This document shows, piece after piece, positions 1-64,000 of a stretch of 64,000 bases of DNA. Position 1 is the first letter of the stretch. Every line of letters starts with the position of its first letter. The stretch comes from Pseudomonadota bacterium (lineage in GTDB: Bacteria; Pseudomonadota; Gammaproteobacteria; Xanthomonadales; Xanthomonadaceae). The notes under the pieces are model-generated. The model was not told the origin of the DNA. It was given only the letters and a program-made list of their open reading frames with translations, and made no database searches. The position numbers and the translations under genes are program-made. Where the stretch lies: NCBI GenBank assembly GCA_021821195.1, contig JAKACT010000002.1, forward strand, positions 124,001 to 188,000. The letters are read 5' to 3'.

Positions 1-70
1 AGGCCCGGCCGCGGCGGCGCGGCAGTTGCCGCCGGACGGCGCTGCGTGGGGCGCCGGGGGTTGGGTCGGC

Positions 71-562
71 TCAGTGCACCGGCTCCGGTTCGTCCAAGTA
101 CATCTGGGTTTCCATCCAGGCATAGGCCGCCTCGGAACCGGGCTGGTTGAACAGCACCATCAGCACCACCCACTTCAGGTCGTCCAGGTCCAGTTCGTCC
201 TGATCCAGCGCCATCGCCCGGTCCAGCACCAACTCGCGCTGGCCGGCATCCAGCACGCCATGTTGTTCCAGGTACAGCAGGAAGCCGCGCGCCTCGATGT
301 CCAGCTTGTCCAGCTCCGACCCGTGCAGCACCCGCACCGGGCCGCTGGGGCGGGCCTGGCCGGGCGCCGGGCGCTGCCGTTCCAGCACGTCCAGCCAGTC
401 GAAGGCCTTGTGGATTTCGCTGGGCGAGAACCCGGCGGCCGCCAGCTCGCTCATCAGCGAACTGTCGCGCGCGGTGAATGCCGCGTCGGACAGGACCGCG
501 TCGTCGTTGGCGAAATAGTGCTCGAACAGGTACAGCAGGACGTCCAGGATGCTCTCTTTCAT
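71..562 (-). CDS. smg: Smg family protein (DUF494)
   Basis: Smg/DUF494 protein of 163 residues, near the usual length of about 155. The N-terminus reads [17 protein letters not shown], the typical Smg opening, and the conserved C-terminal stretch around [13 protein letters not shown] is present. The molecular role of Smg is not established. In related gammaproteobacteria the gene lies beside dprA and topA; here dprA ends 54 bp upstream on the same strand, so the two are probably co-transcribed. The ATG at 562 was chosen because family members begin there and AAGGA lies 9 bases before it. An in-frame ATG at 568 is the alternative. Confidence 0.9.
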
Positions 563-616
563 GTCCATCTGTCCTTGGCTCGTGCCCGCAGGCACCGTGG
601 AAGCGAATCGCTGGTC

Positions 617-1744
617 TCAGACCCCGATCCGACTGTAACGGCCATGTTCGGCCGCGACCCGTCCTTCCAGCTCCAGCGCCAGCAGCATGGACGACACCGC
701 CGCCGCCGTCAATCCGCTGCGTTCCAGCAGTTCATCCATACCGGTTGGGTCATGGCCAAGCGCTTCCCACAACCGGTTGATGTCGGGGAGGTCGGGCAGC
801 CCTGCCGCCCCTAGCCCGGGTTCGACCGGGCTGGACGCCAATTCCCCGCGCAGCCCCCGCACTAGGTCGCGCACCAGCGGCGCCAGCGCCTCGACCACCT
901 CGGCCGGCGTCTCCACCAGCGCCGCGCCCTCCCGGATCAGCCGGTGGCAGCCGCGCGCCATCGGGTTATGGATGGAGCCGGGCAGCGCGAACACCTCGCG
1001 GCCGGCGTCGCCGGCCAGCCGGGCGGTGATCAGCGCACCGGACTGGGTTGCCGCCTCGACCACCACGATGCCGAGGCTGAGCCCCACCAAGATGCGGTTG
1101 CGGCTAGGAAAGTGCGTCCGCAGCGGCTGCGTGCCCGGCGGATGTTCGCTGACCACCGCGCCGGCCCCGGCGATCCGCGCCATCAGCGCGCGGTGGCGGG
1201 CGGGATAGGCGATGTCGGGCCCGGTGCCCAGCACCGCGACGGTCATGCCGCCGGCGTCCAGCGTGGCCTGGTGGGCGGCGGCATCGATCCCCGCCGCCAG
1301 TCCGCTGCCGATGCACAGCCCGGCCCGCGCTAGCGCGGAGGCGAACTGGCCGGCGTTGGCGCGGCCGCCGGCGGTGGCCGTGCGGCTGCCGACAATGGCG
1401 ACCGTAGGCCGCCACAGCAGGTCCGCATCACCAGCCACGAACAGCATCGCCGGCGGCGAGGCGATCCGCCGCAGCAGCGGGGGGTAGGCCGCATCGGCCC
1501 AGCCCAGCAGGTGGTGGGTCGGTGCTTCCAGCCAGCGCAGGCTGCGTGCCAGTGCGGCCGCATCCGGCCGCAGCAGGGCCGTGCAGGCAGCGGCGTCGAG
1601 ACCGTGGCTGGCCCAGTCCCGACGCCCGGCGGCGATCGCGGCAGCGGCCCCGCCATGGGTGTCGAGCAGGCGCCGCAGTGCGGACGCAGCCGCGCCACTG
1701 TGCAGCAGGCGCAACAGGGGTTCATGTTCGGCGCAGGCAGGCAT
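617..1744 (-). CDS. dprA: DNA-processing protein DprA
   Basis: DprA/Smf binds single-stranded DNA and loads RecA during natural transformation, in the cytoplasm. The 375-residue protein has an N-terminal helical region, then the Rossmann-like core with VAIVGSR (about 115-121), GSGLAAGIDAAAH (about 146-158), FPSRNRILVGLS (about 212-223) and SGALITA (about 235-241), all hallmarks of the family. A C-terminal winged-helix segment of the DML1-like type (about 310-375) closes it. I chose the ATG at 1744. A TTG at 1771 is also in frame, but it would place the start inside a strong hairpin (1769-1792). It lies between the LysM gene and smg, the usual order in this family. Confidence 0.92.
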   Translation of the reverse strand: MPACAEHEPLLRLLHSGAAASALRRLLDTHGGAAAAIAAGRRDWASHGLDAAACTALLRPDAAALARSLRWLEAPTHHLLGWADAAYPPLLRRIASPPAMLFVAGDADLLWRPTVAIVGSRTATAGGRANAGQFASALARAGLCIGSGLAAGIDAAAHQATLDAGGMTVAVLGTGPDIAYPARHRALMARIAGAGAVVSEHPPGTQPLRTHFPSRNRILVGLSLGIVVVEAATQSGALITARLAGDAGREVFALPGSIHNPMARGCHRLIREGAALVETPAEVVEALAPLVRDLVRGLRGELASSPVEPGLGAAGLPDLPDINRLWEALGHDPTGMDELLERSGLTAAAVSSMLLALELEGRVAAEHGRYSRIGV

Positions 1745-1768
1745 GCCGCCAGCATCGCCTGCAAACGA

Positions 1769-1792
1769 CAACGGCGCCCTCGGGCGCCGTTG
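1769..1792 (-). terminator. Hairpin between the LysM gene and dprA
   Basis: A perfect 10-bp inverted repeat (CAACGGCGCC / GGCGCCGTTG) with the loop CTCG lies 27 bp past the LysM-gene stop on the minus strand. Only a weak T-containing tail (TCGTTTG) follows. It could be a weak terminator or attenuator between the LysM gene and dprA. The symmetry is seen directly; termination is inferred. Confidence 0.45.
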
Positions 1793-1819
1793 CGGTCTTG
1801 GGTCAGGAAATCCTGAAAA

Positions 1820-3016
1820 TCAGTACGGCGCGTCCGGATGCTTCAGCTCATAGCCAACCCGAACCGGCTTGACGCTGCTCATCACCAGCGCGTAGCTGAC
1901 GTTGTCGAACGTGCGGAACACCATGGCGTGGCCAGCAAACTCGTCGGGCAGGCGCACCTTGCTTTCGAACAGGGTCACGTCCTCGTCGCGATCCAGCCCG
2001 GCCTTGACCCGGTCGCTGACCGAGTCGCCACGCCGCCACAGCGAGAACACGGTGCCGTTGTCGATGCCCTCGCGGGCGCCGCCGGAGATCGCGATCACGT
2101 CGCGGGTACCGCCGGAGGTCAGCTGGTCGGCGACCGACATCACGGTCAGGCGGCCGTACTTGGCCTGCTGCTTGGGCGGATGCGGGAAGAACTGCAGGTC
2201 ATAGGGCTGCGCCTCGACCGGCACCAACCTGTCACCGACGCGCACTTCGCGGCCTTCCGCGTCGAGCAGCACGGTGCTGGCCTGGATGCCGCCGACTTCG
2301 CCGCGGGTCACGGTGCCGGTGGTCTGGGTGACCAGCTCGTAGCCCATGAGCTCGGTGTTCTTGCTCGGGAAGACCGCATTGCTCCACAGCGTGCCGTCGT
2401 CCGGGCCGGGGCGGCCGCGGGCGTCGAGGTCCTGGCTCTGGAACAGATCGCAGCACAGGCCGGCGCGCTCGACCATCCGGTAGCGCTTCTCCGGACGGAC
2501 GACCAGATAGCGCTGGCCCGGCGCAATGCCCTCGAGGCCGCGCACGTAGGCCACGTGGCCGCGCACGCCGCGCAGGCGGTTTTCTTCCAGCCCGACCACG
2601 TAAGGCAGGCTGTCGATGTCCGACACCATGCGGGTATCGCGCAGGAACGGCTCGATCTCTTCCAGCGGCACCGCGTTGACCGGGCTGGCCGTGCGCTCGC
2701 CGGCCTGCACCCTGGCCGCCACGCGGTCGAGGTAGGCCAGGCTGATGACATCGCCCGGATAGATCAGGTGCGGATTCTTGATCTGCGGGTTGGCCTGCCA
2801 GATTTCCGGCCACAGCCACGGCTTCTTCAGGAATCGTGCGGAAATGTCCCAGAGGGTGTCGCCACGCTTCACCACGTAGCTGTCCGGGTGGTCGCCGCGC
2901 AGCTCGACCGCCGCGGCATAGGTGGCCACCGTCAACAGCGCGGCCGCGAGCATGGTGCGCAGACCGCGCGGACGCGGCGCACCCGTGCGCACCAGGTTGG
3001 AAACCCGTTCAAGCAT
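1820..3016 (-). CDS. LysM peptidoglycan-binding domain protein
   Basis: A 398-residue exported protein. An N-terminal hydrophobic segment (about 21-36) looks like a signal peptide or anchor, and one LysM domain follows at about 46-95 (SYVVKRGDTLWDIS ... NPHLIYPGDVI), expected to bind peptidoglycan. The remaining 300 residues form a conserved but uncharacterised region found in xanthomonad proteins encoded next to dprA. The ATG at 3016 has GGGGAG 8 bases upstream; longer in-frame extensions lack signal-peptide character. The gene is divergent from def, with 155 bp between the starts. A role in envelope maintenance is inferred from the domain only. Confidence 0.85.
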   Translation of the reverse strand: MLERVSNLVRTGAPRPRGLRTMLAAALLTVATYAAAVELRGDHPDSYVVKRGDTLWDISARFLKKPWLWPEIWQANPQIKNPHLIYPGDVISLAYLDRVAARVQAGERTASPVNAVPLEEIEPFLRDTRMVSDIDSLPYVVGLEENRLRGVRGHVAYVRGLEGIAPGQRYLVVRPEKRYRMVERAGLCCDLFQSQDLDARGRPGPDDGTLWSNAVFPSKNTELMGYELVTQTTGTVTRGEVGGIQASTVLLDAEGREVRVGDRLVPVEAQPYDLQFFPHPPKQQAKYGRLTVMSVADQLTSGGTRDVIAISGGAREGIDNGTVFSLWRRGDSVSDRVKAGLDRDEDVTLFESKVRLPDEFAGHAMVFRTFDNVSYALVMSSVKPVRVGYELKHPDAPY

Positions 3017-3171
3017 GATCGCTATCTCCCCGCTCCGTATGGCGAAAACCCCCTGAAGCCTGACCAATATAGCCCACAACTGACGCCTGCTGGCAAGCGG
3101 CCGTGCAGGTCGGGCGCGATACAATCGCCGCCATCGCAGCCTGCCCGGCTGCCGGTTCCCGGATTTTCGCC

Positions 3172-3681
3172 ATGGCCCACCTCCCGATCCTCGAATTCCC
3201 CGACCCGCGCCTGCGCACCCAGGCCGCGGCCGTCGACCCCGCCGACCTGGCCACGCCGGCCTTCCAGACCCTGATCGACGACATGTTCCAGACCATGTAC
3301 GAGGCGCCCGGCATCGGCCTGGCGGCCAGCCAGGTCGACGTGCACAAGCGGTTCATGGTCATTGACGTAACCGAGGACCGCAGCCGGCCACTGGTGTTCG
3401 TCAACCCGGTCATCACCGCGCGCGACGGCGAACAGGTCTACCAGGAGGGCTGCCTGTCGGTGCCCGGCATCTATGCCGACGTGACCCGCAGCGACACCAT
3501 TACGGTTGAGGCGCTGGACCGCCACGGCCAGCCCTTCACGCTGCAGGCCGACGGCGTGCTGGCGGTATGCGTCCAGCACGAGATGGACCACCTGCTGGGC
3601 AAGCTGTTCGTTGATTACCTGAGCCCGCTCAAGCGCGAGATGGTGCGCAAGAAGCTGCTGAAGGCGAAGCGGGCCGCCTGA
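3172..3681 (+). CDS. def: Peptide deformylase
   Basis: Removes the N-formyl group from nascent proteins at the ribosome exit. At 169 residues it has normal length. All three family motifs are present: GIGLAASQ (47-54), EGCLS (92-96) and QHEMDH (135-140). Cys94, His136 and His140 ligate the metal and Glu137 is the catalytic base. The ATG at 3172 gives the typical opening [14 protein letters not shown]. fmt follows after 4 bp, the classic def-fmt operon that pairs formylation with deformylation. Confidence 0.97.
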
Positions 3682-3685
3682 GCCC

Positions 3686-4603
3686 ATGCGCATCGTCTTT
3701 GCCGGCACGCCGGAGTTCGCCGTCCCCTGCCTGCGCGCGGCCGCCGGCAAGGGCGAAGTGGTGGCGGTCTACACCCAGCCGGACCGGCCCGCCGGCCGTG
3801 GCCGCGGGTTGACGCCTTCGCCGGTGAAACTGGAAGCGGTGCAGCGGGGCATCCCGGTGTACCAGCCGGAGAACTTCCGCTCGGCGGAATCGAAGGCCAC
3901 GCTGCGCGCGCTGGAGCCCGACGTGATGATCGTGGTCGCCTACGGCCTGATCCTGCCGCAATCGGTGCTGGACATCCCCGAGCATGGCTGCTGGAACGTG
4001 CACGCCTCGCTGCTGCCGCGCTGGCGCGGCGCGGCGCCGATCCAGCGCGCGATCGAGGCGGGCGACACCCGCACCGGCGTCTGCCTGATGCAGATGGAAA
4101 AGGGCCTGGACACCGGCCCGGTGCTGCTGGCGCAGGCGCTGGACATCGGCCCGGAGGAAACCGGAGGGCAGCTGCACGACCGCCTGTCCGAGTTGGGCGC
4201 ACGCGTGCTGTCCGACGCGCTGGGACTGTTGCGCGCCACTATCCAGCTGCCGCCGCACCCGCAGCCGGCCGAGGGCGTGACCTACGCGCACAAGCTGGAC
4301 AAGGCGGAAGCGAAACTCGACTGGTCGCAGCCGGCAACAGCACTGGCCAACAAGGTGCGCGCCTTCAACCCGTGGCCGGTCGCGGAAGCGCAGCTGGCGG
4401 GCGAGCGCGTGCGCGTCCATGCCGCCCGCGCGCTGGACGAAACCCACGATGCCGCACCCGGCAGCGTGCTGCGCGCCGGGCGCGAAGGCATCGACATCGC
4501 CTGCGGCAAGGGCGTGCTGCGCCTGCAGACCCTGCAGCGCGACGGCGGCAAGCCGATCAGCGCACAGGATTACCGCAACGCCCGCCGCGACGTGTTCGCG
4601 TGA
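3686..4603 (+). CDS. fmt: Methionyl-tRNA formyltransferase
   Basis: Transfers a formyl group from 10-formyl-tetrahydrofolate to Met-tRNA(fMet) for translation initiation. The 305-residue protein starts [16 protein letters not shown]. It carries the active-site triad Asn104, His106 and Asp142 and the signature [15 protein letters not shown] (108-122). The N-terminal formyltransferase fold is followed by the C-terminal tRNA-binding domain (about 205-305). The next gene, rsmB, starts on GTG overlapping this stop codon, so translation is probably coupled. Confidence 0.97.
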
Positions 4604-5886
4604 GCGATGGCGTCGCCACCCGCGTCGCCGCGGCGCGCACCCTCGACGAGGTGCTGCACCGTGGCCGCTCGCTGAAGGCGGCGCTGGGTGCCAGCCTGCC
4701 CGGCCTCGCCGACCCGCGCGACCGCGCGCTGGTGGAAGCGATGGTGCTGGCCGCGCTGCGCCAGCGGGTGCGCTACAACGCCGCGCTGGACGGCTGGACG
4801 CCGCGTCCGCTGGGCCAGCGCGACGGCATCCTGCGTGCGCTGCTGCTGGCCGGCCTTGCCCAGCTGACGCTGGGCCTGCCGGCGCACGCCGTGCTGGCAG
4901 CCACGGTGGACGCCGCCCGCGCGCTGGGCCGCGCCCACCAAGCCGGCATGGTCAACGCGCTGCTGCGCCGCGCCCAGCGCGAAGGCCTGCCGCCGGCGGA
5001 TCCCGCGCAGGCATGGCCGCACTGGCTGGCGGAACAGGTGCGCGCGGACTGGCCACGGCAGGCCGACGCGATCTTCGAAGCCAGCGCACGGATCGCGCCG
5101 ATGTGGCTGCGCGTCAACCGCCGCTGGATCGGCCGCGACGACTATCTCGCGCTGCTGCACGAAGCCGGCATCGAGGCCGCGCCGGCGCCTTCGCTGGCCG
5201 ACGCGCTACGGCTGGAATCCGCGCTGCCGGTGCAGCAGTTGCCCGGCTTCGACGCCGGGCTGGTGTCGGTGCAGGACGGCGCGGCGCAGGCCGTCGCCGA
5301 TGCGCTGGCGCCTGCCGCCGGTGCGCGTGTCCTCGATGCCTGCGCGGCCCCCGGCGGCAAGGCCGCGCACCTGGCCGAGCGCGATGCCAGCCTGCGCATC
5401 ACCACACTGGACGTGGATGCGCGGCGCGCGCGGCGGATGCAGGAGACGTTCGCGCGGCTGCGCCTCGAGGGCATCGACGTGCGCACGGCCGATGCCATGC
5501 AGCCCGACAGCTGGTGGGACGGCACGGCCTTCGACGCCATCCTGATCGACGCCCCGTGCAGCGCCACCGGCATCGTGCGCCGCCAGCCCGACGTGCTGCT
5601 GCACCGGCGCGAGACCGACATCGCCGCGCTGCGCGGCACCCAGGCGCAGCTGCTCGACGCGCTGTGGCCGCTGCTCGCCCGCGGCGGCGCGCTGGTCTAT
5701 GCCACCTGCTCGATCCTGCATGCGGAAAACGCCGTGCAGGTCGAAGCCTTCCTCGCCCGCACGCCCGACGCCACGCTGGCGCCGCTGGACGCGAGTTTCG
5801 GCCACGACACCGGCTTCGGCCGCCAGCGCCTGCCCGGTGAAGCCGGCATGGACGGCTTTTTCTGCGCGCGGCTGCAAAAGTCCTGA
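4600..5886 (+). CDS. rsmB: 16S rRNA (cytosine-967-C5)-methyltransferase RsmB
   Basis: Methylates C967 of 16S rRNA using S-adenosylmethionine. The 428-residue protein has an N-terminal NusB-like RNA-binding domain (about 5-130) and a C-terminal Fmu/NOL1 methyltransferase domain. The SAM-binding motif [15 protein letters not shown] lies at 244-258. Two cysteines typical of m5C enzymes are present, in DAPCS (Cys320) and ATCS (Cys370). The start is a GTG at 4600 overlapping the fmt stop (GTGA); no in-frame ATG lies nearby. Confidence 0.95.
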
Positions 5887-5909
5887 GCCTTCGCCACTAT
5901 CATTCGGCG

Positions 5910-7601
5910 ATGACCCAAACCCGTCGGGAAACCTGGTTGTTCTGGCTGTTCGCGCTGCTGATCCTCGCCACCGGCCTGGGCCTGCGCGATCCGTGGCCGG
6001 CCGACGAGCCGCGCTTCGCGCTGGTCGCGCGGCACATGGTCGAAAGCGGAAACTGGCTGTTCCCGATGCGCGGCAGCGAGCTGTATTCGGACAAGCCGCC
6101 GCTGTTCATGTGGATGCAGGCCAGCGTGCTGTGGCTGACCGGCAACCTGCGCATCGCCTTCCTGCTGCCTTCGCTGCTGGCGGCGCTGGGCACGCTGTGG
6201 TGCGTGACCGACCTGGGCGCGCGGCTGTGGACGCGCCGGATCGGCCTGTATGCCGGCTGGATCACGCTGCTGACCATCCAGTTCACCTGGCAGGCCAAGA
6301 AGGCGCAGATCGACCCGATGGTGGTGTTCTGGATCACGTTGTCCTGCTACGCGCTGCTGCGGCACGTGCTGCACGGTCCGAACTGGCGGCTGTGGGCGCT
6401 AGGCTGGGCGGCGGCGGGTCTGGGCACGATCACCAAGGGCGTCGGCGTGATCGCCCTGCTGCTCCTGATTCCCGCCGCGGTCGCCTCGCTGCGCGGCTGG
6501 GCCGGGGTGCGCATCCATGCGCGCGATGCGAAATTCTGGCTCGGTCCGCTGGCCTTTGTCGCCGCCTGCGGGGTGTGGCTGGTACCGATGCTGGTTGCAG
6601 CCTTTGGGCAGGACAGCAGCGCTTACAGCGCCTACGTGAACGACATCCTGCTGCGCCAGACCGTCACCCGCTACGCCAACTCCTGGCACCACGGCCAGCC
6701 GTGGTGGTACTTCATCGAAGTGCTGCTGACCGCGTGGCTACCCACCGCGCTGGCGCTGCCGTGGGCGATCCCGGCGTGGCGGCGGCGGCTGCGCCGACGC
6801 GACGCGCGCTTCCTGATCCCGCTCGGCTGGGTGCTGCTGGTGTTCGTGTTCTTCAGCATCCCGTCCGGCAAACGCGACATGTACATCCTGCCGGCGCTGC
6901 CGATGCTGGCGCTGGCGTTGGCACCGCTGCTGCCCGGCATCCTGCGGCGGCCGAACGCGCAGCACCTGCTGCTGGGCTTCGTGCTGGTGTTCTCGTTGGC
7001 CGCACTGGGCGCGGGCCTTGCCATGCTGCTGGGCGATCCGGGGTTCGAGCGCGGTTTCATGGAAGGCCGCGATGCGCACGTTGCCGATGGGTTGGCGTGG
7101 ATGTTTGCGGCCATCGGCGGCTTCGGCCTGGGCAGCGCGCTGTGGTTCGGGCGCCGCCGTGCGCACGCCGCACTGGTGGCGATGCTGACCGCGCTGTGGC
7201 TGCTGTACTCGCTGGTCGGCGCGCCGCTGCTCAACGACGGCAGCTCCTCGCGCGGGCTGATGCGCGCCGTCGGCGCGGCCATCGGCCCGCGGGCGGAGTT
7301 GGGCCTGGTCGGCTGGCGCGAACAGCAGCTGCTGATGGCGGATCGCCCGGCCGCTGACTTCGGCTTCAAGCGTGACGCCGGCCTGCAGTTCGCCGACGGC
7401 GTGCGCTGGCAGCACGCACGTCCGCAAGCGCGCTGGCTGCTGGTGGAGGAAGGCGACGGGCTGCCAAGCTGCGTGGACGACACCCGGGCCCGCGAAATGG
7501 CCATCACCAACGGCAGGCGCTGGTGGCTGCTGGATGGCGAAGCGACGCGAGCCTGCAGATTGGATGCAATCGCAAACACCGTTGGGAAGGACACGCAATG
7601 A
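5910..7601 (+). CDS. ArnT-like glycosyltransferase, family 39
   Basis: A 563-residue polytopic inner-membrane protein of the GT-C superfamily. It resembles ArnT/PMT-type enzymes that move a sugar from a polyprenyl-phosphate donor onto a lipid or protein in the periplasm. The first periplasmic loop carries the acidic motif DPWPADEPRF (about 27-36), expected to hold the catalytic Asp. About a dozen hydrophobic segments follow, and a soluble tail of about 100 residues closes the protein. It begins 23 bp after rsmB. Its last bases overlap glf (ATGA), placing it in one operon with three sugar genes. Donor and acceptor are unknown; true ArnT function (aminoarabinose on lipid A) is not implied, as no other arn genes are near. 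Confidence 0.85.
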   Translation: MTQTRRETWLFWLFALLILATGLGLRDPWPADEPRFALVARHMVESGNWLFPMRGSELYSDKPPLFMWMQASVLWLTGNLRIAFLLPSLLAALGTLWCVTDLGARLWTRRIGLYAGWITLLTIQFTWQAKKAQIDPMVVFWITLSCYALLRHVLHGPNWRLWALGWAAAGLGTITKGVGVIALLLLIPAAVASLRGWAGVRIHARDAKFWLGPLAFVAACGVWLVPMLVAAFGQDSSAYSAYVNDILLRQTVTRYANSWHHGQPWWYFIEVLLTAWLPTALALPWAIPAWRRRLRRRDARFLIPLGWVLLVFVFFSIPSGKRDMYILPALPMLALALAPLLPGILRRPNAQHLLLGFVLVFSLAALGAGLAMLLGDPGFERGFMEGRDAHVADGLAWMFAAIGGFGLGSALWFGRRRAHAALVAMLTALWLLYSLVGAPLLNDGSSSRGLMRAVGAAIGPRAELGLVGWREQQLLMADRPAADFGFKRDAGLQFADGVRWQHARPQARWLLVEEGDGLPSCVDDTRAREMAITNGRRWWLLDGEATRACRLDAIANTVGKDTQ

Positions 7602-8728
7602 CTGCTGCACTCATGGATGCCGGTGACTTCGATGCGCTGGTGGTGGGCGCCGGTTTCGCCGGCAGCGTCTGCGCCCGCCAGCTGGCCGATGCCGGCTGGT
7701 CGGTGCTGGTGGTGGATGCGCGTCCGCATATCGGCGGCAATGCCTTCGACACCCGCGACGATGCCGGCCTGCTGATCCACCCGTACGGCCCGCACATCTT
7801 CCATACCAACGGCAAGCGGATCTTCGAATACCTGTCGCGCTTCACCACCTGGCGCTTCTACGAGCACCGGGTCCTGGCCGAGGTCGACGGCGCACTGCAC
7901 CCGATCCCGATCAACCGCACCACCATCAACGGCCTGTACGGGCTGGACCTGGACGAGGCCGGGGTCGAGGCATTCCTGGCCGAGCGCCGCACCGACCGTT
8001 CGCCGGCGTGCAGCAGCGAGGACGTGGTGCTCAATAGCGTTGGCGCCGACCTGTGCGAGAAGTTCTTCCGCGGCTATACCCGCAAGCAGTGGGGACTGGA
8101 TCTGTCCGAGCTCGCGGCCGGCGTTGCCGCGCGCATCCCCACCCGCAGCAACGACGACGACCGCTACTTCACCGACAGTTTCCAATTCATGCCGGCGGAC
8201 GGCTACACGCGGATGTTCGAACGCATGCTCGACCATCCCGGCATCACCGTCCGCACCGGCGTGCGCTTCGCGCGTGCAACCACGCCGAAACCACGACGAC
8301 AGCTGGTGTACAGCGGCCCGATCGACCAGTTCTTCGACTACTGCCACGGCGCGCTGCCCTACCGCAGCCTGCGCTTCGAGCACCAGCATTTAGCCGGCAC
8401 CGAACGTTTCCAGCCCACCGGCACGGTGAATTATCCGAACGAACACGCCTACACCCGGATCACCGAGTTCAAGCACCTGACCGGCGAAACCAGCGCCGGC
8501 ACCTCGATCGTGCGCGAATACCCGATGGCCGATGGCGACCCGTTCTACCCGATCCCGCGCCCGGAAAACGAAGCGCTGTACCAACGGTACAAGGCGATGG
8601 CGGAGCAGGAAACCGGCGTGAGTTTCGTCGGCCGACTGGCGCAGTACCGCTACTACAACATGGACCAGGTGGTGGGCGCGGCGCTGGCGGCCAGCGCACG
8701 CCTGCTGGGCCGGGAGGACGCGGCATGA
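7598..8728 (+). CDS. glf: UDP-galactopyranose mutase
   Basis: Flavoenzyme that interconverts UDP-galactopyranose and UDP-galactofuranose, supplying galactofuranose for surface glycans. At 376 residues it has typical length. The FAD-binding dinucleotide motif VVGAGFAGSVCARQL lies at about 15-29, followed by HIGGN and the conserved PYGPHIFHTN. The substrate loop and C-terminal motifs (QYRYYNMDQVVGAAL) are intact. The ATG at 7598 overlaps the previous stop and has AAGG 7 bases upstream. Its neighbours are glycosyltransferase-like genes, so the product probably makes or branches a galactofuranose-containing polysaccharide or O-chain. Confidence 0.95.
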   Translation: MTAALMDAGDFDALVVGAGFAGSVCARQLADAGWSVLVVDARPHIGGNAFDTRDDAGLLIHPYGPHIFHTNGKRIFEYLSRFTTWRFYEHRVLAEVDGALHPIPINRTTINGLYGLDLDEAGVEAFLAERRTDRSPACSSEDVVLNSVGADLCEKFFRGYTRKQWGLDLSELAAGVAARIPTRSNDDDRYFTDSFQFMPADGYTRMFERMLDHPGITVRTGVRFARATTPKPRRQLVYSGPIDQFFDYCHGALPYRSLRFEHQHLAGTERFQPTGTVNYPNEHAYTRITEFKHLTGETSAGTSIVREYPMADGDPFYPIPRPENEALYQRYKAMAEQETGVSFVGRLAQYRYYNMDQVVGAALAASARLLGREDAA

Positions 8729-9552
8729 GCCGGCGCAACCTGGTGATCGTGCGGGCCGGCGACAACTCGGTGCATCCGGGCTGGCTGGTGGATGCCGAAC
8801 GCAATTTCGATATTTACGTCAGCTACTTCGGCAACGAGGAAAACCGCTACGCCGACAGCGCCGACTTCCACGAAAACCGCAAGGGCATGAAGTGGCCGGT
8901 GTTGGGGGAACTGCTGCAGGCGCAGCCGGAATTGCTGGAGCGCTACGCGTATTTCTGGTTCCCGGACGACGACATCATCACCGACACCGCCACCATCAAC
9001 CGCATGTTCGACTTCGCCGCGGCCTACCAGCTGGCGCTGGCGCAGCCGGCGCTGACCCGCAACTCCTACTTCAGCTGGCCCCTGCTGCTGCAGGATCCGC
9101 GCTACCAACTGCGCTACACCCGATTCGTCGAGGTGATGGTGCCGGTGCTCGACCGCGCCGCGCTGCGCACCTGCCTGCCCACCTTCACCGAGAACAGCAG
9201 CGGCTGGGGGCTGGATTTCCTCTGGCCCACGTTGCTGCAGTCGCGCGGTGCGCAGGCCATCGCCATCATCGACGCCACCGCCGTGTTCCACTCGCGCCCG
9301 ATCGGTGGCGGCGAACTGTACAAGGCCACCGGCACGTCGGCCGCAGCGCAGGACCGAGAGGCCCTGTTCAAGAAATACGGGCTGGACGCCGGGGTGCTGG
9401 CCGACGCCCGCCACGCCCACGGCGGCGTGCGCTACCTCCGGCCGGGGCCACTGTGCGGCTGGCTACAGGCGGCCGTCCAAGCGTATCGGCGCTGGAACTA
9501 TCGCAGGCTGTCGCGGCGGGCGCTGGCCCACCGGCAAGCGCCCCAGGATTGA
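8725..9552 (+). CDS. DUF707 family protein, probable glycosyltransferase
   Basis: A 275-residue soluble protein whose opening NLVIVRAGDNSVHPGW matches the DUF707 family. The motif FWFPDDDIITD (about 77-87) resembles the metal-binding DXD site of GT-A glycosyltransferases. A later SGWGLDFLWP resembles the acceptor side of such enzymes. It overlaps glf by ATGA and is followed 2 bp later by a GT25 gene, so a role in the same glycan pathway is inferred. No biochemical function is known to me for the family. Confidence 0.75.
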   Translation: MSRRNLVIVRAGDNSVHPGWLVDAERNFDIYVSYFGNEENRYADSADFHENRKGMKWPVLGELLQAQPELLERYAYFWFPDDDIITDTATINRMFDFAAAYQLALAQPALTRNSYFSWPLLLQDPRYQLRYTRFVEVMVPVLDRAALRTCLPTFTENSSGWGLDFLWPTLLQSRGAQAIAIIDATAVFHSRPIGGGELYKATGTSAAAQDREALFKKYGLDAGVLADARHAHGGVRYLRPGPLCGWLQAAVQAYRRWNYRRLSRRALAHRQAPQD

Positions 9553-9554
9553 CC

Positions 9555-10352
9555 ATGCTGCCCGACGGCGTCGCCTGCTACCTGATCAACCTCGACCGAT
9601 CGCCGCAGCGGCTGGCCGCAATGCAGGCGCGACTGGCCGAACTAGGCATCGACTACACGCGCATCGCCGCGGTCGATGGCGCGCAGCTGGCGGACGAAGG
9701 ATTCCTCCGCCATACCGCCGACAACCGCTACTACAAACCCATCCGGCGCGGCGAAGTGGGCTGCTACCTCAGCCATCTGGAAGTGCTGCGGGCGTTCCTC
9801 GACAGCACTGCCCGCTACGCACTGGTCCTGGAAGACGACTGCCTGTTCGATCCAGGCTTCAGCGCCGCGCTGCAGGCGGCGATCGCGCTGCGCGATGCCA
9901 CGGATGACCCGCTGCTGCAGTGGGACGTACTCAAGCTCAACCGCAAGCGGCGGCGCTGGGTCGCACTGGCACCGCTGACGGCGTCGCATCAGCTGGTCGA
10001 ATACGGCCTGAGCGTGCCCATCACCACTGCCGCCGCAGTATGGACGCGTGCCGCGGCCGGGCGATTCCTGCACGCCTATCACGGCACCACCCGACCCATC
10101 GACTGCGACCTGCAGCACCCTTGGGAATTCGGCCTCGACATCCTTGCGCTGCAGCCGCCGCCAGTCACGCAGGGAGACGTCGCTTCGACCATCGGCAACC
10201 GCAAGCACCCGGCGCACGGCCCGCTGGCCAAACTTGGCTACGAACTGCGCCGGCTGTGGCCCAAGCTGCGCCACTTCGGCCAGCGCTATGGCTGGGCCTT
10301 CATCGCCGGCTGGCTATGGCGGCGGCAACTGCATTACCGCCGACGAGGCTGA
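9555..10352 (+). CDS. Glycosyltransferase family 25 (LPS-type)
   Basis: A 265-residue member of the GT25/LgtB family, which adds galactose or related sugars to lipooligosaccharide in many Gram-negatives. Family features are ACYLINLDRSPQRLAAM at the N-terminus, the segment GEVGCYLSHLEVLRAF, and the acidic motif LVLEDDC (about 92-98). The basic, Trp-rich C-terminus (LWPKLRHF ... GWLWRRQ) suggests membrane association. It ends the glf operon. Its last 39 bases overlap the 3' end of galE, which is transcribed toward it. Confidence 0.88.
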   Translation: MLPDGVACYLINLDRSPQRLAAMQARLAELGIDYTRIAAVDGAQLADEGFLRHTADNRYYKPIRRGEVGCYLSHLEVLRAFLDSTARYALVLEDDCLFDPGFSAALQAAIALRDATDDPLLQWDVLKLNRKRRRWVALAPLTASHQLVEYGLSVPITTAAAVWTRAAAGRFLHAYHGTTRPIDCDLQHPWEFGLDILALQPPPVTQGDVASTIGNRKHPAHGPLAKLGYELRRLWPKLRHFGQRYGWAFIAGWLWRRQLHYRRRG

Positions 10353-11348
10353 CGGCGTGCGGCCCCGGCCGCCGACGCGCCGCTGCTCCCACGCCCAGGC
10401 ATGCGCCACGATCGCATCCAGCGCCGCATGGCGCGGCTGCCAGCCCAGCGCAGCGCGCGCGGCGCGCGCATCCGCCACCAGCGCAGGCGGATCGCCTGCG
10501 CGGCGCGCGCCCATGGCTACCGGGATCGGATGGCCGGTGACACGGCGCACCGCTTCGATCACCTCGCGCACGGAATAGCCATTGCCGTTGCCGAGGTTGT
10601 AGCGTGCGCTGTCGCCGCCCGCGAGCAATTGCCGCAGCGCCAGCAGGTGGGCATCGGCCAGGTCCTCGACGTGGATGTAGTCGCGGATGCAGGTGCCATC
10701 GGCGGTGGCGTAGTCCTCGCCATAGACGGTGATGTGCGGGCGGCGCCCGGAGGCCACCTGCAGCAGCAACGGGACCAGGTGGGTTTCCGGCTCGTGGCAT
10801 TCACCCAGCTCGCCCTCGGCATCGGCACCGGCGGCGTTGAAGTAGCGCAGGCAGACCGACTTCAGCCCGTAGGCGCGATCAAAGTCCTCCAGCATCTGTT
10901 CGACGAACCACTTGCTGCGGCCGTAGGGATTGATCGGTGCCTTCGGGTGCGCCTCGTCGATCGGCACGTACTGCGGATCGCCGAAGATCGCCGCGGTGGA
11001 GGAGAAGATGAACTTGTCGATGCCGTGCGCGCGCATGCCGTCCAGCAGGGCCTGGGTGGCGGTCACGTTGTTGCGGTAGTACTTGGCCGGATCGGCCACC
11101 GACTCGCCGACCTGGATGAAGCTGGCGAAGTGCATCACCGCCGCCGGCCGGACCTCGCCCAGCACCGCAGCGACGAAGCCGCCATCGCCGATGTCGCCGA
11201 CGTGCAGCGGCGCGCCCAGCACAGCTTCGCGATGGCCGGAGGACAGATCGTCGGCCACCACCGCATGGAAGCCGGCACGGCGCAGCCGCTTGACCATGTG
11301 CGAGCCGATGTAGCCGGCACCGCCGACGACCAGGATGGGGACGGGCAT
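10314..11348 (-). CDS. galE: UDP-glucose 4-epimerase
   Basis: NAD-dependent short-chain dehydrogenase fold enzyme that interconverts UDP-glucose and UDP-galactose. It is 344 residues long. The NAD motif GGAGYIGSH lies at 9-17, and the catalytic Tyr142/Lys146 (PYGRSK) with Ser116-Ser117-Thr118 are present, as is RYFNAAGAD. It would feed UDP-galactose to Glf, whose gene lies on the opposite strand in the convergent operon. The C-terminus (about 320-344) is unusually rich in Arg, Gly and Ser and overlaps the convergent GT25 gene by 39 bp. The ATG at 11348 gives MPVPILVVGGAGYIG. Confidence 0.95.
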   Translation of the reverse strand: MPVPILVVGGAGYIGSHMVKRLRRAGFHAVVADDLSSGHREAVLGAPLHVGDIGDGGFVAAVLGEVRPAAVMHFASFIQVGESVADPAKYYRNNVTATQALLDGMRAHGIDKFIFSSTAAIFGDPQYVPIDEAHPKAPINPYGRSKWFVEQMLEDFDRAYGLKSVCLRYFNAAGADAEGELGECHEPETHLVPLLLQVASGRRPHITVYGEDYATADGTCIRDYIHVEDLADAHLLALRQLLAGGDSARYNLGNGNGYSVREVIEAVRRVTGHPIPVAMGARRAGDPPALVADARAARAALGWQPRHAALDAIVAHAWAWEQRRVGGRGRTPSASSAVMQLPPP

Positions 11349-11401
11349 GTGGTGGCGGTTCCTGTGCGAAAGATGGGGAGGTCGTCGCCTGCAGCGCGCG
11401 A

Positions 11402-12322
11402 TCAGCGGTACAGGTCGAGGTACGGGTTTTCCTCGCCGCTGCCGGGCGGCCGCAGGGTGTAGCGCTTGTAGGTCCACTGGTACTGGGCGAAATCGCGCCG
11501 CGCCACCGCTTCCACGCCGGCGTTCAGCGCGGCCACCGCCTGCGCCGGATCGGCCGCGTCCACGCCCGTCGGCGCGGCCTGCACGTGCAGGGCGAAGCGC
11601 GGCGCGCCGGTCCCCGGCAGCCGCTCGCACCAGCACAGCAGCACCCGCGCGCCGCTGCGGTTGGCCAACCGCCCCAGCAGGGTCATGGTCAGCGCCTGCT
11701 TGCCGAAGAACGGCGCGAACTCGCCCTCGCCGGCCTTCGGCTGCTGGTCCGGCAGGATGCCGACCACGCCGCCCCTCTGCAGGCGCTTGAGCAGGGTGCG
11801 CACGCCCGCCGCCTCGGCGCGGACCTGCTCGACCTGCCCGCCGGCATTGGCGCGCACGCGGCGCAGGAAGGCCTCGCCCACCGCGGATTCCGGCGGCCGG
11901 TACAGGATCGCCAGCGGGGTCTTGCTGGCCAGCCACTGGTTCAGCAGCTCCCAGTTGCCCATGTGCGGCGCGGCCACGACCAGGCCTTCGCCGCTGCGCA
12001 GGGCCGCGTCGAACAGCGCCTCGCCGTGCACTTCCGCGATATCGGCCAGATTGCGCGCCGCCGGCCGCGTCCACAGCCGCAGCGTCTCGAAAGCCTGGCG
12101 GGCGGTGGTGCGGAGGATGTCGTGCAGCAGCGCTTCCCGCGCGCTGGCGTCCAGGTCGGCGCGGATCAGCTCCAGGTTGCGCCGCGTGACCCGCGCCTCG
12201 CGCGCATCCAGCACGATCCACAGGCGCGCCATACCATCCGCCAACGCCCGTAGCAGCCACCACGGCAGGCGCGCGACGGCCCAGGCCAAGGCGTATAGCA
12301 GGGCAGCGGCAAGGTCGGTCAT
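11402..12322 (-). CDS. LpxL/HtrB-type lysophospholipid acyltransferase
   Basis: A 306-residue inner-membrane protein of the lipid A late acyltransferase family (LpxL/LpxM/HtrB), which adds a secondary acyl chain to Kdo2-lipid A. An N-terminal hydrophobic anchor (about 1-36) precedes the catalytic motif HMGNWE (His120, Glu125), the HX4(D/E) dyad. ILPDQQP is the second conserved block and FFGK the third. It lies 53 bp upstream of galE on the same strand, consistent with an LPS setting. I cannot tell which acyl position it modifies. Confidence 0.88.
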   Translation of the reverse strand: MTDLAAALLYALAWAVARLPWWLLRALADGMARLWIVLDAREARVTRRNLELIRADLDASAREALLHDILRTTARQAFETLRLWTRPAARNLADIAEVHGEALFDAALRSGEGLVVAAPHMGNWELLNQWLASKTPLAILYRPPESAVGEAFLRRVRANAGGQVEQVRAEAAGVRTLLKRLQRGGVVGILPDQQPKAGEGEFAPFFGKQALTMTLLGRLANRSGARVLLCWCERLPGTGAPRFALHVQAAPTGVDAADPAQAVAALNAGVEAVARRDFAQYQWTYKRYTLRPPGSGEENPYLDLYR

Positions 12323-12387
12323 CGGCCTATTGTAGGAGGCGCGCGCAGCGGCCATGAAACCGCGGCGCCGCGTCCTACAATGCGCCC

Positions 12388-12828
12388 ATGCTTGCCCTGA
12401 TCCAGCGCGTGACCGAAGCGAAGGTGACCGTCGACGACGCCGTGGTTGGGGCGATCGGCCCGGGCCTGCTGGCGCTGGTGGCGGTGGAACCGGGCGATAC
12501 CGAGGCGCAGTTCCTACGGATGGCACAACGCCTGCTCGGCTACCGTATTTTCAGCGACGATGCCGGCAAGATGAATAGATCTTTGGCGGATATCGGCGGC
12601 GGATTGCTGCTGGTCAGCCAGTTCACCCTGGCCGCGGATACCCGCAGCGGGATGCGCCCCAGCTTCACCACCGCGGCCCCGCCCGCGGAAGCTGAACGCG
12701 GGTTCGACCGGCTGGTGGCGATCTGCCGGGAAATGCACCCGCCAGGGGTGGAAACCGGGCGTTTCGGTGCCCATATGGTGGTCAGCCTGGTCAACGACGG
12801 GCCGGTGACGTTCCTGCTTCGCCCCTGA
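12388..12828 (+). CDS. dtd: D-aminoacyl-tRNA deacylase
   Basis: Hydrolyses D-amino acids (and Gly mischarged on tRNA-Ala) from tRNA, a proofreading step in the cytoplasm. At 146 residues it has the exact family length. The opening [16 protein letters not shown], the motif SQFTL (about 79-83) and the C-terminal NDGPVT stretch that forms the cross-subunit active site are all present. It is divergent from the LpxL gene (65 bp apart) and lies 100 bp upstream of rpoD on the same strand. Confidence 0.96.
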
Positions 12829-12868
12829 ACCCCGCGACGCCCGGCGGCCGGCACCCATCCCCGCACGG

Positions 12869-12874
12869 TATAAT
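12869..12874 (+). promoter_or_regulatory. Consensus -10 element upstream of rpoD
   Basis: A perfect TATAAT lies 54 bp before the rpoD ATG, within ggTATAATgc. No good -35 hexamer is visible 17 bp upstream (GGCCGG), so it may be a -10-dependent or activated housekeeping promoter. Confidence 0.5.
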
Positions 12875-12928
12875 GCTTGGTTCTCTTTCTGCGTCGTCCG
12901 CAGATCCCCTCGACACGGTACACCCCAC

Positions 12929-14788
<1,860 letters not shown>

Positions 14789-14810
14789 CACGCGCCGCGT
14801 GGCATCCCCA

Positions 14811-14841
14811 AAAGCCCGCCACCCGGCGGGCTTTGTTGTTT
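14811..14841 (+). terminator. Intrinsic terminator of rpoD
   Basis: An 8-bp perfect stem (AGCCCGCC / GGCGGGCT) with the loop ACCC is followed by the T-rich tail TTGTTGTTT, 25 bp past the rpoD stop. Convergent transcription of the HNH gene ends 15 bp downstream. Confidence 0.85.
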
Positions 14842-14855
14842 CATGATCTGGACTG

Positions 14856-15239
14856 CTATTCGATCTGCACCATCGCCAACTCGGGGAAGTGCTCCTCTGC
14901 ATGGCAGTTAGCGCAGAGCAGAATGCATTTCGCAAGCTCGGCCCGGATTTCCGCGATGCTGCGATTGGAGAGCGAACGCACGTCGAGATGGAATCTCTTC
15001 TCTCCGGGAACGCAGTGATGCCAAGTCAACGCTGCAAGATTGCGTTGGTAGCCGCAACGCGTGCAACTGCCGCCGGCAATCTCCACCAGCTCGCGTTTCC
15101 GGGCGAGTCCCCGTTCCTGCTGGCGCATGTAGCTTTGGTGCCGATGATTGGTGTCCGCGTTCTTGCATTTCAGCGAGCAGAATCGCCTCTGTCTCCCTGA
15201 CAGCGGCGCATGGCAAATCGAGCACTGGATGGATTTCAC
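14856..15239 (-). CDS. HNH endonuclease-like zinc-finger protein
   Basis: A 127-residue protein with an N-terminal Cys finger (CSIC ... FCSLKC, about 6-24) and a C-terminal HNH fold. The fold shows CTRCG (about 59-63), LTWHH (about 70-74) and CANCH (about 109-113), typical of ββα-metal nucleases. The start is GTG at 15239, because an in-frame TAA lies 9 bp upstream. It diverges from the intron-bearing tRNA-Ile gene, with 62 bp between them, and converges on rpoD. It could be a free-standing homing endonuclease linked to the group I intron, or an unrelated small nuclease. The fold is seen in sequence; the homing role is inference. Confidence 0.7.
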
Positions 15240-15264
15240 CTTTTAAACATAATCCATTTCAGGG

Positions 15265-15293
15265 TTGGAGGGATGTCTCCCGGTTGCTACGAT
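15265..15293 (+). promoter_or_regulatory. Promoter of the tRNA-Ile gene
   Basis: TTGGAG (15265-15270) and TACGAT (15288-15293) are separated by exactly 17 bp and sit 9 bp before the first tRNA base. This fits a sigma-70 promoter that starts transcription almost at the tRNA 5' end. Confidence 0.6.
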
Positions 15294-15301
15294 GCGCGCT
15301 C

Positions 15302-15611
15302 GGGCCTATAGCTCAATGGTTAGAGCAGAGGACTCATCGAAAGGTGACCCCGGCACCGGAAGGGCCGGCGGAAAAACGGGATGAATTCAGGGAAACCCTA
15401 GCGGTTCGGCCGAGGGCAATCCTGAGCCAAGCCGGCGGTACACCGCCGGAAGGTGCAGAGACTACCTGAGGGCTGAAGTGCCCTTGATGACAGGCCAGAG
15501 CCTCCCGCACCCCACCAGCGCCAGCTGCGGGTGATGAGATAGTCCACACCGGAGCGAAAGCCCCGGACAATGTGAATCCTTTGGTTCCAGGTTCGAGTCC
15601 TGGTGGGCCCA
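15302..15611 (+). tRNA. tRNA-Ile(CAU), split by a group I intron
   Basis: The exons are 15302-15337 and 15575-15611. Joined, they form a full cloverleaf. The acceptor stem is GGGCCTA/TGGGCCC with one G-T pair. The D-stem is GCTC/GAGC, the anticodon stem GAGGA/TCCTT, the loop CTCATAA with anticodon CAT, and the T-arm CCAGG-TTCGAGT-CCTGG. The discriminator is A and no CCA is encoded. The body (AGCTCAATGGTTAGAGCAG ... CAT AATC) matches tRNA-Ile2, whose C34 is converted to lysidine to read AUA, rather than a Met tRNA. The intron interrupts the anticodon loop between bases 36 and 37, so splicing is needed for function. Confidence 0.9.
15338..15574 (+). ncRNA. Group I intron (self-splicing ribozyme) in tRNA-Ile(CAU)
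   Basis: A 237-nt insertion with group I hallmarks. P1 pairs exon UCAU with GUGA in the intron, giving the U-G wobble at the 5' splice site. The P/Q core strands are AATTCAGGG (about 15384-15392) and AATCCTGAGCC (about 15418-15428). R is GTGCAGAGACTA (15453-15464) and S is AGATAGTCC (15537-15545); P7 forms by GACTA/TAGTC. A P9 hairpin with a GAAA loop lies near 15550-15566, and the terminal guanosine is at 15574. Length, insertion point and core resemble the 205-nt Azoarcus tRNA-Ile intron (subgroup IC3). It has no internal reading frame, so it cannot encode its own homing enzyme. Confidence 0.9.
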
Positions 15612-15835
15612 TGTCAGATTTGCAGGCGGATCGTGGCCTGTGCGCGGAAAAGCATCGACTGTCCTAGATGGCCACTTTTTCATTTTCCGAAAGGAAAGTC
15701 GGTCCCCACCGGGTCGCACCGCGAAGCCCGTGAGAAGCCGAAGGATCCATAGTCGATCCCAGAGGGCGTACCCAGTTGTCCAGCTTGATGCTTCGGGGAT
15801 AGGCTGCCACGCACATCCATTCGAAAGGAATCTTT

Positions 15836-16078
15836 GTGAGCAGCTCCCGCAGCCATCTGGATTTAACAATCGCCTCCATCAACATCTTCAGCAACGACGG
15901 CTTGCTCGACGCAGCAGAGCTTGACAAGCTGTTGCAGCTCGCCGAACGCGACGGCGCCGTCGATGAGGACGAGAAGCGGGTGCTGGGCAAGATTTTTGCC
16001 CAGGCTGAGCAGACGAAACTGGACCCAACTGTGGCGCGCCGCATTGCCGAGATCCGTGCAGCCCACGCGATTTCCTGA
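15836..16078 (+). CDS. Small acidic TerB-like helical protein
   Basis: An 80-residue protein with a GTG start preceded by AAGGAA at 5 bases. The segment NDGLLDAAELDKLLQLAERD followed by GAVDEDEKRVLGKIF is a paired-helix, Asp-rich repeat like those of TerB/EF-hand-like stress proteins. Similar short proteins occur in xanthomonads without assigned function. It lies between the intron-bearing tRNA and the stress operon, and its TerB-like character would fit the TelA protein encoded further on. The match is by pattern only. Confidence 0.55.
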   Translation: MSSSRSHLDLTIASINIFSNDGLLDAAELDKLLQLAERDGAVDEDEKRVLGKIFAQAEQTKLDPTVARRIAEIRAAHAIS

Positions 16079-16578
16079 TAGCAAACGCAGCCCGCTAAGG
16101 CACCGCACGGGGCCCGCAGGCAGAACTCCCCGCGGATACCAAGGATGCCGGCGCGACGAACATACCGCCGCGGCGACCTAACTCACGCTCGACGTCATTG
16201 CCCATGAAGTCGCCTCGGCCAAGGCCCGCCGCCTTAAGGCGCAGGTGCAGCCCCGCCCCCCGACAGGGAGGCCTCTACAAGAAAAACTGACCCGCGACTT
16301 CGATCTGGACCGCTCCCACACGACGCTTCTGCCGAAGATCTTCGTCATGAATGCTCTGCACACCCTGCACGGCTTAATGGATGCAGAAGCCAAGGCCGTG
16401 CCCAACCGCCTGCTTGCACGCCTCAACACGAGGCTCGCCTGAAGTTCGAGGAACAGGTCGAACCCGTGAATTTCCTGCCGCCGTTGCCGTGTCCACTACC
16501 ACACCCACCTGCCGCCTGATTTCATGGACGACATACCGAAAGCTCCCGGAATAGCTGCCATGGATGGCATTTGCAATG
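16079..16578. other. Gene-poor stretch with one degenerate reading frame
   Basis: About 500 bp of mixed composition without a convincing gene. One plus-strand frame runs from a stop near 16181 to 16442. It encodes a plausible helical tail (KLTRDFDLDRSHTTLLPKIF, then a helix ending NRLLARLNTRLA), but it has no good start or ribosome binding site. It may be the 3' remnant of a lost gene. No integrase, IS end or tRNA-derived repeat was found. Confidence 0.4.
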
Positions 16579-16611
16579 TTTCATGTAATGCCGCAAGCTG
16601 ATTACATGAAA
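16579..16611. promoter_or_regulatory. Perfect 11-bp dyad overlapping the start of the stress operon
   Basis: TTTCATGTAAT (16579-16589) and ATTACATGAAA (16601-16611) are exact inverted repeats separated by 11 bp, so the half-sites are 22 bp apart, about two helical turns. The right arm contains the preferred ATG (16606) of the first gene. It could be a dimeric repressor operator, or an mRNA hairpin that hides the start codon. The symmetry is seen directly; the role is inferred. Confidence 0.6.
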
Positions 16612-17238
16612 TCAGCACAACCCCGTTCCGGCACGCTCGCGGTTCGCGCCTTCCGGCAGCGCATGCGCGACCAGGGGCTGGTGAAGAAGGATGTCTGGAT
16701 CCGCCCGGTGTTCGCCGCCGAGCTTGCCGCCATTGAGCAACGACTCCGCACGCAGGAAGGCCCTGCTGGCCTGGCCCCGTCCATCGAAGGAAACGAGCCG
16801 GGCTGGTCCATCGAGTCGATCCGGCTCGCGCTGTCCCAGAGCAGCGCAGTGCATGATCGACGCGTGTCGCTGGAGTTGATCGAGGGCACCGACCCCGCCT
16901 TGCATCTGGTCATGCACGAGCACGGCGACCTGTCGGTCTTCCTTGCCGTCGGCGGCAACCAGATCATCGTGGAAAGCTTCCTGTGGCCCCTTTCGCTCGT
17001 CCGCGACCCGGCCGAGTTCAATGCCCACGTCCTGCGCACCCACAAACTGCTGCCGCTCTCCACGATCAGCCTGGACAGCATTGGTGGCGTGCCGGGGTAC
17101 ACCATGTTCGGCGCGCTCGATACCCATGCGACGCTGGCGAGCCTGATGTTCGAGATCGAGACGCTGGCCGACAACGTCGCGCTGGCCACCGAAATCTACG
17201 CGCCGTTCCTGCGCCACCCCGAAGTGGGCGCCGCATGA
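16606..17238 (+). CDS. YjfI-like protein (DUF2170 family)
   Basis: A 210-residue cytoplasmic protein. A short basic N-terminal part (RAFRQRMRDQGLVKKDVWIRP) precedes a DUF2170 domain at about 70-205, as in E. coli YjfI. The biochemical role is unknown; the family is encoded with PspA paralogues. It opens a seven-gene operon and overlaps the next gene by ATGA. I chose the ATG at 16606, since the conserved region begins there and the bases upstream form a perfect dyad; ATGs at 16564, 16576 and 16588 are also in frame. Confidence 0.8.
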   Translation: MKSAQPRSGTLAVRAFRQRMRDQGLVKKDVWIRPVFAAELAAIEQRLRTQEGPAGLAPSIEGNEPGWSIESIRLALSQSSAVHDRRVSLELIEGTDPALHLVMHEHGDLSVFLAVGGNQIIVESFLWPLSLVRDPAEFNAHVLRTHKLLPLSTISLDSIGGVPGYTMFGALDTHATLASLMFEIETLADNVALATEIYAPFLRHPEVGAA

Positions 17239-17924
17239 ATCATCCCCTGAAAAAACTGCTGTCGACCCTGCGCGGCAATGTCGAGGAGATCGGCAACGCG
17301 GTCCTTGGGAACAAGGCGCTTCGACTGCTCGACGAAGATATCCGCCAGACCGACCTGGCGCTCCACCGCACCCGGCAGGAGGCCGATGCCGCCAAGGCGC
17401 GCCGCATCCATGCGGAGGATGTGGCCAGCAAGAGCCAGGCGAAGCTGCGTGAGCAGGAGGCCGTTGTTGCCACGCATCTGGCCGACGGGAAGCCTGGACT
17501 GGCGCGGAGGGCGGCACAGAAGGTCGTGGAGATCGAGGCAGCGCTGCGCGAAGCCCGTCGGATCCTGACCGAGTGCCAGCTGACAGAACAACAGTTCAAC
17601 CACGCGGTCGAACAGCTTGAACAGCAGCTGCGCCGGTTGCGGCACCAGAGCGACACGCTCAAGGCCGCCGAAAGCCTCAAGCTCGCCCAGGCCTCCGTGG
17701 CCATGCGCCAACCTGGATCCGCGCCCTATCCCGAGCCCGCCCAGGCATCGGTGCGCCGGAAGAAGGCTGCGGCCCCCCAGGCCGCCCGCCCCAAGCCCCA
17801 GCCCCCACCCGCCGTCGCCACGATTGAAGACGTGTTGTCCCGCGTGGACAAGCGAACACCAGCACGCCCGGCCAAGCCGCGGCGCACGGCCCCCACTCCC
17901 AAGCCCCGCAAGGAAGGGAAATGA
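17235..17924 (+). CDS. PspA/IM30 family protein (YjfJ-like)
   Basis: A 229-residue, mostly coiled-coil protein of the PspA/Vipp1 (bacterial ESCRT-III-like) family, which polymerises on damaged inner membranes. The helical part covers about 1-155 (LLDEDIRQTDLALHRTRQEA and later heptads). The last 70 residues are a Pro/Ala/Lys-rich disordered tail, not typical of classical PspA. No pspBC or pspF gene is nearby, so this is a paralogue wired to the flotillin operon rather than the phage-shock regulon. It overlaps its neighbours on both sides by ATGA. Confidence 0.85.
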   Translation: MNHPLKKLLSTLRGNVEEIGNAVLGNKALRLLDEDIRQTDLALHRTRQEADAAKARRIHAEDVASKSQAKLREQEAVVATHLADGKPGLARRAAQKVVEIEAALREARRILTECQLTEQQFNHAVEQLEQQLRRLRHQSDTLKAAESLKLAQASVAMRQPGSAPYPEPAQASVRRKKAAAPQAARPKPQPPPAVATIEDVLSRVDKRTPARPAKPRRTAPTPKPRKEGK

Positions 17925-18568
17925 GCGACGCCATCCTCGTCAGCATGACCTACCCCACCCTGGCCTACAGCGTGCTGCTGGCCTTCTGCGTGATCTACTG
18001 GCTGATCGCCGCCACCGGCATCGTCGACACCGATGCGGTCGATAGCCTGCTCAGCCACCACCATCACGTGGATGGACACGACGGCGACGGGATCGGCCTT
18101 GCCGGCATCCTGTCCAGGCTCGGCCTGTCCGGTGTCCCCATCATGCTCGTGCTGACGACCCTCTCCTTCTTCGGATGGGTGGCCACGTACTTCACCCATT
18201 TGCTCGTCCTTCTCCATCTGCCGGCACCCATGCGCCTTCTGGTCGGGACGCTGGTGGCCGTCGGCGCCCTGATCCCCGGCGTACTCCTGACATCTTTCGC
18301 CCTGCGCCCGGTCGCCAAGCTGATCAACCGCCTGCGCCCTCCCACACCGCCATCCATCCTCGGCCGCGAAGGCACGGTCATCTCGCCGCTGGTGGACGAG
18401 GCAGGCGGCCGCGTCGAGATCGATGACGGCGCCGCCGGCCTGATCCTGCAGGTTCGGACCAATTCACCCCACGCATTAGCTCGTGGTTCCCGCGTTGTAC
18501 TCATTCACCACGACACCACACGCGACCTCTACGAGGTCATTCCCGCAACCGAGTTCCAGGCCCGCTGA
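17921..18568 (+). CDS. YqiJ-like membrane protein with OB-fold/NfeD-type tail
   Basis: A 215-residue inner-membrane protein. Hydrophobic segments lie at about 9-32, 70-92 and 98-125. A soluble β-rich C-terminal domain follows (about 145-212: ILGREGTVISPLVDEAGGRV), the YqiJ/NfeD-like OB fold. A His/Asp-rich loop (SHHHHVDGHDGDG, about 45-57) follows the first segment and could bind metal. In E. coli yqiJ sits directly before the flotillin gene yqiK, as here, and NfeD-type proteins are known flotillin partners. Confidence 0.85.
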   Translation: MSDAILVSMTYPTLAYSVLLAFCVIYWLIAATGIVDTDAVDSLLSHHHHVDGHDGDGIGLAGILSRLGLSGVPIMLVLTTLSFFGWVATYFTHLLVLLHLPAPMRLLVGTLVAVGALIPGVLLTSFALRPVAKLINRLRPPTPPSILGREGTVISPLVDEAGGRVEIDDGAAGLILQVRTNSPHALARGSRVVLIHHDTTRDLYEVIPATEFQAR

Positions 18569-18597
18569 GCACACGAGATCGCAAGGAGCAGCTCTCA

Positions 18598-20535
18598 ATG
18601 AACCTCTCTCTCTACTTTCCCTTCATCATCGCCATCGGCGTCCTGCTGGTGCTGGCGCTCGGCCTGATTGGCGTCGTCAAGGCGTTCTACGTCAAGGTTC
18701 CGCAGGGAACCGCGCTCATCGTCAATGACTTGAGCAGTACCCCCAAGGTGCATTTCACCGGCGCCCTGGTCATCCCGGTGCTGTACAAGGCCGAGCAGAT
18801 GCAGATCAAACTCATCAACCTCGACGTCGACCGTCGCGGCAAGGAGGGCCTGATCTGCAAGGACAACATGCGTGCCGACATCAAGGTCAGCTTCTACCTG
18901 CGGGTGAACGAGCAGCCGGCTGATGTCCTGAAGGTTGCCAAGACCGTTGGCGCAGAACGTGCATCCGACCGCAATGCGGTCGACGAACTGTTCAATGCCA
19001 AGTTCTCCGAAGCGCTCAAGACCGTCGGCAAGCGCTTCGATTTCGTCGAACTGTTCGATAACCGCCAGGCGTTCCGCGACACCATCATCGAAGTCATCGG
19101 CAAGGATCTGAACGGGTATGTGCTGGAAGACGTCGCCATCGACTACCTCGAACAGACCAAGAAGTCGGACATGGATCCGACCAACATCATGGATGCCGAA
19201 GGCATCAAGAAAATCACCGAACTGACCGCACAGCAGGCGATCCGCACGAACGAGCTCGAGCAGGACGAAAGGCTGCAGATCACCAAGAAGAACACCACCA
19301 CGACCCAGGCGATGCTGGAAATGCAGCGCCAGGAAGAGGAAGCCCGCGCCAAGCAGGCCCGCCAGATCGCCGAGATCCAGGCGCGCGAGAAGGCCGAAGC
19401 GGACAAGGTGCTCGAGGAAAGCCGCGCCGCTTCGGAGGCCGCACGCCTGCGCGCCGATGAGGCCATCAAGGTGCAGGAGCAGGAGCAGCTTCGCGCTGTC
19501 GAGGTTGCCGAGCAGGGCCGCCTGCGGGTCGTGGCGATCGAGCAGGAGCGCGTCAACCGCGCGGCCGAGCTTGAGAAGGTGACCACGGACCAGGAAGTGC
19601 AGCTGAAGGCTGTGGACCGCGACAAGGTGGTCGAGCAGGGCCGCATGGAGGTGGCGAACGTCATCCGCGAGCGCACCGCGATCGAGCAGACCGTGGCCGT
19701 GCAGGAAGAGAAGATCAAGGAAACCCGCGAAGTCTCCGCCGCCGACCGCGACAAGCAGGTTCGCGTGCTGGCGGCCGAGGCCGAGGCGCAGCAGATGCTG
19801 GTCAAGGACGTCAAGGCCGCGGAGGCAGCCGAGGTCGCTGCGCGGCATCTGGCGGCCGAGAAGACCACGCTCGCCGAAGCGGAGCTGATCGCGTCCAGCA
19901 AGACCTCCGAAGCCATGCGCGTACGTGCGGAAGGCGTGAAGGCTGAAGTGGCGGCGCCCGGCCTGGCCGAGGCGCAGGTCCGTCATGCCAAGGCTGACGC
20001 CAGCAAGGCCGAGGGCCTGGCCGAAGCCGCGGTGATGGAAGCCAAGGCTGACGCCACCTATAGGCAGGGCAGTGCCGACGCCAAGGCCGCGACGGAAATG
20101 GGCCGCGCCAAGGCAGATGCCACCGCGTTCATGGGCGAAGCCGAAGCCAAGGCGATCGGGCAGCGCATGTCCGCCGAAGCGGAAGGGCTCACCGGCAAGT
20201 TCGAGGCGATGGGCAAGATGTCGCCCGAGGCACGGGCGCACGAGGAGTTCCGCATGGCGCTGGAGACGAACCTGCGCCAGCTGCTCACCTCGATCGAGGC
20301 GGGCAAGGAAGTGTCGCGCGAGAACGCTGCCGTGCTGGCCAAGGCGCTGGAATCGGCCAAGATCGAGCTCATCGGCGGCGACGGTGGCGTGTTCGAAGCC
20401 CTGACCAAGGGCGTGTCCATCGGCAAGGCCATCGAAGGCATCACCTCGGAAAGCCCGATCATCAGCGACCTGCTCAAGCGCCTCGGTAGCGTTGCGGCCC
20501 CCAAGGCACTCTCGACTGACAGCACGGACGCCTGA
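18598..20535 (+). CDS. yqiK: Flotillin family protein (YqiK-like)
   Basis: A 645-residue membrane-microdomain scaffold. One N-terminal transmembrane segment (about 6-28) is followed by an SPFH/band-7 domain (about 35-215). A very long Ala/Glu-rich coiled coil follows (about 225-560), ending in the repeated AEA/AKADA heptads typical of flotillins. AAGGAG lies 10 bases before the ATG. It follows the YqiJ-like gene by 29 bp, and a GC-rich hairpin separates it from the ATPase gene. It presumably assembles oligomers that recruit the PspA-like protein and the ATPase; this is inferred from gene order. Confidence 0.9.
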   Translation: MNLSLYFPFIIAIGVLLVLALGLIGVVKAFYVKVPQGTALIVNDLSSTPKVHFTGALVIPVLYKAEQMQIKLINLDVDRRGKEGLICKDNMRADIKVSFYLRVNEQPADVLKVAKTVGAERASDRNAVDELFNAKFSEALKTVGKRFDFVELFDNRQAFRDTIIEVIGKDLNGYVLEDVAIDYLEQTKKSDMDPTNIMDAEGIKKITELTAQQAIRTNELEQDERLQITKKNTTTTQAMLEMQRQEEEARAKQARQIAEIQAREKAEADKVLEESRAASEAARLRADEAIKVQEQEQLRAVEVAEQGRLRVVAIEQERVNRAAELEKVTTDQEVQLKAVDRDKVVEQGRMEVANVIRERTAIEQTVAVQEEKIKETREVSAADRDKQVRVLAAEAEAQQMLVKDVKAAEAAEVAARHLAAEKTTLAEAELIASSKTSEAMRVRAEGVKAEVAAPGLAEAQVRHAKADASKAEGLAEAAVMEAKADATYRQGSADAKAATEMGRAKADATAFMGEAEAKAIGQRMSAEAEGLTGKFEAMGKMSPEARAHEEFRMALETNLRQLLTSIEAGKEVSRENAAVLAKALESAKIELIGGDGGVFEALTKGVSIGKAIEGITSESPIISDLLKRLGSVAAPKALSTDSTDA

Positions 20536-20548
20536 TGTCCACGGCAGG

Positions 20549-20566
20549 CCGGGGCGTGAGCCCCGG
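20549..20566 (+). other. Hairpin between the flotillin and ATPase genes
   Basis: CCGGGGC-GTGA-GCCCCGG is a perfect 7-bp stem closed by a GNRA-type tetraloop, extendable on both sides with a small bulge. It has no T tract. Inside an operon it could set mRNA stability or partial read-through between flotillin and ATPase. Confidence 0.4.
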
Positions 20567-20601
20567 TCGGCCTCGCCACACCGGAAAGGATCCCGATTCA
20601 A

Positions 20602-23600
20602 ATGACGGACAAGACCAGTTCGGCCCCGGACACCATCGACGCCGCTGTCGCGCAAGGCGGTGCCTATGAGGTCCTTCGTAGCAGGCTGACACAGCAGGGC
20701 TCGCGCCTTGCGACCCTCGCCGGCGATCTCAATAGCCGGCGTGTCAGCGAGTTCGGCGACAGCAAGATGGCCCAGGCTGGTCGCTTCCGGATTCGCAGTG
20801 AACAGAACGCGATCGGTCGCGATGTCGTCCAGGTCGGGCCTGACCTGCTCTTGTTCGGCTACAACGTGTTCCTGGGCCTGAAGTCGACCACGTCCGTCGC
20901 TGACGTGTTCGCGCTGCACAAACTCGTCCCGGTCACCGACGGCTACGACGCAACCCCCGTGGACGCGGCTGGCACCTTCCTCGCCGACCCCCTGTTCGTG
21001 CGGGATTTCGACGAGCTTTACACCTACTACAAGGACGCCACGCTGGTGCAGCTGTCCGTGAAGGACAGCAAGCTGCTCGCGGCCTTCCGGATCGGCGGCC
21101 CGCAGGATCTGCGCGTCTTCCGCTGGAGCATCGCCAGCACCGGGGAGCTGTCCTATCTCGACGCCCGAGGCGACCGAGACATCGCCCTGCCACCCACCCA
21201 CGATTTCGAGTGGATCAAGGCAGGCAAGGATCGCGAGGTCAGTGGTCGCTTCCCGCACCTGAACATCCTCGACACCGTCTTCGTGGAAACCACGGGCGGC
21301 GACCTCACGATCAAGGTCGAGAACAGCACCGACACCGGCGCCGGCATCTACTCGGAGCCCGTTGAGGACCGTACCCAGTCGCTCGACGACGCGCAGTTCT
21401 ACTACGCCCGGCTCGGCAGCCTGGTCCTGCTCAAGATCCTGCCCTACCGGGAAACTACATGGCGCGGCCTGGTGTTCAACACCATGACCCAGCAGGTGAC
21501 CCGTCTGGACGCCATCGTCGAGGCCTGCGTACAGCTGCCGGAAGACCACGGGATCATTTTCCCCGGCGGCTACGTCCTCCAGAACGGCGAGCAGAAGGCG
21601 TTCGATGGCGCCATCACCCAGATGCGCTACAAGCGCACCGTCCGGTCCCCCAACGGGGAGGACGTGCTCTACATCTTCTATGAGCCGGACGCCGGCCAAT
21701 CGGCGCTGCTGGTCTACAACATGATCCAACGGCGCGTGATGCCGCCCATCCTCGCCCACGGGCATGCCCGCCTGCCCGACGGTCGGATGGTCCTGTTCCA
21801 CGACGAAACGAGCCAGCCGACCCGCGTCCACCAGATGCAGGTCTGGGATACACCCTTCTTCAGTGACGAATACGCCGCTGCGGCGCCGGCCGCCAACTCA
21901 GCGTTCGGACGCATCGGCAATCCCGAACTGGTGCGCACGATCTCCGACCTGTTCGACATCGCACGCGACATCGAGCAGGAGGATGTAACCGTCCAGCGCT
22001 ACGAGGCGCTCGCGCATGCCACCCGGCGCCTGTTCGACATCCACCCCTGGATCACTGATGCGGTGGCGGACGGCCTGGCGGGCCTCCTCCACGACATCAC
22101 CGAAACCGCCGAGTCCGTACTCGACGAGTTCCAGAAGGTGCAGGAGATCCGCCAGCAGTCGGAAGTCGCACTGGCGAATGCCAGCGCGGGGCATCGCAGC
22201 CTGATGGGGCGGCTGCAGCCCGAGGGATGGGCCCGCCTCGAGCAATTCGTTGAAGCGCTGCACGAGGTCTCGCGCCTGCGCGGGCAGCTGCTGACGATCC
22301 GTGACATGCGCTACATCGACGTCGCCGCGATCGATGCGATGGTCACCTCCCTTGACACCGCCCACGACCAGGTTGGGGCAGCCACCGCCGCTTTCCTGCT
22401 CAATCCGAAGGCGCTGGCGCCGTTCGACACGCGCCTGAACGAACTGGAGGCCGCATCCGGCAAGGCTGCTACCGCCAATCAGCTCGCCGAAGTGCTCCGC
22501 GGCATGCAAACCGTCGCGGCAGACCTGGACATGCTGTCGGAGCTGATGGCCGGCCTCAAGGTGGACGATGCCACCAAGCGCACGCAGGTGGTGGATGCCA
22601 TCGCCGCCCTGTACGCCCGCCTCAACCAGGCCAAGGCCAGGACCGACCAGCGCCGCAAGACGCTGGGTTCATCGGAGGCGGTGGCGCAGTTCGGCGCCCA
22701 GTTCGCCCTGTTCTCGCAGTCCGTGGCGAATTCGCTCGGCATGGCGACGACCCCGGAAAAAGCGGATGAGCAGCTGTCCCGCCTCATGGTCCAGCTGGAA
22801 GAGCTGGAAGGCCAATTCGGGGAACACGAACAGTTCCTGAGCGACATCCTCACCAAGCGTGAGGAGTTGCTGGAAGCCTTCGAGACCCACAAGCAGGCGC
22901 TGCTCGACGAACGCCAGCGCAAGGCCGCGTCCTTGCTGGATGCCGCCAACCGGATTCTGGATGGTCTGGGCCGGCGGACGGAGCGTTTCGACAACGCCGA
23001 CGACCTCAATGCCTTCTTCGCCGGCGACCCGCTGATCCAGAAGCTGCGTGACCTGTGCGCCCGATTGCGCGATCTCAGGGACACGGTGAAGGCCGACGAC
23101 ATCGAGGCACGGATCAAGGCCGCCCGCGACCAGGCCGTGCGGGGCATGCGTGATCGCACGGAACTCTTCGATGAAGGCGGCAACGTCATCAAGCTGGGAC
23201 CGCGGCATCGGTTCAGTGTCAACACGCAGGCCCTGGACCTGACCCTGCTGCAGCGCGGCGACGCGATGACGGTGCATCTGACCGGCACGGATTTCATGGA
23301 ATCCATGCAGGACGAAGGCCTGGACGGCTACCGGCACTACTGGCCGGTCGCGCTCGAATCGGAGTCGCCCCAGTTCTATCGCGGCGAGTATCTGGCCGGC
23401 CAGGTGCTCGATGCCGCCCGCCGCGGCGAGGAGGGGCTCACCACGCATGTGCTGCAGCAGTCGCTGACCGATGAGGCGGCACTGGCCAAGCTGGTGCGTG
23501 ACTACGCGGCCCCCCGCTACCGCGATGGCTACGAAAAGGGCATCCACGACGCCGATGCCACGCAGATCCTCAAGGCGCTGGTTCGCCTGCAGCAGGGCGC

Positions 23601-25914
23601 CGGCGCCCTTGTTTACCTCCCGCAGGCCCGCGCCCTCGCCGTGGCGTTCTGGGCGGCAGCAGAGCGCGAGACCTGGGCGGCCCGCATCAATGCCGCCAAC
23701 GCGATCGATGCCCTTGGCGGCGGCGCGACGGCACGGGCCGCGCTGCGGCCGGACCTGATCGCCAGGCTCAATGAATCCCTCGGCAAGCACGACCTCGGCG
23801 GCGCGCACCTGAACGAAGCGGCCGACTACCTGCTCATGTCCGTCACCGCGCCTGACGCTGCCCTTCCCGTCAGCAGCGTGGCGGCCGGACTGGTCGACAG
23901 GCTGGAGGGCAAACGCGCTGACAAGGCCTTCTGGTCGTCCTTCACCGGAGCACTGAAGCACCTCGAACACCACCCTGCGGCTGCGTGGTCGCTGGCGACG
24001 CAGGCGATCACCTCGCTGCTGGCGACCGGCGATGCGGAGGATCGGTTCGTGCCGGAAGCGGTCGCCATGCTCCTCGGCCGCGACGTGCTGAAGTTCGAGT
24101 CCTCCAGCGCCCCGGTCTCGACCGTGGTCGAGGGCCTGCTGGGTCAGCACCCGAGCATTGAGCAGGGACGCCTGCGTGTCGCCGTGGACGACTTCAATGC
24201 CCGCTACCGCCACCACGCCGAGACGTTCGTGCCCGGCTTCCGCGACTACCAGGCGCTGCGGGCGAAGGTGATCGCCCGCGAGCGCGAGGCGATGCGACTG
24301 GAGGAGTTCAAGCCCAAGCCGCTGACCAGCTTCGTCCGCAACCGGCTCATCAACGATGTCTACCTTGCGCTGATCGGCGACAACCTCGCCAAGCAGATCG
24401 GCACGGTGGGTGAGGGCAAGCGCAGCGACCTCATGGGCCTGTTGATGCTCATCAGCCCGCCGGGCTACGGCAAGACGACGCTGATGGAGTACGTGGCGAA
24501 CCGGCTGGGCCTGATCTTCATGAAGGTCAATGGCCCGGCGCTCGGGCACGGTGTTCGCTCACTGGATCCCGCGCAGGCCCCGGACGCCACATCACGGCGT
24601 GAGCTGGAGAAGCTCAACCTGGCGCTGGAGATGGGCAGCAACGTGATGCTGTACGTGGACGACATCCAGCACACCCATCCCGAGTTCCTGCAGAAATTCA
24701 TCTCCCTGTGCGATGGCACGCGCCGCATCGAGGGCGTCTGGCGCGGACAAACCAAGACCTACGACATGCGCGGCAAGAAGTTCGCCGTGATCATGGCCGG
24801 CAATCCGTACACGGAGTCGGGCGAGGTCTTCAAGATCCCGGACATGCTGGCCAACCGTGCCGACATCTACAACTTGGGCGACGTGCTGGGCGGGATGGAA
24901 GCCACGTTCCTCCTCAGCTACATCGAGAACTGCCTGACCTCCAACCCCGTGCTCGCCCCGCTGGCCACCCGGGACATGGCCGACCTGTACCTGCTGGCCG
25001 ACAAGGCGCTCGGGAAGGACGTGTCCACGAACAACCTGTCCCACGCCTACAGCGCCGCCGAGATCAACGAGATCACCGCCGTCCTGCAGCGGCTCGTGCA
25101 GGTGAGGGATGTGGTCTACAGGGTCAACCAGCAGTACATCCTGAGCGCGGCGCAGGCGGACAAATACCGCACCGAACCGCCCTTCAAGCTCCAGGGCAGT
25201 TACCGCAACATGAACAAGCTGGCGGAGAAGATCTCGCCGGTGATGAACGATGCGGAGCTGCAGCAGCTGATCACCGACCACTACCGCGGCGAGTCGCAGC
25301 TGCTGACCACCGGCGCGGAAGAAAACCTGCTCAAGCTCGGCGAGCTGCGTGGAACCCTGACTGCCGACGAGGCTGCCCGCTGGGCACAGATCAAGGCGGA
25401 TTTCGTCCGTAACAAGGCGATGGGTGGCGACGATGCTGATGTCGGTCAGCGCATGGTCGCCCAGCTGGCAGACATCGCCTCGGGCGTGCAGGGCCTGTCC
25501 ACCCCGGACGCTGCACCGGCACCGGTTCAGGAACAAGCGCCGCCGTGGAAGGAACTGCTGGCCGAGCTTTCCCGGATCTCCAACGCCACCCCACCGCCGG
25601 CGCCGGCCCCCGCCGCCGAGGAAGGTAACGACGAACCGCACCCCGCGCTCGTCAATGATCTGTTCGACGTGCTGCGGGCCACCCTGGTGAGACAGGACAT
25701 GCTCCACGCCGCCGTGCTGGACCTGCTGGACGCGACCCCGGGCCAGGTCGCCGCGCCTGCTGCGCACCCGGAGGAAGGCGTTCCGGGTGAGGACGATACG
25801 GGTGAACCTCGTCGTCCTGTCCGGGTCCGGACCAAGCGCGAGCGCGAGTTCGACCGGATGCTCGCGAACCTGCGGTTCCGGCATGAGGCCCCGCCGGGCA
25901 CCTCGCCGGAATGA
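20602..25914 (+). CDS. Giant AAA+ ATPase of the DNA-repair-ATPase type
   Basis: A 1770-residue protein of a family often labelled DNA repair ATPase; I know of no direct proof of DNA repair. The N-terminal 450 residues are β-rich and propeller-like. A long helical/coiled-coil region spans about 450-870. A further α/β region extends to about 1240. One AAA+ module carries Walker A PPGYGKTT (1286-1293) and Walker B MLYVDD (Asp1353-Asp1354), with a sensor-like IMAGNPYTESG. The C-terminus is acidic and Pro-rich. MoxR-like ATPases of this kind remodel partner complexes. It lies mid-operon after flotillin and overlaps the next gene by ATGA. Confidence 0.8.
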   Translation: MTDKTSSAPDTIDAAVAQGGAYEVLRSRLTQQGSRLATLAGDLNSRRVSEFGDSKMAQAGRFRIRSEQNAIGRDVVQVGPDLLLFGYNVFLGLKSTTSVADVFALHKLVPVTDGYDATPVDAAGTFLADPLFVRDFDELYTYYKDATLVQLSVKDSKLLAAFRIGGPQDLRVFRWSIASTGELSYLDARGDRDIALPPTHDFEWIKAGKDREVSGRFPHLNILDTVFVETTGGDLTIKVENSTDTGAGIYSEPVEDRTQSLDDAQFYYARLGSLVLLKILPYRETTWRGLVFNTMTQQVTRLDAIVEACVQLPEDHGIIFPGGYVLQNGEQKAFDGAITQMRYKRTVRSPNGEDVLYIFYEPDAGQSALLVYNMIQRRVMPPILAHGHARLPDGRMVLFHDETSQPTRVHQMQVWDTPFFSDEYAAAAPAANSAFGRIGNPELVRTISDLFDIARDIEQEDVTVQRYEALAHATRRLFDIHPWITDAVADGLAGLLHDITETAESVLDEFQKVQEIRQQSEVALANASAGHRSLMGRLQPEGWARLEQFVEALHEVSRLRGQLLTIRDMRYIDVAAIDAMVTSLDTAHDQVGAATAAFLLNPKALAPFDTRLNELEAASGKAATANQLAEVLRGMQTVAADLDMLSELMAGLKVDDATKRTQVVDAIAALYARLNQAKARTDQRRKTLGSSEAVAQFGAQFALFSQSVANSLGMATTPEKADEQLSRLMVQLEELEGQFGEHEQFLSDILTKREELLEAFETHKQALLDERQRKAASLLDAANRILDGLGRRTERFDNADDLNAFFAGDPLIQKLRDLCARLRDLRDTVKADDIEARIKAARDQAVRGMRDRTELFDEGGNVIKLGPRHRFSVNTQALDLTLLQRGDAMTVHLTGTDFMESMQDEGLDGYRHYWPVALESESPQFYRGEYLAGQVLDAARRGEEGLTTHVLQQSLTDEAALAKLVRDYAAPRYRDGYEKGIHDADATQILKALVRLQQGAGALVYLPQARALAVAFWAAAERETWAARINAANAIDALGGGATARAALRPDLIARLNESLGKHDLGGAHLNEAADYLLMSVTAPDAALPVSSVAAGLVDRLEGKRADKAFWSSFTGALKHLEHHPAAAWSLATQAITSLLATGDAEDRFVPEAVAMLLGRDVLKFESSSAPVSTVVEGLLGQHPSIEQGRLRVAVDDFNARYRHHAETFVPGFRDYQALRAKVIAREREAMRLEEFKPKPLTSFVRNRLINDVYLALIGDNLAKQIGTVGEGKRSDLMGLLMLISPPGYGKTTLMEYVANRLGLIFMKVNGPALGHGVRSLDPAQAPDATSRRELEKLNLALEMGSNVMLYVDDIQHTHPEFLQKFISLCDGTRRIEGVWRGQTKTYDMRGKKFAVIMAGNPYTESGEVFKIPDMLANRADIYNLGDVLGGMEATFLLSYIENCLTSNPVLAPLATRDMADLYLLADKALGKDVSTNNLSHAYSAAEINEITAVLQRLVQVRDVVYRVNQQYILSAAQADKYRTEPPFKLQGSYRNMNKLAEKISPVMNDAELQQLITDHYRGESQLLTTGAEENLLKLGELRGTLTADEAARWAQIKADFVRNKAMGGDDADVGQRMVAQLADIASGVQGLSTPDAAPAPVQEQAPPWKELLAELSRISNATPPPAPAPAAEEGNDEPHPALVNDLFDVLRATLVRQDMLHAAVLDLLDATPGQVAAPAAHPEEGVPGEDDTGEPRRPVRVRTKREREFDRMLANLRFRHEAPPGTSPE

Positions 25915-26594
25915 CCCTCACCATCGAACACGTCCAGGCAATCGGGGAAGGCGCCGTGGCCAACGTCCACGACGCCCTGTCCGCGCTGCAAGCCAACCCG
26001 TCCGCGGAGCAGGTCGCGGCGCTGGAGGCCCTGCAGACGGCCATGATCGCCCACGACCAGAAGGCAATCGCCCGCCGGACGGGCTTCATCGGGCGCCTGC
26101 TGGGCAGGGACATCACGTTCTCCGCCCACGCCGCCGCCCTGCGCGAACAGATGATCCCGTTGGTGCACCAGGCGCAAAGTGCCGTACAGTCCGGATTGGC
26201 CTTCGCCAAGGCACTGGAAGATGCCTTGCCGCGCCTCATTGCCGCCCACGACCAGCTGGAGGCTGCGGTGCAGCAGCTCGATGGCCTCGGCCAACAGCCA
26301 GGCATCGCGCCGCCGCTTGCCGCCGCCATTGACGCCCGCAAGGCGCATCTGGTGAAAATTGCGATGATCGGTCAACTCGGGCGCCAGCAGATGGAGTCGA
26401 CCCGGCAGGGCCAACAGGTCGCCGCCGGCCTCATCAATGATCTGGCGACGCACTGCAAACTCGTGATCGACCAGCAAGCCGGCGTGCGCAACGCCGCCGC
26501 GCTGGAGAAGACGCTCGCAAACGCTAGAACGATGGCGCAAGCCGCCATTGCCGCAATCGACCCCCCTGGCCACGCCGCAAAGCCGGCACCGTAA
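25911..26594 (+). CDS. Uncharacterised helical protein of the PspA-flotillin operon
   Basis: A 227-residue, Ala/Gln-rich protein predicted all-helical, with no signal peptide or membrane segment. It contains RRTGFIGRLLGRDITFSAHA (about 56-75) and a C-terminal half rich in heptads, reminiscent of the coiled-coil partner encoded before TelA in other operons. I do not recognise a named domain. It overlaps the ATPase gene by ATGA and precedes telA by 19 bp, so it is probably part of the same complex. Confidence 0.65.
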   Translation: MTLTIEHVQAIGEGAVANVHDALSALQANPSAEQVAALEALQTAMIAHDQKAIARRTGFIGRLLGRDITFSAHAAALREQMIPLVHQAQSAVQSGLAFAKALEDALPRLIAAHDQLEAAVQQLDGLGQQPGIAPPLAAAIDARKAHLVKIAMIGQLGRQQMESTRQGQQVAAGLINDLATHCKLVIDQQAGVRNAAALEKTLANARTMAQAAIAAIDPPGHAAKPAP

Positions 26595-26613
26595 CGCCAA
26601 CAGGAGCAGCGCC

Positions 26614-27711
26614 ATGACCTCGACCGAATCCAACCTCGTCCCGGCGACCTTGACCGACCAGATGCTGGTCGACCTGGGCCTCAAGCCGGAGGACACCGAC
26701 GGCATCCTCGAGGCAGCCAAGGCACTGCAGGATCTCAAGCCGGGCAATCTCCACCAGTACGGCAAGTCGGCCGCGTCCAGGACCAGCCAATATTCGACCC
26801 AGCTGCTCGACAAGGTGCGTAACACCGATCTCGAAGCCAGTGGTGCCAAGCTGGGCGAGATCGTTCGCATCGCCCGCAGCCTCAACCTGGACGGGTTCAA
26901 GGAAAAGTCGAAGGTCCCTGTCCTTGGGCCCCTGATCGACCGCATGAAGCGCGCCAAGGGTGAGCTTGTCCAGCGCTACAGCAGCAGCAACGCCCAGATC
27001 GACCAATTGCTCGCGGAGGTCGGCAAGACCCAGGCCATGCAACAGCAGCGTGTCGGCGAATACGACCGGATGTACGACCTCGTGCTGCAGGAGCGCCACG
27101 ATCTCGGCGTGCACATCGCCGCCGGCCGCATCCGGCTGGTCGAGCTTCAGGAGCAGCTTGCCGCCCTCGCCGGCCGCGAGGACCCGGAGGGACGCGAGCA
27201 GCGCGCCACCTTGGACACCGCGATCCGGCTGATCGACAAGCGGGTGTCCGACCTGCACGTCCTGCAGCATGCCGCGGTCCAGACGTTGCCGATGATCCGG
27301 CTCATCCAGGCCAATGCCATCCAGCTGATCGAGAAGTTCAGCGCGGTGCGGGACGTCACCATCCCGATGTGGCGCAACCAGTTCGCGATCCAGCTGTCGC
27401 TGGCGGATCAGAAGCGCGCCGCCGAGCTAGCCACATCGATCGACGATGCGACCAACGAGATCATGCGGCGCAATGCGGAACTCGTGCACGCCACGTCCGT
27501 GGAGACCGCCAAGGCCAACCAGCGCTCGGTGATCGACATCGAAACCCTGCGCCACGTCAACGACGAACTGGTCAAGACCATCGAGGAGGTCCGCCAGATC
27601 CACCGCGACGGCATCGCGCGGCGCGCCGAACTCGACAAGGAACTGGTGCTCATGCGGGATGACCTCGCATCGCGCATCGCAGCGCCCACCAGCGAATCGT
27701 CGGCCGTTTGA
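26614..27711 (+). CDS. telA: Toxic anion resistance protein TelA
   Basis: A 365-residue TelA/KlaA family protein, almost entirely helical, linked by family name to tellurite resistance but also found in phage-defence and envelope-stress operons. Conserved segments include GPLIDRMKRAKGELVQRY (about 109-126) and the VQTLPMIRLIQANAIQLIEK region (about 226-245). AGGAG lies 7 bases before the ATG at 26614. No terC, terD or terZ homologue is present, so a complete tellurite operon is absent. It closes the seven-gene operon; no terminator is evident after it. Confidence 0.9.
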   Translation: MTSTESNLVPATLTDQMLVDLGLKPEDTDGILEAAKALQDLKPGNLHQYGKSAASRTSQYSTQLLDKVRNTDLEASGAKLGEIVRIARSLNLDGFKEKSKVPVLGPLIDRMKRAKGELVQRYSSSNAQIDQLLAEVGKTQAMQQQRVGEYDRMYDLVLQERHDLGVHIAAGRIRLVELQEQLAALAGREDPEGREQRATLDTAIRLIDKRVSDLHVLQHAAVQTLPMIRLIQANAIQLIEKFSAVRDVTIPMWRNQFAIQLSLADQKRAAELATSIDDATNEIMRRNAELVHATSVETAKANQRSVIDIETLRHVNDELVKTIEEVRQIHRDGIARRAELDKELVLMRDDLASRIAAPTSESSAV

Positions 27712-28044
27712 TCCCAAGGACACCTGCAGTCACTGCTACGAACTGCTCATCAAGCTCCCCACGAGTCTTGGAATAAGTTCAATTCCACTCCGTGACCCGA
27801 GCAAATCCATCGGACGGACGGCGCCAAGGGCGGGGGTGGAAAGTGCAGCCACCCTTGAAGCCGCGTGTAGACGTCAAAGTCTTCAGGGACGTTGTCAAAT
27901 GCAAGCGTGGCGGCATGATCGTCTCTGACCTTGGCCAGCTCGGAAGGCATACGGATAGGGACGCCAGGCATGTCACTCCCCGTTGCGGAAAACATGTCGT
28001 CTCTTGCAGCGCACCAAGATGTGACTGGCCGAATTGCGGTCAAA
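27712..28044. other. Gene-free junction between telA and the sensor kinase
   Basis: A 333-bp stretch of lower GC than its surroundings, with no convincing gene. A minus-strand frame ending at 27750 has some protein-like composition (FDNVPEDFDVYTRLQGW) but no recognisable family or good ribosome site. A plus-strand frame to 28055 is equally weak. It may be the scar at the right edge of the accessory block. I looked for a copy of the tRNA-Ile 3' end here and found none. Confidence 0.4.
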
Positions 28045-29262
28045 CTACGCTTTAACCGCAGGGTCAGACTTTAGTTCCACGCACACTCGCGCACTCCCGT
28101 CGAACGCCACCTGCCAGCCCAGCCGCTGCGCCAGCCGGTCGAGCAGGGCGGAGCCGGTGCCGGTGTCCGCGCGCACGGTGGTTGCGGCATCGATGCCGGC
28201 GTCTTCCGGCGACATGCGCAGGACGATGTGGCCGGGTTCCAATGCCATCTGCAGGGTGGCGTCGGTGTGCGGTTGCGCCAGCTTGCGCGCAAGCCCGGCG
28301 ACCAGCAGCACGGCTTCGCGCGGGGCGGTGTGCAGCTCGCCGTCGGCAGCGATGCTTGCGGTAATGCCGGGCTTGCCGGCCAGCGCGATCTCGGCCGCGT
28401 CCCGCAGCAGCTGCGCGGCCGCGAGGGTTTCGAGCTGCAGCGGGCGCCGCCGCGCGGCGGCGAGCATGGCTTCCAGCAGGCGTTGCATCTCGCCGGCGCC
28501 ACGTCCCAGCCGTGCATAGCGGGCGTGTTGTGCAGGCGATGCACCGTCGTCGTCCAGCAGCACTTCGGCCACGCCCTGGATCACCGCCAGCGGGGTGCGC
28601 AGTTCGTGGCTGGCGTCGGCCAGGAACGCCTGCTCGCGGGCGTCGGCATCGACCAGGCGCGCCTGGTAGCCGTCGATCGCCCGCGCCAACCGACCCAGGT
28701 CCTCGTCGCTGACGGCAGCGGCCAGCCGGGTGGGCTGCGGCTGCACCGGCAGCGCCTCCACGCCTTCGGCCAGCGCGCGCACGGGCTTCAGCGCGACCCC
28801 CGCCAGCCACCAGCCCAGCCAGCCGGCCAGCGCGGTGCAGGACAGCAGCATGGCCACCACCAGCAGGCGCAGGTGGCGCTCCATCGCTTCGATGTCGCCA
28901 AGGTCGATGACGAAGACCAGGCGGCCGGCGGCAGTATCGAACACGCCGACATGGGTGGCTTCGTCCTGCGGATCTTCGTGCACGCCGGGCGGGAAGCCGG
29001 CGTAGCCCCGCGGCAGCGCCGGGTCGTCGCCGCGGTAGCCGCGCAGGCGCTGGGTGCGCGGCAGCTGGGCGGGCAGGTGGTTGGCCAGGCGCAGGCCGTA
29101 GTCCTCGGCCTGGCCGCGCAGGATTTCGGTGGCCAGCACGTACTCGTTGTCCTCGGCGACCGCCAGCACGGTGACCGCGGCCAGCCCGCCCAGCAACAGG
29201 CCCAACAGGGAGGCCAGCAGGGTGAAGCGCTGCCGCAGCGACAGCGGGCGGCGCGCGCTCAT
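28045..29262 (-). CDS. Sensor histidine kinase with degenerate ATP-binding motifs
   Basis: A 405-residue inner-membrane sensor. Transmembrane segments at about 14-34 and 132-156 flank a periplasmic domain of about 95 residues. A HAMP-like linker follows, then a HisKA domain with His219 in ADASHELRTPLAV. The catalytic domain is short and atypical. The N-box position reads VAGLARKLAQPHT, with no Asn. The G1 motif reads EDAGID instead of DXGXG. Only a GTG-type G2 remnant remains. It may be a weak kinase or mainly a phosphatase. Its ATG overlaps the regulator stop (ATGA), so the pair is translated together. Confidence 0.85.
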   Translation of the reverse strand: MSARRPLSLRQRFTLLASLLGLLLGGLAAVTVLAVAEDNEYVLATEILRGQAEDYGLRLANHLPAQLPRTQRLRGYRGDDPALPRGYAGFPPGVHEDPQDEATHVGVFDTAAGRLVFVIDLGDIEAMERHLRLLVVAMLLSCTALAGWLGWWLAGVALKPVRALAEGVEALPVQPQPTRLAAAVSDEDLGRLARAIDGYQARLVDADAREQAFLADASHELRTPLAVIQGVAEVLLDDDGASPAQHARYARLGRGAGEMQRLLEAMLAAARRRPLQLETLAAAQLLRDAAEIALAGKPGITASIAADGELHTAPREAVLLVAGLARKLAQPHTDATLQMALEPGHIVLRMSPEDAGIDAATTVRADTGTGSALLDRLAQRLGWQVAFDGSARVCVELKSDPAVKA

Positions 29263-29966
29263 GCCGGCGCCACGATGCGGTAGCCCACGCCGCGCACCGA
29301 GTGCAGCAGCGGTTGCGCGAACGGGCGGTCGATCAGCGCGCGCAGTTCGTACACCTGCGTCTGCAACGCGGCCGTGTCGGCGCCGCCCGCGCCCCAGGCG
29401 CTTTCGATGAGGCGCGCGTGCGGCACGATGCGCGGCGCCTCGCGCAGCAGCGCGTCCAGCAGCGCGCCCTGCAGGCGGGTCAGCGGGATGTCGCGGCCTT
29501 CGCGGCGCGCCGTCAGCCTGTGCGGGTCGTAGCACAGCCCGGCATACCCCACTTCGCCCGCGGCCGGCCGGCCGCGCCTCTGCAGTGCGCGCAGGCGCGC
29601 CTCCAGCTCCGGCAACGCGAACGGCTTGACCAGGTAATCGTCGGCGCCCTCGGCAAAGCCTCGCAGCCGGTCGTCGAGGGTGTCGCGCGCGGTCAGCATC
29701 AGCACCGGCACGCCGTGGCCGGCCTCGCGCAGGCGACGGCACAGCGCCAGGCCGTCCAGGCGCGGCAGGCCCAGGTCCAGCACGACCGCGTCGAAGCCGC
29801 CCCGCAGCGCACGCGCCAGGCCGGCGACGCCATCGGCGCAATGGTCGACCTCGTGGCCGCGGCGCTCGAGGAAATCCCAGATGTTGGCGGCAATGTCGTG
29901 CTCGTCCTCGATCAGCAGGACGCGCAGACCGGGCGCGGGCAGGCCGGGCGGATGAAGGCTGGACAT
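29259..29966 (-). CDS. OmpR-family response regulator
   Basis: A 235-residue transcription regulator. The receiver domain (about 14-125) has the acidic pair Glu20-Asp21, phospho-acceptor Asp64 (VLDLGLPRLDG) and Lys114 (LVKPF). A winged-helix Trans_reg_C domain (about 140-232) ends SVRGVGYRI. Its gene is co-translated with the kinase gene downstream and divergent from the LtaS-type gene (115 bp apart), which is a natural target candidate. The ATG at 29966 starts the conserved part; an upstream in-frame extension looks non-coding. Confidence 0.92.
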   Translation of the reverse strand: MSSLHPPGLPAPGLRVLLIEDEHDIAANIWDFLERRGHEVDHCADGVAGLARALRGGFDAVVLDLGLPRLDGLALCRRLREAGHGVPVLMLTARDTLDDRLRGFAEGADDYLVKPFALPELEARLRALQRRGRPAAGEVGYAGLCYDPHRLTARREGRDIPLTRLQGALLDALLREAPRIVPHARLIESAWGAGGADTAALQTQVYELRALIDRPFAQPLLHSVRGVGYRIVAPA

Positions 29967-30081
29967 GGCGGATAGCCTGCCACCGCCGCCGCGCGCGGTG
30001 TTAACGAGCGGCTGAGATTCGGCTGAGGCGCGCTTACCAGCGGCACCGCAGGCTGCCGGCACCGCGATCGCCCGTCTGCCC

Positions 30082-32049
30082 ATGCCCGCATCCCTGCTCC
30101 GCCCGTTCGACCGCTTCCGCCCCCTGCTGTGGCTGGTCGCCTGCTTCCTGGTCGTCTCCGCACTGACCCGGCTGGTTTTGCTGGCCGCTACCGGCGCCGG
30201 GGTGCCGGCATCACCGCGGCTGTGGGGGTATCTGTTCGCTGTCGGCCTGGGCTACGACCTGCTGGCCGCGCTGTACTTCGCGCTGCCGCTGCTGTTGCTG
30301 CTGTGGCTGCTGCCCGCCGGCTGGCTGCTGCGCCGGCGCGGGCGGCTGGCGGTCGGCGCCCTATGCCTGTTGTTGCTGTTCGTGCTGCTGTTCGTGGCGG
30401 TGGCCGAATGGACGTTCTGGGAGGAGTTCCAGGCCCGCTTCAACTTCATCGCGGTGGACTACCTCGTCTACACCACCGAGGTGATCGGCAACATCCGCCA
30501 GTCCTACCCGGTGGGGCTGATCCTGTCCGCGGTGGCCGTGCTCGCGCTAGGCAGCTTCGCCGCCACCCGCCGCTGGCGGCGCGTGGCGCGCGACGAAGCC
30601 GGATTCGCCGCGCGCACCGTGGTGGTGGTGGCCTGGCTGGCGGCCAGCGCGCTGGGCACCTGGCTGGTCAGCGGCGAGATGAAGGACCGCACCGGCAACG
30701 CCTACGTCAACGAGTTGGCCGGCAACGGCATCTACCAGTTCTTCTCCGCCTACCGCAGCGCTTCGCTCGACTACCCGCGCTACTACCGCACCGTGCCGAT
30801 CGACGAAGCCTGGGCGCAGGTACGCGCGCAGGTCGCCACGCCCGATGCCACCTTCTTCGGCCCCACCGGCATCGCCCGCCGCATCCACAACCCGGCGCTC
30901 GAGCGGCGCATGAACGTGGTGCTGATCAGCGTGGAAAGCCTGTCCGCGGAATATTCCGGCAGCTATGGCCGCAAGGATTCGCTGACCCCCAACCTGGACG
31001 CACTGACCCCACGCAGCCTACTGCTTGCCGACCTGTGGGCCACCGGCACCCGCACCGTGCGCGGGCTGGAGGCGCTGTCGCTGTCGGTGCCGCCCACCCC
31101 GGGCGAATCCATCGTCCGCCGCGAGCACAACGAAGGCCTGGCCACGCTGGGCGAGGTGTTCCGCGGCAAGGGCTACCACGCCATGTTCCTGTACGGCGGC
31201 TACGGCGCGTTCGATGACATGAACCGATTCTTCGGCCACAACGGCTACGACGTCCACGACCGCACCGACATCCCCGACAAGGAGATCCACCACGAGAACG
31301 TCTGGGGCGTGGCCGACGAAGATCTTTACAGCATGGCGATGCAGCATTTCGATGCCGACGCCGCGGCCGGCAAGCCGTTCTTCGCCCACCTGATGACCAC
31401 CTCCAACCACCGCCCGTACACCTTCCCCGCAGGCCGCGGACCGTGGCCGCAGGGCAAGCGCGAGAGCGCGGTGGCCTATACCGACTGGGCAATCGGCGAT
31501 TTCCTGCGCCGCGCCAGCGGCAAGCCGTGGTTCCGCAACACCCTGTTCGTGATCACCGCCGACCACTGCGCGTCCAGCGCCGGCATCGCTGCCCTGCCGG
31601 CCTTCCGCTACCGCATCCCGCTTTGGTTCTACGCGCCCGGCGGGCAGTTGGCGCCAGGCCGGATGGAGCGCCGGGTCAGCCAGATCGACATCGCGCCTAC
31701 CGTGCTGGGCCTGCTGGGCATGGACTACGACAGTCGCTTCTACGGCGTGGACGTCTTGCAGCAACCCTTCGGTCGCGAGCGCGCCTTCATCGGCACTTAC
31801 CAGCTGCTGGGCTACCTGCGCGACGACAAACTGGTGCAGCTCTCGCCGCACCGCAAGGTGGACACGCTGCGGCCGGCCTACGCACGCGACGTCGCGCAGC
31901 CCGAACTGCCGGAAGACCCCGCGCTGACCCTGCAGGCGATCAGCGACTACCAGACCGCCGCCGCCGCGTTCGCCGACGGCTCGATGACGCAGGCGGCGCT
32001 GGAACGCGAAGCCCGCGCCGCTGCCGTGGCGGGCGCAGGCTCCCGCTAA
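30082..32049 (+). CDS. LtaS-type sulfatase-fold membrane protein
   Basis: A 655-residue protein of the LTA synthase/alkaline phosphatase superfamily. Five or so transmembrane helices (about 12-190) precede a periplasmic sulfatase domain. Conserved metal and nucleophile motifs are visible: VLISVESLSAEYSG, GTRTVRGLEAL with the presumed nucleophilic Thr, and VITADHC near 495. Gram-negative members transfer phosphoglycerol or phosphoethanolamine to periplasmic glycans or lipids. The substrate here is unknown. It is divergent from the two-component pair, suggesting control by that system. Confidence 0.88.
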   Translation: MPASLLRPFDRFRPLLWLVACFLVVSALTRLVLLAATGAGVPASPRLWGYLFAVGLGYDLLAALYFALPLLLLLWLLPAGWLLRRRGRLAVGALCLLLLFVLLFVAVAEWTFWEEFQARFNFIAVDYLVYTTEVIGNIRQSYPVGLILSAVAVLALGSFAATRRWRRVARDEAGFAARTVVVVAWLAASALGTWLVSGEMKDRTGNAYVNELAGNGIYQFFSAYRSASLDYPRYYRTVPIDEAWAQVRAQVATPDATFFGPTGIARRIHNPALERRMNVVLISVESLSAEYSGSYGRKDSLTPNLDALTPRSLLLADLWATGTRTVRGLEALSLSVPPTPGESIVRREHNEGLATLGEVFRGKGYHAMFLYGGYGAFDDMNRFFGHNGYDVHDRTDIPDKEIHHENVWGVADEDLYSMAMQHFDADAAAGKPFFAHLMTTSNHRPYTFPAGRGPWPQGKRESAVAYTDWAIGDFLRRASGKPWFRNTLFVITADHCASSAGIAALPAFRYRIPLWFYAPGGQLAPGRMERRVSQIDIAPTVLGLLGMDYDSRFYGVDVLQQPFGRERAFIGTYQLLGYLRDDKLVQLSPHRKVDTLRPAYARDVAQPELPEDPALTLQAISDYQTAAAAFADGSMTQAALEREARAAAVAGAGSR

Positions 32050-32128
32050 CGCCGCACCGGCGGGCGCGGCCGTGGGCCCGGCGGGTGCGGCCGGCATAAT
32101 GCGCGGCCACCCTTCGCTGGAGCCGCCC

Positions 32129-32800
32129 ATGCTGCTGGACACCGTCGAACACGAAACCGGTCCGGACCCGCGATGGTGCGTGCTGTGGCTGCACGGCCTC
32201 GGTGCCGACGGCCATGATTTCGCGCCGATCGTGCCGGAACTGGTGCGCCGCGAGTGGCCGGCGCTGCGCTTCGTGTTCCCGCATGCGCCGGTGCGCGCGG
32301 TCACCATCAACGGCGGCGCGCGGATGCGTGCGTGGTACGACATCCGCGACTTCGACCTGGCCAACCGCGCCGACCTGGAAGGCGTGGACGCATCGGTGGC
32401 GCAGGTCGAGGCGCTGATCGCGCGCGAGGCCGGGCGCGGCATCCCACCGGAGCGGCTGCTGCTGGCGGGCTTCTCGCAAGGCGGCGCGATCACGCTGGCG
32501 GCCGGGCTGGCGCGCGCGCAGCCGCTGGCCGGGCTGGTCGCCCTGTCCACCTACCTGCCGATGCCGCTGGCGCTAGCACGGCAGCGGCTGCAGCCGGCAG
32601 CCGCCGCGCAGCCGCTGTTCATGGCCCACGGCAGCTTCGACCCGGTGGTGCCGGTCGCCGCGGGCGAAGCCGGGATGCAGGCGCTGCGCGGCTTCGGCTT
32701 CGACCCGCAGTGGCACCGTTACCCGATGCAGCACCAGGTCTGCGCCGAGGAGATCGCCGACCTGGCCGACTGGATCGGCGCGCGCCTGGCCGCCGGTTGA
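32129..32800 (+). CDS. Carboxylesterase/phospholipase of the α/β-hydrolase fold
   Basis: A 223-residue cytoplasmic esterase of the YtpA/EstB (phospholipase/carboxylesterase, PF02230) family. The catalytic triad is visible: Ser116 in GFSQGG, Asp171 in GSFDPVVP and His202 in MQHQVC. The oxyanion region is WLHGLGADGHDF. At 223 residues it has normal length. The ATG at 32129 has GGAG 6 bases upstream. The in-frame ATG at 32099 is less likely. Confidence 0.92.
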   Translation: MLLDTVEHETGPDPRWCVLWLHGLGADGHDFAPIVPELVRREWPALRFVFPHAPVRAVTINGGARMRAWYDIRDFDLANRADLEGVDASVAQVEALIAREAGRGIPPERLLLAGFSQGGAITLAAGLARAQPLAGLVALSTYLPMPLALARQRLQPAAAAQPLFMAHGSFDPVVPVAAGEAGMQALRGFGFDPQWHRYPMQHQVCAEEIADLADWIGARLAAG

Positions 32801-32869
32801 GGTGACGCGCGCCACACCGCGCGGCTACCATCGCCGCCAGGGCCGGGCGCTGCCGGGGAGAGACACGCC

Positions 32870-33616
32870 ATGACCGCAACCGCGTTGCGCGTGCTGATCG
32901 TCGACGACGAGCCGCTGGCACGGGCGCGGCTGCGCGCGCTGCTGGAGGCGCAGCCGGGCGTGCAGGTGATCGGCGAGGCCGGCGACGGCGAGACGGCGCT
33001 GGCGGCCTGTGCCGCCGAGGCCCCGGAGCTGGTGTTGCTGGACATCGCCATGCCCGGCATCGACGGGTTGGAGACCGCGCGCCGGCTGGGTGCGCTGCAG
33101 CCGCGGCCGGCCATCGTGTTCTGCACCGCGTTCGACGCGCATGCGCTGTCGGCGTTCGAGGCGCAGGCGCTGGACTACCTGGTCAAGCCGGTGCGCGGCG
33201 AACGCCTGGCCGCGGCGCTGGACAAGGTGCGCACCTTCCTGGCCGGGCGCGCGCGCCAGCAGGACGGCGCACCGCCGGGGCCGCCGCGCAGCCACCTGTG
33301 CGCGCGCCTGCGCGGCAGCCTGCGGCTGATCGCGGTCGAGGACATCCGTTACCTGCAGGCCGACGAGAAGTACGTGGTGGTGCACCACGCCCGCGGCGAG
33401 GACCTGATCGAGGAATCGCTGAAGTCGCTGGAGGCGGAGTTCCCCACCCGCTTCATCCGCATCCACCGCAACTGCCTGGTGGCCCGCGACGAGATCGTCG
33501 AGTTGCAGCGCGCGCCGGACGGCCAGGTGCATGCGGTGCTGCGCCACGTGGCAACGCCGCTAGAGGTCAGCCGGCGTTGCCTATCGCAGCTGCGCGACAC
33601 GCTGCGCCACCTGTAA
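32870..33616 (+). CDS. LytTR-family response regulator (AlgR-like)
   Basis: A 248-residue regulator. The receiver domain (about 6-120) has Asp12-Asp13, phospho-acceptor Asp58 (VLLDIAMPGIDG) and Lys in YLVKPV. A LytTR DNA-binding domain (about 145-245) carries RYLQADEKYVVVHH and RFIRIHRNCLVAR. In xanthomonads and pseudomonads AlgR-type regulators control alginate, twitching or exopolysaccharide genes. No cognate kinase gene is adjacent in this window. It converges on mlaA, with 13 bp between the stops. Confidence 0.92.
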   Translation: MTATALRVLIVDDEPLARARLRALLEAQPGVQVIGEAGDGETALAACAAEAPELVLLDIAMPGIDGLETARRLGALQPRPAIVFCTAFDAHALSAFEAQALDYLVKPVRGERLAAALDKVRTFLAGRARQQDGAPPGPPRSHLCARLRGSLRLIAVEDIRYLQADEKYVVVHHARGEDLIEESLKSLEAEFPTRFIRIHRNCLVARDEIVELQRAPDGQVHAVLRHVATPLEVSRRCLSQLRDTLRHL

Positions 33617-33629
33617 CGGCGCACACCGC

Positions 33630-34628
33630 TCAGGGACGCGTCGGCGCGGGCTCGGCTTCCATCAGGTAGGCGGGCAGCGATTCGTTGCCCTCGTCGCGCT
33701 CGCTGCGGTCGGCCTCCACCAGGTAGCGACGGCGCGCCAGCCAGGCATCGCGGGTCAGCACGTACTCGTCCGGCGCGGCCTCGCGCAGTTCATCCAGCGA
33801 CAGCAGGCCGGAGCGCACGTCGGTCAGCCACAGCGCCTCCAGCGATAACCGCGTGCGGTCGTGCTCGACATAGGTCATCGGCGCCATCGAGGTATCGCCG
33901 ACCGCACCCACCGCGTCGCGCACGGTGCGCGGGCCGAGGAAGGGCAGCTCCAGGTAGCGCGACTCGCGCCAACCCCAGCGCGCCAGCGTGCGGCCGAAGT
34001 CGGCGCCATGGCGGTGCATCTTCAGCGCCTTGGTGGCGGGATCGAACACCCCGCCAAGGCCACCGATGGTATTCACCAAGAACCGCCCCAGCGTCTCCAC
34101 CGATTCGCGCGGGCGCCCCTGCAGCAGCAGGTTGCCGAACGCCAGCGGGGCGCTGAGGTTGTCGAAGAAGTTGCTGACCCCGGCGCGCACCGGCGCCGGC
34201 ACGATCTTCACGTAGCCACGCGCCAGCGGGCGCATGAAGCCCTGATCGATGGCGCTATTGAACGCGTGCACGCGCCGGTTCATCGGCTCCCACGGGTCCA
34301 GCGCGGCGAAGCTGTCGCCGCCGTTGGCGCTGGCCGATGCAGCGTCGTCGCCGTAGATGGCGGCGAAGTCCTCGTCGGTGGCCGCATTGGCGGGCGGTTC
34401 GACGGCAGCAATGGCTGCAGCCGGGGCATCGGCCGCGTCCGGTGCGATGGCCGGCGCGGATTCGGCCGGGGCCGACGGCGCTGCTTCGGTGGCTGGCGCC
34501 TCCGCGACCGCGGCCTCGACCACGGTGTCGGCCGGCACCCCGGACGCAGCGCGCGGCGCCGGCTGGGTGGCACAGCCGGCGGTGGCCAGCAGCAGGCCAA
34601 GCACGGCGCCGGTAAGCAGGCGGTTCAT
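33630..34628 (-). CDS. mlaA: MlaA family outer-membrane lipoprotein
   Basis: Outer-membrane part of the Mla system, which removes phospholipids from the outer leaflet. A signal peptide with lipobox ATAGC puts the lipidated Cys at about residue 19. An Ala/Pro-rich linker of about 80 residues follows, longer than in E. coli. The VacJ/MlaA domain then begins at DPWEPMNRRVHAFN (about 112-125). It is 332 residues long. It is the last gene of the operon mlaFEDCBA and overlaps mlaB by 4 bp, whereas in E. coli it is unlinked. Confidence 0.93.
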   Translation of the reverse strand: MNRLLTGAVLGLLLATAGCATQPAPRAASGVPADTVVEAAVAEAPATEAAPSAPAESAPAIAPDAADAPAAAIAAVEPPANAATDEDFAAIYGDDAASASANGGDSFAALDPWEPMNRRVHAFNSAIDQGFMRPLARGYVKIVPAPVRAGVSNFFDNLSAPLAFGNLLLQGRPRESVETLGRFLVNTIGGLGGVFDPATKALKMHRHGADFGRTLARWGWRESRYLELPFLGPRTVRDAVGAVGDTSMAPMTYVEHDRTRLSLEALWLTDVRSGLLSLDELREAAPDEYVLTRDAWLARRRYLVEADRSERDEGNESLPAYLMEAEPAPTRP

Positions 34629-34927
34629 ACGGTTCCTTGCGCGCGGAGCAGGTCCGCGTTCATACGGTAGGCGGCGCACAAGCCGGCCAACCCGGGCGGC
34701 TGGCCTTCGATGCGCCGGGTCGCCTGCGGCAGGCGGTCAGCCAGCTCCGCCAGCAGGGCCAGGCCGGCGCTGTCCAACGCCTCGACCGCGTGCAGGTCGA
34801 GTCCCTGCACGCCGTCCAGCGCGGCCAGCGCCTGCGGCCACACGGCGGCGACGCTGGCGCGGTCCAGCCGGCCGCGCAGGCGCAGCAGCGTGCCCGCGCG
34901 CTCGACGGTCGCCTCAGCGGCTGCCAT
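34625..34927 (-). CDS. mlaB: STAS-domain protein MlaB
   Basis: A 100-residue STAS domain protein, the cytoplasmic accessory subunit that binds MlaF in the Mla transporter. It shows the STAS β-strand/helix pattern (LDLHAVEALDSAGLALLAEL, with the conserved DSAG at about 52-55). Its start overlaps mlaC by 14 bp and its end overlaps mlaA by 4 bp. Sequence conservation is low, so the assignment leans on position. Confidence 0.85.
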   Translation of the reverse strand: MAAAEATVERAGTLLRLRGRLDRASVAAVWPQALAALDGVQGLDLHAVEALDSAGLALLAELADRLPQATRRIEGQPPGLAGLCAAYRMNADLLRAQGTV

Positions 34928-35561
34928 TGCCGGCGGTAGCGGTCTTGAGGCTGCCGTTGCGCAGGTCGGCGGCGACCTGGGCGATGCCCTTCTGCCGCAG
35001 CGGGGTGTCGAACTGGCCGCGGAAGGTCTGCACGTAGGACACGCCTTCGATCATCACGTCGAAGATCTTCCAGCCGCCGTTGTTGCGGACCAGGTAGTCC
35101 ACCGGCACCGGCGCGCCGTTGTCGCGCAGCAGCTCGGTGGACACCTTCACGCCGCGCCCGCCGGGCAGTGCGGTCTCGCCCTTCAGGCGCAGCCGCGGCT
35201 TGCCTTCGAAGTCGAGCAGGGCGGCGCCGTAGCGCTGCATCAGGTTGTCCACCATGGCGTCGGCGAACAGCTTGATGTCGGCCTCGCTGGCACCGCGGCC
35301 GTGCGCGCCCAGCACCAGCCGGGCGGCGTACATGCTGTCGAAGCTGCCGCGCAGTTCGGTGTCGATGAAGCTGCGCAGGGCGGCCGGGTTCTTGCGGAAC
35401 TCGGCGCGGCGCTGCTGCAGGGTGGCGAGGATGCGGCCGCCGTTGGCGACCACCTGCTGGCCCGGGGTGGCGGCAGCCTGCTGGGCCTGGGCGGCCAGCG
35501 GCGTCACCGCCAGCAGGGGCGCCGCGACGGCGATCGACAGGGACAGGATCAGGGACTTCAT
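34914..35561 (-). CDS. mlaC: MlaC family periplasmic phospholipid carrier
   Basis: A 215-residue periplasmic shuttle that carries phospholipid between MlaA at the outer membrane and the MlaFEDB complex. A Sec signal peptide ending near PLAAQA (about 21-26) precedes the MlaC/Ttg2D domain (about 35-200), with YFN-type segments replaced here by FIDTELRGSF and RNNGGWKIFDVMIEGVSYV. Overlaps of 4 bp with mlaD and 14 bp with mlaB show tight coupling. Confidence 0.94.
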   Translation of the reverse strand: MKSLILSLSIAVAAPLLAVTPLAAQAQQAAATPGQQVVANGGRILATLQQRRAEFRKNPAALRSFIDTELRGSFDSMYAARLVLGAHGRGASEADIKLFADAMVDNLMQRYGAALLDFEGKPRLRLKGETALPGGRGVKVSTELLRDNGAPVPVDYLVRNNGGWKIFDVMIEGVSYVQTFRGQFDTPLRQKGIAQVAADLRNGSLKTATAGNGSR

Positions 35562-36076
35562 GGGGTGGTTTCCGTGGGGGACGGGGAGCTGGTGCTGTTG
35601 GCATCGGCCGGCGCGGACGCGCCGCCGCCGCCGAACATGTACTTGCCGGCGAGCTGGATCAGATCCACCGCCGGCTGGGTGTAGGCGATTTCCTCGCCAG
35701 GCTTGAGGTTTTCCGGGTCGCCGCCGGGCTGCAGGCCGATGTAGCTCTCGCCCAGCAGGCCGCTGGTGAAGATGCCGGCGGAGGTGTCGGCGGGCAGCTG
35801 GTAGCGGCGGTCGATATCCAGCGTCACCACCGCGTCGAAGCGCTTGGGGTCGAGGTCGATCTTCGCCACCCGGCCCACCGCCACGCCGCCGATCCGCACC
35901 GGCGCCTGCAGCCGCAGCTGGCCGAGGGTGGAGAAGCGCGCGGCCAGCGGATAGGTGTCGCCGCCGCCGCCGAACTGGCGGTTGGTCGAGGCGAAGGCCA
36001 GCACCAGCAGCGATGCCAGCGCCAGCAGCAGGAACGCACCGACCGCGAATTCGAGCCTGGGGCCACGGATTGCCAT
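35558..36076 (-). CDS. mlaD: MlaD family MCE-domain protein
   Basis: A 172-residue inner-membrane-anchored MCE protein that forms the periplasmic hexameric ring of the Mla transporter. One transmembrane helix (about 12-31) and an MCE domain (about 38-115: RIGGVAVGRV ... GLLGESYIGLQPG) are seen. The tail is Ser/Pro-rich. The ATG at 36076 starts MAIRGPRLEFAVGAF, typical of the family. Confidence 0.95.
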   Translation of the reverse strand: MAIRGPRLEFAVGAFLLLALASLLVLAFASTNRQFGGGGDTYPLAARFSTLGQLRLQAPVRIGGVAVGRVAKIDLDPKRFDAVVTLDIDRRYQLPADTSAGIFTSGLLGESYIGLQPGGDPENLKPGEEIAYTQPAVDLIQLAGKYMFGGGGASAPADANSTSSPSPTETTP

Positions 36077-36169
36077 TGATCTACCTCTGTCCAAACTTGC
36101 CGGGCATGGGCAACGCCCCGGTGTTGCGTTGAACCTCCGCGCAGCGATGCGCGGAGGCATGGGAATGGA

Positions 36170-36919
36170 TTACTGGAACAGCAGCGCGGACATCACGAAA
36201 TTCAGCATCAGCACCAGCAGCGAGGCGTTGACCACCGCGCGGGTGGTGGCCACCGAGGTGCCCTCGATGGTGGGTTCGGCATGGAAGCCGGAATGCGAGG
36301 CCACCAGCGCCGCGGTGCCGCCGAACACGGCCGACTTCAGCAGCGCCACGCCGAAGTCGTCCCACGCATCCACGCTGTTCTGCAGCGCCGACCAGAAGGT
36401 GCCGTTGTCGAGGCCGAGGATGCGCACCGCCTCGAACCAGCTGGCGGCGATCGCCAGCGAGCAGAAGAAGCCGGTCAGCAGCGGCACGCACAGCACCGCC
36501 GCCCAGAAGCGCGGCGCCACCGCCTTGGCCAGCGGATCGATCGCCATCAGCTCCAGCGCCTTGATCTGGTCGGTGGCGCGCATCAGCCCCAACTCGGCCG
36601 AGATCGAGCTGCCGGCGCGGCCGATGAACAGCAGCGCGGTCAGCACCGGGCCCAGCTCGCGATACAGCGACAGCCCCAGCAACGTGGACAGCGCGTCGGA
36701 GGCGCCGAAGGTCTGCAGCGTGCGGTAGCCCTGCAGGGTCAGCACCAGGCCGACGAAGGCGCCGCCCACCGCGATGATCGGCAGCGAGCGCGCGCCGACC
36801 TTGTAGATCTCCTTGACCAGCTCGGCCAGGAAGTCGGCGCTCGGGCGCGAGGCGCGCAGCACGGACAGCGAGAACAGCCCGGCACGGCCGAGCGCACGCA
36901 TCGAGGCGACCACGGGCAT
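36170..36919 (-). CDS. mlaE: MlaE family ABC-transporter permease
   Basis: A 249-residue permease with about five membrane helices. Characteristic MlaE sequences include GGAFVGLVLTLQGY (about 52-65), the FIGRAGSSISAELGLMRATD coupling region, and the segment ending QIKALELMAIDPL. It pairs with MlaF. Its ATG overlaps the mlaF stop by one base (TGATG). A 93-bp gap separates it from mlaD, the only sizeable gap in the operon. Confidence 0.96.
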   Translation of the reverse strand: MPVVASMRALGRAGLFSLSVLRASRPSADFLAELVKEIYKVGARSLPIIAVGGAFVGLVLTLQGYRTLQTFGASDALSTLLGLSLYRELGPVLTALLFIGRAGSSISAELGLMRATDQIKALELMAIDPLAKAVAPRFWAAVLCVPLLTGFFCSLAIAASWFEAVRILGLDNGTFWSALQNSVDAWDDFGVALLKSAVFGGTAALVASHSGFHAEPTIEGTSVATTRAVVNASLLVLMLNFVMSALLFQ

Positions 36920-37707
36920 CAGGCAGCCTCCTGCCGGGGCGCGCTTTCGAACGCGATCGGGCCGTCGGGCGCGCCGTCCAGGAACTGCCGCAGCAGCGGA
37001 TCGGTGCTGGCCTGCAGTGCCTCGGGGGCGCCATCGAACATGATGGTGCCGTTGGCGATGACCACCGCCTGGTCGCAGACCGGCAGGGTTTCGCGCACGT
37101 GGTGGCTGACCACGATGCAGGTCAGGCCCAGGGTCTGGTTGAGCCGGCGCAGCAGGCTCATGATCACACCGCTGGCGATCGGATCCAGCCCGGTCAGCGG
37201 TTCGTCGCAGAGCAGCAGTGGCGGATCCAGCGCCAGCGCGCGCGCCAGCGCGGCGCGGCGGGCCATGCCGCCGGACAGCTCGCGCGGGAACAGGTCGGCG
37301 GCAGCGCGCAGGCCCACCGCGTCCAGCTTCATCTCCACCAGCCGGCGCAGCACCGGCTCCGGCAGGCGGGCATGGGTGCGCAGCGGCAGCGCCACGTTCT
37401 CCGCCACGGTCAGGTCGGTCAGCAGGCCGTTGCCCTGCAGCAGCACGCCCAGGCCCTTGCGCATGTCCAGCAGCGCGCGCGGCCGGCGCGGGACTTCCTT
37501 GCCGAACACCTCGACGCGGCCTTCCGTCGGCACCAGTTCGCCGGTGATCGCCGCCAGCAGGGTGGACTTGCCGGTGCCGGACGGGCCCAGCACCGCGGTC
37601 ATGCTGCCCTGCGGGATGGCCAGGTCCAGCCCATGCAGGATGCTGCGCCCGCCCCGGTCCAGGCGGACGGACGACAGGCGCACGGCAATGGCGGACGGGT
37701 CGGGCAT
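36919..37707 (-). CDS. mlaF: MlaF family ABC-transporter ATPase
   Basis: A 262-residue ATPase that powers phospholipid transport by the Mla complex. Walker A GPSGTGKST (about 41-49), Q-loop VLLQGNGLL, ABC signature LSGGMARRAAL, Walker B LLLCDEPLTGLD and the H-loop His are all intact. First gene of mlaFEDCBA. The ATG at 37707 begins the conserved region. A GATAAT about 120 bp upstream on the minus strand could be its -10 element, without a good -35. Confidence 0.96.
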   Translation of the reverse strand: MPDPSAIAVRLSSVRLDRGGRSILHGLDLAIPQGSMTAVLGPSGTGKSTLLAAITGELVPTEGRVEVFGKEVPRRPRALLDMRKGLGVLLQGNGLLTDLTVAENVALPLRTHARLPEPVLRRLVEMKLDAVGLRAAADLFPRELSGGMARRAALARALALDPPLLLCDEPLTGLDPIASGVIMSLLRRLNQTLGLTCIVVSHHVRETLPVCDQAVVIANGTIMFDGAPEALQASTDPLLRQFLDGAPDGPIAFESAPRQEAA

Positions 37708-37952
37708 GGCGAAGGGGGAACCGAATGGGGGACGTGGAGCGGCCTTGCGCGCGGGCGCGAGGCGGCACAGGTTGCCGCTAACTGGCTGAACAGGGCCGAA
37801 GCGATTGAACCCGCGGGTACAGGAATTATCGCGCATCCCGACATCGCGGTGTACCGCCGTCCGGGCGCCGCGCTGGAATGCTGCGTCCCGCGAGGCGCAG
37901 TTCCGGCGCTTGCGGCTCACTGCATGAGATGGGGCTCCGGCATCATGGCTGC

Positions 37953-40900
37953 ATGCCTGGCCCCGCCTCCGACTTCCGCCTCTACCACTCCAACGCGCTG
38001 GACGTGCTGGCCGCGCTGCTGGCCGACGAGCTGCGCGCGCCCGCGGCCGGCCAGCCGCTGCTGGCGCCGGACACCGTGCTGATCCCGCAGGTGGCGATGC
38101 GGCGCTGGCTGCAGGCCACCCTGGCGCAGCAGCACGGGGTGGCCGCCAATCTCGAATTTCTCACCCCCGGCGAATTCGTCACCCGCGCGCTGGATGCCAA
38201 CCTCGGCAAGGCCGGCGACGACCTCGACGCCGCCGGCCTGCACTGGCGGCTGTACGCCGCGTTGACCGATCCGGCGCTGCTGGCGAAGCCGGCCTTGGCG
38301 CAGATCGCGGGCTGGCTGGGCGATGCCGATCCGCTGAAGCCGTGGTCGCTGGCCGGCGAACTGGCCGCGGTGTTCGAGAAATACCAGGCCTGGCGCCGCG
38401 ACTGGCTGCTGCGCTGGGACGATGGCGCCGACCGCGACGACCCGCAGGCGATCCTGTGGCGGGCGGTGGCCGGTGGCCGCAGCCACCGCGCGCGGCGGAT
38501 CCAGGACTACCTCGCCCGTTTCGCCGACGGCGACGCCAAACCCGCCGGCCTGCCGTCGCGGCTGTTCGCCTTCGCCACCCTCAATATTTCGCCCGACGTG
38601 CTGCGGGTGCTGGCCACCCAGGCGCGCGTCGGCACCTTGCACTTCTACCTGCCCACGCCCAGCCGCGCCTACTGGGGCGACCTGCAGACGCTGGGCGCGC
38701 GCCTGCGTGCCGGCGGGGAGCCGTTCGCCGGCGATGCCGCCGACAACCCGCTGCTGCGCGATTGGGGCGCGGCCGGCCGCGATTTCATGGCGCTGCTGGG
38801 CAGCTACGAGGTGGTGCATCCCAGCGGCGAGATCGCCGCCTATGCCGACCCGGCCGAAAGTGCCAACGCCGGCCTGCTGCAGCGCCTGCAGGCGGACCTG
38901 TTCCACCGCCGCGCCGCGCCGGGTTCGCCGCTGCGCCCGGCGGTGGACCTCGACGATCCCAGCCTGCAGTGCCACGCCAGCCACACCCGGCTGCGCGAAC
39001 TGCAGGTGCTGCACGACCGCCTGCGCGGCCTGCTGGAAGACCCACGCTTCGATCCGCCGCTGCAGCCGCGCGACATCGCGGTGCTGGCGCCGGACATCGA
39101 CCCGTACGTGCCCTATCTCGACGCGGTATTCGGTGGCCACGGCCAGCGCGATCCGATCCCGTATGCCCTGGCCGACGCCAGCCCGCTGGCCGACGAGCCG
39201 CTGGCCGACCTGTTCCTGCGCCTGCTGGCGCTGCCGGTGTCGCGCTTCGGGCTGGAGGAAATCCTCGACCTGCTGGCCACGCCGGTGCTGGCCGAGGCCA
39301 ACGGCCTGGACGCCGATGATTTCGAGCGCCTGCGCGGCTGGCTGGGCGAAGCCGGCGCACGCTGGGGCATCGATGCCGGCCACCGCGCGCGCCAGGGCGC
39401 ACCGGCCGACGATGCCTACACCTGGCAGTTCGCGCTCGACCGGTTGCTGCTGGGCCATGCCAGTGGTGCCGACGACGACATCGCCGGCGTCGCGCCGTGG
39501 AGCGAACTGGAAGGCAGCGCGCTGGAGGCGCTGGACCGGCTGCTGCGGCTGCTGCGGGTGCTGGCGCGGCATGCGCGCACGCTGGGCGAAGCGGTGCCGC
39601 CGGCGCAGTGGCGCGAGCGCCTGCTGAAGCTGCTCGACACACTGCTGCCCAGGCCGCCGGCGGACAGCGGCGCGCAGCGCGCGCTGGAGCGGCTGCGCAA
39701 GCTCATCGACGCCTTCGCCACGCAGGCCGGACAGGCCGGCTTCGAGGCGCCGGTGCCGGCCGAGCCGGTGCGCGCGCATTTCGCCGCCGTGCTGGGCGAG
39801 GCCGATACCCGCGCGCCGCTGCTCACCGGCGGGGTCAGCTTCGCGCGGATGGTGCCGATGCGGCTGCTGCCGTTCCGGGTGATCTGCCTGCTGGGGATGA
39901 ACGACGGCGACTTCCCGCGCCGCGACCCCGCCGCCGGGCTGAACCGCCTCACCGCCGAACTCGGCAGCGAACGCCGCCGCCACGGCGACCGCTCGACCCG
40001 CGAGGACGACCGCTTCCTGTTCCTGCAGCTGTTCGCCTCGGCGCAGGACGTGTTCTATCTCAGCTGGCTGGGCGCGGATGCGCGCGACGGCAGTGCGCGC
40101 GAGCCGTCGGTGCTGGTGACCGAGCTGCTGGCCGCCGCCGCGGCGCAGCACGTCGATGCCGCTGCAGCCGCGCAGCAGCTGGTGCTGCGGCATCCGCTGC
40201 AGCCGTTCTCGCCGGCGGCGTTCGGCGCTGCCGATGACGGCGACGCGCAGGATCCGCGCCGCTTCAGCTATCGCCGCCACTGGCACCCGGCCGCCGGTCG
40301 CCTGTCCGGCGCGCGCACCGCGCTGGCGCCGTGGATGCGGATGGATGCGGCGCTGGCACCGCTGCCCGGCGAGAACGAACTGTCGCTCGACGCATTGCGC
40401 CGCTTCCTGCTGGCGCCGGCGGAACAGTTCCTGCGCCAGCGCCTGCAGCTGCGCCTGCCCGAAGCGGAAGACGGCGGCGAGGACATCGAGCCGCTGCAGG
40501 TGCCGGGCCGCGGGCTGGCCCGCAGCCTGCTGCAGCGCGCGGTGTTCGCGCGCCTGCTGGCCGGCGACGATCTCGATGCAATGCAGGCGCCGCTGCGGGC
40601 GCGCGGGCTGCTGCCCTCCGGACCACCGGGCCGGCGCGCGCTGGCGGAGATCGCCGGCGAGATCACGCCCTACGTGGCGCCGTACGCGCAATGGCGCGGC
40701 GCGACGGCGGCAGACACGCTGCCGCTGGCGGTGGAGATCGACGGCCTGCGCCTGCATGGCCGCATCGCCGACGCCTGGCCGCAGGGCATCGCCCGGCTGC
40801 GCTTCGGCGCGCCGAACGGTCCGTCGGTGCTGCGCAACGGGCTGGACTGGCTGCTGGCATGCGCGGCCGGCGTCGAGCTGCCGTTCGTGGAATTCCACGA

Positions 40901-41306
40901 AGCCGATACCGGCATCGGCCCGCATACCCGCAATGCGCTGTCGCGCGACGACGCGATCGAGGCGCTGCGCGCGCTGCTGGCGCTGCGCCGCGAGGGCCTG
41001 CAGCAGCCGCTGCCGTTCGCGCCCTACAGCGGCTGGGAGCTGTTCAGCGCGCGCAGCCTCGGCGCCGGCATCACCGGCGCGGCAAACAGGTGGCGCGGCA
41101 ACGGCAACGGCGGCTGGGCCGAAGGCAGCAGCGAGGCGCTGCGGCTGGCGCTGCGCGGGCGCGAGCCGTTCGACAGCAGCGAAGCGCTGCGCGACTTCGC
41201 GCGGGCGACCGGGATCGTGTTCGGCGCCGCCGCCCGCGGCCTGCCCGCGCCCATCGACATCGACGACATGGCGCTGCCGGACGACGACGCGGAGGACGCG
41301 GCATGA
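37953..41306 (+). CDS. recC: Exodeoxyribonuclease V subunit gamma (RecC)
   Basis: The RecC subunit of RecBCD recognises Chi and splits the duplex during double-strand-break repair and foreign DNA degradation. At 1117 residues it has normal length. The N-terminus FRLYHSNALDVLAALLADEL is typical. Motifs of the inactive helicase fold (PFRVICLLGMNDGDFPRR, about 640-657) and the C-terminal nuclease-like domain are present. Its stop overlaps recB (ATGA). The start is a choice between ATGs at 37929 and 37953; I prefer 37953 because conservation begins just after it. Confidence 0.94.
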   Translation: MPGPASDFRLYHSNALDVLAALLADELRAPAAGQPLLAPDTVLIPQVAMRRWLQATLAQQHGVAANLEFLTPGEFVTRALDANLGKAGDDLDAAGLHWRLYAALTDPALLAKPALAQIAGWLGDADPLKPWSLAGELAAVFEKYQAWRRDWLLRWDDGADRDDPQAILWRAVAGGRSHRARRIQDYLARFADGDAKPAGLPSRLFAFATLNISPDVLRVLATQARVGTLHFYLPTPSRAYWGDLQTLGARLRAGGEPFAGDAADNPLLRDWGAAGRDFMALLGSYEVVHPSGEIAAYADPAESANAGLLQRLQADLFHRRAAPGSPLRPAVDLDDPSLQCHASHTRLRELQVLHDRLRGLLEDPRFDPPLQPRDIAVLAPDIDPYVPYLDAVFGGHGQRDPIPYALADASPLADEPLADLFLRLLALPVSRFGLEEILDLLATPVLAEANGLDADDFERLRGWLGEAGARWGIDAGHRARQGAPADDAYTWQFALDRLLLGHASGADDDIAGVAPWSELEGSALEALDRLLRLLRVLARHARTLGEAVPPAQWRERLLKLLDTLLPRPPADSGAQRALERLRKLIDAFATQAGQAGFEAPVPAEPVRAHFAAVLGEADTRAPLLTGGVSFARMVPMRLLPFRVICLLGMNDGDFPRRDPAAGLNRLTAELGSERRRHGDRSTREDDRFLFLQLFASAQDVFYLSWLGADARDGSAREPSVLVTELLAAAAAQHVDAAAAAQQLVLRHPLQPFSPAAFGAADDGDAQDPRRFSYRRHWHPAAGRLSGARTALAPWMRMDAALAPLPGENELSLDALRRFLLAPAEQFLRQRLQLRLPEAEDGGEDIEPLQVPGRGLARSLLQRAVFARLLAGDDLDAMQAPLRARGLLPSGPPGRRALAEIAGEITPYVAPYAQWRGATAADTLPLAVEIDGLRLHGRIADAWPQGIARLRFGAPNGPSVLRNGLDWLLACAAGVELPFVEFHEADTGIGPHTRNALSRDDAIEALRALLALRREGLQQPLPFAPYSGWELFSARSLGAGITGAANRWRGNGNGGWAEGSSEALRLALRGREPFDSSEALRDFARATGIVFGAAARGLPAPIDIDDMALPDDDAEDAA

Positions 41307-44300
41307 ACCAGCCCGCGCCCGATCCTTACCTGCACCTGCCGCTGGACGGCGTGCGCCTGGTCGAGGCCAGCGCCGGCACCGGCAAGACCTACACGCTGGC
41401 CACGCTGGTGACCCGGCTGGTAGTGGAGCGCGGCCTGCGCATCGGCCAGGTGCTCGCGGTCACCTTCACCGAAGCGGCCACGCAGGAGCTGCGCAAGCGC
41501 ATCCGCGAACGCCTGCAGCTGGCGCTGGCACTGGTGGACGCGGCGCCAGCGGAAGACGAGAGCGCCGAGGCCGCACTTACCCGCGCCCTGCTGCAGCGCC
41601 ATCGCGCCGCCAGCGGCGAAAGCGACGCCGCGCTGCGCCGGCGCCTGCGCCAGGCCGCGGTGGAAATCGACCTGGCCGCGATCTTCACCATCCACGGCTT
41701 CTGCGCGCGGGTGCTGCGCGAACACGCGCTGGAAGCCGGCCAGGGCTTCGATGCGCCGGAGCTGCTGGCCAGCGATGCCGACCTGCGCAAGGAGATCGCC
41801 GCCGACCTGTGGCGCCAGCACGCGCAGACGCAAGAGGGCGCGGACGACCTGGCCGCGCTGTGGCGGGGCGGCTACGAGGAACTGGCGAAGGACCTGCCGG
41901 CGCTGCTGGGCGGGCAGGTGCTGCTGCCGCCTGCTGGCGAAACCGATGGCATCGCCAGCGCCCAGCAATCGCTTGCAGATGCGCAAAGGACTTTGCAAAG
42001 CAGCTTCAGCGCGCAGGGCGAAGATTTCTTCGATGCCTTGGCATCAGCAATCGACGCTGACGTGATGAACCGCAACAGCTACAAGCAGGACTGGTTGGCG
42101 GACCTTCGGCGCTGGATGCGCAAGTTCACAGGCCAGGCCACTCCGGCGGACGAATCGCATCCAAAGCTGGAAAAACTCACCGCTGGATCTTTGGAAAATG
42201 GCACGAAATCCAAGCTCAAAGACAAGACGCCGGCCTCGCCGATCAGTGCCGACATCGCCGCCTATCTGGATGCGTTGGCGCGCCTCGAGCGCATTCGATC
42301 CTATCGCCGCGCCGCCCTGCTGCACCGCCTGCGCGGGGATGCCCGCGCCCGCATGGCCACGCGCAAGCGCGAGCGCCGCGTGCAGGGCTACGACGACCTG
42401 ATCGACGGGGTGGCCGAAGCGCTGGAAGGACCGCACGGTGACGCCCTCGCCGCACGCCTGCGCGCGCAGTACGCGGTAGCGCTGGTGGACGAGTTCCAGG
42501 ACACCGACACGCGCCAGTGGCGGATCTTCGAGCGCGTGTTCGGCAGCGAAAGCAGCGAGCCCGCGCTGTTCCTGATCGGCGACCCCAAGCAGGCGATCTA
42601 CGGCTTCCGCGGCGGCGACGTGCACACCTATCTGGAGGCCGCCGCCGTTGCCGACCATGCGCCCGCGCTGGCGCACAACTTCCGCTCGCGGCCGGCGCTG
42701 CTCGCCGCGATTGCCGCGCTGTACCAGCAGGCGGGCGAAGACGCGTTCGTCGATCCGCGCATCCGCTTCTTCGAAGTCGAAGCCGGCGGCAAGCGCGCCG
42801 ACGCGGACTTCCGGCGCGATGGCGAACCCGCACCCGCGCTGACCGTCTGGCAGGCAGCACCGCCCAGCGGGCTCGACGCCAAGGGCAAGCCGAAGACCCG
42901 CTGGAACGCCGGCGAAGCGCGCGCGCTCGCCACCCGCGCCTGCACCGCCGCCATCCACGGCGTGCTCACCGACGCCCGCGCCGGGCGCGCGCTGATCGAG
43001 GGCAGGCCGGTGCAACCCGGCGACATCGCCGTGCTGGTGCGTTCGCACCGGGAAGCGTTGATGATCCAGCAGGCGCTGGCCCAGCTGGGCATTCCCGCGG
43101 TCGCAGCCGGCAAGCAGAGCCTGTTCGCCACCGGCGAGGCGCGCGAGCTGCACGCGCTGCTGCTGGCCCTGCTGCACGGCGCCGACGACGGCCGCCTGCG
43201 CGCGGCGCTGGGGACGGTGCTGCTGGGGCTGGACGCACTGGCCATCGACGCGCTGGAGCGCGACGGCGACGCCCACCGCCGCTGGCAGCTGGAGGCCCAG
43301 CGCTGGCGCGAGCGCCTGCGCGGCGGCGGCCCGCTGGCGCTGGTGGGCGACCTGTGCGCGGCGCACGGCGAACGCCTGCTGGCGCTGGTCGACGGCGAAC
43401 GCCGGATCAGCAACTACCTGCAGCTGGCCGAACTGCTGCAGGAAGCGCAGCGGCAGGCGCTGGGCCTGCACGGGCTGGTGGACTGGCTGGGCCGCGCGAT
43501 TGCCGGTGCCGATGCGAATGACGAAGCGCAGCTGCTGCGGCTGGAATCCGACGCGCGCCGCGTGCAGATCGTCACCCTGCACAAGAGCAAGGGCCTGGAG
43601 TACCCGCTGGTATTCCTGCCCTTCGTCGGCATCGGCAGCAATGAAAAACCGCCGGGCCGCCATTGCAGCGTGCATCTGGAAGGCGCGCGCCGCCTGCACT
43701 GGAAATTCGAATCGCTGCCCGAAGCCGATTGGGACACAGCCAGCGCCGCATGGAAGGCCGAGCAGCGCGCCGAGGATGCGCGCCTGCTCTACGTCGGCCT
43801 GACCCGCGCCGAGCACGCGCTGTGGATCGCCAGCGGCGATTTCTTCGCCGCCGACAAGACCGCGCTGGCCAAGCTGCTGGGCGATGCGGGCGCGCTGCGG
43901 CAGGCCGGCATCGTGTTCGATGCCGCGCCGCTGCCCACCGATCTGCCGCGCCTGCCGCCGGCGTCCGATGCCGCGGTGCCGCCCGCGCGCGAGGCCATGC
44001 GCACGCTGCACAACGACTGGTGGGTGTACAGCTTCAGCCAGCTGGCCCGCGCCGAGGCCGGCGGCGACACCGCCAGCGCCGCCACCCTGCCCGCACCCGG
44101 CGGCCACGACGAACCGGAGAACGCGGACGACCCCGCGCCGGCCGAAGCCTTCGACCCGCGCTTCGCCGGCAACCGCTACGGCGTGGCCCTGCACGCGGCG
44201 CTGGAGCACACCGATTTCAATGCGTGGACAGGCTGGCGAGCGGGTGCGCCCGCGCCGGCGGAGGAAGCGCGCGTCATCGCCACCGCCCTGCGCGGCGAAG

Positions 44301-44905
44301 GCTACGGCGAGGACGCGCTGGACGACGGCATCGCGCTGACCACCCAGCTGATCGGCCACACCCTGACCGTGGCGCTGCCGGAAGGCACCCGCCTGTGCGA
44401 CGTGCCGCCCACCGAACGGCGCCCGGAAATCGAATTCCAGTTCGCCCTGCAGCACACGCAGGTCGATGCCCTGCTGCAACTGCTGCACGCGCACGGCATC
44501 GTCCGCGAGCGCGACCGCTTCGGCGCACGGCAGCGGCTGGAAGGCCTGATGACCGGCCTGATCGACCTGACCTACCGCCACGCCGGCAAGTGGTACGTGC
44601 TGGACTACAAATCCAACCGCCTGCCCGGCTACGACGACGCGGCGCTGCAGCGCGCGATGGCGCACAGCGAATACGACCTGCAGGCGCTGATCTACACGCT
44701 GGCCCTGCACCGCTGGCTGCGCTTCCGGCTGGGCGCAGGCTACGACTACGCGCGCGACTTCGGCGGCATCCGCTACCTGTTCTGCCGCGGCCTCGATGCC
44801 GGCAGCGCGGCCTCCCCCGGCATCCACGCGCAGTGCTTCCCACCCGCACTGGTGCACGCGCTGGATGCCTTGTTCGGCCACCCCACGCGGGAGCACGCCG
44901 CATGA
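41303..44905 (+). CDS. recB: Exodeoxyribonuclease V subunit beta (RecB)
   Basis: A 1200-residue 3'-5' helicase and nuclease. The UvrD-type helicase has Walker A ASAGTGKTYT (about 22-31), VDEFQDTD (motif II) and VTLHKSKGLEYPLVFLP (motif V). The C-terminal RecB nuclease carries the catalytic LDYKSNR with Asp1101 and Lys1103. An internal segment at about residues 208-320 (bases about 41925-42260) has lower GC and rarer codons than the rest, suggesting recombination or relaxed constraint. It overlaps recC and recD by ATGA. Confidence 0.95.
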   Translation: MNQPAPDPYLHLPLDGVRLVEASAGTGKTYTLATLVTRLVVERGLRIGQVLAVTFTEAATQELRKRIRERLQLALALVDAAPAEDESAEAALTRALLQRHRAASGESDAALRRRLRQAAVEIDLAAIFTIHGFCARVLREHALEAGQGFDAPELLASDADLRKEIAADLWRQHAQTQEGADDLAALWRGGYEELAKDLPALLGGQVLLPPAGETDGIASAQQSLADAQRTLQSSFSAQGEDFFDALASAIDADVMNRNSYKQDWLADLRRWMRKFTGQATPADESHPKLEKLTAGSLENGTKSKLKDKTPASPISADIAAYLDALARLERIRSYRRAALLHRLRGDARARMATRKRERRVQGYDDLIDGVAEALEGPHGDALAARLRAQYAVALVDEFQDTDTRQWRIFERVFGSESSEPALFLIGDPKQAIYGFRGGDVHTYLEAAAVADHAPALAHNFRSRPALLAAIAALYQQAGEDAFVDPRIRFFEVEAGGKRADADFRRDGEPAPALTVWQAAPPSGLDAKGKPKTRWNAGEARALATRACTAAIHGVLTDARAGRALIEGRPVQPGDIAVLVRSHREALMIQQALAQLGIPAVAAGKQSLFATGEARELHALLLALLHGADDGRLRAALGTVLLGLDALAIDALERDGDAHRRWQLEAQRWRERLRGGGPLALVGDLCAAHGERLLALVDGERRISNYLQLAELLQEAQRQALGLHGLVDWLGRAIAGADANDEAQLLRLESDARRVQIVTLHKSKGLEYPLVFLPFVGIGSNEKPPGRHCSVHLEGARRLHWKFESLPEADWDTASAAWKAEQRAEDARLLYVGLTRAEHALWIASGDFFAADKTALAKLLGDAGALRQAGIVFDAAPLPTDLPRLPPASDAAVPPAREAMRTLHNDWWVYSFSQLARAEAGGDTASAATLPAPGGHDEPENADDPAPAEAFDPRFAGNRYGVALHAALEHTDFNAWTGWRAGAPAPAEEARVIATALRGEGYGEDALDDGIALTTQLIGHTLTVALPEGTRLCDVPPTERRPEIEFQFALQHTQVDALLQLLHAHGIVRERDRFGARQRLEGLMTGLIDLTYRHAGKWYVLDYKSNRLPGYDDAALQRAMAHSEYDLQALIYTLALHRWLRFRLGAGYDYARDFGGIRYLFCRGLDAGSAASPGIHAQCFPPALVHALDALFGHPTREHAA

Positions 44906-46845
44906 GCCTGCTGCGCGAACTCGACCGCATCAATGCGCTGCGCGCGCTGGACGATGCGCTGGCCAACACCCTGCGCCGGCTCGACCCGGACACGCCGGAC
45001 AGCGTGCTGGCCGCGGCCGGACTGGCCTCGCTGGCGGTGGCGCAGGGCCATGCCGGTTTCGATCCCGCGCAGCCGCGGCTGCTGGTCGATGCCGACCTGC
45101 CGTGGCCGGAGGCCGACAGCTGGACGCAGGCACTGGCGGCATCCCGCTTCGTCGCCACGCCCGCCGCGGAAGACCTGCAGGCCGAGGCGGCGCCGCTGGT
45201 GTTCGAACACGGCCTGCTCTACCTGCGCCGCTACCGCGAATACGAACGCCGGCTGGCACTGCGGCTGCGCGCGATTGCCAACACCGCGATGCCGGAGACG
45301 GGCATCGACACACTGGCGCCGCTGTTCGCGCAGCTGTTCCCCGACGCCGCCCGCGGCGATGCCCAGGCCCGCGCCGCCGCGCTGGCACTGCGCCGCAACC
45401 TGCTGCTGGTCACCGGCGGCCCCGGCACCGGCAAGACCACCACCATTGCGCGGCTGCTGGCGCTGCGCATCGTCCAGGCGCTGCAGGCCGGCCACCCGCC
45501 GCCGCGCATCGCCCTGGCCGCACCCACCGGCCGCGCCGCCGACCGCATGGCCGAAAGCCTGCGCCGCGCCGTGCGGCAGATGGAATCTTTCGGCATCGAT
45601 GACGCCCTTGCCGCGCTGCCGGGCGAGGCCAGCACCTTGCATCGCCTGCTCCGCGTGATCCCGGATGCGCCGCGCTTCCGCCACCACGCCGGCAACCCGC
45701 TGCCGTTCGACATCGTGGTGGTGGACGAAGCCTCGATGGTGGACCTGCCGCTGATGTGCAAACTCGCCGAAGCCGTGGCGGATGGCGCGCAGTTGATCCT
45801 GCTGGGCGATCCCGACCAGCTGCCCTCGGTGGAAGCCGGTGACGTGCTGGCGGCCATCCTGCGCGCGGCGGGCGATGGCAACACCCTGCGCGCGGACGAT
45901 GCCGCCGCGCTGGCGCCGCTGCTCGGTGCCGCCGCCGTGGCATCGGCCGGTGCCGACATCGCGCCCGCGGCCGAAGCGGCCGGGCCGCAAACCACGCTGC
46001 CGCTGTTCCCCGCGGAACCTGCACGGCCCGCGCCGCCCGCCCTGCACGGCCATCGTGCCCACCTCACCCGCGGCTGGCGCCAGAGCGACAGCCTGGCACT
46101 CGCGCCGCTGGCCGACGCCGTGCGGCGCGGCGACACCGACGACACGCTGGCCCTGCTGCGCGGCGACCAACTTGCCAACGTCCATTTCCACGACGGCACC
46201 GACGACCCGCTGGCCGCGCGCGGCTTCGACCTGCTGGCGCATTTCCGCAGCCTGGCCAACGCCGCCGATCCCGCCACCGCGCTGGCCGGCGCCAACCGCC
46301 TGCGCCTGCTCACCGCCCTGCGCGACGGCCCGCAGGGCGCGCGCGGCCTCAACGCCCGCATCGAGGCACAGCTCTCCGGCCGCCGCATCGGCAGCCCGCC
46401 CGCGTGGTTCCCCGGCCGCCTGCTGCTCATCACCGAAAACAGCTACCGCCACGGCCTGTTCAACGGCGACGTGGGCCTGTGCCTGTTCGATGCCAGCGGC
46501 GCGCTGCTGGCCTGGTTCCCCGGCGGCAGCGAAGGCGTCCGCGCCTTCCACCCCGCCGCACTGCCCGCGCACGAATCCGCCTTCGCCATGACCGTGCACA
46601 AGGCGCAGGGCAGCGAATTCGACGAAGTGTGGCTGCAGCTGCCGCGCCAGGATGCCCGCGTGCTCAGCCGCGAACTGCTCTATACCGGCCTGACCCGCGC
46701 GCGCTCCGCGTTGCATATTGCAGGGAGCGCGGAGGTGATTGCCGCGGCGCTGGGAAGGCATGCGGGAAGGGTGTCGGGGTTGGGGTGGAGGTTGGGGAAC
46801 CGGGAAAGCCGGTTCTATCTCGAAGGAAAACAGGAGGAACGATGA
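44902..46845 (+). CDS. recD: Exodeoxyribonuclease V subunit alpha (RecD)
   Basis: A 647-residue 5'-3' superfamily 1B helicase of the RecBCD enzyme. Walker A is GGPGTGKT (172-179), Walker B is [10 protein letters not shown], and motif [14 protein letters not shown] follows. The C-terminal [17 protein letters not shown] is motif V, with TGLTRAR as motif VI. The end of the gene holds the strong ribosome site AGGAGG for dinD and overlaps it by ATGA, so recD and dinD are translationally coupled. Confidence 0.95.
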
Positions 46846-47684
46846 AGAAGGAACTTGTTCATGGCTTGATGGATAACTTCGAGGCACACGCCAACCGGAC
46901 GGATGGAGGCGTCGAGTTCTGGCTCGCCCGCGACGTGCAGCACCTGCTCGGCTACAGCAAGTGGGACAACCTGCTGAACGTCATCTCCAAGGCCAAGACC
47001 GCTTGCGAAGTCTCTGGCCACCCGATCCCCGACCATTTCGCCGACGTCGGGAAAATGGTCGACCTGGGCTCGGGCAGCCAGCGCGAGATCGACGATCTCA
47101 TGCTGACCCGCTATGCCTGCTATCTGATCGCCCAGAACGGCGACCCGCGCAAGCCGGAAATCGCCTTCGCGCAAACCTATTTCGCATTGCAAACCCGGCG
47201 CGCGGAGCTGATCGAACAACGCCTACTGGAAACGGAACGGGTGCAGGCTCGCCAGAAGCTGAGCGAAACCGAAAAGGAACTATCGGGCGTCATCTTCCAG
47301 CAGACCGGCGGCAATCAGGACTTCGCCCTGATCCGCAGCAAGGGCGATCACGCGCTGTTCGGCAGGAATACGCAGGAAATGAAGGAGCGCTGGCGGGTTC
47401 CCGCCAGCCGCCCGCTTGCGGACTTCGCACCCACGCTGATCCTCAAGGCAAAAGACTTCGCTACCGAAATCACCATCCACAACGCACGCGAACGGAACAT
47501 GGGCAGCGAAGCGGAGATCTCCCGGGAGCACGTCTCCAACAACAAGGCCGTTCGCCAGACGCTGCTCAATCGCGGCATCCAGCCGGAGAACCTGCCCCCG
47601 GAAGAAGATGTGAAGAAGGTCGAGCGCCGCCTTGCGTCAGAAGACAAGAAGGCATTGAAAAGGCCTGACACGCTGGATGATTGA
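46842..47684 (+). CDS. dinD: DNA damage-inducible protein D (DinD)
   Basis: A 280-residue DinD protein. In E. coli it is SOS-induced and inhibits RecA filament activity. The N-terminal BRO/KilA-like region shows [21 protein letters not shown] (split here as [16 protein letters not shown] and SKWDN), and the C-terminal half has [17 protein letters not shown]. It overlaps recD by ATGA with AGGAGGAAC just before its start, so here it is the fourth gene of the rec operon. No LexA-like box is visible near it; it would follow recBCD expression. Confidence 0.93.
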
Positions 47685-47943
47685 TATTGAAGGTCGACTT
47701 TGATCCGAGATTCTCCAGGTGTTAGCGCCCATGGCAAAAGGGCGGGGACATCGCTGCCCCCGCCCCGCTACGTCAACAGCGCACAAGGAAACACCAAGAC
47801 TCATGCCCGTACTCGTGAGCGTCAAGAACCTTGTCACTGCCCTTGACACGCCGGTAACGGCAGAACACCCAACGAAAACCCGGCGGCGCCGGCTTGATTT
47901 CGCGCATAACGGTACTCCCCCCGCGCTGGAGAGCACGCGCGAG
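47685..47943. other. Gene-free lower-GC stretch with a GC hairpin
   Basis: No convincing gene lies between dinD and the candidate RNA. An 8-bp stem (GGGCGGGG/CCCCGCCC, 47740-47765) is flanked by AAAA on its left, so on the minus strand it reads as hairpin plus TTTT. It could end minus-strand transcripts from the unknown gene to its right. On the plus strand it lies 55 bp after dinD. Confidence 0.4.
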
Positions 47944-47972
47944 TTGTCACTTAGTTGGGAATCCACTACGCT
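47944..47972 (+). promoter_or_regulatory. Putative sigma-70 promoter of a small RNA
   Basis: TTGTCA (47944-47949) and TACGCT (47967-47972) are separated by exactly 17 bp. No reading frame with a ribosome site follows, but a strong terminator lies about 75 bp downstream. Confidence 0.4.
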
Positions 47973-47978
47973 GCCGCT

Positions 47979-48051
47979 GCTAGTCAGTGCGGAGTGGGCT
48001 CTCCATTCCCTCTGGTTCCGGGGGCTGCACGCCAAATGCAGCCCCTTTTTT
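47979..48051 (+). ncRNA. Candidate small RNA
   Basis: Between a plausible promoter and a strong terminator lies a transcript of about 73 nt without a coding frame. It would fold into a first hairpin GGAGTGG-GCTCT-CCATTCC (47991-48009, one G-U pair) and a terminator hairpin. I do not recognise a known RNA family. Both hairpins are seen in the sequence; transcription is inferred. Confidence 0.4.
48021..48051 (+). terminator. Strong intrinsic terminator
   Basis: A perfect 9-bp stem (GGGGCTGCA / TGCAGCCCC) with a 7-base loop is followed by six Ts. It acts in the plus direction only. Its T tract touches the stop codon of the convergent gene at 48050. Confidence 0.85.
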
Positions 48052-48634
48052 ATTGCTGGCTCGCCAAAGCCTTCACCACTTGGGCAATTTTCTCGGCCTC
48101 GCCGGCCGTCAGATCAAACGGTATCCCGCACAGTTGCACGATTAGCCCAGCTCGAATGGGCACTGGGAACGTTAGTCTTGCGGGCTGCTCAAGCATCGGC
48201 GTCGCCTGGGCAGGTACGGCCGTCGCTTCGTGTGCAGGCGTTTCCACTCCATCTACTTTCGGCAGCGCCTTCGCCTTCTTCGTCGTAGCGGTCCCATTCC
48301 GCACCCCGGCCTTGCCGCTCGTGCTACCCGAGGGCCGAAATGCCATTGGGTTGTCTACCCAGCTAACAAAGTCAGCCAAAGCCGTCTTAGCGCGCGACTT
48401 GTACGTGAGTAGACTTGAGGGAATGTAACCGGCTCCCTGTCTGTTCGCGAAATGCTCCGCCTCCAGCTCAAGGTCAACCTTGCGCACGTCGGCCCGCTGC
48501 TCGTCGGTGATCTTCTCCAGTATCTTGTTGACCGCTGTGCGCCTGCTTTTGGCCGTCTCAGCTTTGAGCAGTCCCTTCTCCAAGGCGTAGTCGAGGAACT
48601 TGTTCAGCGCGTCAAGCGAGTAGTTCTTGACCAT
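48050..48634 (-). CDS. Uncharacterised protein, possible DNA-binding N-terminus
   Basis: A 194-residue protein of unknown function. The N-terminal 95 residues form a helical domain (NYSLDALNKFLDYALEKGLL ... ALADFVSWV) that resembles the SAM-like core-binding domain of tyrosine recombinases, but no catalytic domain follows. A Thr/Ala/Pro-rich linker leads to a C-terminal module (LTFPVPIRAGLIVQLCGIPF, then DLTAGEAEKIAQVVKAL) seen at the end of many accessory-region proteins. Its GC content is lower than that of its neighbours. A palindrome lies over its promoter, so autoregulation is possible. Confidence 0.65.
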   Translation of the reverse strand: MVKNYSLDALNKFLDYALEKGLLKAETAKSRRTAVNKILEKITDEQRADVRKVDLELEAEHFANRQGAGYIPSSLLTYKSRAKTALADFVSWVDNPMAFRPSGSTSGKAGVRNGTATTKKAKALPKVDGVETPAHEATAVPAQATPMLEQPARLTFPVPIRAGLIVQLCGIPFDLTAGEAEKIAQVVKALASQQ

Positions 48635-48664
48635 GTCACGTCCCCTCCGGATGTCTGCATTCGC

Positions 48665-48704
48665 AACCTACCCGTGTCTTTCAGTCGTGTCAATAACATT
48701 GACA
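48665..48704 (-). promoter_or_regulatory. Promoter with overlapping palindromic operator
   Basis: TGTCAAT-AAC-ATTGACA (48688-48704) is a perfect 7-bp inverted repeat. Its minus-strand TTGACA (48693-48688) is a consensus -35, followed after exactly 17 bp by TAGGTT (48670-48665) as -10. Transcription would begin about 20 bp before the gene ending at 48050. A dimeric repressor at the palindrome would block it. Confidence 0.6.
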
Positions 48705-48803
48705 TGTCCAAAACTCGGCAAAACCGGGCCAAGTCGATTTCCCCAATGTCGATTCCCGCCACTCCGGATCGTCGTCCAGAGACACCCTCCCCGGAGCAAC
48801 CCC

Positions 48804-49178
48804 ATGAAATACCTCGGCCTGGCCTACTTCACTCCCGACCGATTTGCCGCGATGGCGCCGGAAGACGTCAAGACGCTGGTGGGCCAGTGCCCGGCGCTGG
48901 ACGCGGCGATGCGCGCCATCGGCAAGGTGTTGGTGTCCGCTTCGCTGGGTGACCTGGAGCATTGGCGCACGCTGCGCCCGCAGGGTGGCAAGACGCGGAT
49001 CACCGACGGGCCCTACACCGAGAGCAAGGAGGTAGTGGGCGGGTTGTTCATCATCGAAGCGGACAGCCAGGACGAAGCGCTACGCATCGCTGCGATGCAT
49101 CCGGCCGCGCGGATCGGCGAGGCGGGCGGCTGGGCAGTGGAGCTGATCCCGCTGGATTTCTACCTGACGACCGGATAG
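48804..49178 (+). CDS. YciI-like (DGPF-domain) protein
   Basis: A 124-residue YCII-related protein with the opening MKYLGLAYFTPDRF, the DGPYTESKEVVGGLFIIEA motif (about 70-88) and an EALRIAAMHP segment. Such small ferredoxin-like-fold proteins are often encoded beside ECF sigma factor genes and have no established reaction; the conserved His/Asp pair suggests a lyase- or hydrolase-like site. GGAG lies 8 bases before the ATG. Confidence 0.88.
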   Translation: MKYLGLAYFTPDRFAAMAPEDVKTLVGQCPALDAAMRAIGKVLVSASLGDLEHWRTLRPQGGKTRITDGPYTESKEVVGGLFIIEADSQDEALRIAAMHPAARIGEAGGWAVELIPLDFYLTTG

Positions 49179-49254
49179 CGCGGCGGGGTTCACGCCATCC
49201 TGAGCCTCACATCGCGATGCTGTGCGCCGCATTCGTGCAAAGCGAATCGAGCCA

Positions 49255-50547
49255 ATGCCGCGACGCTGGAGCCGAAAGTCCATGATCTGGGCCGTCATCA
49301 CCACCGTGCTGCTGACCGTGTTGGCGCTCGTGCTGGCCGCCAACTTCAGGACCCCGGAGAAGGCGCTGGAACGCAAGCTGGAGCACCGCTATGCGGTGGC
49401 CGACCCGCAGTTCCGCCGCGAGATGGGGGTGATGTTGGGGCCGGGCATCGTGCCGGGCAACCACATCGAAGACCTGCAGAACGGCGACGAGATCTTCCCG
49501 GCGATGCTGGCGGCCATTCGCAGCGCGCAACGCACCATCACCCTGGAAACCTACATCTACTGGTCGGGCGAGGTGGGCCGCCAGTTCGCCGAGGCGCTGT
49601 CGGAGCGCGCCCGCAACGGGGTGGCGGTGAAGGTGATGGTGGACTGGGCCGGCAGCATCAAGATGGAGGATGCGCTGATCCAGACCATGCGCGATGCCGG
49701 GGTGGAGCTGCACCAGTACCGGCCGCTGCACTGGTACAACATCACCCGCCTCAACAACCGTACCCACCGCAAGCTGCTGGTGGTGGACGGCAGGATCGGG
49801 TTCACCGGCGGGGTGGGCATCGCCGACCTGTGGTCCGGCCACGCGCAGGATCCGAAGCACTGGCGCGACCTGCACTTCCGCATCGAGGGCCCGGTGGTGG
49901 CGCAGATGCAGGCGGCCTTCAACGACAACTGGATCAAGACCACCGGCGTGGTGCTGAACGGCGAGGGCTATTTCCCGCCGCTGCAGCGGGTGGGCGACAC
50001 CGATGCGCACGTGTTCGTGGCCTCGCCCGCGGGCGGCAGCGAATCCATGCACCTGATGTACCTGATGGCGATCGCGGCGGCGGAGCGCAGCATCGACCTG
50101 CAGGCCGCCTACTTCGTGCCTGACCCGCTGATCATCAAGGCGCTGCTGGCGGCGCGGCAGCGCGGCGTGCGCGTGCGGGTGGTGGTGCCCGGCAAGTTCA
50201 TCGACTCCGACACCGTGCGGCTGGCCTCGCGCGCACAGTGGGGCGAGCTGCTGCAGGCGGGCGTGGAGATCCACGAATACCAGCCCACGATGATGCACAA
50301 CAAGCTGCTGATCGTGGACGGGCTGATGGTGTCGGTGGGCTCCACCAATTTTGACGTGCGCAGCTTCCGCCTCAACGACGAAGCCAGCCTCAACGTCTAC
50401 GACGCCGGCTTCGCCGCGCGCATGACCGAGGTGTTCGAGGACGACCTGAAGCACACCGTCCGCTACACCCACGAGTTGTGGGAGCGCCGGCCGCTGAAGG
50501 AAAAGCTGGTGGAGAAGTTCATCCGGCCCATCCGCTCGCAGCTGTGA
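49255..50547 (+). CDS. Cardiolipin synthase-like phospholipase D protein
   Basis: A 430-residue inner-membrane protein with one N-terminal transmembrane helix (about 9-30) and two PLD domains. The HKD motifs are His171/Lys173/Asp178 (THRKLLVVDGRIGFTGG) and His348/Lys350/Asp355 (MHNKLLIVDGLM). It resembles ClsB-type synthases, which join phosphatidylglycerol with another phospholipid to make cardiolipin. The ATG at 49255 places the basic N-terminus MPRRWSRKS before the helix; an in-frame ATG at 49222 is less likely. Confidence 0.9.
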   Translation: MPRRWSRKSMIWAVITTVLLTVLALVLAANFRTPEKALERKLEHRYAVADPQFRREMGVMLGPGIVPGNHIEDLQNGDEIFPAMLAAIRSAQRTITLETYIYWSGEVGRQFAEALSERARNGVAVKVMVDWAGSIKMEDALIQTMRDAGVELHQYRPLHWYNITRLNNRTHRKLLVVDGRIGFTGGVGIADLWSGHAQDPKHWRDLHFRIEGPVVAQMQAAFNDNWIKTTGVVLNGEGYFPPLQRVGDTDAHVFVASPAGGSESMHLMYLMAIAAAERSIDLQAAYFVPDPLIIKALLAARQRGVRVRVVVPGKFIDSDTVRLASRAQWGELLQAGVEIHEYQPTMMHNKLLIVDGLMVSVGSTNFDVRSFRLNDEASLNVYDAGFAARMTEVFEDDLKHTVRYTHELWERRPLKEKLVEKFIRPIRSQL

Positions 50548-50593
50548 AGGCTGCGCGCGTCGGCCGCCACAGGCGGCGGTGTGCCGCGGCGAA

Positions 50594-51148
50594 CTACCAG
50601 ACCAGGTCGTCCGGCACCTTGAACTGCGCGTAATAGGCATCGTCCTCGGAGCTGGCCGCGGTGGGTTCGGCATCCGCAGCCAAGCCGTGGTCCAGCACGA
50701 TCATGCCGGCGTCGCGTTCGCGCACCTTGTCGGCGGCGGCGCGCGGCAGCAGGGCGAAGCCCTCGCCCACGCGGACGATGACCAGCGTGCCTGCGGCCAG
50801 CTTCTTGCGCTGGTCGTCGTTGACCAGGATGGTGCGGATGGCGGCATCGACGGTGAAGCGGTATTCGATGTCGCCGGCCGCGGCCAGCTTGCGGTCCTGG
50901 ATGATCTGCCGCGCCTGCGCGCGCAGTTCGGCCACCTGCGCCTGCGCCTTGCGCTCGCGTTCCAGCGCGCGGTCGCGCTCCGCCTTCTCGGCGCGCGCGC
51001 GCTCGGCTTCCAGCGTTGCCTCGCTGGGCGCGGCCTGCGCCTTGGCGTGCCGGGCCACGTGCTGTTCGCGCGCCACCGCGGCCACCTTGGACTTCTTCAC
51101 CAGCCCTGCCTTGAGCAGCTGTTCCTGCAGGGGATTTGCCTTGGCCAT
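50594..51148 (-). CDS. DUF2058 family nucleoid-associated protein (YaiL-like)
   Basis: A 184-residue soluble protein with the opening MAKANPLQEQLLKAGLVKKSK, written here as MAKANPLQEQLLKAGL plus VKKSK, and a charged coiled coil (about 45-85). A conserved C-terminal half (IEYRFTVDAAIRTILVND and FALLPRAAADKVRERD) completes it. E. coli YaiL belongs to this family and associates with nucleic acid or ribosomes; its exact role is unknown. It converges on the cardiolipin synthase gene with 46 bp between the stops. Confidence 0.88.
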   Translation of the reverse strand: MAKANPLQEQLLKAGLVKKSKVAAVAREQHVARHAKAQAAPSEATLEAERARAEKAERDRALERERKAQAQVAELRAQARQIIQDRKLAAAGDIEYRFTVDAAIRTILVNDDQRKKLAAGTLVIVRVGEGFALLPRAAADKVRERDAGMIVLDHGLAADAEPTAASSEDDAYYAQFKVPDDLVW

Positions 51149-51314
51149 CGCGCGGAGTCTTGTGGGGGGGATGCGCGGCCATGATACCGACGGCACCGGT
51201 CATGATGGCCCTGCAATTCGCCACGGACGATTGCGGGCGGTGACTGCCCACGGCCACGGCCACGCCCACCCGCGACCTGCGACGAAACGCCCAACTGGCA
51301 CGTACCGTTCGCAT

Positions 51315-51863
51315 ATGGATATTTCCAATACGCCCTGTCCACCTGACGATGCCGCGCTCCTGCACGCGGCCCGGCGGGGCGATCCGGTTGCCTTCCAGCA
51401 GTTGTACCAACGCCACGCCCCCGCGATCCATTCGCTGGTGTTGCGGCTGTGCGGCAGCGTGGAAACTGCCGAAGACATCACCCAGGACGTGTTCCTGAAG
51501 GCGATGCGCTTCCTCCCCGGCCTGCGGGCGGAACTCCCGCTGCGCCCTTGGCTCAAGCGCACCGCCAGCAACGCCTTGATCGACCTGTACCGCCGCCAGT
51601 GGCGCACGCTGCCGCTGGATGAAGAGGAAATGACGGCGGGACCGGATGCGCCGCCCGACGCTGGCGCCGAAGCGAGCGGCCTGCTGCGACGATTGCCGCC
51701 CGTCGCCCGTACCTTGGTATGGCTGCAGGTGATGGAAGGCTGGTCGCACCGGGAAATAGCGGCGCGCTTCGGACGCAGCGAGAGCTGGTCGAAATCGGTG
51801 GTGTCCCGCGCCCTGTCGCAACTGCGCGGCGACCTGGAAGGCTTGGAGGAAAACGATGGATGA
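51315..51863 (+). CDS. ECF-type RNA polymerase sigma factor
   Basis: A 182-residue sigma-70 family protein with only regions 2 and 4. Region 2 (about 25-95) contains AEDITQDVFLKAMRFL. Region 4 (about 125-175) contains the helix-turn-helix MEGWSHREIAARFGRSESW. It overlaps the next gene by 8 bp, the classic sigma/anti-sigma arrangement. Target promoters are unknown. Confidence 0.93.
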   Translation: MDISNTPCPPDDAALLHAARRGDPVAFQQLYQRHAPAIHSLVLRLCGSVETAEDITQDVFLKAMRFLPGLRAELPLRPWLKRTASNALIDLYRRQWRTLPLDEEEMTAGPDAPPDAGAEASGLLRRLPPVARTLVWLQVMEGWSHREIAARFGRSESWSKSVVSRALSQLRGDLEGLEENDG

Positions 51864-52272
51864 CGCCCTACACGCATACCTGGCCGCGCTGCCCGAGGCG
51901 CCCCCATCGCCTGCGCTGTGGACGCGCCTCGCACAAGCGCGGCAGCGCCAACTGCGCCGCCGTCGCGGGGTAGCCCTCGGGCTGGCCACCGGCTGCTTGG
52001 CACTGGGCGTGGTGGGCCTCTTCCAGCTCCCCCGGCAAGTTGCCCCGGCGTCCACGCCGCCGCAGCTTTCGCGCGCCGCCATCGACCTTGCTCCCGCAAC
52101 GTCACCCGCCCCGCTGCAGTCGGCCGGATCGGATGCCGTGCGTGCACTGGATCGCGAACTCCAGCTCGCCTATGCCCGCAATGCCAGCGATGCCGAACTC
52201 GGGGCGCTGTGGGACCTGCGTCGCAACCTGCTGGCCAGCCACTCCCCTGCGACGCAACCCGTTGATATCTGA
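51856..52272 (+). CDS. Single-pass membrane protein, probable anti-sigma factor
   Basis: A 138-residue protein with a short cytoplasmic N-terminus (about 1-38), one transmembrane helix (about 40-57) and a periplasmic tail. It lacks the HX3CX2C zinc motif of typical anti-sigma proteins. Its position (8-bp overlap with the sigma gene) and topology support an anti-sigma role by inference only. The gene after it encodes an exported PDZ protein that could take part in signalling. Confidence 0.65.
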   Translation: MDDALHAYLAALPEAPPSPALWTRLAQARQRQLRRRRGVALGLATGCLALGVVGLFQLPRQVAPASTPPQLSRAAIDLAPATSPAPLQSAGSDAVRALDRELQLAYARNASDAELGALWDLRRNLLASHSPATQPVDI

Positions 52273-52283
52273 GGATCCTGCCA

Positions 52284-53153
52284 ATGACTACGTCCCCGCT
52301 TAGGGCCCTGCCCGCCCTGTTGTCGACCCTCTTCGTCCTACCGGTTGCCGCGCAAGACCCCGCGACCCTCAAGCGCGAAATCGAAACCGCCCTGATCCGG
52401 GCCGCCGAATCCGGGGCCTTGGGCGAGGGTTCGCAGGCCACCACGCTGCAGGACGAAGCTCGCGTCCGCTACGAGTTGGGGGCCGTGGTCGACCTGCGCA
52501 GCGCGGGGCCTGGCTTGCCGGTGCTGGCAGTCACGCCGGGCGCGGCCGCCTCCCGGCTGGATCTCCGGCCGGGCGACCGCCTGCTGGCGGTCAACGGCCG
52601 CCCGGTCGGCTCCAGCGCGGAATCGCTGCAACAAGCCATCGACGCCGGCAACGGCCGGCTGGCAGCGCAGTGGCTGCGCAATGGCAAGCCGATGGCAGCG
52701 ACTGATCGTGCAGACGCGGTCGCCGTCCCGGCCTATCGGCTGTTGGTGGGCGGCGAACCCGCCACCGGCTGCGGCTTCGTGTCGGACAAGCAAGGCGTGG
52801 TGCCGAAGAACCAAGGCATCTTCAGGGCGGAAATCACCCGCATCGACGGCCGCAGCACCCCGCTGGCAGGAAATTTCGAATATCGGTTGCCGGTGGGTCG
52901 GCATGTCCTGCGGGTAGCCGAGCACATTGATCGCAACAGGCTGAGCGTGGGCCAGGCCACGCAAATTTCGCTGACCACGAGGCGCATGACCGGGACCCAG
53001 CAGTACAAGACCCTCGTGGTCGACGTGAAGCCCAACACCACCTATCGCATCGGCGTGCGCTTCTTCAAGGACAAGTTGGACAACGACTCGATTCGCCGCA
53101 ACGCCTACTGGGAGCCGGAGGTTTGGGAGACCCGGGCGCAGGCCTGCCGCTGA
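52284..53153 (+). CDS. Exported PDZ-domain protein
   Basis: A 289-residue periplasmic protein. A signal peptide ending at about residue 23 (VLPVAAQ) is followed by a PDZ domain (about 65-125: VLAVTPGAAASRLDLRPGDR and LLAVNGRPV). A β-rich domain of about 130 residues ends in Cys. There is no protease domain, so it may bind peptides or partner proteases. Located 11 bp after the membrane protein gene, it probably belongs to the sigma operon. Confidence 0.8.
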   Translation: MTTSPLRALPALLSTLFVLPVAAQDPATLKREIETALIRAAESGALGEGSQATTLQDEARVRYELGAVVDLRSAGPGLPVLAVTPGAAASRLDLRPGDRLLAVNGRPVGSSAESLQQAIDAGNGRLAAQWLRNGKPMAATDRADAVAVPAYRLLVGGEPATGCGFVSDKQGVVPKNQGIFRAEITRIDGRSTPLAGNFEYRLPVGRHVLRVAEHIDRNRLSVGQATQISLTTRRMTGTQQYKTLVVDVKPNTTYRIGVRFFKDKLDNDSIRRNAYWEPEVWETRAQACR

Positions 53154-53296
53154 CGTCCACGACGTTGGCGCCGTCGGCAATACCCCCATCTGAGCAGGTG
53201 TTCCTGGCCTTTCGGCCCCGCGGGCATTCCCGACGGCAACGCAGCGCTGACGCCGGGGACGGGATACTGGGGCCGTCCTTCTTGCCAGGGCTGTCC

Positions 53297-53557
53297 ATGG
53301 ACACCACCGAATCCTGCATGACCAACTTGTTCCTGCAATTGGGCTTGCCGGCGGGCAAGCCCGAGATCGCCGCTTTCATCCGCAGCCACCAGCTGCCGGA
53401 AACGCTGCGGATCTCGGAGGCGCCGTTCTGGAACGACGGCCAGCGCCAGTTCATCCGCGAGGAATGGCGGGAGGACGCCGACTGGGCGATCGTGGTGGAC
53501 GAGCTGAACGAGGCGCTGCACGCCGATGCGGTGGCCGCGCGCGTGGCGCAAGGCTGA
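53297..53557 (+). CDS. DUF2789 family protein
   Basis: An 86-residue acidic cytoplasmic protein. The segment TNLFLQLGLPAGKPEIAAFI and the later FWNDGQRQFIREEWREDADW match DUF2789, a family with no known function common in gammaproteobacteria. The ATG at 53297 was chosen, with an in-frame Met at 53318 as the alternative matching shorter relatives. Confidence 0.85.
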   Translation: MDTTESCMTNLFLQLGLPAGKPEIAAFIRSHQLPETLRISEAPFWNDGQRQFIREEWREDADWAIVVDELNEALHADAVAARVAQG

Positions 53558-53562
53558 CCGCG

Positions 53563-54114
53563 ATGGCTGCGCCCGGCTTCGCCATCCGCTGCAAGGCCAC
53601 GCTGCTGCGCCCGGCCAGCCCGAGGAACGCGAGCTGGCGGTTCCTGCGCCTGCCGCAGGCGGCCAGCGACAGGCTGCCGTCGCGCGGGATGGTGGCGGTG
53701 GACGGCACGCTGGAGGGCCACGCCTTCACCGCGACCCTAGAACCGGATGGCGAAGGCGGCCACTGGCTGAAGCTGCCGCGCGCACTGCATGAAGCGGCTG
53801 GCGTGGCGGTTGGCGATAGCGTGGCGCTGTCCCTCGCGCCGGCGGCGAAGGAACCGGAGCCTCGGGTGCCGGCCGACCTGCGCAGCGCGCTGGCGGACGC
53901 GCCGGAGGCGCTGGCGCAGTGGAAAACCCTGACCACGGCGGCGCGCCGCGATTTCATCCAGTGGCTGGGCACCGCGAAACAGGCCGAGACCCGCGACCGC
54001 CGGATCGGCAATGCCTGCGACATGCTGGCGGCGGGCAAGCGGCGGATCTGCTGCTTCGACCGCTCCGGGATCTACGGCAAGGGGATGGCCGCGCCGCAGG
54101 CGGCCGAGGCCTGA
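53563..54114 (+). CDS. DUF1905/YdeI (OmdA-type) protein
   Basis: A 183-residue protein. The N-terminal DUF1905 β-barrel-like domain covers about 6-92. The C-terminal bacteriocin-protection/YdeI-OmdA domain covers about 110-175 (WKTLTTAARRDFIQWLGTAK and RRIGNACDMLAAGKRR). E. coli-type YdeI proteins are linked to peptide or acid stress; the mechanism is unknown. It starts 5 bp after the DUF2789 gene. Confidence 0.88.
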   Translation: MAAPGFAIRCKATLLRPASPRNASWRFLRLPQAASDRLPSRGMVAVDGTLEGHAFTATLEPDGEGGHWLKLPRALHEAAGVAVGDSVALSLAPAAKEPEPRVPADLRSALADAPEALAQWKTLTTAARRDFIQWLGTAKQAETRDRRIGNACDMLAAGKRRICCFDRSGIYGKGMAAPQAAEA

Positions 54115-54184
54115 GGGTCGCGGCAAACGCAACATCCGCCGGGTATCGTGGCCGCCGCGGAACCGCCGCGCCATCCCTGCCTTG

Positions 54185-55405
54185 ATGCCTACTGCCATCC
54201 CGCCAACCCGATCGAATCCGCCCGGCAACGCTGGCGAGGTGTTCGTCGCCTTCCTGCGGCTGGGGCTGACCGCGTTCGGCGGGCCCATCGCCCACATCGG
54301 CTACCTGCGCGAGGCCTTCGTGCGTCGCCGCGGCTGGCTGGACGATGCCCACTTCGCCCAGCTGCTGGCGGTCTGCCAGTTCCTGCCCGGGCCGGCCAGC
54401 AGCCAGATGGGGTTCGGCATCGGCCTGGCGCGCGCCGGCTGGCGCGGCGCGCTGGCGGCGTTCGCCGGGTTCACCCTGCCGTCGGCGCTGCTGATGCTGG
54501 GGTTCGCCGCGCTGGCGCCGCGGCTGGGCGCAGGCGCGGGCACGTCGGCACTGCACGGGTTGAAGCTGGTGGCGGTGGTGGTGGTGGCGCACGGCCTGCT
54601 GGGCATGGCGCGGCAGCTGGCGCCGGACCTGCCGCGGCTGCTGCTCGCGGCCGGCGCGGCAGCGCTGGTGCTGGCCACCGGCAATGCGTGGCTGCAGCTG
54701 GCGGCGATCGCGCTGGGCGCAGTGCTGGGAACGTGGTGGTGCCGACAGGCTGCGGCGCCGACGGCGGCGCTGTTTCCGTTCGGCGGCGGTCGGCGGGTCG
54801 CCGCCGTCTGCCTGACGCTCTTCCTGCTGGGGCTGCTGGCCGCGCTGCTGCTGCCGGCCAGCGCCACGCCCACGCTGGCCGGGGTGGCGGCGGCGTTCTA
54901 TCGCGCCGGCGCGCTGGTGTTCGGCGGTGGCCACGTGGTGCTGCCGCTGCTGCAGCAGTCGCTGGTGGCGCCGGGCTGGCTGCCCGCGGACAGCTTCCTG
55001 GCCGGCTACGGCGCGGCGCAGGCGGTGCCGGGGCCGATGTTCTCGCTGGCGGCGTTCCTCGGCGCGGACATCCCGCTGGGCCTGCCGCCGGCAGTGGGCG
55101 CGCTGGTGGCGCTGCTGGCGATGTTCCTGCCCGGCTTCCTGCTGCTGGCCGGGATGCTGCCGTTGTGGGCCGGACTGGTGCGGCACCGCCGCGCGGCCAG
55201 CGCGATGGCCGGCATCAACGCCGCCGTGGTCGGCCTGCTGGCGGCGGCATTCATCGACCCGGTCTGCAGCGGCGGCGTGCGCGCGCCGGTGGACGCGGCG
55301 ATTGCCGTGGTCGGCTTCGCGCTGCTGGCCGGGCTGCGCTGGCCGGCGTGGACCGCGGTGCTGTGGTGCGTGGCCGCGGCGGTCGGGATCGACGCCTTGG
55401 CTTGA
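54185..55405 (+). CDS. chrA: Chromate transporter ChrA
   Basis: A 406-residue inner-membrane CHR protein of the long-chain, two-domain type that exports chromate. The two homologous halves each have the FGGP/FGGG motif (FGGPIAHIGYLREAFV near 36 and FGGGHVVLPLLQQSLV near 245) and the matching FLPGPASSQMG and AVPGPMFSLAAFLG sequences. About ten membrane helices are seen. No chrB or chrC is present. The ATG at 54185 lies just before the conserved region. Confidence 0.93.
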   Translation: MPTAIPPTRSNPPGNAGEVFVAFLRLGLTAFGGPIAHIGYLREAFVRRRGWLDDAHFAQLLAVCQFLPGPASSQMGFGIGLARAGWRGALAAFAGFTLPSALLMLGFAALAPRLGAGAGTSALHGLKLVAVVVVAHGLLGMARQLAPDLPRLLLAAGAAALVLATGNAWLQLAAIALGAVLGTWWCRQAAAPTAALFPFGGGRRVAAVCLTLFLLGLLAALLLPASATPTLAGVAAAFYRAGALVFGGGHVVLPLLQQSLVAPGWLPADSFLAGYGAAQAVPGPMFSLAAFLGADIPLGLPPAVGALVALLAMFLPGFLLLAGMLPLWAGLVRHRRAASAMAGINAAVVGLLAAAFIDPVCSGGVRAPVDAAIAVVGFALLAGLRWPAWTAVLWCVAAAVGIDALA

Positions 55406-55439
55406 GCGCAGAATGGGCCGACCCGGCAGGAGCAAGGCG

Positions 55440-57062
55440 ATGACCCACGCAGGCACAAGCGACGTCCTCAACCAGCCGCCCGCGCCCGGGCCGTTCGACC
55501 TGTGGGGCGACGATCCGGGCCTGCGCGAAGCGGTGCTGCGCGAGAGCGGCGCCAGCTTCGTCGCCCGGCTGGCCGACTACGGCGCGCTGGCCGGCGACAC
55601 CCTGCTGCGGCTGGCCAACGACGCCCACCGCGACCGTCCGCGCCTGCAGACGCACGATGCCTACGGCCGCCGGGTAGACCGCGTCGCCTTCAACGCCGCC
55701 TGGCACGAGGTGATGGGCACCGCGATCGCGCACGGCGTGGCCGGGCTGTCCTGGGCGCAGCCGCAGCCGGGCGCGCAGGTGGCGCGGGCAGCGCTGAGCT
55801 ACCTGCACTACCAGGCCGAGCCGGGCAGCAGTTGCCCGCTGACCATGACCCACGCCGCGATGCCGGTGCTGCGGCAGGCGCCGGCGCTGCGCGAATGGGC
55901 GGACAAGGCCTGCGCGTTCGAGTACGACGGCCGCGACGTGCCGATGGCGCACAAACGCGGCGTTACCCTCGGCATGGGCATGACCGAGAAGCAGGGCGGC
56001 AGCGACGTGCGCGCCAACACCACCCGCGCCACCGCGCTGGGTGCGGACGGCGAATACACGCTGGCCGGGCACAAATGGTTCTTCTCGGCGCCGATGTCGG
56101 ATGCCTTCCTGGTGCTGGCGCAGGCGCCCGGCGGGCTGAGCTGCTTCCTGCTGCCGCGCTGGCGCCCGGACGGGACGAAGAACGCGCTGCGGCTGATGCG
56201 CCTGAAGGACAAGCTGGGCGATTGGTCGAATGCGTCCAGCGAAGTCGAGTTCGACGATGCCTGGGCGTTCCGCGTCGGCGGCGAAGGCCGCGGCGTGGCC
56301 ACCATCCTGGAGATGGTGATGCTGACCCGGCTGGACTGCATGCTGGGCTCGGCCGGGCTGATGCGGATGGCGCTGCGGCAGGCGCTGCACCACGCGCGCC
56401 ATCGCCACGCGTTCGGCAGGCGCCTGCTCGACCAACCGTTGATGCGCAACGTGCTGGCCGACCTAGTGCTGGAGTCGGAAGCCGCCACCGCGCTGTCGCT
56501 GCGGGTGGCCGGCGCGGTCGACCGTGCGCCGCAGGACGCACGGGAAGCGGCGCTGGCGCGGATCGCCACCGCTATCGGCAAGTACTGGATCTGCAAGCGC
56601 GCGCCGGTCTTCGCCAACGAGGCGCAGGAATGCCTGGGCGGGCTCGGCTACATCGAGGAAACGCTGCTGCCGCGGCTGGTCCGGCAGGCGCCGCTGAATT
56701 CGATCTGGGAAGGCTGCGGCAACATCCAGTGCCTGGACGTGCTGCGCGCACTGGCGCGCGAGCCCGACACCGGCGCCGCGCTGCGCTGCGAATGGCAGGC
56801 GGCGGCCGGCATCGACGCGCACTTCGATGCGGCGCTGCAGGCCGGCATCGCCCTGCTGGACGCAGGCTGCGACGAAACCGGCGCACGCGGCTTCGTCGAA
56901 CGGCTGGCGCTGCTGCTGCAGGGCGCCACCCTGCTGCGCGCCAACCACCCGCTGGCGCAGGACTGGTGCGCCAGCCGGTTGGGCGCGCCGCACGCGGCGA
57001 CGTTCGGCACCCTGCGCGAGGCCGTGCACATCGACGCCGCGCTGGCCCGCTGCGACGCCTGA
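55440..57062 (+). CDS. Acyl-CoA dehydrogenase family protein, AidB-like
   Basis: A 540-residue flavoprotein. Length and motifs fit the AidB branch of acyl-CoA dehydrogenases: TEKQGGSDVRANTTRA (about 182-197), LAGHKWFFSAPMSDAFLVLA, and the C-terminal LGGLGYIEET and NSIWEGCGNIQCLDVLRAL. E. coli AidB (541 residues) is part of the Ada response to alkylation and binds DNA. Whether this protein shares that role or oxidises an acyl-CoA cannot be told from sequence. AGGAG lies 9 bases upstream. Confidence 0.88.
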   Translation: MTHAGTSDVLNQPPAPGPFDLWGDDPGLREAVLRESGASFVARLADYGALAGDTLLRLANDAHRDRPRLQTHDAYGRRVDRVAFNAAWHEVMGTAIAHGVAGLSWAQPQPGAQVARAALSYLHYQAEPGSSCPLTMTHAAMPVLRQAPALREWADKACAFEYDGRDVPMAHKRGVTLGMGMTEKQGGSDVRANTTRATALGADGEYTLAGHKWFFSAPMSDAFLVLAQAPGGLSCFLLPRWRPDGTKNALRLMRLKDKLGDWSNASSEVEFDDAWAFRVGGEGRGVATILEMVMLTRLDCMLGSAGLMRMALRQALHHARHRHAFGRRLLDQPLMRNVLADLVLESEAATALSLRVAGAVDRAPQDAREAALARIATAIGKYWICKRAPVFANEAQECLGGLGYIEETLLPRLVRQAPLNSIWEGCGNIQCLDVLRALAREPDTGAALRCEWQAAAGIDAHFDAALQAGIALLDAGCDETGARGFVERLALLLQGATLLRANHPLAQDWCASRLGAPHAATFGTLREAVHIDAALARCDA

Positions 57063-57072
57063 CGCCCCCGGC

Positions 57073-58590
57073 TCAGCCGGCCTGCATCGTCCCGGTATCC
57101 AGCCAGCGCTGATGCCACGACAGCGCCTCGGGCAGCAGGTGCGGCGTGTGCTTGCCGAAGCTGTCGCGGCAGGCGCGGTCGAAATAATCCTGCAGCGCGT
57201 CGCGGTAATCGGGATGCGCGCAATGGGCGATCACCTCGCGCGCGCGCTGCTTGGGCGAGAGCCCGCGCAGGTCGGCCAGGCCCTGCTCGGTGACGATCAC
57301 CGCCACGTCGTGCTCGGTGTGGTCGACGTGGCTGACCATCGGCACGATCGACGAGATCGTGCCGTTCTTGGCGGTGGAGGCGCTGAGGAAGATCGACAGG
57401 AAGCCGTTGCGGGCGAAATCGCCGGAACCGCCGATCCCGTTCATGATGCTGCTGCCCATCACGTGGGTGGAATTGATGTTGCCGTACAGGTCGGCCTCGA
57501 TCATCCCGTTCATGCCGATGCAGCCCAGCCGCCGCACCATCTCCGGGTGGTTGGAGATTTCCTGCGTGCGCATCACGATGCGGCTGCGGTAGAAGTCGAG
57601 GTGGCGGCGGAATTCCTCGTTCGCCTCGGGGCTCAGCGCGAAGCCGGTGCACGAGGCATAGCGCAGCACGCCCGACTTCAGCAGGTCCAGCATGCCGTCC
57701 TGGATGACCTCGGTGTAGGCCTCCAGATCGCGCAGGCCGCTTTCGCCAAGCCCGGCCAGCACCGCGTTGGGGATGTTGCCCACGCCCGACTGCAGCGGCA
57801 GCAGGTTGGCCGGCAGGCGGCCGCGCGACACTTCGTGCTTCAGGAACTCGATCAGGTGGCCGGCGATGCGCTGGCTGTCAGCGTCGGGTGGATTGAACGG
57901 GCTGTTGCGGTCGGGCGCGTCGGTCAGCACCACCGCGGCGATCTTGTCCGGGTCGCAGCGCAGCGTGGCCTGGCCGATGCGCTCGTCGCCGCGCACCATC
58001 GGGATCGGCCGGCGATGCGGCGGCAGCGCGGTGCCGTAGTAGATGTCGTGCATGCCCAGCAGCTCCACCGGCTGCCACTGGTTGACCTCGATGATGACCC
58101 GCTGCGCCAGGTCCAGCCAGGTCTTGTTGTTGCCCACCGAGGTGGTGGGGACCAGCGCGCCGTCCTCCAGGATCGCCGCCACTTCCACCACCGCAGTGTC
58201 GATCTGGTTGTAGAAGCCGAACCAGACGTGTTGCGCCACATGCGAGAGGTGGATGTCCAAGTAGTCCAGCGCGCCGGCGTTGATGCGCTGGCGCGCGCCG
58301 GGGTCGCTCTGGAACGGCATCCGCATCGCCAGCCCGTCCACCTGCGCCAGCGCGCCGTCCAGCTCGGGCGCGGTGGACGCGCCGGTGAGCAGGTTGATGC
58401 GGAACGCCTCGCCGCGCGCATGCGCCGCCTCGATGTGGCTGGCCAGCGCCTGCGGCACCGCCTTGGGGTAGCCGGAGCCGGTGAAGCCGCTCATCGCGAC
58501 GGTTTCGCCGGGCCGGATCAGCGCCGCGGCCTGGGCGGCACTGGTCACGCGTTCGCGCAGACCGGCGTGGAGGATGCGTTGTTCGGGCAT
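57073..58590 (-). CDS. Acetyl-CoA hydrolase/succinate-CoA transferase family
   Basis: A 505-residue class I CoA-transferase of the AarC/Cat1/Ach1 family, moving CoA between acetyl-CoA and an acid such as succinate. Key segments are GETVAMSGFTGSGYPKAVP (N-terminal loop), LPLQSGVGNIPNAV, and TEVIQDGMLDLL with the probable catalytic Glu. The CoA-binding GIGGSGDFARNG and VTEQGLADLRG are present. It is convergent with the AidB-like gene, 10 bp between the stops, and divergent from the AIM24 gene. Confidence 0.92.
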   Translation of the reverse strand: MPEQRILHAGLRERVTSAAQAAALIRPGETVAMSGFTGSGYPKAVPQALASHIEAAHARGEAFRINLLTGASTAPELDGALAQVDGLAMRMPFQSDPGARQRINAGALDYLDIHLSHVAQHVWFGFYNQIDTAVVEVAAILEDGALVPTTSVGNNKTWLDLAQRVIIEVNQWQPVELLGMHDIYYGTALPPHRRPIPMVRGDERIGQATLRCDPDKIAAVVLTDAPDRNSPFNPPDADSQRIAGHLIEFLKHEVSRGRLPANLLPLQSGVGNIPNAVLAGLGESGLRDLEAYTEVIQDGMLDLLKSGVLRYASCTGFALSPEANEEFRRHLDFYRSRIVMRTQEISNHPEMVRRLGCIGMNGMIEADLYGNINSTHVMGSSIMNGIGGSGDFARNGFLSIFLSASTAKNGTISSIVPMVSHVDHTEHDVAVIVTEQGLADLRGLSPKQRAREVIAHCAHPDYRDALQDYFDRACRDSFGKHTPHLLPEALSWHQRWLDTGTMQAG

Positions 58591-58724
58591 GTCGTTGTAC
58601 GCAGGAACGGGTGTCCATTATCCGCCGTGGCGGCCCCGCCGGGCGCGGCCCGGACCGTGACGGTGTGTCCCGGAAACGGCCGCGATTACACTGGCGCCTC
58701 ACCCCCACCGCCAAGGAAAGCGCC

Positions 58725-59747
58725 ATGAGCCAGTGGTTCCTGCACGACCCGTCCGCCAACCGCCGCCTCGGCCCGATGGATGCCGACGCCGCGCGCGCCG
58801 AGGCCACACGCAATCCCTCGCTGCTGGCGTGGAAGGAAGGCATGGGCGACTGGCTGCCGGTGCGCAACATCGCCGAGCTGTACGACGCCGCCCCCGGCGG
58901 CGTGGCCGGCGCGCCGCCACCGCCGCCGCGCAACGGCGGCAAGGGCCGCAGCGACGAGATCGATTTCAAGATCCACGGCCAGGAAATGCAGTTCGTCGAG
59001 ATCGAGCTGGATCCCGGCGAAAGCGCGATCGCCGAAGCCGGCGCGCTGATGTTCAAGGACAGCGCGGTGCAGATGGACACCGTGTTCGGCGACGGCTCGG
59101 CCTCCGGCCAGGCCGGCGGCTTCATGGACAAGCTGCTGTCGGCCGGCAAGCGCGTCATCACCGGCGAAAGCCTGTTCACCACGCTGTACACCCACGCCGG
59201 CAGCGGCAAAGCCAAGGTCGCGTTCGCCGCGCCGTATCCGGGCACGGTGATGGCGATGAAGCTGGACGAGCATGGCGGCCGCATCATCTGCCAGAAGGAC
59301 AGCTTCCTGGCCGGCGCGCGCGGCGTGCAGGTGGGCGTGCACTTCCAGAAGAAGATCCTCACCGGCCTGTTCGGCGGCGAGGGTTTCATCATGCAGAAGC
59401 TCGAAGGTGACGGCTGGGTGTTCATCCACGCCGGCGGCTGCGTGGTGGAGCGCGAGCTGGCCGCGGGCGAGCGCATCGACGTCGACACCGGCTGCGTGGT
59501 CGGCTTCCATGCCAGCGTCAACATGGACGTGCGCCCGGTCGCCGGCCTGAAGTCGATGTTCTTCGGCGGCGAAGGCGTGTTCCTGGCCACCCTCACCGGC
59601 CCCGGCAAGGTGTGGCTGCAGTCGCTGCCGTTCTCGCGCCTGGCTGGCCGCATGCTGGCGGCGGCGCCGCAGAATGGCGGAGCGCGCGGCGAAGGTTCGG
59701 TGCTCGGCGGGCTTGGCCGCATCCTCGACGGCGACAATTCGTTCTGA
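58725..59747 (+). CDS. TIGR00266/AIM24 family protein with GYF-like domain
   Basis: A 340-residue protein. The first 55 residues (QWFLHDPSANRRLGPMDADA ... GDWLPV) form a GYF_2-like domain. A Pro-rich linker follows, and then the AIM24 β-roll domain at about 80-320 (GQEMQFVEIELDPGESAIAE and GFHASVNMDV). AIM24 proteins are conserved from bacteria to mitochondria; the bacterial function is not defined. The GYF_2 fusion occurs in many proteobacteria and suggests proline-rich partner binding. Confidence 0.9.
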   Translation: MSQWFLHDPSANRRLGPMDADAARAEATRNPSLLAWKEGMGDWLPVRNIAELYDAAPGGVAGAPPPPPRNGGKGRSDEIDFKIHGQEMQFVEIELDPGESAIAEAGALMFKDSAVQMDTVFGDGSASGQAGGFMDKLLSAGKRVITGESLFTTLYTHAGSGKAKVAFAAPYPGTVMAMKLDEHGGRIICQKDSFLAGARGVQVGVHFQKKILTGLFGGEGFIMQKLEGDGWVFIHAGGCVVERELAAGERIDVDTGCVVGFHASVNMDVRPVAGLKSMFFGGEGVFLATLTGPGKVWLQSLPFSRLAGRMLAAAPQNGGARGEGSVLGGLGRILDGDNSF

Positions 59748-59762
59748 TCGGCGCCAAGCAAA

Positions 59763-59788
59763 ACCGCCCGCGCTTCGTCGCGGGCGGT
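59763..59788. terminator. Hairpin after the AIM24 gene
   Basis: ACCGCCCGCG and CGCGGGCGGT form a 10-bp stem around a TTCG-containing loop 15 bp past the stop. No T tract follows on the plus strand, while AAAA precedes it, so a full terminator shape exists only for minus-strand transcripts. Confidence 0.5.
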
Positions 59789-59951
59789 CGCGCATTGCGC
59801 TTGGCGCCACAGCCTTCACCTGCATGAGCGGTTCATGAGCATGCACGTCGTGCTAACGGAAAGTTCATTCGCTACAGACAGTCCGCGCTGCATCTTGGTT
59901 CGCGTCGGCGAAAGCCGGCTTCCCCCAAGCAAGAAGACAAGGAGCGCGAAC

Positions 59952-60410
59952 ATGACGATCAAGAAAGATCACAGCATCGGTGAAGGTACTGGCGCGGTAG
60001 CGGGCGCGATCACGGGCGCCGCGATGGGTTCGGTGGCCGGCCCGGCCGGCACCGTGGTCGGTGCGATCGCCGGCGGTGCGCTGGGCGCCAAGGGCGGCGG
60101 CGCGCTGGCCGAGGCGATCAATCCCACCGAATACACCCGCCACTTCGAGAAGAACTACAAGGACACGCCGTACTACGTGAGCGGCAGCGAATGGCGCGAC
60201 TACGCGCCGGCCTACAAGTACGGCTACGACACCTACAGCCAGTACCGCGGCCGCAAGTTCAAGGACGTGGAGTCCGACCTCGAGCGCAACTGGGAAGCCA
60301 CCAAGGCGAACTCGCGGCTGGCCTGGTCGGAAGCCAAGGGCGCGGTGCGCGACGGTTGGCACCATATCGAGAACGCCATGCCCGGCGATGCCGACCGCGA
60401 CGGCCACTGA
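59952..60410 (+). CDS. Glycine-zipper protein of unknown function
   Basis: A 152-residue protein. Residues about 9-50 are a Gly/Ala-rich glycine-zipper segment ([20 protein letters not shown] and on), able to insert in membranes. The rest is hydrophilic and aromatic ([20 protein letters not shown] and the later [14 protein letters not shown]), with a helical tail. No signal peptide is evident. AAGGAG lies 8 bases before the ATG. Similar proteins are often stress-induced; the role is unknown. It forms its own transcription unit with a terminator downstream. Confidence 0.75.
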
Positions 60411-60433
60411 GCCTCGGCACCATCGCGATGACA

Positions 60434-60455
60434 AGGCCGCCTCCGGGCGGCCTTT
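60434..60455 (+). terminator. Intrinsic terminator of the glycine-zipper gene
   Basis: AGGCCGCC and GGGCGGCCT pair around a TCC loop, followed by TTTT, 23 bp after the stop and 54 bp before the folE start. Confidence 0.85.
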
Positions 60456-60508
60456 TTGCGGGACGCGGTAACATGCGCGGCCGTCCACGCCCGATTCCGG
60501 AGCCCACG

Positions 60509-61120
60509 ATGTCCGACGCCCCCCGTCGCGAGGATTCCCGCCACGACGTCACCCGCCAGCAGGCCGAGGACGCCGTGCGCACGCTGCTGCGCTGGGCCGG
60601 CGACGACCCGACGCGCGAGGGCCTGCTGGACACGCCGCGGCGGGTGGCCAAGGCCTACGAGGACTGGTTCAGCGGCTATGCGCTGGACCCGGACGACTAC
60701 ATGGCCCGCACCTTCGAGGAAGTGGGCGGCTACGACGAGATGATCGTGCTGCGCGACATCGAGTATGAAAGCCACTGCGAGCACCACATGGCGCCGATCA
60801 TCGGCAAGGTCCACGTGGGCTACCTGCCGGACGGCAAGGTGGTGGGCATCAGCAAGCTGGCGCGGGTGGTGGAAGCCTATGCGCGCCGCTTCCAGGTGCA
60901 GGAGAAGATGACCGCGCAGATCGCCGGCTGCATCCAGCGCGCGCTGCAGCCGCGCGGCGTGGGCGTGGTGGTGGTGGGCGCGCACGAATGCATGACCACC
61001 CGCGGCATCCACAAGCGCGGGGTGAGCATGGTGACGTCGAAAATGCTGGGCAGTTTCCGCGACGATGCGCGCACCCGCGCCGAGTTCCTGCGCTTCATCG
61101 AGGTCGGCCCGGGCCGCTGA
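60509..61120 (+). CDS. folE: GTP cyclohydrolase I
   Basis: A 203-residue enzyme converting GTP to dihydroneopterin triphosphate, the first step of folate synthesis. Zinc ligands Cys90, His93 (SHCEHHMAP) and Cys161 (HECMTTRG) are present, as are the substrate-binding [15 protein letters not shown] and the C-terminal SMLGSF-type sequence ([10 protein letters not shown]). The ATG at 60509 is preceded by GGAG at 7 bases. Confidence 0.96.
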
Positions 61121-61127
61121 GTACCGC

Positions 61128-61157
61128 TTGTTCGGGCTCATTTAATCCGGGTAATAT
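61128..61157 (+). promoter_or_regulatory. Putative promoter of the DUF2239 gene
   Basis: TTGTTC (61128-61133) and TAATAT (61152-61157) are 18 bp apart and end 25 bp before the GTG start, in an AT-rich island rare in this DNA. Confidence 0.4.
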
Positions 61158-61182
61158 TGACCTTCCCGCCCGGAGATCCGCC

Positions 61183-61776
61183 GTGGTCAGTCCGTCCCTG
61201 CGTTGCACTGCCTTTTCCGGCAACTACCGGATCGCCAGCGGCGAACTGCGCCACGTCGCGCTGAAGGCCAAGCAGGCCTTCGACGCGCACCCGGAGCGGC
61301 CGGTGCTGGTGTTCGACGATACCGACGCGCGCACGCTGGAACTGCCGCTGGAGCTGCCGCCGGCCGACCTGCTGGCCTGGCTGTCCCGCCCGCAACGCCT
61401 GGACGAGGGCGCGGCCGAGCCGGAGCGTCCGCGCCGGCCCGGGCGCCCGAAGCTGGGGGTGGTGCCGCGCGAGGTGACCCTGCTGCCGCGCCACTGGGAC
61501 TGGCTGGCGGCCCAGCCCGGCGGCGCCTCGGTGGCATTGCGCCGGCTGGTGGACGCGGCACGCAAGGTGTCCGCCGGCGACGACCGCCGCCGCGCCGCGC
61601 AGGAGGCCACCTACCGCTTCATGCAGGCGATGGCCGGCAACGAGGCGGGCTTCGAGGACGCCGCGCGCGCGTTGTTCGCCGGCGATGACGGCCGCTTCCA
61701 GGCCACCATCGCGCGCTGGCCGGATGACGTGCGCGAACACGTGGAATGGCTGGCGACGGACGCCTTCGTCGCCTGA
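61183..61776 (+). CDS. DUF2239 family protein
   Basis: A 197-residue soluble protein of the DUF2239 family (function unknown). The N-terminal β-rich part (about 5-60) is followed by a basic segment (RRPGRPKLGVVPREVTLLPR) typical of DNA-binding tails and by a C-terminal helical region. The start is GTG with GGAG 8 bases upstream. Its stop overlaps the ATG used for the next gene (TGATG), suggesting an operon with the transporter. Confidence 0.82.
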   Translation: MVSPSLRCTAFSGNYRIASGELRHVALKAKQAFDAHPERPVLVFDDTDARTLELPLELPPADLLAWLSRPQRLDEGAAEPERPRRPGRPKLGVVPREVTLLPRHWDWLAAQPGGASVALRRLVDAARKVSAGDDRRRAAQEATYRFMQAMAGNEAGFEDAARALFAGDDGRFQATIARWPDDVREHVEWLATDAFVA

Positions 61777-63107
61777 TGCACCGCCCGCCGCGCGCCGGCG
61801 CGGCAACTACGGAAACCAGGGATTCCCGCTTGAACGCCACCCATGCTCCCGGCGCGCGCAAGGCCGCGCTCGCCTTCATCTTCGTCACCGTGCTGATCGA
61901 CGTGATCGCGTTCGGGGTGATCATCCCGGTGCTGCCGCACCTGGTCGAACAGATGGTCGGCGGCGACCTGTCCACCGCCGCCTACTGGACCGGCGTGTTC
62001 GCGTTCGCGTTCTCGATCGTGCAGTTCTTCTGCACGCCGGTCCAGGGCGCGCTGTCCGACCGCTTCGGCCGCCGCCCGGTGATCCTACTGTCCTGCTTCG
62101 GGCTGGCCGCGGACTTCGTGTTCATGGCGCTGGCGCCCACGCTGGGCTGGCTGTTCGTGGGCCGGCTGCTGTCGGCGGCGACTTCGGCCAGCTTCTCCAC
62201 CGCCAACGCCTACATCGCCGACGTGGTGCCTGCGGAACAGCGCGCGAAGAGCTTCGGCATGATCGGCGCCGCGTTCGGGCTGGGCTTCATCGTCGGCCCG
62301 CTGATCGGCGGCGTGCTGGGCGACATCAGCCACCGGCTGCCGTTCTGGTTCGCCGCCGGGCTGGCCCTGCTGAACTTCATGTACGGCCTGTTCGTGCTGC
62401 CAGAATCGCTGCCGCGCGAGCGCCGCACCGCGCGCTTCGACTGGAAGCACGCACGCCCGATGGGCGGCGTGCGGATGCTGCTGGAACACCCGCGCATCTG
62501 GGCGCTGGTGGCGGTGGTGTTCATCGCCAACTTCGCCCACTACGTCTATCCCAGCACCTTCGTGCTGTTCGCCGACGCCGCGTTCGGCTGGAAGGAAAAG
62601 CAGGCCGGCTACGTGCTGGCGGCGGTGGGCGCGTGCAGCGTGATCGTCAACGTGGCGCTGGTGGGGCGGCTGGTGAAGGCGCTGGGCGAGCGCCGGGCGA
62701 TGCTGCTGGGGCTGGCCTGCGGCACCGCCGGCTTCGTGCTGTACGGACTGGCGGGGGCGGGCTGGGTGTTCCTCATCGGACTGCCGATCAGCGCGCTGTG
62801 GGCGGTGGCCGGACCGGCGACGATGGCGCTGATCACCCGCCAGGTGCCGGCCAACGAACAGGGCCGCATCCAGGGCTCACTGGGTAGCTTGGTCTCGCTG
62901 GCCGGGATCGTGGCGCCTGCCCTGTTCGCCGGCTCGTTCGGCTTTTTCATCGGCCCGCGCGCACCGCTGCACCTGCCCGGCGTGGCGTTCCTGATCGCCG
63001 CGCTGCTGCTGGCGGTCGCCGCCCTGGTGGCGTGGCGCTATACCGATGCGGCGCACCTACCGGCAGGCGCGGCCCCCGGCGTGCAGGGCTTCGACGAGCG
63101 CGCCTGA
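61776..63107 (+). CDS. MFS transporter, TetA/MdtG-like
   Basis: A 12-helix drug/H+ antiporter-type major facilitator. MFS motif A appears between helices 2 and 3 ([14 protein letters not shown]), and the helix 5 motif ([13 protein letters not shown]) marks an exporter of the DHA1/TetA class. Substrate is not predictable. The ATG at 61776 overlaps the DUF2239 stop. A TTG at 61830 has a better ribosome site (CAGGGA) and gives a length nearer to relatives, so the first 18 residues are uncertain. Confidence 0.9.
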
Positions 63108-63127
63108 GCGCGTCGACTTGATGGCGC

Positions 63128-63424
63128 TCAGCCGCAGCTGATCCGCTCGATGATGCCGGCGCCGTCCTGCAGCACGTTCACCCGATCGCCGCGGTATTCC
63201 AAGGTCACCATCTGGTCGGGCTTGAGCGCGCGCACCAGCGTGGCGCCACTGGCGACGCGCACCGCCTCGACATTGGCCGCGGTGGCCGGCTGGCCGACAT
63301 AGCGCTTGGCCGCGTCGGCATTGCAGGCCATCGGCGCATCCGCGGCGGGCGGCGGGGTGACGGGACGACCGGCGCAGGCGGCCAGCAACAGCAGCGGGGA
63401 CAGCAGCGACAGGCGCATGGACAT
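63128..63424 (-). CDS. Peptidase inhibitor I78 family lipoprotein
   Basis: A 98-residue exported protein with a lipobox (LLAACAG; lipidated Cys at about 17) and a domain with the I78 pattern (CNADAAKRYVGQPAT, then VTLEYRGDRVNVLQDGAG). I78 inhibitors block serine proteases in related species. Monocistronic; it converges on the MFS gene with 20 bp between. Confidence 0.88.
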   Translation of the reverse strand: MSMRLSLLSPLLLLAACAGRPVTPPPAADAPMACNADAAKRYVGQPATAANVEAVRVASGATLVRALKPDQMVTLEYRGDRVNVLQDGAGIIERISCG

Positions 63425-63557
63425 GGTGTGGCTCGCGGAAATGTGACGCGCCCATCATGTCGCCGCGCCGATGAATCCCCGGTGCATGCCTTTCGGCAGG
63501 GGGGCCTGCCCGGTGCGGCCAGTAGCATGCGGGTTTGACCGTCCTAACGGAGTTGCC

Positions 63558-64000
63558 ATGACCCGCCGCCGCCTGCTGCCCCTTGCCCTTTCCCTCGTGC
63601 TTGCCGGTGGCGCACACGCGCAGGCCTCGGTGCCGCAGCCGCAGGACGTGCCGTATGCGCCGGGCATGATGAAGGTCGAGGTGGACGCCACCAATCTTTC
63701 GCAGCGCATCTTCAGGATCAAGCAGACCATCCCGGTGCAGGCCGGTCCGCTGACCCTGCTGTACCCGCGCTGGGTGCCGGGCGGCCATTCGCCGCGCAAC
63801 GGGCTGGACGACATCGCCGGCCTGACCTTCAAGGCCAACGGCCAGAAGCTGGACTGGAAGCGCGACACGCTGGAAGTGGGCGCGTTCCACCTGGTGGTGC
63901 CGGACGGCGTGACCGAGATCACCGCCGAGTTCGACCTGCTCACCGCCACCGGCCCCGGCCAGGGCCGCGTGGTGATGACGCCGAACATGCTCAACATCCA
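63558..64000 (+). CDS. M61 family peptidase, N-terminal part (cut by window end)
   Basis: The first 147 residues of an exported protein. A signal peptide (LLPLALSLVLAGGAHAQA) precedes a β-rich domain with LLYPRWVPGGHSPRNGLDDI, as at the start of M61 glycyl aminopeptidases with a C-terminal PDZ domain. The zinc-binding HEXXH region lies beyond the window, so peptidase activity cannot be checked here. Confidence 0.85.
   Translation, partial: MTRRRLLPLALSLVLAGGAHAQASVPQPQDVPYAPGMMKVEVDATNLSQRIFRIKQTIPVQAGPLTLLYPRWVPGGHSPRNGLDDIAGLTFKANGQKLDWKRDTLEVGAFHLVVPDGVTEITAEFDLLTATGPGQGRVVMTPNMLNI

Follow-up and report, generated by a model that had tools for sequence, protein, structure and literature searches.

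Gene Organization of the Locus

The window analyzed here, a stretch of 64,000 nucleotides, contains a tRNA-Ile(CAU) gene that is split by a group I intron and lies beside a gene encoding a predicted HNH endonuclease, with rpoD as the upstream landmark (Table 1). The tRNA gene spans positions 15302–15611 and is broken after U36, at 15337/15338 and at 15574/15575. The coordinates of the insert and the tRNA-Ile(CAU) identity proposed in a sequence-only reading of this DNA proved to be exact: the 73 nt of joined exons form a complete cloverleaf with anticodon CAT as called by ARAGORN. Every tRNA stem is intact, and the exon sequences hardly vary among 21 homologues. The earlier reading overlooked the HNH gene 62 bp upstream of the tRNA, which is the less ordinary part of the locus.

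Table 1. Features of the tRNA-Ile(CAU) locus, with positions in the window.
Feature	Position	Strand	Basis
rpoD (sigma-70), upstream landmark	12929..14788	+	Pfam sigma-70 regions 1.1-4
HNH endonuclease gene (predicted), GTG start, 127 aa, 62 bp from tRNA 5′ end	14856..15239	-	PHROG match and intron linkage
tRNA-Ile(CAU) 5′ exon, up to anticodon position 36	15302..15337	+	Joined-exon fold; same 5′ border in 21/21 family introns
P1: exon UCAU and intron C, GAAA loop, guide GGUGA	15334..15347	+	Structure model, pair counts
Group I intron, 237 nt, final G	15338..15574	+	Rfam RF00028; pair counts, 21 homologues
P3 5′ strand, partner 15503-15507	15377..15381	+	Invariant in 21 sequences
P7 5′ strand, partner 15540-15544	15460..15464	+	Rfam alignment, pair counts; invariant
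P7.1/P7.2 extra hairpin between P7 and P3	15465..15494	+	Insertion relative to Rfam consensus
P9 hairpin	15549..15566	+	Rfam alignment, pair counts
tRNA-Ile(CAU) 3′ exon, CCA not encoded	15575..15611	+	Joined-exon fold

Copy Number of tRNA-Ile(CAU) and Use of AUA Codons

That ordinary tRNA searches may miss this gene had been anticipated, and they do: ARAGORN with default settings reported 0 tRNAs in the whole window, and the 41 RF00005 matches in the genome do not include the unspliced gene. The long-intron mode of ARAGORN detects the gene, but misplaces the junction and calls it Gln(ctg). A tRNA-Pro with a long intron that the same mode reported at 54486–54789 was taken as a false call. An antisense ORF of 92 aa also runs across the intron (window 15334–15612, minus strand, beginning MGPPGLEPGTKG) and looks like a spurious tRNA-antisense frame.

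The source genome (G000) comprises 2.92 Mb in 13 contigs and is 98.17% complete. ARAGORN reads 41 distinct tRNAs from its 41 RF00005 matches, two of which have CAT; by their sequence features, we assign these two to the elongator and initiator Met tRNAs, and the Ile rather than Met identity of the split tRNA is likewise assigned from sequence features. A count of further tRNA-Ile(CAU) genes and of tilS had been proposed as a check on the sequence-only reading. No second copy was found among the 41 tRNAs, and the spliced 73-nt sequence gave exon-length matches only, none of full length, leaving the split gene as the single copy in this assembly; tilS is present (159.8 bits, above the cut-off). 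The cloverleaf with CAU, the presence of tilS and the distinctness from both Met tRNAs identify the gene as tRNA-Ile2 (CAU, lysidine), with the Ile/Met assignment made from sequence features as above. No Trp, Ile(GAT) or Ala(TGC) tRNA is among the 41, probably owing to assembly gaps at tuf and the rRNA operons.

Codon AUA is nearly unused, with 1 ATA in 15,816 codons of 39 window ORFs picked by length and by GC3 >= 0.8. The need for tRNA-Ile(CAU) may therefore be small, and the ground on which splicing had been called essential, that tRNA-Ile2 is normally the only reader of AUA, is weaker here than usual because this codon is almost absent from the window genes. The same count would suit a dead intron within a tRNA pseudogene, with AUA decoded by other means or scarcely decoded at all. 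We regard such a state as very improbable, since the tRNA stems are intact with nearly invariant exons in the 21 homologues, the intron helices contain compensatory changes (see below), tilS is retained and no other gene for tRNA-Ile(CAU) was found in the assembly.

Structure of the Intron

The group I assignment was borne out by the covariance search. Within a 501-nt stretch, the insert matched RF00028 (Intron_gpI) at 51.7 bits (E 2.5e-12); searched genome-wide it scored 49.6 bits (E 1.5e-11), just below the gathering score of 50, and is the only match of the genome. The whole-window Rfam scan at the gathering score listed no intron. In the 501-nt alignment, P3–P9 are well aligned and the P1/P2 part of the model falls on upstream DNA and the tRNA.

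A hand-drawn P1–P9 model, in which P3 and P7 form a pseudoknot and P4, P5, P6, P8, and P9 are present, was applied to the 21 aligned homologues. Pairing was found in 95.5% of cells, and 16 pairs were changed on both sides, compared with 6.7 in shuffles and 0–6 in slid controls. In 11 of the 19 helices, P3 and P7 included, two-sided changes are absent; P3 and P7 never vary and so contribute no covariation. The P2 drawn for this intron fits some rows only (64.8% of cells paired). P1 pairs UCAU of the exon with GUGA, followed by a further C-G pair under the GAAA loop. Within P1, the U·G at the 5′ splice site, the A-U, the C-G and the first intron pair are kept in 21/21 sequences and the outermost U-A in 5/21; the terminal G of the intron is invariant in the 21 homologues. 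The insert is a group I intron with a P3–P9 core, a P3/P7 pseudoknot, a U·G pair in P1 and a terminal G; the joined exons, Rfam and the pair counts bear out the exon/intron borders, P1 with its U·G, the P3–P9 core and the terminal G of the sequence-only reading. By analogy, the 5′ strand of P7 may be the region of the guanosine site, and from this structure the intron is predicted to follow the group I splicing pathway. Introns of subgroup IC3 (Azoarcus type) are not known to have a P7.1/P7.2 insertion; a P7.1/P7.2-like hairpin is present in the window intron.

The Adjoining HNH Gene

The protein encoded upstream of the tRNA matched the HNH endonuclease family PHROG 2255 (E 6.4e-19) and, below the cut-off, Pfam HNH. 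NCBIfam gave nothing above a cut-off, and a search of the PDB by sequence returned only nanobody noise and no solved relative. Seventeen aligned relatives share 30 invariant columns, which include nine cysteines as well as H75, N92, and H113; the protein has the HNH motif and the zinc cysteines of an HNH endonuclease. One of five AlphaFold models was confident (best model pLDDT 87.5, pTM 0.62; four others 60–69). Foldseek found nothing at E <= 0.001, and its weak top match was an HNH nicking enzyme (nickase; E 0.078). A plasmid search gave no match.

Distribution of the Intron

RF00028 matches were identified in 21 of 198 genomes of the family sample (13 of 54 genera; 14 matches above the cut-off), a count that may be low given that G007 and G094 show no match to the spliced tRNA and 10 other genomes only weak ones (G014, G030, G036, G041, G049, G066, G110, G153, G176, and G193). 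All 21 introns lie in tRNA-Ile(CAU) at an identical insertion site. Twenty of these genomes have exon-length matches only to the spliced tRNA. G023 has an intact copy too; its contig carries a second rpoD piece and belongs to a bin of 89% completeness and 4% contamination, so this copy probably comes from a contaminant.

RF00028 matches were obtained in 56 of the 369 class-sample genomes. Among the best 30 class loci, 18 have a CAU motif at the border, i.e., the same site, and mostly no HNH gene; eight are in other tRNAs according to the long-intron mode of ARAGORN, which is unreliable, and four gave no tRNA. The intron is not rare. It is ordinary for its kind, of which the tRNA-Ile intron of Azoarcus is a known member. 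The group I introns of Gammaproteobacteria at L237, L239, L242, L245, L248, L255, L261, and L263 are placed in other tRNA genes by the long-intron mode of ARAGORN, with unreliable anticodon calls.

Linkage of the HNH Gene and the Intron

The HNH gene was found in six of the 198 family genomes, and all six are among the 21 intron carriers; the chance of such a co-occurrence is 7e-7, relatedness being ignored. Each of the six copies is on the opposite strand to the interrupted tRNA and at most about 110 bp away from it; four are intact and two are remnants (that of G043 has a stop, and that of G144 keeps 29 residues). Next to the G095 intron there is also a weak match to the HNH profile (E 8.8e-4). 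At E<=1e-10, the class sample contains the gene in three of 369 genomes (G000, G232, and G505), in each case adjoining an intron-bearing tRNA-Ile(CAU), and a weak profile match occurs near the class-sample intron L235. A scan of GTDB genomes yielded 48 stretches that matched peptide patterns, of which 12 were confirmed. Eleven of the 12 (L102–L112) have the gene in the same place and orientation beside an intron-bearing tRNA, about 60–75 bp from it (61–85 bp when counted from the start of the match; the 85 of L102 is counted from residue 6, so about 70). They come from Lysobacter, Thermomonas, Rhodanobacter, Arenimonas, Luteimonas, Pseudoxanthomonas, and unnamed MAGs, and rpoD lies on the far side of the HNH/tRNA unit in 11/11. 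The family, class and GTDB sets overlap, and three of the 11 GTDB loci have introns identical to those of family-sample genomes. At these loci, the HNH gene adjoins an intron that has no nuclease gene of its own.

Several observations speak against a partnership. In 15 of the 21 family genomes with the intron, the sister genome G150 (98% rpoD identity) among them, the protein search detected no HNH gene, and only three of the 56 intron-bearing class genomes have one; most introns therefore persist without a detected HNH gene. The two broken family copies, the weak Pfam and fold matches to HNH enzymes and the intron tree, in which a vertical clade of G000 and G150 is not rejected, also count against it. 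The 15 family introns, together with the 18 of the best 30 class loci that have the intron at the same site and mostly lack HNH, would agree with a vertically inherited intron that has lost its mobility and an unrelated, selfish HNH gene that happens to use the rpoD–tRNA spacer, and the introns of G000 and G150 may form one clade. We nevertheless consider this explanation quite unlikely, since the HNH gene was never found away from such an intron (6/6, 3/3, and 12/12 in the three sets), since the tRNA is intact in most family genomes yet HNH occurs only beside split ones, and since Lysobacteraceae, Rhodanobacteraceae, and two other families in the class sample share the HNH/tRNA geometry.

Empty Sites and Phylogeny

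Six same-genus relatives (G051, G081, G107, G131, G167, and G183) have an intact tRNA gene. The distance from the end of rpoD to this gene is about 80–140 bp in five of them and 3.5 kb in G081; the corresponding gap is 513 bp here, with the HNH gene, and 250 bp in sister genome G150, where the intron is present and no HNH match was obtained. Close relatives with and without the intron make the relation of intron and nuclease gene testable in culturable bacteria.

The window intron shares 88.5% identity with the G043 intron and 86.4% with the G150 intron, with rpoD identities to G000 of 82% and 98%, respectively. Two groups separate in the intron tree with support 100/99, and few intron branches are well supported. 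A single clade of two Thermomonas introns was rejected (p-AU 0.009), and one of G144 and G097 was borderline (p-AU 0.056). One vertical clade of the G000 and G150 introns was not rejected (p-AU 0.27 and 0.34), and we therefore claim no transfer for this pair. On an rpoD tree of 29 genomes, intron presence changes at least nine times, a number inflated by the choice of genomes (G023 was dropped because it had no match, and nine intronless genomes were hand-picked as same-genus partners). The co-occurrence and the empty sites fit a joint movement of intron and HNH gene, and the trees are only partly decisive; the two have probably spread together.

A Candidate for Collaborative Homing

We consider it probable that this locus holds a self-splicing intron in the only detected tRNA-Ile(CAU) gene together with an HNH nuclease that acts as its partner in collaborative homing. 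Most likely, the intron of the transcript would splice itself out in the usual two guanosine-dependent steps, and the spliced product would be a normal tRNA-Ile, the substrate for modification by TilS. The intron contains no reading frame for mobility; this role most likely falls to the separate HNH gene encoded on the opposite strand. Intronless tRNA-Ile(CAU) genes would be cleaved by the nuclease in or close to the anticodon loop, after which donor-templated repair would copy the intron along with the adjoining nuclease gene. Linkage, orientation, conserved distance, and empty sites all point to such homing.

A different possibility is that the HNH gene homes alone near tRNA-Ile and that the intron is a by-stander, either co-converted or protecting the site. 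Some loci of distant phage relatives of the HNH gene agree with this. Among the best 80 of 391 confirmed viral HNH loci (L114–L193), a tRNA lies within 150 bp in 46 and within 500 bp in 51, counts that include near-identical contigs and have no background rate to be set against, and at L115 and L120 the HNH relative stands beside a CAT tRNA that ARAGORN calls intact. The bacterial samples (family, class, and GTDB scan), on the other hand, show no HNH copy beside an intronless tRNA-Ile, and we judge homing of the HNH gene alone to be unlikely.

HNH Relatives in Phages and Inside Introns

The HNH gene and intron proposed here as partners have counterparts in a phage. The genome of Klebsiella phage Muenster (MT708547, L194:1480–1810) contains an unannotated tRNA-Ile(CAU) gene with a group I intron of 231 nt, which shares the insertion site of the window intron and is 59% identical to it. 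An annotated HNH gene lies about 220 bp beyond the tRNA, after a tRNA-Asn, and matches the HNH profile at 72.8 bits. Muenster thus shares the insertion site and a related HNH gene with the window; it differs in being a phage genome and in having the HNH gene downstream and longer. This stretch of the Muenster genome is also matched in three further Klebsiella phage records. According to a 2014 review, all phage introns observed by then were in protein-coding genes (PMC3984707); that of Muenster is in a tRNA gene.

At two other loci, the nuclease gene lies within the split tRNA. The 12th GTDB match, from a Pyrinomonadaceae MAG of the Acidobacteriota (L113:3720–4405, minus strand), has an antisense HNH gene, its product 52% identical to the window HNH protein, between the halves of a CAU tRNA. 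This gene apparently sits in a group I-like intron between U33 and C34, the core of which was read by eye; Rfam gave no match to it at E<=0.01. A viral contig of IMG/VR (L119:3525–4420, minus strand) has a CAU tRNA split likewise, with an antisense HNH gene inside and an Rfam intron match of 59.4 bits.

We see about an even chance that a tRNA-specific HNH family serves the CAU-tRNA group I introns of both bacteria and phages. Its members would be placed beside phage tRNA genes, beside intron-bearing tRNA-Ile genes in Lysobacterales and a few other Gammaproteobacteria, and antisense inside the intron in one Acidobacteriota genome and one viral contig. If true, collaborative homing would operate in bacterial chromosomes, and these loci would form a natural series of a nuclease gene and an intron coming together.

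Relation to Known Systems

The Azoarcus intron likewise interrupts the anticodon loop of tRNA-Ile(CAU), with a 5′ exon ending in CAU and the guide GUG, and is small and without a reading frame. The window intron differs in its extra P7.1/P7.2 hairpin, which is not known from the Azoarcus intron, and in its linked HNH gene. For cyanobacterial tRNA-fMet, an intron-encoded endonuclease was reportedly described by Bonocora and Shub in 2001. Similar to that system, the present candidate would be a homing endonuclease aimed at the anticodon region of a CAU tRNA; the cyanobacterial gene is inside the intron, whereas the window HNH gene is outside the tRNA gene.

The group I intron in tRNA-Ile of Azoarcus sp. 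BH72 is given as a solved structure in PMC3984707. Collaborative homing is described for T3/T7-like phages, psbA of cyanophage S-PM2, and the ICP1 terminase (PMC3984707; PMC10448857). As in those phages, a group I intron free of reading frames is directly adjoined here by a free-standing endonuclease gene. The present candidate differs from them in its bacterial chromosome, tRNA target, other HNH family, and opposite strand. Searches of titles and the beginnings of abstracts in the open-licence literature found no report of tRNA-Ile introns in Lysobacterales, of a bacterial HNH gene associated with tRNA introns, or of phage tRNA introns.

Taken alone, the intron, which the sequence-only reading had interpreted correctly, is one more tRNA-Ile intron and a warning that tRNA finders overlook a gene that is otherwise single-copy. 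More important is the linked nuclease, with members of one HNH family seen both next to and within group I introns of one kind of tRNA gene; the HNH partner would be a new form of a known kind of system, if it functions as proposed.

An Element Preceding the HNH Start

In most of the loci L102–L112, and at window positions 15230–15265, the start of the HNH gene is preceded by GGATTTCAT..CATAATCC or close variants. This element resembles both a -10 box and the split anticodon arm of the tRNA. An operator that mimics the homing site was considered but is not claimed, the resemblance not being significant by itself: the longest match was 5–10 nt in 12 loci, the sequences of which are related. Random windows matched at least as well in per-locus fractions of 0.005 to 0.81, and the element may be only a -10 box.
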